The notes beneath the pieces were generated by a model. The model was not told where the DNA came from and did not search any database. It worked only from the letters and a program-made list of their open reading frames with translations. From a virus: a DNA stretch of 38,767 nucleotides. Shown piece after piece: positions 1 to 38,767 of the stretch (position 1 is the stretch's first letter; the number at the start of each line of letters is the position of its first letter). The position numbers and the translations under genes were made by a program. The stretch spans positions 1 to 38,767 of the IMG/VR virus record IMGVR_UViG_3300043425_000152, one strand, 5' to 3'.

Positions 1-146
1 TAATCGTAGCAGCAGGAAGGTTAGCTGTGCATAGTGCTTTAAACCCTGTAGGTGGAGTGTAAGCGAATGAGCGTTGACCGAAGTTAGCTGATGCAGTAGT
101 GGAACTTGCACCGCTACCATGCAATACTGCAAAGTAATAATCTAGT
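1..146. repeat. Terminal redundancy, left copy
   Basis: The first 146 bases recur as the last 146 bases (38622-38767). The single difference is G at 20 against A at 38641, which on the minus strand is AAC versus AAT, both Asn, in the tail-fibre gene. The fibre gene reads in frame through the join, so this is a circular or circularly permuted genome written with an overlap, not a long terminal repeat of a mobile element. The window ends are arbitrary and lie inside a gene. Confidence 0.95.
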
Positions 147-1366
147 CCTGCTGTAAGGCTATATCCAGCAGTAGTTGGATTACCTGTACCTTGCCAAGTA
201 TTGTTTTTAGCAAACCATATCTTAGCTGGTGAAACTGTTGTGTCAACAGCAATACCAATTACATCGCCATTGGTGTAACTAGAAAAACCAGCAGTTTGAG
301 CTGCTCCTTCAATCTTATATTCGCCATTAGCAAAATAAGTTGCTCCTGCTGCTGTGTTATATCCTTCTAATGGATAAGCAGTAGCTTGCTTTACACCAAC
401 GCCACCATTGCCGTTTGCATCTTGGATGGTTGTTTCAAAGTAATATTTACCACTTGTAAGAAGTATGCTTCCTACGTTGGTTCTAACTGCACCATTTCTA
501 GTCAAATTAGCATTAATTAAATTTGTGGTATTGGCAGTAGTTGGATTAAATACGCAATAGTTAGATGCTGGCTGTGTATTTGCTACACCACCGTTACCGC
601 TAGGCACATCAACCATCCAGCAATCACTTACACCAGCACTGCGAGTAAAGTTGTTTAGTGTCCAGTTGTTACCGTTACCACTTGAATCAGCACCTAGCGT
701 TGTTGTGCTTGTGCCGTTAGTAAACTTCAAGAAAAAGCCGTTAGTGCCGTATGAGCCAGAATAAGACTTAGCTATCCATTGTCCAGTAGTAGCGTCTGTT
801 TGACCAAATGATGATGGAGTAAGGGCTTGGTTGTCAATAAAGTTATATTCAGCTAAATACCCATCAAAAGTTCCAGTAGAAGGTCTGCCAATGTTTTGTG
901 CAGTTGTATTGTTTAACTGAAAGTTATAATTTAATGACGGATAAGTTGCAGTTGATAATGCCGTTACTTGTGAACCATTAACATAAATCTTTACACGATT
1001 TGATGCTGTTGCTTGTGTTGTATCAACAGAAATAACTAAATGATACCAAGCAGAAGGGTCACGATAAACTGGTGTCGTAATTAATTCACATGAAGCGACA
1101 CTAGCATCAACAGATGTTATTGTAATGCCATTGCTAGCAGTCCAAGATATTTGTGAGAAGTTGCCACCGCCAGAATTAACAAAATACATTTCTTGACCAG
1201 CAGATAAAGTTCCGCGCTTTGCCCAAAAGCTAAATGTAAACTTTTGTCTATTGCCAGCACTTGCAGGAGTTCTTGCTAAATACTGACTACTTGCACTTTG
1301 AAAGCGCAAAGAATTAGAGATTGGATAACCGCTTGCTCCAGCTCCAGTTTTAGATGCGCTAAACAT
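1..1366 (-). CDS. Tail fibre/receptor-binding protein, N-terminal part (LamG- and SPRY-like)
   Basis: Translation from the ATG at 1366 runs open to the window edge and continues in frame at 38621, giving one protein of 809 residues (2430 nt with stop) ending at 37558. Residues about 15-190 look like a concanavalin A/LamG-type jelly roll: RFQSASSQYL, FTFSFWAKRG, WYHLVISVD, VKIYVNGSQV and a GYLAEY motif. A SPRY-like stretch follows (GKYYFETTI, GDVIGIAVD). Such proteins act in virion adhesion to the cell surface. The start overlaps the stop of the upstream gene as TAATG. Its place at the distal end of the tail genes fits a fibre. The receptor is unknown. Confidence 0.8.
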   Translation of the reverse strand, partial: MFSASKTGAGASGYPISNSLRFQSASSQYLARTPASAGNRQKFTFSFWAKRGTLSAGQEMYFVNSGGGNFSQISWTASNGITITSVDASVASCELITTPVYRDPSAWYHLVISVDTTQATASNRVKIYVNGSQVTALSTATYPSLNYNFQLNNTTAQNIGRPSTGTFDGYLAEYNFIDNQALTPSSFGQTDATTGQWIAKSYSGSYGTNGFFLKFTNGTSTTTLGADSSGNGNNWTLNNFTRSAGVSDCWMVDVPSGNGGVANTQPASNYCVFNPTTANTTNLINANLTRNGAVRTNVGSILLTSGKYYFETTIQDANGNGGVGVKQATAYPLEGYNTAAGATYFANGEYKIEGAAQTAGFSSYTNGDVIGIAVDTTVSPAKIWFAKNNTWQGTGNPTTAGYSLTAGLDYYFAVLHGSGASSTTASANFGQRSFAYTPPTGFKALCTANLPAATI

Positions 1367-1836
1367 TAGAAATTCTGCCCAAAAATAGCGCCATAAGTAT
1401 TAGTTCCGTCTTGGTAGAAATTGAAAATATCAATTTTACCAGTAGCACTTGTTGGCGTTGGCGTTGTACCAGCAGCCCATTTCAATGTAGAGCCACCAGC
1501 CCATGTCAATGTATCAGCAGCAGCGTATGACACTAAAATAGTGAAGCTCTTGCCTGATACGCTTGATGGAAGCGTAATTGTTGTTGCACCGCTTGTTGTA
1601 ATCTTTTGTACTGTGCCGTTAGTTAAGGCTACAGTTGTATTGCCAGTCGCAGTGTATAAAGTCTCTGTGTAATTAGTTGCTGTCATGTTGACTAGCGTTA
1701 AGTTACCTAGAGAAGTTGTGGTGTTACCGAGATAAACAGTGGTGTTCCCTAGTGTAATCCCAGTAGCAAAGTTAGCGTCCAGCTGTGACAGCGGAATAGT
1801 CGATGTTGCCGATGCAAAGGTATATGGAACAGCCAT
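1366..1836 (-). CDS. Virion fibre or head-fibre-like structural protein
   Basis: 156 residues. The N-terminus (MAVPYTFASATSTIPLSQLD) matches the common start of short phage fibre or appendage proteins, in which such a segment docks to the virion. The middle is made of short Gly-Asn-Thr-Thr steps (LGNTTVYLGNTTTSLGNLTL), likely a thin beta-helical or triple-stranded shaft. A compact beta C-terminus (FNFYQDGTNTYGAIFGQNF) resembles a fibre knob. It lies one base from the stabilisation protein gene and overlaps the large fibre gene by one base, so it is probably made with them. The exact location on the virion is inferred, not shown. Confidence 0.65.
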   Translation of the reverse strand: MAVPYTFASATSTIPLSQLDANFATGITLGNTTVYLGNTTTSLGNLTLVNMTATNYTETLYTATGNTTVALTNGTVQKITTSGATTITLPSSVSGKSFTILVSYAAADTLTWAGGSTLKWAAGTTPTPTSATGKIDIFNFYQDGTNTYGAIFGQNF

Positions 1837-1837
1837 G

Positions 1838-3805
1838 TTAGAACCTCACTCTCAATTCATGTTCAAATTCAAATCCGTTAATAACATAATTTGTACTTGT
1901 TGATGTTACTGTTAAGCCCAAGTATTTACCCCATTGTTGAGCATCTGTTTTGTACAAAGTATAACCTAAACCACCAGCCCAACCAATTGTTATTCCAGAG
2001 TTATTACTCCAAGCAATAGTCGTTCCAGCAATATTAATCCAAGAAATAGTATTACTCAAAGTATAAATTGGACTTTGATTGGTTTCTGAATCTACTGTGA
2101 CATCTAAAACTGAACCTCCGTCACTTAAAGTAGCTTCAATAGCAAATTTAAGCGCTTGTTTTGTGCGGATAGGGTCTCCCATCGGCATAAGCGCTGTTTG
2201 AACCATTGTGTTAATGCTTGCGTTTGGATTGTCGTAAAACTGCACAAGGTTTGTGCCATTAGAACCATAAAGCTTAATTTTTCCATCCACAGGGATTGAT
2301 ACAATTGTTTTAATATCGTTCCCTTGGCTGGTGAAGAACCATTTTTTCTCAAAGAAAATGGCTTGGATATAGCGATAAGTACCATTATCGTCATATCTAA
2401 AATTAAACGCGGCGCAAAGAATATTATTGATTAAAACCTGGCCAGCAGTAATAGCAGTAGTATCAAAATCAATATTTTCAAATACTCCATCTAATGGGTC
2501 TGATAATTTGCTGGTGGTAGAACCAACAAGCGCATACACCCCAAAGTCATTCATAAATAAAACTGAACGGAAATAAGGGAAAATCGCATAATCTAGCTTA
2601 GAACCGACAGAAGCCGAGATATTGGTATTAGTAAACAGCGTTGTGCCAGTGTTTGTTACGCGAACGTCTGAGAATACGTTGATGCTATCTTCACCAAAAA
2701 TATACAGGAAGTTGTTTGCAGATAGAATCTGAACAATGTTTCCACGCAATGTGCTATCAGTTAAAACAATTGTGCCAGCTGAAACTGTTACAAAGTCGGT
2801 AGCTGAGCCAGCTGCGCTGTAAGAAATGTTACGTCCATTTGCAATCCATACACGGCCTGAGAATGATGCAATCCCAGTATTAGGCTGGTCATTCACAATG
2901 CCTTTAACAGCAGCGTTTGAACCGCCACCGCCAGTAATCGTAATGGTTAAATTGGCTACGTTTGTATATCCACTGCCAGGATTAGTAATCACTACCCCAG
3001 TAATTTGCCCACCAGAGAGAACAGCAGTCGCAGCAGCATTTGTGCCGCCCCCACCACTAATAGTGACAACAGTATTAGCGGCGTTAGTATAACCAGTGCC
3101 GCCATTTGTAACCAAGGCCGAAACCGTACCCGTACGGAAGTCCACAATACCTGCAATCGCTGTAGCACCAGAGCCACCTCCACCAGAAAATGAAATAGTC
3201 GGAGCGACTGTATAGCCAGAGCCAGCTTCCGTCAAAGAAATGCTTGTGACTACGTTTGCAGTGATTGAGCACGTTGCAGTAGCCTGAACGCCATTAGCAT
3301 CATTTGGAGCGCTTATAGTGATAGTTGGCGCTGAAGTGTACCCAGAGCCTCCAGCAGTGATAAAAATCGCGCCTACAGAGCCTACAGACACTAAGCTAGT
3401 GCCATCCCATGTAAAGTAGCCTTTAACTTCATCAAGAATTAAAGCTTGCGTGTTTTTCCATTGGCTAACATTAATGCCGCTTGTAGAAAAGAATCCAGGC
3501 GCAGCAATTGTGCCTTTAGTCTCAGTAACCACATCTACATACTCACAGCTACCATCAGCCTGAAAAGCAATTAAATAGTCGTTGTTATTAATATTGACTG
3601 CAAAAATTGCAAAAGCATCATCCGCAAAGGTAACGCCAGTATTTCTTGGAGCTTTAATAGATTTAAGGTTGCCGTAGCCGATTGGCATTAGATTTTCTAG
3701 CCAAGCAAACTCATTTTCATTAATGGCAGTACGGTTGGCTTTTGTATTAACGCCTTGAAACTGCTTAATTACTTGATAGGACTTTTTTTGCTCTATCGCG
3801 GCCAT
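1838..3805 (-). CDS. Phage stabilisation / tail tube protein with inserted repeat domain
   Basis: 655 residues. The opening (QVIKQFQGVNTKANRTAINE then FAWLENLMP) is typical of podoviral head-closure or tail proteins called stabilisation proteins, which play the part of T7 gp12. Residues 331-600 look like a beta-propeller: FVTVSAG, NFLYIFGEDSINVF, SVLFMNDFGVYALVG, WFFTSQG. Between residues about 146 and 304 sits an insertion of four Gly-rich repeats of roughly 42 residues. The start is three bases from the adaptor gene, matching the usual adaptor-then-tail-protein order. The family call is from sequence style and context. Confidence 0.7.
   Translation of the reverse strand: MAAIEQKKSYQVIKQFQGVNTKANRTAINENEFAWLENLMPIGYGNLKSIKAPRNTGVTFADDAFAIFAVNINNNDYLIAFQADGSCEYVDVVTETKGTIAAPGFFSTSGINVSQWKNTQALILDEVKGYFTWDGTSLVSVGSVGAIFITAGGSGYTSAPTITISAPNDANGVQATATCSITANVVTSISLTEAGSGYTVAPTISFSGGGGSGATAIAGIVDFRTGTVSALVTNGGTGYTNAANTVVTISGGGGTNAAATAVLSGGQITGVVITNPGSGYTNVANLTITITGGGGSNAAVKGIVNDQPNTGIASFSGRVWIANGRNISYSAAGSATDFVTVSAGTIVLTDSTLRGNIVQILSANNFLYIFGEDSINVFSDVRVTNTGTTLFTNTNISASVGSKLDYAIFPYFRSVLFMNDFGVYALVGSTTSKLSDPLDGVFENIDFDTTAITAGQVLINNILCAAFNFRYDDNGTYRYIQAIFFEKKWFFTSQGNDIKTIVSIPVDGKIKLYGSNGTNLVQFYDNPNASINTMVQTALMPMGDPIRTKQALKFAIEATLSDGGSVLDVTVDSETNQSPIYTLSNTISWINIAGTTIAWSNNSGITIGWAGGLGYTLYKTDAQQWGKYLGLTVTSTSTNYVINGFEFEHELRVRF
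2894..3370 (-). repeat. Four ~42-residue GSGYT repeats within the stabilisation protein
   Basis: The motif G-[ST]-GYT occurs at residues 153, 195, 237 and 278 of the protein at 1838-3805, spaced 42, 42 and 41 residues apart. Each is followed by a beta-rich stretch and a GGGG-containing turn (SGGGGSGATA, SGGGGTNAAA, TGGGGSNAAV); the first unit lacks the GGGG run. The units look like an inserted surface-exposed beta domain, perhaps for weak binding to cells or particles. Confidence 0.8.
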
Positions 3806-3807
3806 GT

Positions 3808-4653
3808 TTAATACCCATTGCCGTAAGCACTAGGAAGTCTTCGAGTGAATGTCGTTGACAACACTTGTTGGACAGCTTTGATATATTCCTGTTTAAAAAT
3901 CTCAGCTTCACCGTAGCTTTGCTCTTTGTATTTAGCAATGTAAGCAGCGTAGAATTTGACGCAAGAAGAGTATGGCTCTTTAATCTCATCGACTTCAAGA
4001 GAAGTGACTAATGGAGTTGGTTGAACCACTGTGTCGAGCTCCATTGGATAAACTTGGTCTGGCACTGGAGCGATATAAATTTGGCCTTGTCCATAAACAG
4101 AGAACACGACAGGGCGGCCAATGTAGTTTTGCCAAAAACGCACATCAGCATTAAATTGTGACCAAGGCATATAGCGTAATGGAATACGGCTATTCCCCCA
4201 GTAAATGTTGATATTCAAAATATCTAAAGTGTACAAACTATCTGGCAAAGCAGCATAGTTGATAATCTCAACAGGGCCAGCATAAGTTAAGCCAACGCCA
4301 CCGACAAAAAACTCAGTAGTTGGAGGGTATGCTAAACCAGTAGTTGGATATGGGATACCAGAATCATCACTTGTGCCAGCTGTGCTTACACGATAAATGT
4401 AAACATTGCTGAAAACATAGTCATCTTGATTGTAGTAAGTATTCGCTGCAAAAGGAGTTGGATTTCTACCGCCAGCAACAGGAGTTGTTGGGGTTTGTGT
4501 GACTTGAAGCTTACGCAAGCAGCCAGTATCTTGGACTGTGTGCTGACGGCCCTCGTTAATATAGTCTGTTAGCTCAGAATCGCTATAAAAGTTCCCGTTA
4601 GCATCATGCAAAAGCCTACGGACTTCTGTGATATATCCAGATAGTGTTGCCAT
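3808..4653 (-). CDS. Head-tail adaptor (connector) protein
   Basis: 281 residues. The N-terminus (ITEVRRLLHDANGNFYSDSE then LTDYINEGRQ) is the pattern of phage adaptor proteins that bind below the portal: a helix, a DxNxxFYSDxEL segment, then a second helix. Later segments (MPWSQFNADVRFW, VVFSVYGQGQIYIAPVPDQ, YPMELDTVV) fit the same family, as does a C-terminal helical region (YAAYIAKYKEQSYGEAEIFK). It lies between the capsid group and the stabilisation protein, where T7 gp11-type adaptors sit. Adaptor function is inferred from these patterns and position. Confidence 0.7.
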   Translation of the reverse strand: MATLSGYITEVRRLLHDANGNFYSDSELTDYINEGRQHTVQDTGCLRKLQVTQTPTTPVAGGRNPTPFAANTYYNQDDYVFSNVYIYRVSTAGTSDDSGIPYPTTGLAYPPTTEFFVGGVGLTYAGPVEIINYAALPDSLYTLDILNINIYWGNSRIPLRYMPWSQFNADVRFWQNYIGRPVVFSVYGQGQIYIAPVPDQVYPMELDTVVQPTPLVTSLEVDEIKEPYSSCVKFYAAYIAKYKEQSYGEAEIFKQEYIKAVQQVLSTTFTRRLPSAYGNGY

Positions 4654-4665
4654 GTAACTCTCATT

Positions 4666-5004
4666 TTATCTAACTGCTGAAAGGACTTTTCCCCCAGCCC
4701 GTCTCGCGACAGGTAGGGGTACTTTTTCCACCATCGGGGATAACGAACGGTCTTTTTTTGGAGCTTCGGTGCTTAATTCCCATTTAGAAAGGGTCTTTAA
4801 TCCTTCTTCAATGTCATTTTTGGACTTAATCCACCCAAGCCTTGCCAAATACGGTTCTTTATCATTATCTCCGTAACCAAAAACGTGTTTTGCGACTATC
4901 TCAGGCACTTCTACCGTAGAGTTAGGTTTAAACGTGTACTCCACGCCATTCCAGCCATCCACTAATGTAAGGTCAGAATTATTGGTTACAAAGATGGTCA
5001 ACAT
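4666..5004 (-). CDS. Conserved-looking small virion-module protein, function unknown
   Basis: 112 residues. The first 85 residues form a compact beta-rich domain (LTIFVTNNSDLTL, YTFKPNSTVEVPEIVAKHV) with FGYGDNDKEPYLARLGW, followed by a basic disordered tail (VARRAGGKVLSAVR). Proteins with this pattern are common next to phage capsid genes and may be head-completion or decoration proteins, but I cannot assign a role. Its start codon overlaps the stop of the upstream gene by one base (TAATG). Confidence 0.6.
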   Translation of the reverse strand: MLTIFVTNNSDLTLVDGWNGVEYTFKPNSTVEVPEIVAKHVFGYGDNDKEPYLARLGWIKSKNDIEEGLKTLSKWELSTEAPKKDRSLSPMVEKVPLPVARRAGGKVLSAVR

Positions 5005-5411
5005 TATAAAGTTACAACGTCACCAAATACAGTAATATCGCAAGTTCCGTTTGTCACCGCAGTATTAACTTTAACAAACAAAGCTGGAGCTGTGTAAACA
5101 GTCGTAGCTGCCGCTGTTGCCAACGGGATGTCTTGATAAGTTAAGTTGCTAGTAACAGAAGAAGTAACGGTAACATTTGATACGGCATTTGAGGCGTTCC
5201 CATCATTGCTGGTGAGAACAACCACGTTTGCTGTAGCAATGCTACCGTTTGCGTTAGCAACAGTAATTTGACGAACGATGTATGCAGTACCTTCGGTCAC
5301 TGGAATGGTGATAACAGCATTGCCAGTTGAACCTACAGAAGCAGCTTCCGCTTTGCCTAAAGCAACACGGAAACGGTCTGGGTATTTAGAACCTACATGA
5401 TTCGCAATCAT
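5004..5411 (-). CDS. Capsid decoration-like protein, function unknown
   Basis: 135 residues, mostly Val, Thr, Ala, Asn and Ser in alternating beta-strand patterns (GNAVITIPVTEGTAYIVRQI, CDITVFGDVVTL). This suggests a beta-sandwich such as those that decorate phage heads. It lies two genes after the major capsid protein in the same operon and overlaps the next gene by one base. A virion location is likely; decoration is a guess. Confidence 0.6.
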   Translation of the reverse strand: MIANHVGSKYPDRFRVALGKAEAASVGSTGNAVITIPVTEGTAYIVRQITVANANGSIATANVVVLTSNDGNASNAVSNVTVTSSVTSNLTYQDIPLATAAATTVYTAPALFVKVNTAVTNGTCDITVFGDVVTL

Positions 5412-5423
5412 TACTGTCTCCTA

Positions 5424-5750
5424 TTAAGCGTATGTGCTTGATACGTTTTGACCGCCATTAGTACCATACAATGTAATTGTTGGAGTACCAGACAATACGT
5501 TTGCACGGAAGTTAGCGCCATCAGACATGATTAAACCGCTAGTGTTATTTGCCAAAGCAATTACCCATGTAGGTGAAGACAAATTGCTAGAAGTGTTCAT
5601 CTCGATAGTGACGTTAGCTGTCGCAATCATTTGATAAATACCAGCTGGAATAGTCGCTGTTGCATTGCCCAATGAAACTGTTTGGATAAATGCACCAGCG
5701 CTATTGGTAGCTGCACCAGATACTAAAATTTTATTTGTTGATAAAGACAT
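5424..5750 (-). CDS. Small beta-rich structural protein, function unknown
   Basis: 108 residues, directly after the major capsid gene with a 12-base gap. The sequence is strand-like throughout (TATIPAGIYQMIATANVTIE, WVIALANNTSG, TPTITLYGTNG). The protein resembles its neighbour at 5004-5411 in composition but not in clear sequence. It may be a second head decoration or stabilising protein. A ribosome site GGAG lies just before the ATG. Confidence 0.6.
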   Translation of the reverse strand: MSLSTNKILVSGAATNSAGAFIQTVSLGNATATIPAGIYQMIATANVTIEMNTSSNLSSPTWVIALANNTSGLIMSDGANFRANVLSGTPTITLYGTNGGQNVSSTYA

Positions 5751-5762
5751 GACTATTTCTCC

Positions 5763-6773
5763 TTAAATTGAAAGTGAATTGTAGCCAGTGACTTTAGTCA
5801 TCGCTTTAGGTTTAGTATTAACAAGCTCAGCAATCATCAATACAGCGCCTACATAACCGATTTGCCAGTTAGGTAGTGTTGATTCAAAGCCAGTGAACAC
5901 GAATGAACCTTGGTCATGGATATACAATGACAAGTAATTAGTGTTCAAGAAATACACAGTACCTTCTGGGCAATATGGGTCTGGATAGATTGGCACACCA
6001 GCAACCATTAATGCGCGGAACGCAGCTTGTGGGCCGTTTGCTTCACCGTCAAAGCCTGAGCCTGGAGTGATAACATATTGCTCTTGGCCAACATAATCTT
6101 GAGCCAACAATGTCCATGTACCGAAACCGCAAACACCGAATGAAGGCACTTCAGCACCGTTTTTAACAGTACCAGAAATGTATTGTAAGATGTTTTGACG
6201 AGTTGGGTTTACATTGCCAGCCGCATATTTCTTAGATTTCCACCAAGTATATGTGTTACGGTCAATGCCACCATAAGTTTGCATTGTTGTACCATCATCA
6301 ACAGCACCAGGTAAACCGATAAATTGTTGAGTGTTGGTTGTGTTGTTGTACAACGCTGTAGCCATCGCGTCCATCATCACGTTTGTAGCATCGTTCATAC
6401 GAGCTTCAATCAATGGGATAACTGCGTAGTCTTGTTGTACTGCACCTTCCATACCGAGGAATGGAACTGGAGCAATCATAAGTTTCAGATTGAACTCAGC
6501 ATTGAAAGCACCTTGTTGGACTGAAGGCTGAGCGAATGAACCGCTGTAGTCAGACCATTGTGCATTCACAAATTGTGAGCCTTGCACTGGAACAGTTACT
6601 TGAGATACACCACCTGAAGCTTGTTGACTGTTAGCAATCAACGCAGCCATCAAAGGAGTGCTGTTATATAGTTGTACGACCAGTTTCGGGATAAACGCGC
6701 GTCTAGTGACGTACGTCAACTCATTATATTGACTTGAACCCTGTGCTGGAAGAATACCGCCACCGATAGGCAT
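5763..6773 (-). CDS. Major capsid protein
   Basis: 336 residues, the usual size for an HK97-fold coat protein without an attached scaffold. The N-terminal arm is extended (MPIGGGILPAQGSSQYNELT), followed by VTRRAFIPKLVVQLYNSTPL, which resembles the region after the arm in related coat proteins. Later come DATNVMMDAMATALYNN (spine-helix type) and a C-terminal beta part (GVPIYPDPYCPEGTVYFLNT, YLSLYIHDQGSFVFTGF). It follows the scaffold-like gene and precedes decoration-like genes. A clear ribosome site (GGAGAT) precedes the ATG. Confidence 0.85.
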   Translation of the reverse strand: MPIGGGILPAQGSSQYNELTYVTRRAFIPKLVVQLYNSTPLMAALIANSQQASGGVSQVTVPVQGSQFVNAQWSDYSGSFAQPSVQQGAFNAEFNLKLMIAPVPFLGMEGAVQQDYAVIPLIEARMNDATNVMMDAMATALYNNTTNTQQFIGLPGAVDDGTTMQTYGGIDRNTYTWWKSKKYAAGNVNPTRQNILQYISGTVKNGAEVPSFGVCGFGTWTLLAQDYVGQEQYVITPGSGFDGEANGPQAAFRALMVAGVPIYPDPYCPEGTVYFLNTNYLSLYIHDQGSFVFTGFESTLPNWQIGYVGAVLMIAELVNTKPKAMTKVTGYNSLSI

Positions 6774-6818
6774 AGTTTATCTCCGTATATTAAAAAAAAT
6801 ATCCCCTGTTACTACTAC

Positions 6819-7349
6819 TTATAGGCCGATTGGACGCGGATTTTTCCGCAATTCAGTCAACGCTTTTGCTGCTTCATCACGCGCACTTGCTACAGGATTT
6901 TTCCAGTATTTATTCAAGTCAAACTTGTTAATAGCACTTGGATTGTAACCAGTAGAAGTCGGAACAGCCGCTTGTTTCATCCATTGGAAGTATTCAGCAG
7001 CAGATTCGTGATTTGTAATACCTTTTTCAAGCATGATTTTTTCGACTTCTTCAACTTCAGCCTCATTACTAATCAAGTTTTTCTTGAGTAGGTTTTGACG
7101 GCGTTTGTTAAGCTCATCAACAGCATCACGCTCACGCAATCTAGCTTCCAGTTGCTCTACGCGAGAAGTTGATTCTTCTGCTCGGCGATGAGCATAGTCT
7201 TCAATTTCTAATTCTGGAATTGGCATATCTGGCTTAGCTTTTTTAGTTAAGCGCAGAAAGTCTTTGCGTGTGTTTGGATTTTCAGCCAATTGACGAGCAA
7301 GCAAAGCTAACTCATCACGGGCTTCTAAACTTAAATCTTCTAGTGACAT
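6819..7349 (-). CDS. Scaffolding protein
   Basis: 176 residues, highly charged and helical. Residues about 50-120 should form a coiled coil (AHRRAEESTSRVEQLEARLR and following). The C-terminal end is basic and short (LTELRKNPRPIGL), as in scaffolds whose basic tail binds the coat protein during procapsid assembly. It lies just upstream of the major capsid gene in transcription order. The call rests on composition, size and position. Confidence 0.75.
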   Translation of the reverse strand: MSLEDLSLEARDELALLARQLAENPNTRKDFLRLTKKAKPDMPIPELEIEDYAHRRAEESTSRVEQLEARLRERDAVDELNKRRQNLLKKNLISNEAEVEEVEKIMLEKGITNHESAAEYFQWMKQAAVPTSTGYNPSAINKFDLNKYWKNPVASARDEAAKALTELRKNPRPIGL

Positions 7350-7368
7350 ATCTTATCCCCTTATCTAA

Positions 7369-7554
7369 TTAGATAACTTTTTTGCCGCCGCTAGGTGGAA
7401 CTAAAGTCATCTTGTTTTTTGGGCCAGTTTTACCAGCCGCATCAAGACCACCAAATTCTGAGAAGCGTGGTGTGTTTACGATTTGACCGTTCATCTGATT
7501 GTTGTCAGTTGGGCGGCGTGGAGCGGCAGCGCCGCGTGGTTTAAATAAATCCAT
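7369..7554 (-). CDS. Small basic protein of the capsid module, function unknown
   Basis: 61 residues starting MDLFKPRGAAAPRRPTDNN. The ATG at 7554 is preferred over the upstream start at 7665, which would overlap the previous gene in another frame; an AAAGGA ribosome site precedes 7554. The protein is rich in Gly, Pro, Lys and Arg with little predicted structure. It sits between a proline-rich protein and the scaffold, so an assembly or minor head role is possible but unproven. Confidence 0.6.
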   Translation of the reverse strand: MDLFKPRGAAAPRRPTDNNQMNGQIVNTPRFSEFGGLDAAGKTGPKNKMTLVPPSGGKKVI

Positions 7555-7564
7555 GATTTTTCCT

Positions 7565-8026
7565 TTACATAGGGGTTGGTGAAGGTGCAGCTGGAGGCAT
7601 AGAGCCAGCCATGCCAGGTACAGCTGGCGCTTGTGCCATTGCCCTACCTTCAGGCGTTGCGCCACCAGCCTGTGGTAAGTTTTGTAGCAGATTGAGAATC
7701 TCAGACTGCTGCAATTCGTTTGTTTGATTTTTACGAGGGCCTAATAGACCAGAAAGTGATTTGATAACGCTTAAAATCTTTTGGCCTTCTTCAGAAGCGC
7801 TACCGAACATTGGTAGTGTTTGCTCAATTAAGTCCATTGCCATTCCGACATTGACCATTGCAGCTTCTTTTTTACCAGTTTTTGGTTCTGGCGTTGACAT
7901 TGGAGATGCCATTGGAGGCACGCCTTCCTCTGACATACCCATTGGAGGCGTTGGAGGCGGAATATCAGAAGCGCCGCTTGCGCCGCCGCCTATTAATTCC
8001 ATCAATCTATCTGAAGGTACAGCCAT
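7565..8026 (-). CDS. Proline/methionine-rich capsid-module protein, function unknown
   Basis: 153 residues. Pro- and Met-rich low-complexity segments at both ends (SDIPPPTPPMGMSEEGVPPM; GSMPPAAPSPTPM) flank a helical centre (residues about 55-115: GMAMDLIEQTLPMFG, GQKILSVIKSLSGLL). Such proteins are common between portal and scaffold genes in podoviruses. It is the first gene after the promoter-like sequence at 8055-8083. Confidence 0.6.
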   Translation of the reverse strand: MAVPSDRLMELIGGGASGASDIPPPTPPMGMSEEGVPPMASPMSTPEPKTGKKEAAMVNVGMAMDLIEQTLPMFGSASEEGQKILSVIKSLSGLLGPRKNQTNELQQSEILNLLQNLPQAGGATPEGRAMAQAPAVPGMAGSMPPAAPSPTPM

Positions 8027-8054
8027 GACATCACCTTTTTAAGAATTAGTGCAA

Positions 8055-8083
8055 TAAATAATACAATCAGTTTATGTTGTCAA
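8055..8083 (-). promoter_or_regulatory. Candidate leftward promoter for the capsid genes
   Basis: Reading the minus strand, TTGACA (8083-8078) is followed 17 bases later by TATTTA (8060-8055). The -35 box is perfect and the -10 box is weak. It lies in one of the few gaps in the late arm, 29 bases before the gene starting at 8026. Extra transcription of capsid genes would fit the need for many coat copies. Confidence 0.4.
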
Positions 8084-8086
8084 CAT
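8074..8086. promoter_or_regulatory. 13-base palindrome overlapping a candidate -35 box
   Basis: ATGTTG-T-CAACAT is a perfect 6-base inverted repeat about one central base. It covers the candidate -35 box of the leftward promoter. A dimeric repressor or activator could bind here. Nothing in the sequence identifies the protein. Confidence 0.45.
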
Positions 8087-8087
8087 T

Positions 8088-8110
8088 ATTGATAAAAAAT
8101 TCTTATCAAT
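8088..8110. other. 8-bp stem-loop in the portal-capsid gap
   Basis: ATTGATAA (8088-8095) and TTATCAAT (8103-8110) form a perfect 8-bp stem with a 7-base loop. There is no clean T-run on either side, so it is a weak terminator at best. It could be an mRNA processing or stability element between portal and capsid messages. Confidence 0.45.
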
Positions 8111-8124
8111 CAAGTTAAATTTTT

Positions 8125-8163
8125 TTAGCGGCGAGTTTTACGGCCACGTTTTGAGCAAGTCAT
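8125..8163 (-). CDS. Possible 12-residue Arg/Lys-rich peptide
   Basis: The short frame MTCSKRGRKTRR begins at 8163, where its ATG overlaps the stop of the upstream gene as TAATG, the same coupling used by many real gene pairs in this arm. GGAGA sits at ribosome-site distance. Six or seven of twelve residues are basic, so it could bind nucleic acid. Such a short frame can occur by chance. Confidence 0.35.
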   Translation of the reverse strand: MTCSKRGRKTRR

Positions 8164-8324
8164 TACATTCTCCTACCTAGGTTACGATTACTTCTAGTTG
8201 TGGTCTGCGTAAAATTTCGCGGACTTTGCACCCTGTACTGAAGGCTTGCTGGCGCATCAGCACGGTTTAAATCTGTTTGTGTCATCAAGGGCTGGTCGGC
8301 TCTTGGTGCAATTTGCTGTTCCAT
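8163..8324 (-). CDS. Small protein after the portal gene, function unknown
   Basis: 53 residues starting MEQQIAPRADQPL. The ATG at 8324 lies one base past the portal stop and has an AAGGGG ribosome site, so it is preferred over 8354. The sequence is polar and basic (RVQSPRNFTQTTTRSNRNLG) and probably disordered. No family is recognised. Confidence 0.55.
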   Translation of the reverse strand: MEQQIAPRADQPLMTQTDLNRADAPASLQYRVQSPRNFTQTTTRSNRNLGRRM

Positions 8325-8325
8325 T

Positions 8326-9942
8326 TTAAACCCCTTCTGGCGGTGCTTCACCACCTGGCATTGGCTCTGGCTGCATTGCCATTCTAGCTTCCTGCGCTTT
8401 GAGCCTGTCTAATAGCAATTGTTTCATTGGAGGCTCTAATAAGTCAATCAATGAAGCTCTGTCGATAGCTTGCGCTTTAAATAGATTAAATGCAAGGTCT
8501 CTTAAATCTTCAGTAAAGATTGGACTATTACTATGAGCATCAACCTTCACAACATAATCGTCTGTAAACTGTGCTGCAATAAATTTATTGCCATCATCAT
8601 CTGTGAAGTGTTTATTATCGTACGCTTGCATTAGCTTCAAGTAAAGCGTTGCCACTTTTTCTAGTGCATCTTCAGTGATTAACGCACGTTTCTTCGCACG
8701 GCTAGAGCCTAAACGCGCCAATTGGCTTGCATGGCCTTGTGAGCGAACACCAGTTTCGCCACGGCCTGACAATACGTTTGAAATGCCTGACACTTCAGCG
8801 AACATAACGTCAATTTCACGAACTGAATCGTATAAATCGTTTGGAATATTTGGCGGCAAGCGGTCAACCTTGGCATTTGGCATATCTGAAGCCAATAAAC
8901 CACCAGCGCGGTTCAATGCAAAGTTTTTCTCGTCCAAAATGCCAGTAAAGCCAGAGATAGCTGTTGGCGGATTAACTTGACGCTCAAGCAACTCTAAAAT
9001 CTCTTCGATGCGCTTATTACGCATTTGTTGTAAAAATACTAGGCGTTGAACTTCTGATTGCCCCCAATAGTAATCGTATTGTGGGTCAGGACAAATTTGA
9101 ACAAATGGCAACTCACCTTTAAGGAAAACGCTTTCACCTGGGCGGTCATAAATTAAAACTTGTGGTTCAGCAATGGTGACTACTTGGTAGTCCATTGTGT
9201 CATCATTCCACACCCACAATTCCTGCATCATAATCGTGTCTTCAGCTACGCGAGCCTTATAGCGATTGATACCCCCTAAATCTAAATTGACGTTACCGTA
9301 CATTGTCGGGTCAATTTGAGAAGTCATAATGCGGTCAAGTCCTTCAGGAATTGCCGACTGTTCAGGATGTTGGTTTGCAGATACGCGTTTGATGATTGAA
9401 TCGCGTTTTGGATGTGAGTACAAGCGAGCATAAAGCTCCGACCTTGTGATGTAGTAAGTTTGCATGATAGCTTCTTGGCGGTCTGTGTACTGCGCGTCTT
9501 CGCGCAATACGCCCATTGAAGCTGGCTCAACCATGTAAGGATGGATGCCGTCATTTACTACAAGCTTAATAAATGTTGAGTTATAAGCTAACGCCCAGTT
9601 AAGTGCTGTAGAAAACACTTGGTCAGCATTAGAGTTTTGCCACTCATCATGCAATGCTTTAACTAAAACTGGAATACGTTTTTGTTCCATTGGCGCAACA
9701 GAAGCACCAATCTCAATTGAGAAGCGAGTAGTTTCTGCGCTATACAGAAAGCTACTTAGCTGGTCAATGTGCGGATAAATTTTGTTGAAAATTGCAGGTG
9801 GGTCTGAAGCATCGTTACCAAACAAATACCAGGAGCGCAAAGAAGCATAGTCAGCTCGGCGCTCTTCATGCGAGACAGAACATTTGTACATTAAGTCTAA
9901 ATAGAAGGCTTCGCGCTCATCTGGATTGGTAGGTATTCTCAT
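8326..9942 (-). CDS. Portal protein
   Basis: 538 residues, a usual podoviral portal size. The N-terminus has SHEERRADYASLRSWYLFGN, a helical region that enters the wing, then PPAIFNKIYPHIDQLSSFLY. A long helical stem/crown part follows (QRLVFLQQMRNKRIEEILEL), then ETGVRSQGHASQLARLGSSR, which resembles the tunnel-loop region. The C-terminus is acidic and Pro/Met-rich. The portal is the ring through which terminase pumps DNA. It overlaps the upstream gene by ATGA and lies between terminase and capsid genes. Confidence 0.85.
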   Translation of the reverse strand: MRIPTNPDEREAFYLDLMYKCSVSHEERRADYASLRSWYLFGNDASDPPAIFNKIYPHIDQLSSFLYSAETTRFSIEIGASVAPMEQKRIPVLVKALHDEWQNSNADQVFSTALNWALAYNSTFIKLVVNDGIHPYMVEPASMGVLREDAQYTDRQEAIMQTYYITRSELYARLYSHPKRDSIIKRVSANQHPEQSAIPEGLDRIMTSQIDPTMYGNVNLDLGGINRYKARVAEDTIMMQELWVWNDDTMDYQVVTIAEPQVLIYDRPGESVFLKGELPFVQICPDPQYDYYWGQSEVQRLVFLQQMRNKRIEEILELLERQVNPPTAISGFTGILDEKNFALNRAGGLLASDMPNAKVDRLPPNIPNDLYDSVREIDVMFAEVSGISNVLSGRGETGVRSQGHASQLARLGSSRAKKRALITEDALEKVATLYLKLMQAYDNKHFTDDDGNKFIAAQFTDDYVVKVDAHSNSPIFTEDLRDLAFNLFKAQAIDRASLIDLLEPPMKQLLLDRLKAQEARMAMQPEPMPGGEAPPEGV

Positions 9943-10460
9943 TCTGATTTAACCTGTAAATTATCATGGTCTGCAATATAGCTGGCGGCTTTTGGCCCTG
10001 TCAAATTACCAGCTTCCTTCGGATTGATGCCTACAGCTTCACCGTGGATGGATTTTACAGCATTACCAGCCAAAATGCTTTGCATACTTAATCCGTTCAT
10101 ACCACCACCCCAGATAGCAGCATCGCCAGGACGCGCTTCGCGTTGTGGCTGATTTTGATTTGCAAAGAAGTCTGCTTTTTCTTTTTCAGCAGCCAATTCT
10201 TTAGCACTCATGCTATTGTTGCGGCTCAAATAACCTTCTTGATGTTCGCCTTCGCGTGTTGACTTCAAGTTAGTCATGCCAAAATCTTGTGCTAAGCCCT
10301 TCAAAGTGCTGTCCGTTTTCTTAGTACGTTCAGATTTTAATGAAGGTGCTTTCAAAAATACCTTAAAAACTTCAGCTTTGCAATCTTTCATCGGACACGC
10401 AGCACTTAGGCTCTCAAAATATCCGTGTTTTTCGCATTTGTAGTCATGTAAAACAGCCAT
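9939..10460 (-). CDS. Zinc-ribbon protein between terminase and portal genes
   Basis: 173 residues. Cys9, His12, Cys22 and Cys27 (YKCEKHGYFE, ACPMKDCKAE) form a likely zinc knuckle similar to FmdB-type ribbons. The rest is helical and polar, with a Met/Gly-rich centre (AAIWGGGMNGLSMQS). Proteins with this layout occur near podoviral terminase genes; their role is unknown. The stop overlaps the portal start by four bases. Confidence 0.6.
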   Translation of the reverse strand: MAVLHDYKCEKHGYFESLSAACPMKDCKAEVFKVFLKAPSLKSERTKKTDSTLKGLAQDFGMTNLKSTREGEHQEGYLSRNNSMSAKELAAEKEKADFFANQNQPQREARPGDAAIWGGGMNGLSMQSILAGNAVKSIHGEAVGINPKEAGNLTGPKAASYIADHDNLQVKSE

Positions 10461-10461
10461 G

Positions 10462-10854
10462 TTATCCCCTCAGTTGCTCATCTATATCTAATTCAGAATA
10501 ATCGTAGCGATTTTTAAGCCCAATCTTGAGTTTTACTTCGCCGTTGACAAACTGAACACCTAATCCGCGTGATAAACGCGGTTTTGCTTCTTTCCTGTAC
10601 TCTACAAAACGAGATTTGTCTCGATTTTGCATGACAGCTATTTCTCCATTGCGCCAAGCATTATAACCCTTAGAAACTCGGATTTGAATGTACTCGGTCA
10701 TTGGATAAACTTCTTTCAAAAAGACGTTTTCTAATGAATCCTCATGCAATCCACATACGTCAGCAAACAATTTCACGCTAATTCCACGATTTGGGTCTAG
10801 CAAAAAGCGCTTAATTTGCCGAAAAAGCTCCTTTTTTGTCATTGTTTTGGTCAT
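10462..10854 (-). CDS. Helix-turn-helix-type protein, candidate small terminase
   Basis: 130 residues, basic at the N-terminus (MTKKELFRQIKRFLLD). Residues about 24-50 (GISVKLFADVCGLHEDSLEN) look like a helix-turn-helix, followed by an RVSKGYNAWRNGEI helix. It lies directly after the large terminase gene in transcription order and before portal, where a small terminase (DNA recognition) could sit. It could instead be another DNA-binding virion factor. Confidence 0.5.
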   Translation of the reverse strand: MTKTMTKKELFRQIKRFLLDPNRGISVKLFADVCGLHEDSLENVFLKEVYPMTEYIQIRVSKGYNAWRNGEIAVMQNRDKSRFVEYRKEAKPRLSRGLGVQFVNGEVKLKIGLKNRYDYSELDIDEQLRG

Positions 10855-12615
10855 TTATACCCCGTAAACACCAATTCTCTTCAAATAGTCAGAAACATTG
10901 CGTCCGACTGCAATTTCCTCTGGAGTTGACGTTTCTTGCACTCTTGAGACGTTTTTTGTGATTTTTTGGGCTATTAGACGCGGTTGTACCTGTTCTGCGT
11001 ACGCTGCGGCAGCTAAAGCAGTCGCAATTACGCGGTCATCCTTGTTTCTGCCGCTTGCCATGATGGATGAACCGTCTCGAACGATGGTTTTCATCTCTTC
11101 AATCAGGTCTGTAGAGTAAACATCTAACATTCCACGCTCAAAATAGTCCTTCATGTACGATAACATCCGCTCTTTGGTCGCTGCTGTGGTCAGCCAGCCA
11201 ATAGAATTGGACATTCCGCCCAGTGTGTCGTTACGTCTCCAGATATAATTGCTCATTGAGCCGTACACATTCATCAAATCACGACCCATTGCACCGCCCA
11301 TGTTGGCAGCCAAGCGTCTTAAATTGCGTAATTCATTGATAACAGCCTGTCCTGGGCCATTAACCTCAAGGTTAAGTGTGCTGTTTTTGTATGCGCCAGC
11401 AAGGTGAGCAATCACCCAAGCAAATTGATATGTATTTAATTCGCTGGTGGCGAACTCAGCGACCTGTTCCATGCCGTCTGCATAGCATCTAAACACCTGA
11501 ATACAGAAACGGTCAGCCCAATCAGAGCTTCCGTACGCTGGGTCAGCGCCAATCACATAGTAAGCAGTATCAATTGGCTCTTCCCACACCTTCAATGTTG
11601 ACAGTCTCTCGGTACTTTTGAGCACATCTGTGTCTTGGAAGTTAGCGCCCATGCTATAACGGTAGGCATCAAAGTTGATATGCTTCGCAACCTTCATTGC
11701 ATCCGTACAACGGGCGTTAGAAAAGAAGCTAGTGCCAGTCATAATGAAGGCGTAGTCTTCAGTCGGCGGAAATTCTTGGTACATCAAGGCATCGTCTTTA
11801 ATACCTTCAATCATTTTCCAGCGCCACCAAGCCATTTGACGAGAGTTAATATCTACGTCATAGAGTTTCTTAATGTCGCGCACCCACTCTTTCTCTTCGG
11901 GCGTTAGTTTGCCATCCCAGTAAACCTTATGGATGTCTGAGCCCTCTTCTACAGAGTAAAACTCATTGCGCCACCAGCCGCAGAAAATCGCTTTCTGTGT
12001 ACGGGCTTTCTTAGCTGTGACGTACATATCGTGAAACATATTGAAGCCACGGGCTGTAGATTCAAAAACGTACATACGGTTAGGGTTAGTCTCAGCAAGA
12101 GACGCAAGCAATGACGCTAGGCCCTCTTCATCGCCCCATGATGACGTTTCTGTACCGTGTAGGAAGGTAATACCTTTGCCTCGGCCTAAAGAGCCTTTAG
12201 CACGCAAGCCAGCGACTTGATAGAATAGACGGCTTCGGTTACGCAAAGCTAGTTGGTTTCTATTATGAGCGAGAATAGGGATGCGGTATTCTTTTGGCAA
12301 GCCCTCCATGTACATAGCGAGCGTAGAGCGGAACATATCTCTATTCTCCTCTGTGTCTGTAGTGAGCGTGCCATTAAGACCAGGGTTTTTAAAATGCCAA
12401 TACAAGTCCAGCGCCAAGCTGATAGTAGTAATACCGAGCTGCCGTCCTTTTAAAATAACAAAGAAGTGCTTGCCTTCTTCAAGGCCGCTTGCAATCTCGT
12501 TCATCACATAAGTTTGAGTGCCGAGCAAGTTGTCCATTTTCTTTAGACCTTGCTCTTTTGTCTCAATCTTCAGCTGTGAGCAGAAGTTGTAAAACTCATT
12601 TAAGTTAAATTTCAT
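10855..12615 (-). CDS. terL: Terminase large subunit (DNA packaging motor)
   Basis: 586 residues with ATPase and nuclease domains. The Walker A region is VILKGRQLGITTIS (residues 53-66), the RQxGxTT form common in TerL. The Walker B region is around ITFLHGTETSSWGDEE (149-164), and the coupling motif is FESTARG (184-190). The RNase-H-like nuclease has VIGADPAYGSSDWADRF (Asp358), LEVNGPG (Glu417) and a late acidic pair in GRNKDDRVIATALAAAAYAE. The enzyme cuts concatemers and pumps DNA into the prohead. The packaging strategy (headful or defined ends) cannot be fixed from sequence alone, though overlapping contig ends inside a gene favour circular permutation. Confidence 0.93.
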   Translation of the reverse strand: MKFNLNEFYNFCSQLKIETKEQGLKKMDNLLGTQTYVMNEIASGLEEGKHFFVILKGRQLGITTISLALDLYWHFKNPGLNGTLTTDTEENRDMFRSTLAMYMEGLPKEYRIPILAHNRNQLALRNRSRLFYQVAGLRAKGSLGRGKGITFLHGTETSSWGDEEGLASLLASLAETNPNRMYVFESTARGFNMFHDMYVTAKKARTQKAIFCGWWRNEFYSVEEGSDIHKVYWDGKLTPEEKEWVRDIKKLYDVDINSRQMAWWRWKMIEGIKDDALMYQEFPPTEDYAFIMTGTSFFSNARCTDAMKVAKHINFDAYRYSMGANFQDTDVLKSTERLSTLKVWEEPIDTAYYVIGADPAYGSSDWADRFCIQVFRCYADGMEQVAEFATSELNTYQFAWVIAHLAGAYKNSTLNLEVNGPGQAVINELRNLRRLAANMGGAMGRDLMNVYGSMSNYIWRRNDTLGGMSNSIGWLTTAATKERMLSYMKDYFERGMLDVYSTDLIEEMKTIVRDGSSIMASGRNKDDRVIATALAAAAYAEQVQPRLIAQKITKNVSRVQETSTPEEIAVGRNVSDYLKRIGVYGV

Positions 12616-13103
12616 TTTATCCCTGATAAATACTGTTCGACTGCATCTTTAAGCTGTTTTGCGTACTTCATTTGTTCGCTGGTGGCGTTTAAAGCCGAGC
12701 TGTCACCAGTTGCAATACGAGCTAATATAGTGGCTCTAATGTCTTCAGGGCCGCCGTATGAGCGTCCTTTATTCATAGTAGAGAAGTGGTATTGCTGTTC
12801 TGGCGTTATTTCGTATTCTGGCACTTTGGTTCTGTGCATAATTACGCGTGCAAGCTCATTACGCATGACTTGTTGCTTCTCAGCATCAGATAGCTTTGAA
12901 TGTGGATTGAGCGCAACCATGTAATCTTCTTGTGTCATCATGCCACCAACATGAGGGTTCTCTTTAAAGAAGTCAATCTCACCCCCCATTGGCTCACGCA
13001 ACAACTTCTCATCTGGTTTAATTGCGCCAATAAAAATATTTGTTTCAGGAACGCGCTCTTTTTTAACAAGCGCCATCACTTCGTCATTAGATATGTTGTC
13101 CAT
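12612..13103 (-). CDS. Unknown protein, possible paralogue of its neighbour
   Basis: 163 residues, soluble and charged. It begins MDNISNDEVMALVKKERVPE and ends LKDAVEQYLSGIK. The gene before it begins MSVAEDVTNDEVMGQMLFER and ends LLNKVRQYLGIK, so the two share N-terminal NDEVM and C-terminal QYL...GIK. Its stop overlaps the terminase start by ATGA, and its start overlaps the neighbour by one base. Possible packaging accessory; no family recognised. Confidence 0.6.
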   Translation of the reverse strand: MDNISNDEVMALVKKERVPETNIFIGAIKPDEKLLREPMGGEIDFFKENPHVGGMMTQEDYMVALNPHSKLSDAEKQQVMRNELARVIMHRTKVPEYEITPEQQYHFSTMNKGRSYGGPEDIRATILARIATGDSSALNATSEQMKYAKQLKDAVEQYLSGIK

Positions 13104-13663
13104 TATTTAATTCCTAGGTATTGACGCACTTTGTTGAGCAAATCAATCTGTTCTTTTGTGTAAGCCTTCTGATTAAACTCAGCTGGCCATTGGTCAAACG
13201 TATATCCACGGAAGTAGCCAGGATAACCACTAGCCTTTAGCCATTCCTCGTAAGGACGCGTCTCTTTGTACTCTGGGTCTTTCTGATAGAAAGCATATTG
13301 CTCTTGCAAGCGCTGGTTTTGTTCTGGATTTAAAGACGCAATAAAAGCATCGTAATCAGTCTTTAGTCTTGGGTCATTCTCAACCCCGTAGTGCGACACA
13401 TAATCAGCAAGGATGTCTGTAGTGCGTGTTTTAGGATTAAACACTTGTATGCCTACCTTACCCATCGGCAGCTCTTTTGGACGCGGAAAATCCTCACTGC
13501 CAGGCTCATCAGGCGCATAAAACTCTAAATATCCACGACCTTCGTTCGGCGTATAAGTAAATCCTACATCTTTGTCTGCAAGATAAGGATATTCAGTCTT
13601 AGCTCTCTCAAAAAGCATTTGACCCATCACTTCATCATTCGTTACATCTTCAGCCACGCTCAT
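13103..13663 (-). CDS. Conserved podoviral-type protein, function unknown
   Basis: 186 residues. The central part (GRGYLEFYAPDEPGSEDFPR, VGIQVFNPKTRTTDILADYV) has the look of a well-conserved globular domain. The end is SGYPGYFRGYTFDQWPAEFN then YTKEQIDLLNKVRQYLGIK. I have an impression of similar proteins upstream of terminase in podoviruses but know no function. See the neighbour at 12612-13103 for shared end motifs. Confidence 0.6.
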   Translation of the reverse strand: MSVAEDVTNDEVMGQMLFERAKTEYPYLADKDVGFTYTPNEGRGYLEFYAPDEPGSEDFPRPKELPMGKVGIQVFNPKTRTTDILADYVSHYGVENDPRLKTDYDAFIASLNPEQNQRLQEQYAFYQKDPEYKETRPYEEWLKASGYPGYFRGYTFDQWPAEFNQKAYTKEQIDLLNKVRQYLGIK

Positions 13664-13830
13664 TTCCTTTTCTTAAACTTAGCTTCTACAAGGCGCTTCA
13701 CCTCGTCAGCAAATATATCCCCTTGTTTGTCTCTAAACCAAGCAAGATGCATCACTCTGCACTCTCTGGTCATACATCTTAGGATAGATTCTACAGCTTC
13801 ATCTATTGTTGCTGGCCTAAATCCGACCAT
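13660..13830 (-). CDS. Small protein, function unknown
   Basis: 56 residues, starting MVGFRPATIDEAVESILRCM and ending LVEAKFKKRK. It is helical and basic, and its Cys19 and Cys24 could bind metal or form a pair. The stop overlaps the next start by ATGA and the start overlaps the upstream stop by 14 bases. The ribosome site is weak, so translation may depend on coupling. Confidence 0.5.
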   Translation of the reverse strand: MVGFRPATIDEAVESILRCMTRECRVMHLAWFRDKQGDIFADEVKRLVEAKFKKRK

Positions 13831-14026
13831 TCTTTTCACGCAATGTTATCTCAAACTCTTTTAAGGCTTCTACAAGGCTCTTTCCGTGGTACTTGAATAA
13901 GAACACCATCATCTCGTCATCAGATAGGCTAATCCACTCCTTATTGCGTCTAGGATAGGCTATCTCTACAGGCTCTCCGTTATCCCATTTAGGGAACATG
14001 ACAGGCATACTCTCTTCAGTTATCAC
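13817..14026 (-). CDS. Small protein, function unknown
   Basis: Up to 69 residues. A GTG at 14026 gives MITEESMPVMFPKWDNGEPV and overlaps the upstream stop by GTGA. An ATG at 14008 (MPVMFPKWDNG) has GAAGAGAG close before it and may be the true start. Acidic helical C-terminal part (LSDDEMMVFLFKYHGKSLVE). No family recognised. Confidence 0.5.
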   Translation of the reverse strand: MITEESMPVMFPKWDNGEPVEIAYPRRNKEWISLSDDEMMVFLFKYHGKSLVEALKEFEITLREKNGRI

Positions 14027-14217
14027 TCTTCGTCACCATTCACAATGTATTGCTCTTGAATCTCACTGGCATCATCCATGCCTTCTTCCCAGCCTTTAGC
14101 GTAGCCAGCATCAAACACGACCTTAATCGCATCCTCAAAGTTACCATGAGCAAACGCCATCTTCAGGCTATCCTTGTGCTCATCCATAAACGCTTTAAAT
14201 TGTGTTTCTTTGGTCAT
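14023..14217 (-). CDS. Small acidic helical protein, function unknown
   Basis: 64 residues with net negative charge. The centre (DAIKVVFDAGYAKGWEEGMD) has the pattern of small phage proteins of unknown role made of two short helices. It overlaps both neighbours by four bases. It is the second gene of the leftward arm. Confidence 0.55.
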   Translation of the reverse strand: MTKETQFKAFMDEHKDSLKMAFAHGNFEDAIKVVFDAGYAKGWEEGMDDASEIQEQYIVNGDEE

Positions 14218-14426
14218 TTTGCTCTCCAGACACGAACCCCATTGCCTTCTTTGCGCGCAATAAACTTCTTCTCTCCAAGCTTATTACGCTTGTAATTGCT
14301 ATTAAAGATACTTTGCACACTTACACCTTCTACATAGAAGCTATCCTCTACTTCCATCTCATCATAAGGATATGTATTTCTTTCTCTTAATTCTGGTAAT
14401 GGTACTTTCTTTGTAATCTCTATCAT
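14214..14426 (-). CDS. Small basic protein, first gene of the leftward arm
   Basis: 70 residues: MIEITKKVPLPELRERNTYP, then DEMEVEDSFYVEGVSVQSIF, and an end KKFIARKEGNGVRVWRAK. This pattern (VPLP, YP..M.V.DSF, K.F..R....GVRVWR) is frequent among short phage proteins of the DUF7303 type, as I recall it; the role is unknown. A strong AGGAGA ribosome site precedes the ATG. Being first after the divergent region, it probably marks the start of the leftward transcript. Confidence 0.6.
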   Translation of the reverse strand: MIEITKKVPLPELRERNTYPYDEMEVEDSFYVEGVSVQSIFNSNYKRNKLGEKKFIARKEGNGVRVWRAK

Positions 14427-14654
14427 GTCTTTCTCCTAATACGGTACTAACACATTAATACAAATAAATAGGAAATACAAGAAAAACGTATTTTTTTTTG
14501 GGGGGAAGAGAGTTGGGGCTCACGCACAAACGCAAGCGAAACCCATTCGAGTTGGGCATATAAATATAAAAACAAAATCACAGAATATGACCATATTTAT
14601 AAACCCATATTTATAAAATAATAATAATTAATATATATACACATATAAAAAATG

Positions 14655-14667
14655 GAGGGTTACCCTC
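14655..14667. promoter_or_regulatory. GAGGGTTACCCTC palindrome
   Basis: A perfect 6-base inverted repeat about one central base, the same geometry as the palindromes at 8074 and 18755 but a different sequence. On the minus strand it is followed by CATTTTTT, so it could also act as a short terminator for leftward transcripts that start inside the divergent region. Confidence 0.4.
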
Positions 14668-14930
14668 GAAGCTACGCGGAAAGGTTTTTAATTAAAAGTA
14701 AACGCGCGCAGTGTATATATCTTTCAGATGTATCGCTTTAAATATCGCCCTTATATATTTATTACATATTCACTACATATATTTATTAATAATTTATACC
14801 TTATATATATATATGTATTAATACACATATATTTATTAATATAAATATGTATTAATTCATATACTTATTAATATATATTTATTAATACATAAAAAAAATA
14901 TAAAACATATAAAAAAATATAAAAAATATG

Positions 14931-14960
14931 TTTACACAATTAATATTATAAGATTATAAT
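14931..14960 (+). promoter_or_regulatory. Rightward early promoter
   Basis: TTTACA (14931-14936) and a perfect TATAAT (14955-14960) are 18 bases apart, 35 bases before the ATG of the ArdC-like gene. The -10 box lies in the palindrome AGATTATAATCT (14951-14962). This sigma-70-type promoter should be read by host RNA polymerase at once after infection. Confidence 0.7.
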
Positions 14961-14994
14961 CTACTCACCTTACAACCTAACGAGGGGCTTTATT

Positions 14995-15852
14995 ATGACA
15001 ATCAATGTTTATCAACAAGTAACTGACAAAATTATCGAACAATTGGAAAAAGGCGCTTTACCGTGGCTTAAACCTTGGCAAGCGGATTCAAGCGCTGATA
15101 AAAACTTTATCACGCAAAAACCATATTCAGGTATCAACACTTTAATCTTAGGAATGGCGGGCTTTAGCAATCCTGCATGGGCTAGTTATAAGCAATGGCA
15201 AGAAAAGGGCTTTAATGTAAAGAAAGGCGAGAAAGCTACGCAAATTGTTTTCTTTAAACCTATGAGTAAAACAAAAACCAATGAAAGCGGCGAAAGTGAA
15301 ACGTCAAGCTTTGCTATCTTAAAAACCTATTCCGTATTCAATGCCGAGCAAACTGACGCGGAATTGCTACCGCTTGAAACTGAAAACACTACGCCATTTA
15401 ATCCAATTCCAGCAATTGAACAGAAAATAGCTGAAACGGGCGCTATTCTCAAACACGGCGGCGATAGCGCGTTTTATATGCCGTCAAAAGATTATATTCA
15501 AATGCCAAATGCAAGCGCTTTTAATTCTAAAGAGCATTATTACGCTACTGTATTCCATGAATTAAGCCATTGGACTGGCGCTAAGCACAGACTAGATAGA
15601 CAGCTTGACAAGGGTAGATTCGGCAATCCAGCTTATGCTTTCGAAGAGCTTGTGGCTGAAATTAGCGCCGCCTTCTTATGTGCTGATTTTAAGATAGAGG
15701 GTGATTTGCGCCATGCGGGCTATATTCAATCATGGTTAAAAGCTTGCCGTGACGATAATAAAGCAATATTTAAAGCGGCGGCATTAGCACAAAAAGCCGC
15801 TGATTATATTAAAGCGCAAAATGTAACAGTAGAAGTACAAGCGGCGGCATAG
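14995..15852 (+). CDS. ArdC-like antirestriction / ssDNA-binding metalloprotease-fold protein
   Basis: 285 residues, the usual length for ArdC. Residues 1-120 match the N-terminal ssDNA-binding domain of ArdC-type proteins: VYQQVTDKIIEQLEKGALPW, PYSGINTLIL, WASYKQWQEKGFNVKKGEKA and TYSVFNAEQT. Residues about 145-275 are a zincin-like domain with HELSHWTGAKHR (His188, Glu189, His192) and a downstream FEELVAEISAAFL that can give the third ligand. In plasmids ArdC protects incoming DNA from restriction. As the first rightward gene behind a strong promoter, it fits early protection of entering phage DNA. Whether it cleaves protein is unknown. Confidence 0.88.
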   Translation: MTINVYQQVTDKIIEQLEKGALPWLKPWQADSSADKNFITQKPYSGINTLILGMAGFSNPAWASYKQWQEKGFNVKKGEKATQIVFFKPMSKTKTNESGESETSSFAILKTYSVFNAEQTDAELLPLETENTTPFNPIPAIEQKIAETGAILKHGGDSAFYMPSKDYIQMPNASAFNSKEHYYATVFHELSHWTGAKHRLDRQLDKGRFGNPAYAFEELVAEISAAFLCADFKIEGDLRHAGYIQSWLKACRDDNKAIFKAAALAQKAADYIKAQNVTVEVQAAA

Positions 15853-15860
15853 TATTAATT

Positions 15861-15944
15861 TTAAGCCCTTTTAAGCGATTAATTTAAGAGGGCTTAAGGA
15901 TTGATATTAATCAATCATTATTCTAACGAAATAGGGGCTTTATT
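15861..15944 (+). promoter_or_regulatory. Structured leader, copy 1: two stem-loops plus GGGGCTTTATTATG
   Basis: The first hairpin is TTAAGCCCT (15861-15869) paired with AGGGCTTAA (15889-15897), extended inward by more pairs. The second is GATTGAT-ATTA-ATCAATC (15899-15916). Then TTCTAAC and AGGGGCTTTATT lead to the ATG at 15945. The same order recurs at 16783-16856 with paired changes that keep both stems. Possible roles are RNase III cleavage, mRNA stabilisation or translation control. Confidence 0.65.
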
Positions 15945-16070
15945 ATGACGTATAGCGATTATTTAGCATTACAAAAGAGTAAGAATATCCAGCCTTTGAG
16001 TGAAAGGGCTTTTAATGCAATGCAAAAAGCTGGATTCAATTTTTATATTAAAGATTTTAACAAGGCTTGA
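15945..16070 (+). CDS. 41-residue early protein, function unknown
   Basis: Starts MTYSDYLALQKSKNIQPLSE and ends FNFYIKDFNKA. The ATG stands in the shared GGGGCTTTATTATG leader, which is good evidence that it is translated. It is a polar helical peptide with no recognised family. The next frame starts three bases after its stop. Confidence 0.55.
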   Translation: MTYSDYLALQKSKNIQPLSERAFNAMQKAGFNFYIKDFNKA

Positions 16071-16072
16071 TT

Positions 16073-16162
16073 ATGGCGCGAAAACGTGAAGATGTATTGG
16101 ACGCGCTTGTTTTTTGGTGCGCTATGCTTGGCTGGGTTTTTTATTTTATTTTCCTAATGTAG
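16073..16162 (+). CDS. 29-residue membrane peptide
   Basis: The peptide has a basic start (MARKREDVLDAL) followed by one hydrophobic helix (VFWCAMLGWVFYFIFLM) ending at the stop. This is the form of single-span inner-membrane micropeptides. Its stop lies inside the leader of the clamp gene. No separate ribosome site is clear, so it may be coupled to the preceding gene two bases away. Confidence 0.45.
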   Translation: MARKREDVLDALVFWCAMLGWVFYFIFLM

Positions 16163-16174
16163 AGGGGCTTTATT

Positions 16175-16774
16175 ATGCAATTCACAATTAAAACCAATGA
16201 AGTAAAGGCGCTATTGTTATGCGCCGCTAAAAAAGATATCCGTGCTTATTTAAATGGCATTTACTTTGAAAGCAATACGCGCGGATTAACAGCAGTCTCA
16301 ACTGATGGACACAGATTGTTAGCTATTCAATTCGAGTTCAACGAAAGGCAAGGATTAAGCGCTATTTTGCCGCGTGAAGCTTTAGAGCGTGCAATTAAGA
16401 CTAAAGCCACAAGCTTAATCATCACGATTGAAGGCAATAGGTTTACGATTGATGACGGCGCGCAATCAATTGGGGGCTTGTTATTAGAGGGATTATTCCC
16501 TAATTGGCGGCGCGTGATACCTAGTGAAGTGAATGGCGAAGCTACAAGCTTTAACAATGACTACCTAGCAGACTTTGATAAAGCCGCACGCTTGATATGC
16601 GGAGGCAATTGCAAAGTACAGCATAACGGCGCTAGTAACAGCGCAATGATACGTTTTGCCGCTGATAACGTGCTCGGTGTTGTGATGCCATTACGCGATA
16701 GTTTTACTTATGACAACAAGCCGCCTTCTTGGGTGCAATCAGAGAAGACAGAAGCGCTAGAAGTAGCCGCTTAA
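16175..16774 (+). CDS. Mini sliding clamp, DnaN domain II/III-like
   Basis: 199 residues against about 366 for bacterial DnaN. Residues 22-52 (DIRAYLNGIYFES, AVSTDGHRLLAI) closely follow domain II of the E. coli beta clamp (VRYYLNGMLFE, VATDGHRLAV). LLEGLFPNWRRVIPSE follows DGRFPDYRRVLP at the end of domain II. The last domain is shortened, and VVMPLRD matches the C-terminal VVMPMRL that forms part of the partner-binding pocket. Domain I is missing, and about 23 residues follow the MPLR motif. It could form a ring from two-domain subunits, as PCNA does, or bind and block clamp partners. The leader is GAGGGGCTTTATTATG. Confidence 0.85.
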   Translation: MQFTIKTNEVKALLLCAAKKDIRAYLNGIYFESNTRGLTAVSTDGHRLLAIQFEFNERQGLSAILPREALERAIKTKATSLIITIEGNRFTIDDGAQSIGGLLLEGLFPNWRRVIPSEVNGEATSFNNDYLADFDKAARLICGGNCKVQHNGASNSAMIRFAADNVLGVVMPLRDSFTYDNKPPSWVQSEKTEALEVAA

Positions 16775-16782
16775 TGCCAACT

Positions 16783-16856
16783 TATAGGCGCTTATTAATA
16801 GGCGCTTATAGGATTGTCACTAGGCAATCATTTTCCTAACAGATGAGGGGCTTATT
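16783..16856 (+). promoter_or_regulatory. Structured leader, copy 2
   Basis: Hairpin one spans 16783-16810 (TATAGGCGCTTATT pairs with AATAGGCGCTTATA, with two G-T pairs). Hairpin two is GATTGTC-ACTA-GGCAATC (16812-16829). TTCCTAAC, then GAGGGGCTTATT, lead to the ATG at 16857. Stem sequences differ from copy 1 but pairing is kept: inner pairs AT/AT become TC/GG and the loop ATTA becomes ACTA. Confidence 0.65.
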
Positions 16857-16961
16857 ATGGCTTATGCAATATTTCAAATTATGCGCCATGCGCTGATTTT
16901 ACAATCCGAGTTTAACTATACCAATGCGAAAGGGGCTCAAAATGGCTCACTTAGTTATTAA
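16857..16961 (+). CDS. 34-residue early peptide, function unknown
   Basis: Starts MAYAIFQIMRHALILQSEFN and ends NGSLSY. The start is placed by the shared leader (GAGGGGCTTATTATG). The last 20 bases overlap the next gene in another frame. The first half is mildly hydrophobic. It may act mainly to couple translation into the next gene. Confidence 0.45.
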   Translation: MAYAIFQIMRHALILQSEFNYTNAKGAQNGSLSY

Positions 16962-17199
16962 TACCAAGGGCGAAACAGAATTGCATGATGTTTGGGGCTA
17001 TGACGATATCAATAACGCTCAAGCCATTAGACATGGAATACATTTAACCGATGAGCAATGCAAGGAGGTTCTTGAGTTACTTTTTCATTATCACGATGCC
17101 AATCAAGGAATTAATTGGGAAGTGATACAGGAGGCAATTGACCAAGTTTTATCAGTGCGCCCACATGATGAAGAAAATATACACGATTTAATGAGTTAA
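16942..17199 (+). CDS. Small acidic early protein, function unknown
   Basis: 85 residues starting MAHLVINTKGETELHDVWGY. The ATG at 16942 follows AAAGGGGCTCAAA, a variant of the shared leader, so it is preferred over 16924. His/Asp/Glu-rich (LLFHYHDANQGINWEVIQEA). It is predicted soluble and helical, with no family recognised. Confidence 0.55.
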   Translation: MAHLVINTKGETELHDVWGYDDINNAQAIRHGIHLTDEQCKEVLELLFHYHDANQGINWEVIQEAIDQVLSVRPHDEENIHDLMS

Positions 17200-17221
17200 T
17201 TTAATTCTAAGGAGAATAATT

Positions 17222-17374
17222 ATGAACAGACTTATACGAGAAGCATTAAATTTTATTAAAGAATTAAAAGAAAAAGGTCATTCAGATGGATACATAGAAG
17301 CCGCTTATTTAAGTAAGCAAGATAGATTAAGCGCCTACGAGTTTAAGCAGTTATTAATTGAAGAGGGGGCTTAA
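17222..17374 (+). CDS. 50-residue helical early protein, function unknown
   Basis: Starts MNRLIREALNFIKELKEKGH and ends FKQLLIEEGA. It has a strong AAGGAGAATAATT ribosome site. It appears to be two amphipathic helices joined by HSDGYIEAAYLSKQDRLSAY. The stop lies in the GAGGGGGCTTAAAAATG leader of the next gene. Confidence 0.6.
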   Translation: MNRLIREALNFIKELKEKGHSDGYIEAAYLSKQDRLSAYEFKQLLIEEGA

Positions 17375-17376
17375 AA

Positions 17377-17616
17377 ATGAGCTTTGAGATATTAGGTACT
17401 GTATGGTTTTGCGCTGGGCATGGAAATGTTGGAGTTGTGCGTGTAAATAATGGATTTGAAATTAAGTATTACATTGGTCAATGCTTTGGCATTGATGAAA
17501 AACAAGATATTACGCACATTGCTGATTTAGGCAGTAGGTTTCCTAGTGAAGCTGGAGATGCTCTTTTTGGTATTAAAAATACAGAGGCTAAATGCGAGGT
17601 TAAATATGCAGACTAA
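17377..17616 (+). CDS. Small early protein, function unknown
   Basis: 79 residues starting MSFEILGTVWFCAGHGNVGV. Beta-rich with aromatic residues (WFCAGHGNVGVVRVNNGFEI, KYYIGQCFGI). It lies in a string of small early genes, the usual place for host-takeover proteins. Its end overlaps the next gene by 11 bases. Confidence 0.55.
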   Translation: MSFEILGTVWFCAGHGNVGVVRVNNGFEIKYYIGQCFGIDEKQDITHIADLGSRFPSEAGDALFGIKNTEAKCEVKYAD

Positions 17617-17830
17617 ATTTGAAATTCAAGAGTTTACTTTGTTTGATGGTTGGCTAAATACTTGGCTAAGTGTTGACGCTGATGGTGAAGCTTACAAGAC
17701 TACGTTTAACACGCGCCAAGAGGCTGAAAATGAGCTTAATTGCTTTATAAATGATATGCAGAGGGCGGTTGCTGATGGATATATGGAAGACGTACCTAGC
17801 ATTGATACATTTAAAATTGTGGAGGTTTAA
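17606..17830 (+). CDS. Small phage protein with FEIQEFTLFDGW start, function unknown
   Basis: 74 residues starting MQTKFEIQEFTLFDGWLNTW. The ATG at 17606 follows GAGGT and is preferred over the longer frame from 17546. The layout (strand, DGWxNTW, then an RQEAENELNCFINDMQRAV helix and FKIVEV) is common among small phage proteins of unknown function. It overlaps the upstream gene. Confidence 0.6.
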   Translation: MQTKFEIQEFTLFDGWLNTWLSVDADGEAYKTTFNTRQEAENELNCFINDMQRAVADGYMEDVPSIDTFKIVEV

Positions 17831-17832
17831 TT

Positions 17833-18021
17833 ATGTTTAATTTATTCAAGTTTAGTAATTGCGATGACGATTTTGTTATCTCTAATTTTTATGGGCTAAG
17901 TTCACCAAGCGAGGAAAGCAAAAAGCAACACGCTAAAAAAGTGAAAGCAGTCATTGAGGCAATGGGTAATAAATACTGTTTAAGCAAAAATGTGAAAAAG
18001 GGTTCTCATTTACTTAAATAA
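17833..18021 (+). CDS. Small basic protein, function unknown
   Basis: 62 residues starting MFNLFKFSNCDDDFVISNFY. The C-terminal half is basic (KKQHAKKVKAVIEAMGNKY, NVKKGSHLLK). It has a strong GGAGG ribosome site. It is the last gene before a factor-independent terminator, so it closes the first early transcription unit. Confidence 0.55.
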   Translation: MFNLFKFSNCDDDFVISNFYGLSSPSEESKKQHAKKVKAVIEAMGNKYCLSKNVKKGSHLLK

Positions 18022-18041
18022 ATACACCTAGGATTAATTTT

Positions 18042-18067
18042 AAGGGGTTTTTTAGCCCCTTTCTTTT
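18042..18067 (+). terminator. Rho-independent terminator, rightward
   Basis: AAGGGG (18042-18047) pairs with CCCCTT (18056-18061), followed by a T-rich run to 18067. It lies 20 bases after the gene ending at 18021 and would stop or thin the early transcript before the DnaA-box region. Confidence 0.75.
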
Positions 18068-18096
18068 AATTTTGATATCAACACATGGGGGATAAC

Positions 18097-18450
18097 ATGG
18101 AAATTGAATCAGCAAGCAAAAATGAATTAGATTTAAATTGGCGATGGAAGGATAGAAGCAATAATTTTTACTATCCCAAAGACATGGAAACTAAGCACTT
18201 ATTTTTTACTTTACGCATGATATGGAATCACACAATGCCAGTAAAGACAGGCAAATATACGCTTTACAGGTTCGGTGATTTTTACACAAAGAAATATATG
18301 CTTGAAGCCGTCAAACACTTGGCGATTGAATTATCTAAGCGTAAAGACTTAGAGCCTTCATGGCAGATGCAACTTAGATTTATGGTCAATTGGCTTTCAA
18401 CTAATCAGGTGGGCTTTGATGGGTTTAAATTCCTTTTGCCTAAAAATTAA
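18097..18450 (+). CDS. Small protein, function unknown
   Basis: 117 residues starting MEIESASKNELDLNWRWKDR. A GGGGGAT ribosome site lies before the ATG at 18097; an upstream ATG at 18085 is possible. The protein is rich in Trp, Tyr and Lys (LFFTLRMIWNHTMPVKTGKY, LRFMVNWLSTNQVGFDGFKF) and likely globular and DNA- or protein-binding. It stands alone between a terminator and the DnaA-box region. Confidence 0.6.
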   Translation: MEIESASKNELDLNWRWKDRSNNFYYPKDMETKHLFFTLRMIWNHTMPVKTGKYTLYRFGDFYTKKYMLEAVKHLAIELSKRKDLEPSWQMQLRFMVNWLSTNQVGFDGFKFLLPKN

Positions 18451-18565
18451 GCAATGCTATATATGCTATATGGATATGTAGAAATATAAGAATAGAAGTA
18501 TTAATAAAACGTAAGTTTTATTTATATATATTAATACATATACGATATGGGTATGGAAAATAAAG

Positions 18566-18608
18566 TTATCCACATTCTATCCACAGGTTATCCACAGACT
18601 TATCCACA
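18566..18608 (+). promoter_or_regulatory. Cluster of four DnaA boxes
   Basis: TTATCCACA occurs at 18566, 18588 and 18600, and CTATCCACA (one mismatch) at 18577. All face the same way and start 11, 11 and 12 bases apart, about one helical turn. The first, third and fourth match the E. coli consensus exactly. This could be a host-DnaA-dependent origin or a DnaA titration site. Confidence 0.9.
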
Positions 18609-18640
18609 AAGCCGTTTATTTTGTTTACGCGCGGATAGGC

Positions 18641-18667
18641 AAAAAAAAGCCCCACCGAAGTGAGGCT
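18641..18667 (-). terminator. Leftward terminator-like hairpin with TTCG loop
   Basis: On the minus strand AGCCTCAC-TTCG-GTGGGGCT forms an 8-bp stem with one mismatch and a stable TTCG loop, followed by eight T. It would end a leftward transcript, though no leftward gene lies upstream. It may insulate the origin or end an antisense RNA from the rightward arm. Confidence 0.65.
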
Positions 18668-18691
18668 AAAAAAATGCTAAGGAGCTCACTT

Positions 18692-18739
18692 ATGACAATA
18701 AGCAAGTGCAGTAACTATGACCGAAAAAATAATGATTGA
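18692..18739 (+). CDS. Possible 15-residue peptide
   Basis: MTISKCSNYDRKNND with an AAGGAG ribosome site seven bases before the ATG. Its stop overlaps the -35 box of the following promoter. The good ribosome site is the only support; it may be a chance frame. Confidence 0.25.
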   Translation: MTISKCSNYDRKNND

Positions 18740-18764
18740 CAATACAATTCTAATGCTCTACTGT
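18736..18764 (+). promoter_or_regulatory. Second rightward promoter
   Basis: A perfect TTGACA (18736-18741), 17-base spacer, then TACTGT (18759-18764), 35 bases before the ATG at 18799. It would drive the recombination genes independently of the first early unit. Confidence 0.7.
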
Positions 18765-18769
18765 AGAGC
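18755..18769. promoter_or_regulatory. GCTCTACTGTAGAGC operator-like palindrome
   Basis: A perfect 7-base inverted repeat about one central base, covering the -10 box of the promoter at 18736. Binding of a dimeric regulator would block RNA polymerase. The HTH-type protein at 22767-22991 is one possible partner, without direct evidence. Confidence 0.6.
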
Positions 18770-18798
18770 TTCCTATCAACAACTAACGAGGGAATAAC

Positions 18799-18996
18799 AT
18801 GAAGTTCTGTATAGACTGTACCCACTTGCGCGTTACTGTATGCACTAATCCACGCTTGACGTACGTTGATTTAGTCACGGGAGTAAACAAGCAGTATTAC
18901 GCGGAAAATGCACGCGATTATGACCATTTATGCGGCAAGCAAGCTGAACACTTTGAGCAATTAGTTCCAGTTCCAATGCCAAATGAACCATTTTAA
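18799..18996 (+). CDS. Small Cys-rich (zinc-binding) phage protein
   Basis: 65 residues starting MKFCIDCTHLRVTVCTNPRL. Cys4, Cys7, Cys15 and Cys45 can form a zinc site. The pattern CxDCxH...CTNPR...DLVTG...R....CG is familiar from short phage proteins near recombination genes, with unknown role. It is the first gene after the second early promoter; leader CTAACGAGGGAATAACATG. Confidence 0.65.
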   Translation: MKFCIDCTHLRVTVCTNPRLTYVDLVTGVNKQYYAENARDYDHLCGKQAEHFEQLVPVPMPNEPF

Positions 18997-19036
18997 AAAC
19001 TTATTACAACAAACCTAACGATAAAGGAAACTTATC

Positions 19037-19939
19037 ATGGCTAATGATAGAAGTGATTTTGAACCAGCAGTAAGAAATAGCGCATGGTGGGCTAGTGACA
19101 GCCGCCAAGCAGTTAATGGCAAAGCAATTGAAGTGATTATGCAGAAGCAAGGCAAATTAGAAGCGCCTGATTTAAGTGGTATTGAGGCGGTACAAATGGG
19201 TCATGTGATGCAACCAATCATTGGTCAATTAGCACAAGAAAGACTAGGAATAGAATTAAAAGATGCGGACTATATGCTTACTCACCCCAATCATAGCTGG
19301 CTACGCAGTCACTTTGATTTTATTAGTGCTGATGGAAGCACGCTCGTTGAAGCGAAAAATTATAACGCTGGGGCTCGCAGTAAGTTTGACGTTGATGATT
19401 TACGCATACCACCAGCTGATTATGTTCAGATAGTTCATGAAGCCGCAGTTCACAATGTTGACAGAGTAGTGCTTGCTGTTCTGTTCGGCGGTCAAGAATT
19501 TCAGACGTTCGACTTCACAATCACAGAAGCTATGAAGGACGAAGTTATTAAGCAAATGGCTGTATTTTGGGGTCACGTTAATGCTCAGACATTGCCTGAA
19601 CCTGAAACGATTGAGCAGACCAAGCTTTTGTACCCTATCGAGAATGGTTTACGGATGCTCGCTAATCAACAGATTGAGCAAGGTGTTATGGCGCTCAAAG
19701 AGATTAAAGAAGTCATCAAGCAATACGAAGATAAAGCAGACCAAATTGAAGCTAAGCTACGCGCAATCATGGGCGATAATAGTGAATTAGTTTCAGTGGA
19801 TGGGCGCACGCTTATCTCATGGAAAAATAGCAAGCCAAGCAAGCGTTTCTCAGCTGATTTATTCAAAAGCGCGATGCCTGACATTTATGAACAATTTGTG
19901 GTGGAGCAAGCTGGCTCGCGCCGCTTTTTAGTGAAATGA
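19037..19939 (+). CDS. YqaJ/lambda-exonuclease-family recombination nuclease
   Basis: 300 residues. The PD-(D/E)XK core is visible: WLRSHFDF (Asp94), TLVEAKN (Glu105, Lys107), and ADYVQIVHEAAV (Gln131), the motif order of YqaJ-type viral recombinases. The C-terminal third is a helical region (IKEVIKQYEDKADQIEAKLR) followed by SWKNSKPSKRFSADLF, common to this group. The enzyme would chew 5' ends to give 3' tails for the RecT protein two genes downstream. The stop overlaps the next start by ATGA. Confidence 0.85.
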   Translation: MANDRSDFEPAVRNSAWWASDSRQAVNGKAIEVIMQKQGKLEAPDLSGIEAVQMGHVMQPIIGQLAQERLGIELKDADYMLTHPNHSWLRSHFDFISADGSTLVEAKNYNAGARSKFDVDDLRIPPADYVQIVHEAAVHNVDRVVLAVLFGGQEFQTFDFTITEAMKDEVIKQMAVFWGHVNAQTLPEPETIEQTKLLYPIENGLRMLANQQIEQGVMALKEIKEVIKQYEDKADQIEAKLRAIMGDNSELVSVDGRTLISWKNSKPSKRFSADLFKSAMPDIYEQFVVEQAGSRRFLVK

Positions 19940-20121
19940 GTACCCTTATGAGCATTTTGAATGAAGACAAAGCAGAATATGAAGCTATTTTGCTGGATTT
20001 ATATATTGGACTAGCAATGCACGCAATTATTCCAATGATAGACAGTGAAGAAGCAGGGAAAAAGATGCCATTTGCGGCAGTAACAATGGCTAAACAACTT
20101 ATGGAGGCTAGAAAAGCATGA
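19936..20121 (+). CDS. Small helical protein between exonuclease and RecT
   Basis: 61 residues starting MSTLMSILNEDKAEYEAILL. Acidic, mostly helical, with a hydrophobic segment (LYIGLAMHAIIPMI) too polar at its edges to be a sure membrane span. ATGA overlap with the nuclease gene shows tight coupling. No family recognised. Confidence 0.5.
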   Translation: MSTLMSILNEDKAEYEAILLDLYIGLAMHAIIPMIDSEEAGKKMPFAAVTMAKQLMEARKA

Positions 20122-20291
20122 GCACAATCACAATTACCATTACAGATGACGAAGCAAACGAAGCAGTCAATGTAAAACTAGAGATAGACCCACCAGCAAT
20201 AGCAGGTGTTCCAATGACAGGCGCACAACAAGTCGCTGTTCACGCTATGCAAGCGATTAATTCTATTACGAGGGGGCAGACAAATGACTAG
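20118..20291 (+). CDS. Small acidic protein, function unknown
   Basis: 57 residues starting MSTITITITDDEANEAVNVK. Overlaps both neighbours: ATGA at the start and eight bases into recT at the end. The Thr/Ile-rich beta start and the helix GAQQVAVHAMQAINSI suggest a small fold. The pattern TITITDDEAN is seen, as I recall, in small phage proteins beside RecT. Confidence 0.55.
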   Translation: MSTITITITDDEANEAVNVKLEIDPPAIAGVPMTGAQQVAVHAMQAINSITRGQTND

Positions 20292-21096
20292 CCTAGTTCC
20301 AGTAAATGATATGAGCGTCATGGCTGAAAGCATTGTTAAGTCGGGTTTTTACGGCTTTAAAACAAAAGAACAGGTCATGGCAGTGATGTTGGTCGCACAA
20401 GCTGAGAATAAGCACCCAGCAACCGTTGTGCAAGAGTATGACATCATCCAAGGCAGACCAGCGCTAAAGAGCCAAGCTATTCTCGCGCGTTTCCAACTAG
20501 CTGGCGGCAAGGTTAAATGGAATGAAGTTTCTCGCACTAAATGTTCAGGCACGTTCACGCATGAAGCTGGCGGTTCAATTACTGTCGAATGGACAATTGA
20601 CATGGCTAAGCAAGCTGGACTGTACCGCATGGGTTCAGGATGGGAAAAGTACCCAGAAGATATGCTTAGAGCTCGCGTAATTAGTCGCGCAGTACGTTCA
20701 ATTTACCCAGCTTGTATTCTAGGTCACTACGCAGTAGAAGAGGTCATGGACTTTGACGTTAAACCAGCGCCAACTCCGATTAAAGACATGGGCGAAGTAG
20801 AGATTTTGAATGATGAGCCCGAAGAGCCAATGGGTATTCCGTTAAATATTCCTGATGGTGAAGGCGCAAAGGTTTACAGCCGCCATAACTCACTTGGCGA
20901 GTGGGTCGATGCCTATGCCGAGATTTGCGCTAAGATTTATGCGAGTGCAAAGATTAAGCTAGAAGAGAAAGACGAGCGTATTCATGCTATCCGTCACGCT
21001 AATGAAGAGTTTATTAGCACATGGGAAGCAGACGATATGATTAGACTTACTTCAGCTGTCGTTAAAGCCCGAAAAGACAATCTCAAGGCAGAATGA
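20284..21096 (+). CDS. RecT-family single-strand annealing protein
   Basis: 270 residues. Segments typical of RecT are present: FKTKEQVMAVMLVAQAENKH, PATVVQEYDIIQGRPALKSQ, AILARFQLAGGKVKW and MLRARVISRAVRSIYPACIL with VEEVMDFD after it. These form the core of RecT, which coats single strands and anneals complementary DNA. The C-terminal 80 residues are acidic and variable. With the YqaJ nuclease it forms a two-part recombination system able to join terminal repeats into concatemers. Confidence 0.88.
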   Translation: MTSLVPVNDMSVMAESIVKSGFYGFKTKEQVMAVMLVAQAENKHPATVVQEYDIIQGRPALKSQAILARFQLAGGKVKWNEVSRTKCSGTFTHEAGGSITVEWTIDMAKQAGLYRMGSGWEKYPEDMLRARVISRAVRSIYPACILGHYAVEEVMDFDVKPAPTPIKDMGEVEILNDEPEEPMGIPLNIPDGEGAKVYSRHNSLGEWVDAYAEICAKIYASAKIKLEEKDERIHAIRHANEEFISTWEADDMIRLTSAVVKARKDNLKAE

Positions 21097-21098
21097 TT

Positions 21099-21251
21099 AT
21101 GAGAAAGTTATTAATCGCTATAGCATTATTAATAATTTCATTAACGGCTTATGCAAATTGCACAACTCATACCGTAACATCAGGAACAAGGATGGTCACT
21201 TGCACCACTTGTTGCGATGAAGAAGGTAATTGCAACACAGATTGTTTTTAA
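21099..21251 (+). CDS. Secreted Cys-rich micropeptide
   Basis: 50 residues. A signal peptide is clear: MRKLLIAIALLIISLTAYA, with likely cleavage after AYA. The mature part (about 31 residues) has six Cys (NCTTHTVTSGTRMVTCTTCC, GNCNTDCF), fitting a disulfide-bonded periplasmic peptide. It starts two bases after the RecT stop. Similar short Cys-rich exported peptides occur in other phages; role unknown. Confidence 0.65.
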   Translation: MRKLLIAIALLIISLTAYANCTTHTVTSGTRMVTCTTCCDEEGNCNTDCF

Positions 21252-21260
21252 GGAGGAATA

Positions 21261-21551
21261 ATGGCACAACATAAATGGCATAAAGAAATAAAAGCATGGG
21301 CTGATGGTGCTGAGATTGAACAGGCTGACATTAGAGAAAATGCAAATCCTAGATGGTATGAGGCTGATAGTCCACCTGATTGGGAAACTACATTTTATAA
21401 ATACCGCATTAAACCACAGCCTAAAGAGCCACAGTATTTGTATGTGTATCATGGTAAAACATCATGTGGTGATATTGGAATATGGTTTGAAAAACAACAA
21501 GTGCCATATATTGAAGGCGGTTATGTAGGAAAAATTAAACTGGAGGATTAA
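21261..21551 (+). CDS. Conserved-looking small phage protein, function unknown
   Basis: 96 residues starting MAQHKWHKEIKAWADGAEIE, with PRWYEADSPPDWETTFYKYR and IKPQPKEP after it. The pattern (H..EI.AWADGAEIE, W......YRIKP) is widespread among small phage proteins that lack a known role. AAGGAGG ribosome site. The first four residues, MAQH, and the bases around the start resemble those of the next gene. Confidence 0.6.
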   Translation: MAQHKWHKEIKAWADGAEIEQADIRENANPRWYEADSPPDWETTFYKYRIKPQPKEPQYLYVYHGKTSCGDIGIWFEKQQVPYIEGGYVGKIKLED

Positions 21552-21553
21552 TA

Positions 21554-21823
21554 ATGGCACAACACAATGCACAACCAGGAAAAGGCGTGTTGTTTACGCA
21601 GAAGGAAAAGAAAAACGATAGAGCACCCGACTTACGCGGACAGATTATGCTTTTAGAGGACGCAAAAGCTGGGGATATTATTAAAATTAGCGCTTGGGAA
21701 AGAACGACTGCAATGGGGAAGCTTATTAGCCTATCGCAAGACACTTGGAAACCTGACCGCAACCAAACTCAGTACCCTGTAGAAGTAAACAGTGGTAAGA
21801 ATGAGGATGAAGTGCCGTGGTAA
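21554..21823 (+). CDS. Candidate SSB-like protein with acidic C-terminal tip
   Basis: 89 residues starting MAQHNAQPGKGVLFTQKEKK. The centre (APDLRGQIMLLEDAKAGDII, KISAWERTTAMGKLISLS) could be a small OB-like beta barrel. The last residues, NEDEVPW, resemble the DDDIPF tip by which bacterial SSB recruits partners. It lies between RecT and RusA, where an SSB would be expected. The OB-fold and SSB assignment are inferences. Confidence 0.5.
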   Translation: MAQHNAQPGKGVLFTQKEKKNDRAPDLRGQIMLLEDAKAGDIIKISAWERTTAMGKLISLSQDTWKPDRNQTQYPVEVNSGKNEDEVPW

Positions 21824-22191
21824 TCACTTTAAATTTGCCTTATCCGCCTTCTATCAACTCCTATTGGCGTGCAAATGGTCATAGGCGCTTTATATCGAAG
21901 GAAGGACGCAAATTTAGAGAGGATGTAGTCGCTTATTTGCTAGAAAACCAAATTCCTAATCTTGGAACGATACCATTGCAAGTGACTATTGCTTTACGCC
22001 CACGCGATAAGCGTAAAACCGATATTGATAATCGTATTAAGGCTGTTTTAGACGCTTTAGAGAGTTTTGTCTTTGAAGACGATTGTCAGGTCGAAAAGCT
22101 AGTCGTTTTCCGCGCAGAACCAATAAAAGGCGGCAAATGCTTAGTAGTTATAGAACCCCACCAGCCAAAAGGTGAGCTAGCGCCCTGCTAG
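21817..22191 (+). CDS. rusA: RusA-family Holliday junction resolvase
   Basis: 124 residues, standard length. The N-terminus VITLNLPYPPSINSYWRAN is the RusA signature. The catalytic acids are in RKTDIDNRIKAVLDAL (Asp69, Asp71, Asp79) and FEDDC (Asp88, Asp89); Lys75 is also kept. It cuts branched DNA, which would clear recombination intermediates before packaging. A GTG start at 21817 overlaps the upstream gene and fits the family N-terminus. Confidence 0.92.
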   Translation: MVITLNLPYPPSINSYWRANGHRRFISKEGRKFREDVVAYLLENQIPNLGTIPLQVTIALRPRDKRKTDIDNRIKAVLDALESFVFEDDCQVEKLVVFRAEPIKGGKCLVVIEPHQPKGELAPC

Positions 22192-22199
22192 CCGTTAGG

Positions 22200-22233
22200 A
22201 CGTATTGGGAGCATACGTTTTTGGCAGCTCCCA
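22200..22233 (+). ncRNA. Possible H-type pseudoknot in the rusA 3' region
   Basis: ACGTAT (22200-22205) pairs with ATACGT (22213-22218). The seven bases enclosed, TGGGAGC (22206-22212), pair in turn with GCTCCCA (22227-22233). This interlocking layout is an H-type pseudoknot, 31 bases before the next ATG. It may control translation or protect the mRNA. One or two pairs would have to open for the loop to span. Confidence 0.45.
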
Positions 22234-22263
22234 CCTTACCTAGCGTTATAAAGGATAACGAAG

Positions 22264-22431
22264 ATGCTACAACGAGTAATTGGTGAAGCGTACGAAACTG
22301 GATTTGTTACTGCGATAGAGCAAGTGCATGACAGACTTCTTGAACTTGAGCGTGATGATTATGGCAAGGTGACGCTTGTTGAGGTGCTTGATGTGGTTGA
22401 TTCATTCATTAAAAAGGAACAGATGCAATGA
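22264..22431 (+). CDS. Small acidic helical protein, function unknown
   Basis: 55 residues: MLQRVIGEAYETGFVTAIEQ, then VHDRLLELERDDYGKVTLVE, then VLDVVDSFIKKEQMQ. Almost wholly helical. Start placed by AAGGATAACGAAG. The stop overlaps the next ATG by ATGA. No family recognised. Confidence 0.6.
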   Translation: MLQRVIGEAYETGFVTAIEQVHDRLLELERDDYGKVTLVEVLDVVDSFIKKEQMQ

Positions 22432-22718
22432 AATACACAATTGGAGCAATATTAGCGGTTTTGGCGCTAAGCGCACAAGCAAAGCCGATTATGTACACAT
22501 TAAACACAGGCGGAGGACGCATTGTGCTTACTGATGAAGAATGTAGGACTGGAACAGGGAAATTGGCTTATACCACGCACCCAACCAGCGCTACTCAATT
22601 AGGATGTTGGCTTGCAGATGATTTAGCCATTCATATTCAGTGGGAAGGCTCGGAACTGCGCTCTTACAACTATGACGGCTGGACTGTTTTAAACAACAAA
22701 AAGAAAAGCACTTTATAA
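22428..22718 (+). CDS. Exported small protein
   Basis: 96 residues with a signal peptide (MKYTIGAILAVLALSAQA, cleavage likely after AQA). The mature part has two Cys (EECRTGTGK, LGCWLADD) that may pair, and aromatic strands (IHIQWEGSELRSYNYDGWTV). A periplasmic location is likely. Proteins of this layout occur in other phages of Gram-negative hosts; role unknown, possibly envelope modification or exclusion. Confidence 0.6.
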   Translation: MKYTIGAILAVLALSAQAKPIMYTLNTGGGRIVLTDEECRTGTGKLAYTTHPTSATQLGCWLADDLAIHIQWEGSELRSYNYDGWTVLNNKKKSTL

Positions 22719-22766
22719 TCAAATACTTACCAAAAACATGAATTTTTTTTCGGAGGGGATGACGAT

Positions 22767-22991
22767 ATGAAAAAGACGCAAAAAGAAATGATTTTAGAGC
22801 ATTTAGAGGCTGGATTGCCGATTGACGCAAAATACGCGCTAGATGCTTTTGGGGTGATGAGATTGGCGGCTTGTGTGTTTGATTTACGCACGCAAGGCCA
22901 TAATATTATTTCGGAACGCAAGGCAGTCATTAACAGATACGGTGATGAATGTTTTGTTGCTAACTACAGATTGATTGGAGAAACTAAATGA
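22767..22991 (+). CDS. Small helix-turn-helix protein
   Basis: 74 residues: MKKTQKEMILEHLEAGLPID, AKYALDAFGVMRLAACVFDL, RTQGHNIISERK. This follows the phage HTH family (PF14090-like) in which a short helix pair is followed by xRLAAxVxxLRxxGxxI. Such proteins are likely DNA-binding and could regulate phage promoters. Its stop overlaps the glycosyltransferase start by ATGA. Confidence 0.65.
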   Translation: MKKTQKEMILEHLEAGLPIDAKYALDAFGVMRLAACVFDLRTQGHNIISERKAVINRYGDECFVANYRLIGETK

Positions 22992-23731
22992 ACAAGCACC
23001 ATATCTTTATAGCCACGCCAATGTACGGTGGAATGTGTGCTGGCTACTACACTCAAGCAATGCTAACGCTTCAAAATCAAGCGCAAAAGGTTGGGGTGAC
23101 AGTAACATATAGCTTCATGTTTAATGAGAGCTTAATCACACGCGCACGCAACGCGCTAGTGCATAACTTCTTGAAGTCAGAAGCCACCCACATGATGTTC
23201 ATTGATGCTGATATTAAATTTAATCCAGCAGACATATTCCCGATGCTTGAAGTCGATAAAGATATTATCTGTGGCATTTACCCTAAGAAAGAGATTAACT
23301 GGGCGGCTGTTCGTGCTGCTGTTGAACGTGGCGAGCCTGATGAGAAGCTTCAATTCAATACAGGAAGCTTTGTAGTCAACCTAGTAGGCTACGAAAACTC
23401 AGTGACCATCCCAGTCAATCAACCAGTAGAGATTTGGAACGGCGGCACTGGCTTCATGCTAATTAAACGTGAAGTGTTTGAGAAGCTTGCAGATAAAGTA
23501 CCGACTTATAATAATGACGTACTAGACTTGGCTGGCACAATCAAAGCTGATGTGATTAAAGAATACTTTGCCACCAGCATAGAGGAAGGCACTAATCGTT
23601 TGCTATCAGAAGACTATCATTTCTGTATGCTATGGCGTAAGCATGGCGGTAAGGTTCATGCCGCACCGTGGGTTCAGCTAGGCCATGTAGGAACGTATGT
23701 ATTTGATGGCAAGCTGTTGCAATCAGCGTAA
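22988..23731 (+). CDS. Glycosyltransferase-like protein (GT-A fold)
   Basis: 247 residues. It begins IFIATPMYGGMCAGYY, has FNESLITRARNALVHNFLKS, then a DxD metal/sugar-nucleotide motif in MMFIDADI (Asp73, Asp75). ICGIYPKKEINW and GGTGFMLIKREVFEKL follow, and then SEDYHFCMLWRKHGGKVHAA. This matches phage GT-A-type transferases. Targets could be phage DNA, virion proteins or host surface glycans. Its place at the end of the early arm hints at DNA or host modification. Confidence 0.75.
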   Translation: MNKHHIFIATPMYGGMCAGYYTQAMLTLQNQAQKVGVTVTYSFMFNESLITRARNALVHNFLKSEATHMMFIDADIKFNPADIFPMLEVDKDIICGIYPKKEINWAAVRAAVERGEPDEKLQFNTGSFVVNLVGYENSVTIPVNQPVEIWNGGTGFMLIKREVFEKLADKVPTYNNDVLDLAGTIKADVIKEYFATSIEEGTNRLLSEDYHFCMLWRKHGGKVHAAPWVQLGHVGTYVFDGKLLQSA

Positions 23732-23747
23732 AAATAAAGGGGATAGT

Positions 23748-23933
23748 ATGTATGAAAGCATTTTTAGTTTCTCGATTGGGTTTTGGGTCGGGTTCATCTT
23801 CTACAAGTGGGCAAGAAAGCTCGACAAACAATACGAATACGACAGAGGATATTCAGATGGACTATGGCATGGTTACTGGAAGCATATCCTCGATACCTCA
23901 AGTAAAAAAGCTTGTAGTTCAGACGGCAATTAA
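23748..23933 (+). CDS. Small membrane-anchored protein
   Basis: 61 residues: MYESIFSFSIGFWVGFIFYK forms one N-terminal membrane helix, followed by a charged part (KLDKQYEYDRGYSDGLWHGY). AAGGGGATAGT precedes the ATG. The last 77 bases overlap the next gene in another frame. Confidence 0.6.
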   Translation: MYESIFSFSIGFWVGFIFYKWARKLDKQYEYDRGYSDGLWHGYWKHILDTSSKKACSSDGN

Positions 23934-24168
23934 TAAATTATTTACTGACAACCATTTTAGTATTTGTACGTTAGATAAAGTAATGGATGTAATGAATATA
24001 AGTGAAAATACCGATGCTTATAAACAATTAAGAGCTTTGCATTGCGTTCATTATTCTGACATGACAAAAGAAATGAGGGATGTTTTGCCGCTGCTTGTTA
24101 ATGAAGCTTTAAAAGTAGATACAATAAACATTGCTGCAACACAGGCATTAAAAGATATTGAGTTTTAA
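23857..24168 (+). CDS. Last early-arm protein, function unknown
   Basis: 103 residues starting MDYGMVTGSISSIPQVKKLV. The ATG at 23857 has an AGAGGATATTCAG ribosome region and avoids a Ser/Thr-rich extension that would be a shadow of the upstream membrane protein. The C-terminal part (YKQLRALHCVHYSDMTKEMR) resembles short phage proteins of unknown role. It ends the rightward arm. Confidence 0.6.
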   Translation: MDYGMVTGSISSIPQVKKLVVQTAINKLFTDNHFSICTLDKVMDVMNISENTDAYKQLRALHCVHYSDMTKEMRDVLPLLVNEALKVDTINIAATQALKDIEF

Positions 24169-24379
24169 GATTTATGAGGGAACGTGGAACTTCTTTAAAC
24201 GGTAGCTTCGTCCAACATTAGTACCTCACCATTTATAGGGAAAGCAAATGCTGGCAGCGCGTACGCAAGGCAATTGCACCAGTGCAGCGAGTACCTACCC
24301 TTATGGGGCGAACGTGGTTGTTTTATTAACCCTTGTGGAATTTAGCACTCAACTCTGGAACTGCTAGTAGCCCCACCAC
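24169..24379. other. Convergent inter-arm region with palindromes and repeats
   Basis: Early and late arms meet here. Short palindromes cluster: GCGTACGC (24259-24266), TGCAC-CA-GTGCA (24275-24286) and CACTTA...TAAGTG across the end of the first leftward gene. GAACGTGG occurs twice, as does an AGTACCT-ACC-TT-AT-GGG unit. The segment looks more GC-rich than its surroundings. No canonical T-run terminator is seen. It could be a structured RNA, a bidirectional terminator or a packaging signal. Confidence 0.5.
24248..24367 (+). CDS. Possible 39-residue peptide
   Basis: Open frame MLAARTQGNCTSAASTYPYG to LLTLVEFSTQLWNC, with AGGGAAAGC before the ATG. It contains a weakly hydrophobic stretch. It overlies the palindrome-rich convergent region, so the open frame could be incidental. 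Confidence 0.25.
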   Translation: MLAARTQGNCTSAASTYPYGANVVVLLTLVEFSTQLWNC

Positions 24380-24646
24380 TTACCTTCTACAGCCCCACCT
24401 TCTAAGTGAAGCGGCTTTTCGTGTTGGCCTTCCTTTACTGTCACGCATAGGGCCTGGCATACCAGACATACGCGCACAAAAGGATTTCTTTCTAGCGGCA
24501 TCACGCTTAGTCTTAGGGTTTGGAGCTGGCGCTTTTAGATTGCTTCCAGTCTCTCGGTTATATTTCGCGCGACCTTTAGCAGTAAGACCAGCCCCTTGTG
24601 ATGTAGGTAGCTTTTCACCACGCTTGATTGATAAGCTAGTAGCCAT
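24380..24646 (-). CDS. DUF6321-like basic phage protein
   Basis: 88 residues, very basic. MATSLSIKRGEKLPTSQGAG, LTAKGRAKYNRETGSNLKAP and SFCARMSGMPGPMRDSKGRP follow a short phage family I recognise as DUF6321. Its role is unknown; its charge suggests DNA or RNA binding or a minor virion component. It is the last gene of the leftward late arm. Confidence 0.75.
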   Translation of the reverse strand: MATSLSIKRGEKLPTSQGAGLTAKGRAKYNRETGSNLKAPAPNPKTKRDAARKKSFCARMSGMPGPMRDSKGRPTRKAASLRRWGCRR

Positions 24647-24651
24647 GCTGT

Positions 24652-24828
24652 CTATCGTTTGCTTTTACGAGCAGAACCTTTAGCCTTACGTTTCATGCGT
24701 GACGCTTCAGACAATGCAATAGCAATGCCTTGTTTTGGATTGGTAACTACTGGGCCACCTTTACCAGAATGGAGCTCACCTTTTTTAAACTCACGCATTA
24801 CTTTTGCGATTTTAGTTTCTTTTTTCAT
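24652..24828 (-). CDS. DUF6496-like small basic protein
   Basis: 58 residues: MKKETKIAKVMREFKKGELH, SGKGGPVVTNPKQGIAIALS, EASRMKRKAKGSARKSKR. The order IxKVMxEFKxGxLxSGxxxGPxVTxxKQxIAIALSEA is the signature of the DUF6496 family in phages and bacteria. Function unknown. TAATG overlap with the holin-like gene. Confidence 0.75.
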   Translation of the reverse strand: MKKETKIAKVMREFKKGELHSGKGGPVVTNPKQGIAIALSEASRMKRKAKGSARKSKR

Positions 24829-24995
24829 TACTTATCCTTTGTTACCATGCCGATAAGACCAGCAATGCCAACCCCAACAGTTGTAATCTGTGTGTATAAA
24901 GCTGGCTCAACATAGATGCCTAAAGCTGTTAAGAATAAAGAAATGCCGCGCCATGATGATGGTTCTTTGCTACGTTCTAAGATGAAATTAAACAT
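24828..24995 (-). CDS. Holin-like small membrane protein
   Basis: 55 residues: MFNFILERSKEPSSWRGISL, then FLTALGIYVEPALYT and ITTVGVGIAGLIGMVTKDK. Two hydrophobic helices with short polar ends are the layout of a class II holin. It lies nine bases after the endolysin gene. Holins open the inner membrane so the endolysin reaches the wall. Another holin candidate lies at 26030-26254. Confidence 0.65.
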   Translation of the reverse strand: MFNFILERSKEPSSWRGISLFLTALGIYVEPALYTQITTVGVGIAGLIGMVTKDK

Positions 24996-25004
24996 TGTTA
25001 TCTC

Positions 25005-25511
25005 CTATGCTTCGTTAGTGCTAAGTTTTACTTTAGCAGTTGTAACAGGTAAATAAAACTTTTGCGGCACTGCCTTTTCATTAGGCCAGCGATAGGCAAT
25101 AGCTCTATTCGGGTCAAAAGCAGCAATGTTTACGCTATCCCCTTGGTTTCCACCAAGCACTAAAAGGTTGCCACTCTTATCTTGTCCTAAAAGGAAGCCC
25201 ACATGACCGCCGCCAGTACGTTGAAACACTACAATACATCCAGCGCATGGTTTAGGTAATGCTTGACCCCATTTAGCCCAGTCTCTTGCACGATAATAAG
25301 TCTTAATGGTTGAGTAACCACAATTAGTCAAAACATAATTAACAAAAGCTCCGCACCAAGGCACTTTGCTATCGTCAGTACCAAGCCACTTGTCTTTCAA
25401 TTGCCACAGCTTCAATATCCATGGGTTAGACTTGATGCCAACAATCTCTTTTTGGCCTATATGCTTGTAAGCTTCTTCAATCCAATTGAGACCTGGCTGA
25501 TTACGCGTCAT
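25005..25511 (-). CDS. Endolysin, NlpC/P60-CHAP type (TIGR02594-like)
   Basis: 168 residues. The active-site region is KVPWCGAFVNYVL (Cys53), GGHVGFLLG (His103) and LVLGGNQGDSVNI (Asn122), the Cys-His-Asn/polar order of papain-like peptidoglycan endopeptidases in the TIGR02594 group. No signal peptide or membrane anchor is seen, so release through a holin is needed. The start overlaps the upstream stop as TAATG. Confidence 0.88.
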   Translation of the reverse strand: MTRNQPGLNWIEEAYKHIGQKEIVGIKSNPWILKLWQLKDKWLGTDDSKVPWCGAFVNYVLTNCGYSTIKTYYRARDWAKWGQALPKPCAGCIVVFQRTGGGHVGFLLGQDKSGNLLVLGGNQGDSVNIAAFDPNRAIAYRWPNEKAVPQKFYLPVTTAKVKLSTNEA

Positions 25512-25861
25512 TACAAGCCTTCACCTGGGCAGACATAGCATACTGCATTGTTGTGTGGGCCAATCATTCGTGCATAAACTGTTTTAGTAGCACTGCATTG
25601 AGGGCCAGTAAACACTTTAGAAGTATATGGAGGAATGTAAACTACATTAGCAGGAGTTCCTTCGACTGGAATTGACGCTGTAATGTTAGCTGTTTGACCA
25701 TACGCAACAAAAATGCCATTGTCTTTGTCTGGGTTAGATACATAGTATTGGTTTGACGGGCTTGAGGCAGTAATGGTGACAACATTGCCCTGCACATTAG
25801 CTGATGATGCAGTCATTACAACCAAAGCTCCCATTGGCTGAAAAGCAATATTATTAGCCAT
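25511..25861 (-). CDS. Beta-rich structural protein, paralogue of 36686-37015
   Basis: 116 residues starting MANNIAFQPMGALVVMTASS. Strand-rich, ending YVCPGEGL. The protein at 36686-37015 has the same length class, an early VxxxAxSxA strand and ends YITPGDGL, so the two look like paralogues. They may be copies of one virion decoration or fibre-associated fold; this one is placed next to lysis genes. Confidence 0.55.
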   Translation of the reverse strand: MANNIAFQPMGALVVMTASSANVQGNVVTITASSPSNQYYVSNPDKDNGIFVAYGQTANITASIPVEGTPANVVYIPPYTSKVFTGPQCSATKTVYARMIGPHNNAVCYVCPGEGL

Positions 25862-25863
25862 AA

Positions 25864-26055
25864 TTAATTAACCTTTTTGCCTTTAAAATCGGTAGGTGAT
25901 ACGTTAGATTCACCGCTGCCACCGAAAACAAACATTGAACGGTAGCCGCCTGATGGGCATTTGCCTACGCCAGTTGCTACTTGTTTAACCGCGTCACTTG
26001 GAATTTGTGAGCGGATTGGCATAGCACATTTATCCTTCTTGTCTTGGTATTCCAT
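25864..26055 (-). CDS. Small protein, function unknown
   Basis: 63 residues from the ATG at 26055 (GGAAGGA ribosome site), starting MEYQDKKDKCAMPIRSQIPS, with VATGVGKCPSGGYRSMFVFG inside. A second ATG at 26022 (MPIRSQ) is possible. Gly/Ser-rich, two Cys. Overlaps the upstream holin candidate by 26 bases. Family not recognised. Confidence 0.5.
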   Translation of the reverse strand: MEYQDKKDKCAMPIRSQIPSDAVKQVATGVGKCPSGGYRSMFVFGGSGESNVSPTDFKGKKVN

Positions 26056-26254
26056 CTTGTTTTCCTTCCTTGTTTTTTATCAGAAGATAACTAAAAACCG
26101 AGAACAACATAGTTGTCCCCAGTCTGATTAAATCTGGATGGGTAACAGTGTACCAAGCCAGTGTGAAACATAAAACTAATACAATAATAGTGAGCAGCCT
26201 ATCAGATAAAATCTGTAAAGCTAAACGTACAAATTGCAAAACGACTTCGTTCAT
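26030..26254 (-). CDS. Two-span membrane protein, second holin candidate
   Basis: 74 residues from the ATG at 26254 (GGGGAT ribosome site), preferred over a GTG at 26281. Membrane helices are LLTIIVLVLCFTLAWYTV and IRLGTTMLFSVFSYLLI, with a polar C-terminus (KNKEGKQDGIPRQEG). It is upstream of the endolysin in the same operon. It may be the holin, an antiholin or a spanin-like helper. Confidence 0.55.
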   Translation of the reverse strand: MNEVVLQFVRLALQILSDRLLTIIVLVLCFTLAWYTVTHPDLIRLGTTMLFSVFSYLLIKNKEGKQDGIPRQEG

Positions 26255-26294
26255 GTAAATATCCCCGTTGATTAATGACACTCACATACTAACC

Positions 26295-26495
26295 TTAATC
26301 GTCATCATCCGCAACAAAGCCACTGCCCCATTCATCATCCTGCATCTTCTGTTTGATGGCTTCCAGCTTCAATGCACGGTCAATCACCTTAGTCTTATCT
26401 GTAATACTAGCCATGCTATCGGCCATTACTTCTTTTAGTAAGCTTGATACGGCATCCTCAAGCGCAGGATTTATCCCCTTGTCCTTTTTTGCCAT
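26295..26495 (-). CDS. Small acidic helical protein, function unknown
   Basis: 66 residues: MAKKDKGINPALEDAVSSLL, helical middle (TDKTKVIDRALKLEAIKQKM), acidic end (GFVADDDD). The start overlaps the upstream stop as TAATG. Proteins like this occur near lysis genes in podoviruses; role unknown. Confidence 0.55.
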   Translation of the reverse strand: MAKKDKGINPALEDAVSSLLKEVMADSMASITDKTKVIDRALKLEAIKQKMQDDEWGSGFVADDDD

Positions 26496-26668
26496 TAGCG
26501 TTTGCCTTTACGCATTGAACGCTTTTCTGAAGCACGTTTAGCATCTTGCATACGCAATTCACGCAAGTAGCGTTGAGCTTCTTTAGAGCCTTCTGCTTCG
26601 TTACGGCCAGCATCACGCTCAGCTTTAGTCATTTCCATGTCACTACGAGCTAACATTTCTGATTCCAT
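26495..26668 (-). CDS. Small highly charged protein, function unknown
   Basis: 57 residues from the ATG at 26668 (AGGAGA site), starting MESEMLARSDMEMTKAERDA, with a basic end (RASEKRSMRKGKR). Likely one long helix. It may be a minor virion or nucleic-acid-binding protein. It follows the largest internal virion protein gene and overlaps its neighbour as TAATG. Confidence 0.5.
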   Translation of the reverse strand: MESEMLARSDMEMTKAERDAGRNEAEGSKEAQRYLRELRMQDAKRASEKRSMRKGKR

Positions 26669-26669
26669 T

Positions 26670-29195
26670 TTATTCTCCTGATAAACTTCTTGCGACTGAT
26701 GATGTAGTACCACCACGAATGATAGATACCATTGTTAAGGCCGCCTCATTAGGCTCAAGCGTCATTCTTACTTGGTTAATACGTTTAGTAATGTTGTCCG
26801 CTTGTGCTGGTGAGATTAAGCCTGTATTTGATAATGCTGGTTTAATTGTACGCTCCCACTTATCAACAATAGTAGCTGGGTTTTCGCGTGAAAGCGTAAT
26901 TTTCAATGACTGGTCGAAAGCACGCATCGCATTGGCATCCTCTTTTAATAGAGGAGCAATCTCTTCTAAGCGTTTAGTCTGTCCAGTAAGGATAAGCTTC
27001 TCAATCTCAGCTACAGGGTCTCCAGTCCCCAATAGTTTTTGAGCTTGCTTAGCACTAGCACTTAAAACTTTAGCTTGTGCTTGAGCTTCACCCATAATCT
27101 GTTTAGCTTGCTTACGAGATTCTTCTTCAATCTGTTTTGCTGATTTTGCAGCCTCTTTTTGTGTTGCCGCAGCTTCTTTCTGTGCTACTCCAGGAAGAGC
27201 TTTAACTTCTGTACGCAATGATTGAGCCAGCGTTGTAGATTTAGGCGCTACGCTCTCACCACGCTTCAATGCAGCCGTATGAGCAGCTACATTACGCTCT
27301 AGGTTAGGGAATAAGCTAATCCATTCTTTATTGTCGAACAGATATTTCTCTGCAAACTTAGCGTCCTTGTCTTTAAGTACGCGAGCCACATGATTTGATG
27401 CTTGTTGCTCTACATAAGCAGGGTCACGCACCAAAGTGATTAAGTCTTGAACCTTCTTGCGGCTTGAGAAAAACTCATTAGGCAAGCCAGATGGGTCATA
27501 GGTTAAATACTCAGGGTTTAAGCGGTCAGTCTTAGTAAGCTTAGCACCAGTAGGAATACCAAGTTCATTGACTGCGCCTTTGCCTTCTGCATAGTTTTTA
27601 AGCACGCTGTCATAAGCATTGTCTGTGTACTCAGTTTGGATTTTACGGATTTTTCCGTATAAATCTCTAGCTTGGTCTTTCAATAAGCCGTCATAGCCTT
27701 CAACTGCCTTGCCATCAAACACTTCGCCTAACTTGCGGCGTACATGGTCAAGCGCTTCAAAGCTTGTTGGCACTTTACGATAGACTGGCGTACCGTCTTG
27801 GCTAACCCCGATTAAAATCTCTTGGTCGTTAATGGCTTTACGGATATTTTCGTAAACATTTTTTTGTTGCGCTTCTGTCACTGGAGCGAATTGCGCTTCC
27901 TTACCAAACCTACCGCGTAAAAGCTTGCTATCAATAAAGTCACGGAGCTCAGCAAAAGCTTGAGTATTCTTAACGCCAATGCCTTGGCTTTCTTTTTGAC
28001 GCACAATGTCATCCACAGCCTTACGAGCTTGTGTGTATTGGCTTGATAGGGCTTGCTCTTCAGATGATAAGTTAGCTACAACACGCTGTTGTAAGCTTCC
28101 GCCGATTTCAGCGTTGGTCACATTGAAGTTACCAATAGACTGTAGTGTTTGTCCTGGCGCAGCTGTTACTTTACGAGCAGCACTTTCAGCACGGCGAGCA
28201 ATGCCTAGCTTCTTAGCAACATCATCTACAGACTGGTCAATGATTCTACGAGCAGCAGCATCACCTTCATCTAAAACTAGCTTGGCTCTAGCCTTATCAG
28301 TAGTAACTAATTGATTAGCCCTCTGTGTAGCATCAGCAAGGATTTTATCTGCTTGCTGTTGAGCTGCGGATATTCTACCGATAGCTGCATCTTGTGTGGC
28401 TTGGTCTTTAGACTGTAAAAACTTAAATACTTCACGGTATGAATCAGTATTGGAAGCTTCTAAGCGTTGAGACGCACGGTTGCTTTGTAGCAACTCATTT
28501 ACTGGAGTTCTATTGCGGAAGTTAGCAAGCTCACGGGCAGCTGCATCAGCATACTCACCTTGAGAGCCACTCTTTTGACGGAAATAAGCAACTACGTTGT
28601 GCATCAATGGAGCTCTAAGCACTACGCTTTTAGCTACAGCACCAGCAGCAGGAGCGCCAAAGCCAACAACATTCTCTACAAGCTCACCGCGAGGCATTGT
28701 ACGTCCAGTTCCAGGGATAGCCACTGGAGTTTCTTTTCCTGGAGTTAATTCACCAGCTAACTTAGAACCACCAGCTAATAGCGCAGAAGTAGCAGCAGTT
28801 CCTAAACGTGCTCCACGGGCAGCTTGACCAGCAGTAAGCAATGCTGGAGCTAAAGGAGCTGTTAATGGAAATGGAGCAGCAGCAATGCCAAGTCCAGTCA
28901 AAATCTCAGGAGTAAACGCACCAATAGCACCACCAATACCAGTAGCTTTTAGTGTTTCACCAGCAATTTGACTGCCAGACTTACGACCACCAGAGTAAGT
29001 AGAGACGTAATCGCCTTCACCCTCACCCATTTTCTTAAATCCGTAGTTACCACCAGAATCTTTGATACTTCCAGTAGGTTTAAACTTAGGAGGAGCACCA
29101 ACATCTACAGTCGGAGCAACAATCGTTTCAGACGCAGCTGGAGCTTCTTGAGAAATAGGAGCGTCCCCTAATGTAGCTTGTGGTTTAAATGCCAT
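26670..29195 (-). CDS. Large internal virion / DNA ejection protein
   Basis: 841 residues, the largest gene. The N-terminal 60 residues are Pro-rich and disordered. Residues about 75-200 hold Gly/Ala-rich hydrophobic stretches (IGGAIGAFTPEILTGLGIAA, APLAPALLTAGQAARGA) able to enter membranes. From about 215 on it is a long Ala/Gln/Lys/Glu helical array (SAKQIEEESRKQAKQIMGEA). This is the composition of podoviral ejection proteins that leave the capsid and form a channel across the envelope, the role of T7 gp16. No transglycosylase motif is evident. Confidence 0.65.
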   Translation of the reverse strand: MAFKPQATLGDAPISQEAPAASETIVAPTVDVGAPPKFKPTGSIKDSGGNYGFKKMGEGEGDYVSTYSGGRKSGSQIAGETLKATGIGGAIGAFTPEILTGLGIAAAPFPLTAPLAPALLTAGQAARGARLGTAATSALLAGGSKLAGELTPGKETPVAIPGTGRTMPRGELVENVVGFGAPAAGAVAKSVVLRAPLMHNVVAYFRQKSGSQGEYADAAARELANFRNRTPVNELLQSNRASQRLEASNTDSYREVFKFLQSKDQATQDAAIGRISAAQQQADKILADATQRANQLVTTDKARAKLVLDEGDAAARRIIDQSVDDVAKKLGIARRAESAARKVTAAPGQTLQSIGNFNVTNAEIGGSLQQRVVANLSSEEQALSSQYTQARKAVDDIVRQKESQGIGVKNTQAFAELRDFIDSKLLRGRFGKEAQFAPVTEAQQKNVYENIRKAINDQEILIGVSQDGTPVYRKVPTSFEALDHVRRKLGEVFDGKAVEGYDGLLKDQARDLYGKIRKIQTEYTDNAYDSVLKNYAEGKGAVNELGIPTGAKLTKTDRLNPEYLTYDPSGLPNEFFSSRKKVQDLITLVRDPAYVEQQASNHVARVLKDKDAKFAEKYLFDNKEWISLFPNLERNVAAHTAALKRGESVAPKSTTLAQSLRTEVKALPGVAQKEAAATQKEAAKSAKQIEEESRKQAKQIMGEAQAQAKVLSASAKQAQKLLGTGDPVAEIEKLILTGQTKRLEEIAPLLKEDANAMRAFDQSLKITLSRENPATIVDKWERTIKPALSNTGLISPAQADNITKRINQVRMTLEPNEAALTMVSIIRGGTTSSVARSLSGE

Positions 29196-29197
29196 AA

Positions 29198-30820
29198 TTA
29201 CTCCCAGATACCCACTTCTTTTCCAATAATAATTTGCTGGCCTTTTTGAATTTTTCCTTTATTAAAGGCCGCTTGAGCTTCTTCATTAGTTTTAAATCTT
29301 GGAGTAGAACCGTATAGAACAAGGTCTCTCTCAAAGCGGTCATTGTTTACTGAATTTTTAATCAATGAACCAACTTTGTCATCAAGCAATTGTTTGCCGC
29401 CACCACGAATAACGCGAGTTACGTCTTGAACATCGTATGGAATAAGTTTGTTTACTTGGTCTTTAACACCAGCAACTTGTCTCATCATTTCTGGATTGCC
29501 GCCAGCCATAGCCAAATCTTTCTCAGCTAGGTTTACAGTTTGTTTCAATTGAGCAAGCCATAGATAGGTTGAGATTAATGAATCACCAGCTTTAGGTTGT
29601 TGCTTACCAATCTCAGCAAACATCTCACCAGTAGCCGCACCTGGACGGCCTTGCGTCATTACGATTGTTTCAGCTCTTGATGCACCAGCAGCCATTTGCT
29701 GGAATACACGGGCTTCAGCTTCAGTAATTTGACGGCCAGCATTAGCCACAACTGCTTCGGTCACACCAGCGGAAGGATTGGTTAATACATTATCAAGCAC
29801 TGGAGGACGAGCAAAGATAGGTGCAGAAGCTAGGTTGCTAATCTCAATACCAAGCGCGTTGACTGCGCCAGTCATACCAATGTTGTAACGGTTTTGAATA
29901 GCGCCGACACCGCCAGCAGCGGCACTTGGAGTACCAACTTTAGATACGATTGATACGCCTTCAGGCAATTGTTTTTCAATTGGCATGATTTTATTGATAG
30001 CGTAAGCTTTTCCGTCAGAGCCAAGGTATAGGTCAGTAGCGCTGATGACATTGCCTTGAGCTTTAATGCCAATCTCTTGTTGTTTGATTTTACGGTCTTC
30101 CATCTTGTCAGCAGCAGACTGTAAATCAGTTCCTACTTGATTCCAAAACTTAACAGTTTCCCCCAATCCTTGAAGACGAGCTTTTTCACGCAAAATAGGG
30201 CTACCAGCTTTAGCAATAGCTACATCAGCGACAGCCATCGCTTTATCTCTATCAGTAGAAGACAATTGCAATGCAAGATTTAAGTCTTTTGCAATTTCCT
30301 CATGCTTGATTTGCATGGTCTTAAAATCTTTTTCAAACTGTGCTTTTTCACGGGTAAATAAATCAGCACGACCTTCACGATAACCTTTCATCATGCCTGT
30401 CATTGATTTTAAAGCCCCTAGAGAAGCATTTTTACCGCTTGCACCCATCGCAGTACCAATCGTTCCAACAACGCTAAATAACGTCATTAAATCGCTTGCA
30501 TTGTCTTGTGTAGGATGAAACTCAGGAAACGGCATTGATTCTTTTTTGGTCTTATACTCGCCCATTAAGTTCTGTTGAGTAGTGCCGTAGTCTTCTATTG
30601 CCTTTAGCTTCTGCTCAGCACCAGTCACTTGAAGGCCAGCTTCTTGCTCAGCAAGTTTTTCAGCGCCAGTTCTTTGTTGCTCAAAGCCCATTAAAGAAGC
30701 TTCTTTTGCTTGTGCTGGAGTTTTTACTTGTGCATATTGCTCACGAATAGGAAGCGTAGAGAAATCAGTTCCTAACGCTTTTGAGGTCTGGGCGGTTGGT
30801 GCTTGAGATAATTCAGCCAT
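29198..30820 (-). CDS. Internal virion / DNA ejection protein
   Basis: 540 residues. The start (MAELSQAPTAQTSKALGTDF) is disordered. Residues about 40-220 are helical with coiled-coil character (AKEASLMGFEQQRTGAEKLA). A Gly-rich hydrophobic piece (LMTLFSVVGTIGTAMGASGK) is followed by long helices with IFARPPVLDNVLTNPSAG later. By size and order it corresponds to T7 gp15, between gp14-like and gp16-like proteins. Confidence 0.6.
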   Translation of the reverse strand: MAELSQAPTAQTSKALGTDFSTLPIREQYAQVKTPAQAKEASLMGFEQQRTGAEKLAEQEAGLQVTGAEQKLKAIEDYGTTQQNLMGEYKTKKESMPFPEFHPTQDNASDLMTLFSVVGTIGTAMGASGKNASLGALKSMTGMMKGYREGRADLFTREKAQFEKDFKTMQIKHEEIAKDLNLALQLSSTDRDKAMAVADVAIAKAGSPILREKARLQGLGETVKFWNQVGTDLQSAADKMEDRKIKQQEIGIKAQGNVISATDLYLGSDGKAYAINKIMPIEKQLPEGVSIVSKVGTPSAAAGGVGAIQNRYNIGMTGAVNALGIEISNLASAPIFARPPVLDNVLTNPSAGVTEAVVANAGRQITEAEARVFQQMAAGASRAETIVMTQGRPGAATGEMFAEIGKQQPKAGDSLISTYLWLAQLKQTVNLAEKDLAMAGGNPEMMRQVAGVKDQVNKLIPYDVQDVTRVIRGGGKQLLDDKVGSLIKNSVNNDRFERDLVLYGSTPRFKTNEEAQAAFNKGKIQKGQQIIIGKEVGIWE

Positions 30821-30827
30821 AATTTAG

Positions 30828-31952
30828 TTACCTTCTAATAACTATTTGTGGTGATGCGCCAGTAGCACTAGGCATACCACCAAGGATTTGAGCCATTTGT
30901 GTGAAGAAATCTTGGTTAGCTTGGTTAATAGCTTGGTCTGCTTGCATACCAGTTCTAATCGCGCCTAATGCAACATTATCTGCAATTGAGCTAATTTTCA
31001 AGCCCAAGTCATATTGTTGTGCAAGCATTTGTTGACGTAAGTTTTCCACTTGCATTTGAGCTTGCTGTGTACCAGCACCACCACGGCCTTGAATGTCTTG
31101 TGCAAGTCTAGCTTGAGCAGCCTGAACAGCTTGTTGGTTTTGTGGAGTTAATTCGCCACGCATTGCAGCATTAGTAAGCTCAGCACCTCTAGTACGGTAA
31201 GGGGCAGCTAAAGCTTCCATTTCTTTCTTAGCAGCTTGACCTTCTTTTCTAGCGGCACGACCAGTAACTAAACCAGATAAGCCAACAGCACCAGCTAAGC
31301 CAAGTTTTTTCAATGTTTCTTCTGACAAGCCAGTAACACTTTTTAACTTTTCTAAAGCTTGAGTAGCTAATCCTGGCCCTTCTTTACCAGTGGCAGCAAG
31401 TTCTGGGCTTGCAGCACGTTGCATTGCAGCCTGTTCAGCTTGAGCGCCTTGATACAATGGCGTAGCAGTTCCTTCGCCACCAGCTCTACCAGTAAAGTCA
31501 GTAAAGCTGTAGCCATCACCATAGCCAGTAGAAGCGCTTGGGAGATAATCACCAGCAGTAAAGTCACCGCCATAATTAGATTCTGGACGGCCAGCCGTGT
31601 ACATTGGTGTGTAATCATCAGGGCTATAACCACCACCAGTGTAGTAATCAGATGATGATGACAAGCTTGTTGTTGGCGTATAGTCTGGAGCAGCTTGATA
31701 TGAAGGGGCTTCATAGTTATAGCCAGCCATGTAGCTATCAGCACCGTAGTCTTCATAAAACTCAGGGAGACCAGTAGCAGGGTTAATTGTGCCAGCTCCG
31801 CCCTCTTCCATAAGCTCTTCAGCTTCTTTTGGCGTAATGTGAGCAAGTATCGTATCGCCTTTGCGACCTTTACTTTGTAGAATTTGAGCCAATGCCTTCA
31901 AATCAAGGTTTGACATAGCATTAGTTTTTAAAAGCTTTTCAAGATTAGCCAT
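30828..31952 (-). CDS. Internal virion protein with Tyr-rich low-complexity region
   Basis: 374 residues. Residues about 65-160 are Tyr/Gly/Ser/Pro-rich (EFYEDYGADSYMAGYNYEAP and following). The rest is Ala/Gln-rich helix (QAVQAAQARLAQDIQGRGGA, MQVENLRQQMLAQQYDLGLK) with a Gly/Ala hydrophobic piece (KLGLAGAVGLSGLVTGRAA). It lies within the ejection-protein cluster. The Tyr-rich part resembles phase-separating segments, possibly helping packing inside the capsid. Confidence 0.55.
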   Translation of the reverse strand: MANLEKLLKTNAMSNLDLKALAQILQSKGRKGDTILAHITPKEAEELMEEGGAGTINPATGLPEFYEDYGADSYMAGYNYEAPSYQAAPDYTPTTSLSSSSDYYTGGGYSPDDYTPMYTAGRPESNYGGDFTAGDYLPSASTGYGDGYSFTDFTGRAGGEGTATPLYQGAQAEQAAMQRAASPELAATGKEGPGLATQALEKLKSVTGLSEETLKKLGLAGAVGLSGLVTGRAARKEGQAAKKEMEALAAPYRTRGAELTNAAMRGELTPQNQQAVQAAQARLAQDIQGRGGAGTQQAQMQVENLRQQMLAQQYDLGLKISSIADNVALGAIRTGMQADQAINQANQDFFTQMAQILGGMPSATGASPQIVIRR

Positions 31953-31954
31953 CG

Positions 31955-32893
31955 TTAGCTCCCAGTCTCGTCTTTATAACGTAATGATTCAGTGTTCCAT
32001 ACATTTTGTTGCTTGCCACCAGCAGGGCCAAATAACGGAGTACCTGGGTCAGCAACACGCAACGCTTGTGCTAGTGCAGCAGTTCCAGCGCCAACATTTC
32101 CTTGTCCAGTAAATGTTGCTGTTGAGGCAGGAAGTCCACCGCCACCAGCCGCAGCTCCGCTAGGAATTAATCCTAGGATTTCAGCTAACTGCCCACTAAT
32201 TGTTTGTTCTGCTACTTGTTTACCGCCTTCAGCTATTGTTTGACCAACATCTGTCTCAAAGAAGCTAGGCTGATACGTCATGCTTGGCATTGTATCGTAT
32301 GTCATTGTACCGTAAGGTGAAGTCGCTGACACTGTTTCTGTAGTTCCAAATGGTGATGTAGGAATTTGTTGTCCTGGACTAAATCCACCGCTAGTTCTAG
32401 TTCCAGTAACATTAGTTCCTTCACCAAATCCTTTTAATGCTTCTGAGCCACCTGCAATCAAACCAGCTGTACCCCCAGCCACTAAACCACTCTTCAATGC
32501 TGTTTCAATATCACCAGTTTGAATAAATGCTCCAGTAGCACCACCAGCAGCTCCACCAGCAGCAGAGCCAGCAACCTTGCCAAACTCCTTACCAACAGAC
32601 CCAGCAACTTTTCCGCCAACATAAGTGCCAAACCCAGCAGCGCCAGCAGATTTTAGTACGTCACCTAAGTCACCACCTTGAGCTAATGTTGTTGCTCCAG
32701 AAATAGTCGCAGCAGCTACAGGCGTAGCTAATGCAGCAGGAACACCAGCAGCAGCAAAAGCAGGAGCAGCATAAGGCGCAGCAACAATCGCTACAGCAGC
32801 AAGAGGATTATCTGCAACTGCTTCAACTACATCACCAACAGCTTCAACAGCCCCACTAATTGCATCCCCAATTGCGTCAGCTATTCCACCCAT
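31955..32893 (-). CDS. Hydrophobic internal virion protein
   Basis: 312 residues, extremely Ala/Gly/Val-rich in the first 160 (ADNPLAAVAIVAAPYAAPAF, AAAGVPAALATPVAAATISG). Such segments can insert in membranes, as expected for the gp14-like member of the ejection set. The C-terminal half is Gly/Ser/Thr-rich and polar. Start overlaps the upstream stop as TAATG. Confidence 0.6.
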   Translation of the reverse strand: MGGIADAIGDAISGAVEAVGDVVEAVADNPLAAVAIVAAPYAAPAFAAAGVPAALATPVAAATISGATTLAQGGDLGDVLKSAGAAGFGTYVGGKVAGSVGKEFGKVAGSAAGGAAGGATGAFIQTGDIETALKSGLVAGGTAGLIAGGSEALKGFGEGTNVTGTRTSGGFSPGQQIPTSPFGTTETVSATSPYGTMTYDTMPSMTYQPSFFETDVGQTIAEGGKQVAEQTISGQLAEILGLIPSGAAAGGGGLPASTATFTGQGNVGAGTAALAQALRVADPGTPLFGPAGGKQQNVWNTESLRYKDETGS

Positions 32894-33354
32894 TATTTAG
32901 CTCCTTTTGTAAGTTCACCGCGAGTAGGGCCAAGTTTAATTGTGCCTAAAAATCCTTTTGTGGCCTTTTTAATGTTGTAGCCCATTTCAGGGTTAGGAGG
33001 ATTTTTTGAAATTGCACGGAAAATATTAGCAATTGTCGGGTCATAGAATTGTGTGATTAAAACATCATAGCCCATGTTGTAAGCCGCTTTTACAAACTCA
33101 ATACTGTTCTGTAGGTAATTGAAGTTAGTGTCTGCGTTTAGTGCGCGAAAAATACCTTTTCTATCGTTATCGTAATGGATGATAAAAAGAGTATTGCCTT
33201 GACGTAAGAATTGAGTGCCAGGAATTTCTAATTCACGGGCAATTGAATTGCGTACTTGGTCAAAAGAATAAGGGGAATTGGTATTTATTGCTGCCTTTTG
33301 AATAATGTCATCAACAGACAACTCTAATTTTTTGCTATCAACTAAATCAGCCAT
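32893..33354 (-). CDS. T7 gp13-like protein, possibly GNAT-like
   Basis: 153 residues from the ATG at 33354, one base after the ketosynthase stop and with AAGGG before it; a TTG at 33372 is less likely. The part LFIIHYDNDRKGIFRALNAD, SIEFVKAAYNMGYDVLITQF and DPTIANIFRAISKN recalls the strand-helix-strand of GNAT-like folds, such as T7 gp13. It precedes the internal virion genes, as gp13 does in T7. Enzyme activity is not shown; a structural or assembly role is equally possible. Confidence 0.45.
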   Translation of the reverse strand: MADLVDSKKLELSVDDIIQKAAINTNSPYSFDQVRNSIARELEIPGTQFLRQGNTLFIIHYDNDRKGIFRALNADTNFNYLQNSIEFVKAAYNMGYDVLITQFYDPTIANIFRAISKNPPNPEMGYNIKKATKGFLGTIKLGPTRGELTKGAK

Positions 33355-33355
33355 G

Positions 33356-34462
33356 TTAGACCCTTGTGTCAAATACCGCTGCTGCGTATATATTCCCCAT
33401 TCCAGCGGCTAAACTTAAAACGCACCCATCAGGAACATCACTTTTCTCAGATAAGAATATCTCATCATGTTCAGTTCTGTTCAATATCTCAGGAACGTAA
33501 CCTTTTTCCATATCGTCAAATAACATTAACGATTCAAGCAATCCACTAGCACCCATTGTATGACCAATTCTTTGCTTGTAAGAAGTAGCCACAAAGTTAC
33601 CTAATGATGCCAATAAAGCGTTTCTTTCGCTATTGTTGTTAGACTTAGTTCCAGTACCATGCGCCTTAACAATCTTAATTTCTTTAGGATGCACGCTAGA
33701 AGCAAATAAAGCACCCTCAATAGCTTTCTTAAATCCTTCACCGTCTTCACGTTGGCCAATGGCGTTTGTTGCATTTTCGCTACAAGCCCAAGCGCCTTTA
33801 AGTTCAGCAATCGGCTTGTTAGTCAAAATATGCTCTGCTTCAAATACTGCTAGAGCTGCGCCTTGTCCAACATAAAAACCGTAATTTGTTTTATCAAAAG
33901 CTGAAGGCTTAATTGTTTTAGCTTCCTCTTCTGACAAAATCGCTTTAGATTCACCAAAGAAGTCTAATGTTGAATTAGCCACTTGGTCTTCTACAGCAAG
34001 CACAATCACACGATTGTAGCCATAATTCTTAATCAGTGTTTGCACATCCATCAGCACTTTAAGGCCAGAAGCACACGCTGAGCTATCAGTCGTTACCATG
34101 CCATCTACGCCAAAAGACTGCGCCACTCGTCCTGCATACACTTGAGTAAGTGAAAACGGCAAAAACTTATAAACGTAGCTCAATCTGGTTGGCTTAACAT
34201 TCCGAGGATTAATCCCTGCAAAATTTGCATTACCAGCGGCTAGAATAAATGCCGTCTTACCAACTCCATCTTCTCTTAACTTAGTCGCTAATTCAGCGTC
34301 AAGCACCTTATCTGCTACTAAGTGAGGAACATAAAACATTCCTGTATTTACTCGCTTGTACGTCTCAGGAAACCAATGTACGGTTTGAGGAAACGCTAAA
34401 TCATCTAAAAACTCTGTATATTCTGTTGCTGCTTTTCTTGCATGGGTCAGAAAAATTCTCAT
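33356..34462 (-). CDS. Beta-ketoacyl-ACP synthase (FabF/KAS II-like)
   Basis: 368 residues against about 412 for FabF. The catalytic triad is intact: Cys130 in TDSSACASGLK, His268 in KAHGTGTKSNN and His301 in RIGHTMGASGLLE, with Lys296 in the place of FabF Lys335. GNYAG-type glycines occur near the end (SLAAGMGNIYAAAVF). The N-terminus is about 33 residues shorter up to the catalytic Cys, and MRIFLTHARKAAT replaces the usual start. It would condense acyl groups with malonyl-ACP. Its ATG overlaps the stop of the phage ACP gene by four bases, so both are made together, and it sits within virion genes. Confidence 0.9.
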   Translation of the reverse strand: MRIFLTHARKAATEYTEFLDDLAFPQTVHWFPETYKRVNTGMFYVPHLVADKVLDAELATKLREDGVGKTAFILAAGNANFAGINPRNVKPTRLSYVYKFLPFSLTQVYAGRVAQSFGVDGMVTTDSSACASGLKVLMDVQTLIKNYGYNRVIVLAVEDQVANSTLDFFGESKAILSEEEAKTIKPSAFDKTNYGFYVGQGAALAVFEAEHILTNKPIAELKGAWACSENATNAIGQREDGEGFKKAIEGALFASSVHPKEIKIVKAHGTGTKSNNNSERNALLASLGNFVATSYKQRIGHTMGASGLLESLMLFDDMEKGYVPEILNRTEHDEIFLSEKSDVPDGCVLSLAAGMGNIYAAAVFDTRV

Positions 34463-34740
34463 TTTATCTGCTCCAAAGCATCCTCAAGGCTGCTAGGTTC
34501 TTTAGTTTTATGAGCTTCAATGAAATCATAAATTTCTTGCGGCGTTGTCGGCAGCATTGTCTTAGCGACTTCTTCTTCAATTCCATATAGCTCACTATAG
34601 TAAACACAGATTAAAAGTACATCTAAACTGTCTAATCCGTTGTCAACAAACTTAGTATCAAGGCTTTCTATCGGTGTGTACGACAGATAAGCTGGTTTCG
34701 CTACACGCGCAATCGCGTGGAATAATTCCAATTTGTCCAT
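34459..34740 (-). CDS. Acyl carrier protein
   Basis: 93 residues from the ATG at 34740 (GGGGAT ribosome site; 34752 gives a four-residue extension). KFVDNGLDSLDVLLI holds the DSL motif; Ser38 would carry phosphopantetheine. The first helix and DTKFVDNG are typical, and the C-terminal tail (KTKEPSSLEDALEQIK) is longer than in host ACPs. No phosphopantetheinyl transferase gene is seen, so a host enzyme must activate it. Overlap with the ketosynthase gene indicates a working pair. Confidence 0.88.
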   Translation of the reverse strand: MDKLELFHAIARVAKPAYLSYTPIESLDTKFVDNGLDSLDVLLICVYYSELYGIEEEVAKTMLPTTPQEIYDFIEAHKTKEPSSLEDALEQIK

Positions 34741-34758
34741 TTTTATCCCCAAAAATAG

Positions 34759-35100
34759 TTATGTTAGAGCTAATGCCGCAGCGATTTGTTGATGGATATA
34801 CAAGTGTGACGCTACCCAATCATAAAAATCTTCTTCAACATTCCAGTCAGTATCTAACAAATTGAAGGGATTGTTAAGCTCTAATAATGCTGCAAATGCC
34901 TGATGCTCTACTTGATGCGCCAATAACCAATCATCTAAATTATTTACGTTAGCGTCAATCAATGGAAAAGACGGCACTGTAATGCCGTTATCCATAAATA
35001 CTTGCTGAAATAAGTTATGCTGCAACCCGTTCTCAAAGAGAAACTCCCCTAGAGAATCTACATCGCCAAACTTAACAATGCTAAGCGTGGCCATGTCCAT
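34759..35100 (-). CDS. Virion-module protein with DDWLLAHQVEHQAF motif
   Basis: 113 residues. MDMATLSIVKFGDVDSLGEF is followed by NLDDWLLAHQVEHQAFAALL, then NPFNLLDTDWNVEEDFYDWV and HLYIHQQIAAALAL. His, Asp and Trp are abundant. I recall similar small proteins in other podoviruses before internal virion genes, with unknown role. It overlaps the upstream gene by one base and precedes the ACP gene by 18. Confidence 0.6.
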   Translation of the reverse strand: MDMATLSIVKFGDVDSLGEFLFENGLQHNLFQQVFMDNGITVPSFPLIDANVNNLDDWLLAHQVEHQAFAALLELNNPFNLLDTDWNVEEDFYDWVASHLYIHQQIAAALALT

Positions 35101-35333
35101 TATTTATCAGCCTTCTTTTCTAACTTATCAAATATCTTTCCGAGCATACCTTTTATCTCGTTGATGTCATCTCGGTAATCATCTTTGCGTAAAAAGTCTG
35201 TGTGAATTTCTTGGTTCAAATCCTTCACATCTTTTTTTAAGTCGCTAATAGCATCCCAAATCACTTTCAACATCCATCCACCAAGCGCACCAGACGCGGT
35301 GATAATCATGTTAAACAATTGCTGGTTCTCCAT
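35100..35333 (-). CDS. Membrane-anchored coiled-coil protein
   Basis: 77 residues. One N-terminal hydrophobic stretch (FNMIITASGALGGWMLKVIW) is followed by a charged coiled coil (DAISDLKKDVKDLNQEIHTD) and DDYRDDINEIKGMLGKIFDK. This layout is frequent in phages near tail or lysis genes. It may be a spanin-like or virion membrane anchor protein. Confidence 0.6.
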   Translation of the reverse strand: MENQQLFNMIITASGALGGWMLKVIWDAISDLKKDVKDLNQEIHTDFLRKDDYRDDINEIKGMLGKIFDKLEKKADK

Positions 35334-35335
35334 TG

Positions 35336-36169
35336 CTACTCCGCATAGTAAGGCACTTTAACAACAGTACCGTTTAAGTTAAGTCTTAAATATCCAGCTG
35401 GAACGAGCGGCAAACTAGCAGTCGGCATAGACGCTGTGCTTGAAGTAGTCGTTACGGCATTAACTAGATTGATTGATACGTTGCCTCCAGTAATTGTTAC
35501 GTTATTGGAGTTTTGAGTGGCCATTGAGCCAAGGCCAGTGACGTTAGCAGAAGGAACATTTGCCAGGCTGATTGTTACGTTACCAGTCAGTGCACCGCCA
35601 CCAGATAATAAACCGCCAGCAAGTACGTTTACTGTGTTTGGAACAGCTCCAGGTACGTTAGCGACAGGAACGGAAGTCAAAGAGATTGTGACGTTGCTTG
35701 TTAGCGCACCACCGCCGCTGAGCAAACCACCAGCTAAGACGTTAATAGTATTTGGCACAGCGCCAGGAACATTAGCTACAGGAACAGAAGTAAGGTCAAT
35801 TGTGACGTTACCAGTTAAAGCGCCACCACCACTTAATAATCCGCTTGTTAATACATTGACAGTGTTAGGCACAGCACCAGCAATATTAGCTACGCCAAGC
35901 ACTACAACGCCTGTTTGTCCATTGACTGATACTACAAGGTCAGACTGGTCAATCTTTTGCCATACAGAGCCGTTAAACAAAGCCCAGTCGTTTACTTGCC
36001 AGTCTGAAACTCCGTCAAGATTTGTCGTTCCTGCAACAGAAACAACATAGTAATGATTTTGTACGCCAACCCCAGATGCTAATGTAGGGGTGTTAGTGCT
36101 TGCGTTCCATGTACCTTGATATGAGAGCTGACCAGTTGAGCCCCCAACACCACCCGCTACTTTTAACAT
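35336..36169 (-). CDS. Repeat-containing tail fibre-like protein
   Basis: 277 residues. Residues 15-75 (YQGTWNASTNTPTLASGVGV, YYVVSVAGTTNLDGVSDWQV, NDWALFNGSVWQKI) are a small fold often found at the start of phage fibre modules and carbohydrate-related proteins. Residues 93-206 are three 38-residue repeats, likely a beta-helical shaft. The C-terminus (VPAGYLRLNLNGTVVKVPYY) is a short beta tip. A virion appendage is likely. It directly follows the HNH gene. Confidence 0.7.
   Translation of the reverse strand: MLKVAGGVGGSTGQLSYQGTWNASTNTPTLASGVGVQNHYYVVSVAGTTNLDGVSDWQVNDWALFNGSVWQKIDQSDLVVSVNGQTGVVVLGVANIAGAVPNTVNVLTSGLLSGGGALTGNVTIDLTSVPVANVPGAVPNTINVLAGGLLSGGGALTSNVTISLTSVPVANVPGAVPNTVNVLAGGLLSGGGALTGNVTISLANVPSANVTGLGSMATQNSNNVTITGGNVSINLVNAVTTTSSTASMPTASLPLVPAGYLRLNLNGTVVKVPYYAE
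35552..35893 (-). repeat. Three 114-bp tandem repeats
   Basis: Three 38-residue units in the fibre-like protein, each starting VANxxGAVPNT and containing GLLSGGGALT. They are nearly identical in protein sequence but differ at many third codon positions, showing long selection on the protein, not recent duplication. Confidence 0.85.
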
Positions 36170-36172
36170 AAT

Positions 36173-36631
36173 TTATACCTCATTCGGAATGTTATGTATT
36201 TCATTGTGATGATTTACGCATAACCAACTTACAACTAATCTCATGTCTTCGGCATAAGATGGATGATGCGCTACAGTATTTAAATCTCCACAAATCCAAC
36301 ACGGTTCTTTTATTAATTTTCCAGCTTTAATTGCGTATCTAACTGCATTTTTAGCAGCTAACCTAGCTTTTCCTTTTTCTGTAGAAAATCTACTTTCATC
36401 GTATTTTTTTCTACAAAGCTTTCCTTTTTCAGTTAGCTTATAACGCTCTTGTCGTATTTTTTTCTTTCCAGACGCTCTAGCGTTTACAGCTTCTTTTTTT
36501 CTAGCCGCAATTCCTGCATCTGTTTTTCTGTATAAAACAGTTTGCATATAACGACATGACTTGCACTTAGCATAACCTTTATAAAATTCTGTCAAAGGTT
36601 TTTCTATACTACAAATGTTACATTTTTTCAT
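36173..36631 (-). CDS. HNH endonuclease, free-standing homing type
   Basis: 152 residues from the ATG at 36631 (AGGAGG site). An N-terminal zinc ribbon has Cys4, Cys7, Cys23 and Cys26 (KCNICSIE, AKCKSCRY). A basic Lys/Arg-rich middle is followed by an HNH-type core: CWICG (Cys111, Cys114), AHHPSY (His122-123), and LCVNHHNEIH (Cys138, His141-142, His146). It is inserted between two virion genes, looks more AT-rich than its neighbours, and breaks the tight overlaps around it. This is the pattern of homing endonucleases that spread between phages. It could also aid packaging, as some HNH proteins do. Confidence 0.85.
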   Translation of the reverse strand: MKKCNICSIEKPLTEFYKGYAKCKSCRYMQTVLYRKTDAGIAARKKEAVNARASGKKKIRQERYKLTEKGKLCRKKYDESRFSTEKGKARLAAKNAVRYAIKAGKLIKEPCWICGDLNTVAHHPSYAEDMRLVVSWLCVNHHNEIHNIPNEV

Positions 36632-36633
36632 AT

Positions 36634-36654
36634 AACCTCCTATTAAAAGAGGTT
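36634..36654 (-). promoter_or_regulatory. Hairpin hiding the HNH ribosome site
   Basis: On the minus strand AACCTC (36654-36649) pairs with GAGGTT (36639-36634) across a nine-base loop. The second arm contains the Shine-Dalgarno bases GAGG of the HNH gene, three bases before its ATG. Folding would block ribosomes on long read-through transcripts. Confidence 0.65.
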
Positions 36655-36685
36655 GCATTATATCACATTTAACTCACATGACGGT

Positions 36686-37015
36686 CTACAAACCATCTCC
36701 AGGGGTGATGTAGATATTTGCAGTTCCGCTTGAAGTAACGCCAGTAAAGTAGGCATTAGGTACAAACGATAAAATTTCATCTGTATTTGGCAAAATTGGC
36801 AAACTATTTTGTGAGCTAGTAACTAGCACAGCGTTGTTAGTTGCATCACTAGAAGTTGAGCCATAGCCTAAAAATACAGTTACAGTTCCAGTATTAATAA
36901 TACGGTACTGATTGCCGCCAAGTGTAGTTGATGGGCATTGCACTGCTGCTGGAGCTGTAGAAGCAGCCAAAAACGTCACAGTGTTGCCAAGTTTAGTAAA
37001 GGCATTGATACCCAT
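36686..37015 (-). CDS. Beta-rich structural protein, paralogue of 25511-25861
   Basis: 109 residues starting MGINAFTKLGNTVTFLAAST. Strand-rich (YRIINTGTVTVFLGYGST, NIYITPGDGL). The end matches YVCPGEGL of the protein at 25511-25861, and spacing of strands is similar. A virion surface or fibre-linked role is likely from its place after the fibre genes. Start overlaps the upstream stop as TAATG. Confidence 0.55.
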   Translation of the reverse strand: MGINAFTKLGNTVTFLAASTAPAAVQCPSTTLGGNQYRIINTGTVTVFLGYGSTSSDATNNAVLVTSSQNSLPILPNTDEILSFVPNAYFTGVTSSGTANIYITPGDGL

Positions 37016-37548
37016 TATTTTGCTCCTTCCACTGGAGTTGCAGCCGCAGCAGCTTCTAATTCAGCAGCTACCGTGTCTGGGTCTTTAGGCCAGTTAATTG
37101 TGTTCATCACTAACTCAACGCCATTGTTATCAGTAGCAGCTTCAATTGCTGATACAGAGCTTGTTGCTGTTGTACGGACAGAAGCCCTCCAGCTATTCCA
37201 TGCAGTAGGCACAGGAGTGCTAGTTTCAAACGCTTTAACGACCATCCAGTCTGTTGGGAATAGGATGCTATAGGCAGTGCTATTTACTTGGCTTATAGCC
37301 CATGTTTTAACACTTGTTAAATCTTTTGGTGTGCCAGTGTAAGTAAGTGTAGCTTTATCTAAAACTTCACCAGTCCAGTAGTATTGTGGATTAAATGGCT
37401 GATTAGTTGCCACTACTTCCTCAAGCCCAAGCGCTGCTTTCTGTTCAGGAGTAGATAAGTTTAACCAATTAGAAGGATATTCAACGCCACGAATAGTGAA
37501 TTGTTGTCCTTCATTGATATATTGTCCGTCTAATGTGCAATAAAACAT
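37015..37548 (-). CDS. Tail fibre-associated protein, function unknown
   Basis: 177 residues starting MFYCTLDGQYINEGQQFTIR, with GVEYPSNWLNLSTPEQKAAL, GLEEV next. This opening is common in phage proteins encoded after tail fibres, some with DUF4376-like or chaperone-like C-termini. Residues about 85-150 are helical (TSVKTWAISQVNSTAYSILF), then an Ala-rich tail (AAELEAAAAATPVEGAK). It may help fibre folding or be a fibre part. Confidence 0.6.
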   Translation of the reverse strand: MFYCTLDGQYINEGQQFTIRGVEYPSNWLNLSTPEQKAALGLEEVVATNQPFNPQYYWTGEVLDKATLTYTGTPKDLTSVKTWAISQVNSTAYSILFPTDWMVVKAFETSTPVPTAWNSWRASVRTTATSSVSAIEAATDNNGVELVMNTINWPKDPDTVAAELEAAAAATPVEGAK

Positions 37549-37557
37549 AATTTTTCC

Positions 37558-38767
37558 TTATCGTGCGTTAGCTTGTGCAAAAGGGTTTTCAGCAAAACAG
37601 GCGTAGATATAAGTAGCGCCATTCCCATTATATACATCTGATGATGAACGCAACTTAAAGCCATTACTCAATATATCAAATTGAGCTCCAGGTTCATTAT
37701 TATCTTCCGCATTTGATAAATTCGGAAACAATGCTTTACCTGCTATATTATAAGTGCTGCGTGTTGTATCGTGAATTGCCCAGTTTGCATTTGTTGCGCT
37801 ATCTGTTCTTTTAGTCATCACAAACTTAGGTCTAAATCCTGTATACACAAAAATACCATCAGAACTGCCATTACCTGTATATGAACTAAATTTAGAAAAT
37901 CCAGCAATTTCAGAGAAGCAGTAGGCAACGTAGGTGGAGCCATTAGCATTGACGTTATTAACAGTAGATGAACCTGCTGTAAATTGAAACGTAGCAGATG
38001 TATTTGTGCTTTGATACCCCAAAGAACCGTTAGTACCACCACCACTAGAAGCAGCATCAGTTAAATTTAAATCTATCCATTGATTTGGAATACCAACATG
38101 GTTTACTTTCCATGCCCCAGTTGCGCTTCTGCATTTATGAATAACCATCTTTGGTGCTACGCCAAGCCCATGACCAACAGTTGCGCTAGATACGCCATTA
38201 CCTGTATAAGTCACCACACTCACACCAGCAGTAGGATTAGCCCTTACCTGTGATGAGATAGTACCGTTAGTGTTGGTTACAGTAGATGAGCCAGCATCCC
38301 ATTGCCAGCCTACATAAGTATCAGAAGCAATATTCCATCCATAATATGAAGCACCAGTAGAATCAGCACCAAGAGTAAAACCATTAGAATTAAATGCAGT
38401 AACGCTAGTCTTTCCTGTGTATTCTGCATCAACGACATTAGATGATAATGTTGCGCCTGTACCACGAACAGTATCAGCAAGCATATGCCATTGTGCTGAA
38501 ACACCACCGCCACGCTTTTTAAGCCATACTAAATCAGGGCTAAATCCACCAGCATTAGTAATTGTTTGTGTTGCACCTGTACCAGTATATAGCGTTGCAT
38601 CAAATACCGTATTGCCCTTCTTAATCGTAGCAGCAGGAAGATTAGCTGTGCATAGTGCTTTAAACCCTGTAGGTGGAGTGTAAGCGAATGAGCGTTGACC
38701 GAAGTTAGCTGATGCAGTAGTGGAACTTGCACCGCTACCATGCAATACTGCAAAGTAATAATCTAGT
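37558..38767 (-). CDS. Tail fibre/receptor-binding protein, C-terminal part
   Basis: This is the continuation of the gene that starts at 1366. The apparent TTG start at 38745 is not real: the same residues (LHGSGASSTT) occur mid-protein in the other copy. The part is rich in Gly, Ser, Thr and aromatic residues, with repeated beta-type segments such as WLKKRGG, VGWQWDAGSSTV and FRPKFVMTKR. These suggest one or two further jelly-roll units of the kind found in phage fibres with several tandem lectin-like domains. It ends in a polar tail (ENPFAQANAR). The next gene (37015-37548) follows after 9 bases in the same direction. Confidence 0.8.
   Translation of the reverse strand, partial: LDYYFAVLHGSGASSTTASANFGQRSFAYTPPTGFKALCTANLPAATIKKGNTVFDATLYTGTGATQTITNAGGFSPDLVWLKKRGGGVSAQWHMLADTVRGTGATLSSNVVDAEYTGKTSVTAFNSNGFTLGADSTGASYYGWNIASDTYVGWQWDAGSSTVTNTNGTISSQVRANPTAGVSVVTYTGNGVSSATVGHGLGVAPKMVIHKCRSATGAWKVNHVGIPNQWIDLNLTDAASSGGGTNGSLGYQSTNTSATFQFTAGSSTVNNVNANGSTYVAYCFSEIAGFSKFSSYTGNGSSDGIFVYTGFRPKFVMTKRTDSATNANWAIHDTTRSTYNIAGKALFPNLSNAEDNNEPGAQFDILSNGFKLRSSSDVYNGNGATYIYACFAENPFAQANAR
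38622..38767. repeat. Terminal redundancy, right copy
   Basis: Second copy of the 146-base overlap with 1-146, 145 of 146 identical. Removing one copy gives a circle of 38,621 bp. The silent third-position difference suggests a mixed phage population or a base-calling error, not functional divergence. Confidence 0.95.

Follow-up and report, generated by a model that had tools for sequence, protein, structure and literature searches.

DnaA boxes in replication origins and in phages

The common view of tailed phages is that they supply an initiator or helicase loader of their own. Phage 186 needs host DnaA. In E. coli, DnaA is bound in vivo mainly at pairs of boxes 2 or 3 bp apart, and its regulon as a transcription factor is compact (PMC11317965). 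Work on T. maritima indicates that box orientation is tunable (PMC10316083), and in chromosomal unwinding modules the elements follow the order box-spacer-trio (PMC8287927). The origins of plasmids P1, F, RK2, and pSC101 contain DnaA boxes (PMC4980987), a DnaA box near the primosome-assembly site of ColE1 may load DnaB (PMC3640518), and plasmids carrying DnaA boxes raise the initiation mass in E. coli (PMC5835720). For phages, a full-text search of partial coverage for a proven origin dependent on host DnaA returned only a bioinformatic prediction in a Pseudomonas phage (PMC11512268) and a remark on T5, whose injection stop signal has been described with repeats, palindromes, and DnaA boxes (PMC13250531).

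The window analyzed here is the whole 38,767-base stretch of an IMG/VR virus record from a freshwater phage, and the genome appears near-complete because the record ends almost overlap. Its box array can be compared with each of these systems. As in bacterial oriC (BUS), consensus TTATCCACA boxes are closely spaced beside an AT-rich tract; however, the phage tract is 5' of the boxes, whereas the chromosomal trios and AT-rich element are 3' of TTATCCACA. The phage also differs in having a hairpin within the AT tract and no dnaA/dnaN pair, and neither a trio run nor an IHF consensus was seen. The ColE1/pBR322 primosome-assembly site is alike in its DnaA binding by a single-strand initiation element and its proposed DnaB loading, but replication of ColE1 is RNA-primed and its site has a single box, while the phage has an array without a known primer. 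In the iteron plasmids P1, F, RK2, and pSC101, the origins likewise place host DnaA boxes by AT-rich DNA, yet they depend on iterons and a Rep protein, and neither was recognized in the phage. The T5 stop signal shares the combination of palindromes and DnaA boxes on a phage but belongs to a different phage type and gene context, and T5 has its own replisome. In the gokushovirus L338 (KT264804), DnaA boxes are similarly found in an intergenic region beside AT-rich DNA; unlike in the window, they stand in canonical order, with five boxes, a trio-like CTACTACTACTACTAT run, and then an AT-rich stretch at 3621-3800. This region resembles a whole unwinding module of the chromosomal type, carried here by a phage with single-stranded DNA.

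Boxes of this kind are spread more widely among phages. Seven to eight DnaA-like boxes are present at 7257-7382 of Escherichia phage P483 (L337) and at 4329-4437 of Vibrio phage nt-1 (L336). A 32-base query at E <= 1 matched 373 phage records versus 47 plasmid records; T5-like phages are prominent among the box matches, some of which lie inside terminal repeats, and a three-box query was also matched by rodent-gut microviruses. T5-like, T7-like (P483), and nt-1-like phages encode their own replisome. Phages with their own replisome thus carry DnaA-box matches too, which leaves room for titration and other uses.

The box array and the adjacent AT-rich tract

Four DnaA boxes are found on the plus strand of the window, at 18566..18574 (box 1, TTATCCACA), 18577..18585 (box 2, CTATCCACA), 18588..18596 (box 3, TTATCCACA), and 18600..18608 (box 4, TTATCCACA). 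Box 2 has one mismatch and the other three are perfect. The steps are 11, 11, and 12 bp, equivalent to gaps of 2, 2, and 3 bp on a single strand, and the observation made by the sequence-only reading is confirmed. Its judgment that such an array is very unlikely by chance also holds: under a first-order Markov model of both strands, allowing box steps of 10-13 bp, 5e-13 arrays of four same-strand boxes with at least three perfect are expected per window, and the expectation for three perfect boxes is 2e-10 per window. Single boxes with at most one mismatch number 16 in the window against 10.3 expected, at most a mild enrichment; therefore, the signal is the array. A second cluster of at least three boxes with at most one mismatch was not found anywhere in the window. 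The array is real and far beyond chance, and since its gaps are those preferred by E. coli DnaA in vivo, it should be a strong DnaA site.

The 110 bases 5' of box 1 (18456..18565) are 79% AT, compared to a window average of about 59%, in agreement with the AT-rich tract of about 110 bases that had been described from the letters. This tract, a candidate unwinding element, falls within the least stable 0.4% of window positions, and in all six genomes tested it falls within the least stable 1.1%. Two features of an oriC-type origin are thus present, a cluster of at least three boxes and adjacent AT-rich unstable DNA.

An inverted repeat, TATTAATAAAAC-GTAA-GTTTTATTTATA (18499..18526), is located within the tract, with 12-bp arms, one mismatch, and a 4-base loop, its center 53.5 bp 5' of box 1. 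In the window alone the repeat is marginal against dinucleotide shuffles (p 0.047); by the same measure, 13 of 16 nonredundant sequences, the window counted, reach p <= 0.05. In most relatives the AT tract contains such a repeat, with arms of 8-13 bp and a short loop, and in nonredundant box-positive relatives the hairpin center is usually 48-64 bp 5' of the first box. The exceptions are L103, in which the best repeat is 84.5 bp from box 1, L114, in which the repeat is not significant against dinucleotide shuffles, and L166 and L159, which have no perfect hairpin within the searched loop range and whose p values are void. The arms vary by lineage (TTAACCAATATGTATTGGTTAA, ATAGTTACTTGTAAGTAACTAT, and ATAACTTACTTCGTAAGTTAT) and the pairing is maintained. 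The presence of this hairpin in most nonredundant box-positive relatives is a new observation. It may have a structure-specific role; alternatively, it could be an operator palindrome that has drifted and is recognized by a dimeric regulator. Three box-less relatives (L047, L049, and L088) also have such a hairpin, about 610 bp before the exonuclease.

No IHF consensus was found near the array, and no DnaA-trio run was seen by eye in the 16 nonredundant sequences. In the box-less L084, many trio-like TAC/TAT triplets, for example TTCTATTCTACTACTATGTCTATTCTACG, are found upstream of the exonuclease without TTATCCACA boxes. Promoter-like matches in the window are weak and no more numerous than in shuffles, and none lies between the hairpin and the boxes. 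On the minus strand, a terminator-like hairpin computed in the window at 18648..18667 would end leftward transcripts immediately ahead of the array, and a similar sequence can be read by eye in relative L018 (L018/G001). Minus-strand promoter-like and terminator-like matches at 18640-18742 bracket what may be a leftward small RNA of about 65 bases; similar sequence occurs in L018, and the promoter match does not exceed chance. Searches for tRNA and Rfam families gave no matches. GC skew at third codon positions shows shifts that are not specific to box-bearing phages, as box-less relatives scatter alike.

Gene neighborhood and a truncated sliding clamp

The array is embedded in an early block on the plus strand. 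This block begins with an ArdC-type antirestriction protein (14995..15852) and continues with a short sliding-clamp homologue. On the other side of the array, a short conserved cysteine-containing protein (18799..18996) is the first gene of a recombination operon, which includes a YqaJ/RecE-like exonuclease (19037..19939), the anchor gene for our comparisons, a RecT-like annealing protein (20284..21096), an SSB-like protein (21554..21823), and a RusA-like resolvase (21817..22191), all on the plus strand. Megablast of the whole early region against known phages gave no match, and plasmid matches to ArdC are below 60% identity and scattered over many taxa. The least stable DNA of the window is at 14556-14960, 5' of ArdC, where ATATATTTATTA is present four times; the AT-richness of this region is common to relatives. 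Within the late gene block, a beta-ketoacyl synthase homologue (33356-34462, Pfam E 4e-18) adjoins an ORF of 97 aa (34459-34752) that contains a GLDSLD motif and resembles an acyl carrier protein, and relative G002 has ORFs from the same clusters as both.

The phage had been said to lack a recognized polymerase, helicase, or primase. This stands with respect to Pfam, by which no helicase, primase, polymerase, or Rep initiator was found among 56 ORFs (17 families matched), the PHROG comparison covering the best 25 of 54 families; however, a sliding-clamp-like gene about 2 kb from the array had been overlooked. An iteron plasmid-type origin does not fit the window, as no Rep family occurs in the 56 ORFs and the repeats are DnaA boxes.

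The overlooked gene (16175..16774, plus strand) encodes a truncated beta sliding-clamp homologue of 199 aa, consisting of domain II and a shortened domain III: it matches domain II of bacterial clamps and, weakly, the end of domain III. AlphaFold predicts a clamp fold (best model mean pLDDT 79, with two of five models good), and a Foldseek comparison with the E. coli clamp (E 1.5e-12) agrees. The label 'RusA-like resolvase' given to this family by PHROG 3007 looks wrong. Phages of Salmonella, Escherichia, and Klebsiella encode relatives of the clamp at about 32% identity, and these proteins have often been labeled RusA-like resolvase. Across 11 homologues, no variation is seen in the TDGH motif, P109, R112, P116, or the C-terminal MP. 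We take these residues to be the peptide-binding pocket, which seems to be kept, its matching positions being invariant or almost invariant. The three complete domains of a full ring in the dimer are not present in the 199-aa protein. Several box-bearing relatives do not have the clamp gene.

Distribution of the array among relatives

An IMG/VR scan with the exonuclease yielded 80 loci. As seen in these loci, the array is present in all 13 assessable loci with an exonuclease identity of at least 68%; at 61-67% identity it is present in only 1 of 42 assessable relatives and absent from the other 41. A pattern scan for three boxes at such gaps returned at least 120 viral stretches. Of these pattern-fetched loci, 26 match the exonuclease of the window, 25 of them at 46% identity or more; the exception, L198, has an exonuclease of 28% identity and boxes in the opposite orientation. 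Because the box pattern was the means of fetching loci L096-L215, how perfect their boxes are and how they are spaced does not count as independent evidence, and the unbiased figures for conservation are those from exonuclease-fetched loci or the same contigs. Six nonredundant arrays, taken from the window and from contigs fetched with the exonuclease, have 20 boxes in total, of which 19 are perfect, while identity in the adjoining 40-bp flanks is near the level of chance, at 40% on the left and 29% on the right. Every close relative that could be assessed, and many a distant one, thus has the array, and the side of the AT tract does not change; the array survives the refutation set by the sequence-only reading, a lack of conservation among relatives.

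In arrays anchored by the family exonuclease, the direction is the same throughout and the AT tract is at the 5' end. Across the nonredundant set, the array lies 355 to 2187 bp from the exonuclease; therefore, the module is not tied to the following gene. When the array is mapped on an exonuclease tree built from 35 nonredundant sequences, at least 4 gains or losses are required, versus 12 with shuffled labels, which indicates that the trait is inherited and that loss, gain, or replacement occurred a few times.

The array is missing from about half of the exonuclease tree as sampled, and also from two annotated Manatee Spring records with related terminases (83% and 79% identity). DnaB helicase is absent from 25 of 26 relative records, including all exonuclease-bearing ones tested, whether boxed or box-less. 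DnaB as a substitute for missing boxes was rejected, as the box-less records tested are also without it. The only DnaB match is in the record of L163, a locus fetched by the box pattern with no exonuclease match and only an ArdC match listed. Because 41 of the 42 relatives at 61-67% identity have no array and no exonuclease-bearing record tested has DnaB, the family can replicate without the array.

Possible roles of the array

The box stretch is probably a landing pad for the host protein that starts replication. That it is a DnaA-dependent site, probably the phage origin, recruiting host DnaB is, from comparative sequence, a proposition on which we are evenly divided, and the best of several readings. 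Host DnaA would bind cooperatively to the three or four consensus boxes at gaps of 2-3 bp, and the adjacent AT-rich tract with its hairpin would melt or extrude. The DnaA filament would then hand the host DnaB-loader complex to the opened tract, and host primase and Pol III would copy the phage, whose own contribution would be only recombination functions (exonuclease, RecT, SSB, and RusA). The array, its conservation, its constant neighborhood, and the lack of recognizable replication enzymes are observed; from these we infer DnaA binding, melting, helicase loading, and a start of synthesis at the module. A DnaA-dependent helicase-loading origin is favored because of the 2-3 bp preference of E. 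coli DnaA, the tunable box orientation, and the precedent of the ColE1 box. The host-type origin put forward by the sequence-only reading is therefore upheld in part: it fits a conserved array beside an AT tract, but the tract is 5' of TTATCCACA, opposite to the canonical side, with no trio run or IHF consensus, and about half of the tree is box-less, the box-less records tested being without DnaB. The less stable AT-rich repeat region 5' of ArdC also counts against it.

That region (14556-14960) could itself be the true origin, with the boxes as an accessory. It has the least stable DNA of the window and the four ATATATTTATTA copies, but it sits between divergent gene blocks and may be a mere promoter region, and the repeat is absent from the relatives looked at, so this is quite improbable. 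The array could alternatively act as a sink, in which accumulating phage copies bind host DnaA, block host initiation, and free the replisome, while phage replication itself starts elsewhere or by recombination. The arrays of nt-1 and P483, own-replisome phages in which an origin role is unlikely, agree with this, as do the box-less relatives, which replicate somehow, the best DnaA binding at pairs 2-3 bp apart, and the raised initiation mass caused by box plasmids in E. coli (PMC5835720). A pure sink, however, could do without constant orientation, without confinement to one site, and without a one-sided AT tract with a hairpin at near-fixed distance, and each array has just 3-4 boxes; we consider it unlikely.

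It is also improbable that the boxes are operators through which the level of host DnaA controls an early promoter located in the AT tract. DnaA is known as a transcription factor (PMC11317965), and in L114 and L192 the array is about 11-14 bp before a start codon; against this, the sequence behind the array varies by relative, with the exonuclease 355 to 2187 bp off, and the promoter-like matches of the window are weak and at shuffle level, with none between hairpin and boxes. A signal for DNA entry or anchoring is very improbable. It would recall the T5 stop signal (PMC13250531), given the prominence of T5-like phages among box matches and the position of palindrome and boxes after an antirestriction gene block here too, but among the annotated families we noticed no pre-early gene of the T5 type.

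An extension of the DnaA-dependent origin is doubtful though conceivable. Tailed phages of this kind would replicate from a compact module of a structure-specific hairpin, AT tract, and unidirectional box array that recruits host DnaB without a phage initiator, and in the clamp-bearing branch the truncated clamp, with a pocket and no ring, could draw off Hda or other partners, leading to ATP-DnaA and repeated firing. The link from clamp to DnaA through Hda is speculation.

If the DnaA-dependent origin is true, this phage family would rely on host DnaA, and its replication would be coupled to the cell cycle of the host. Moreover, the relatives, both boxed and box-less, would then represent a natural set of compact DnaA modules for studying the minimal requirements of DnaA-driven helicase loading.
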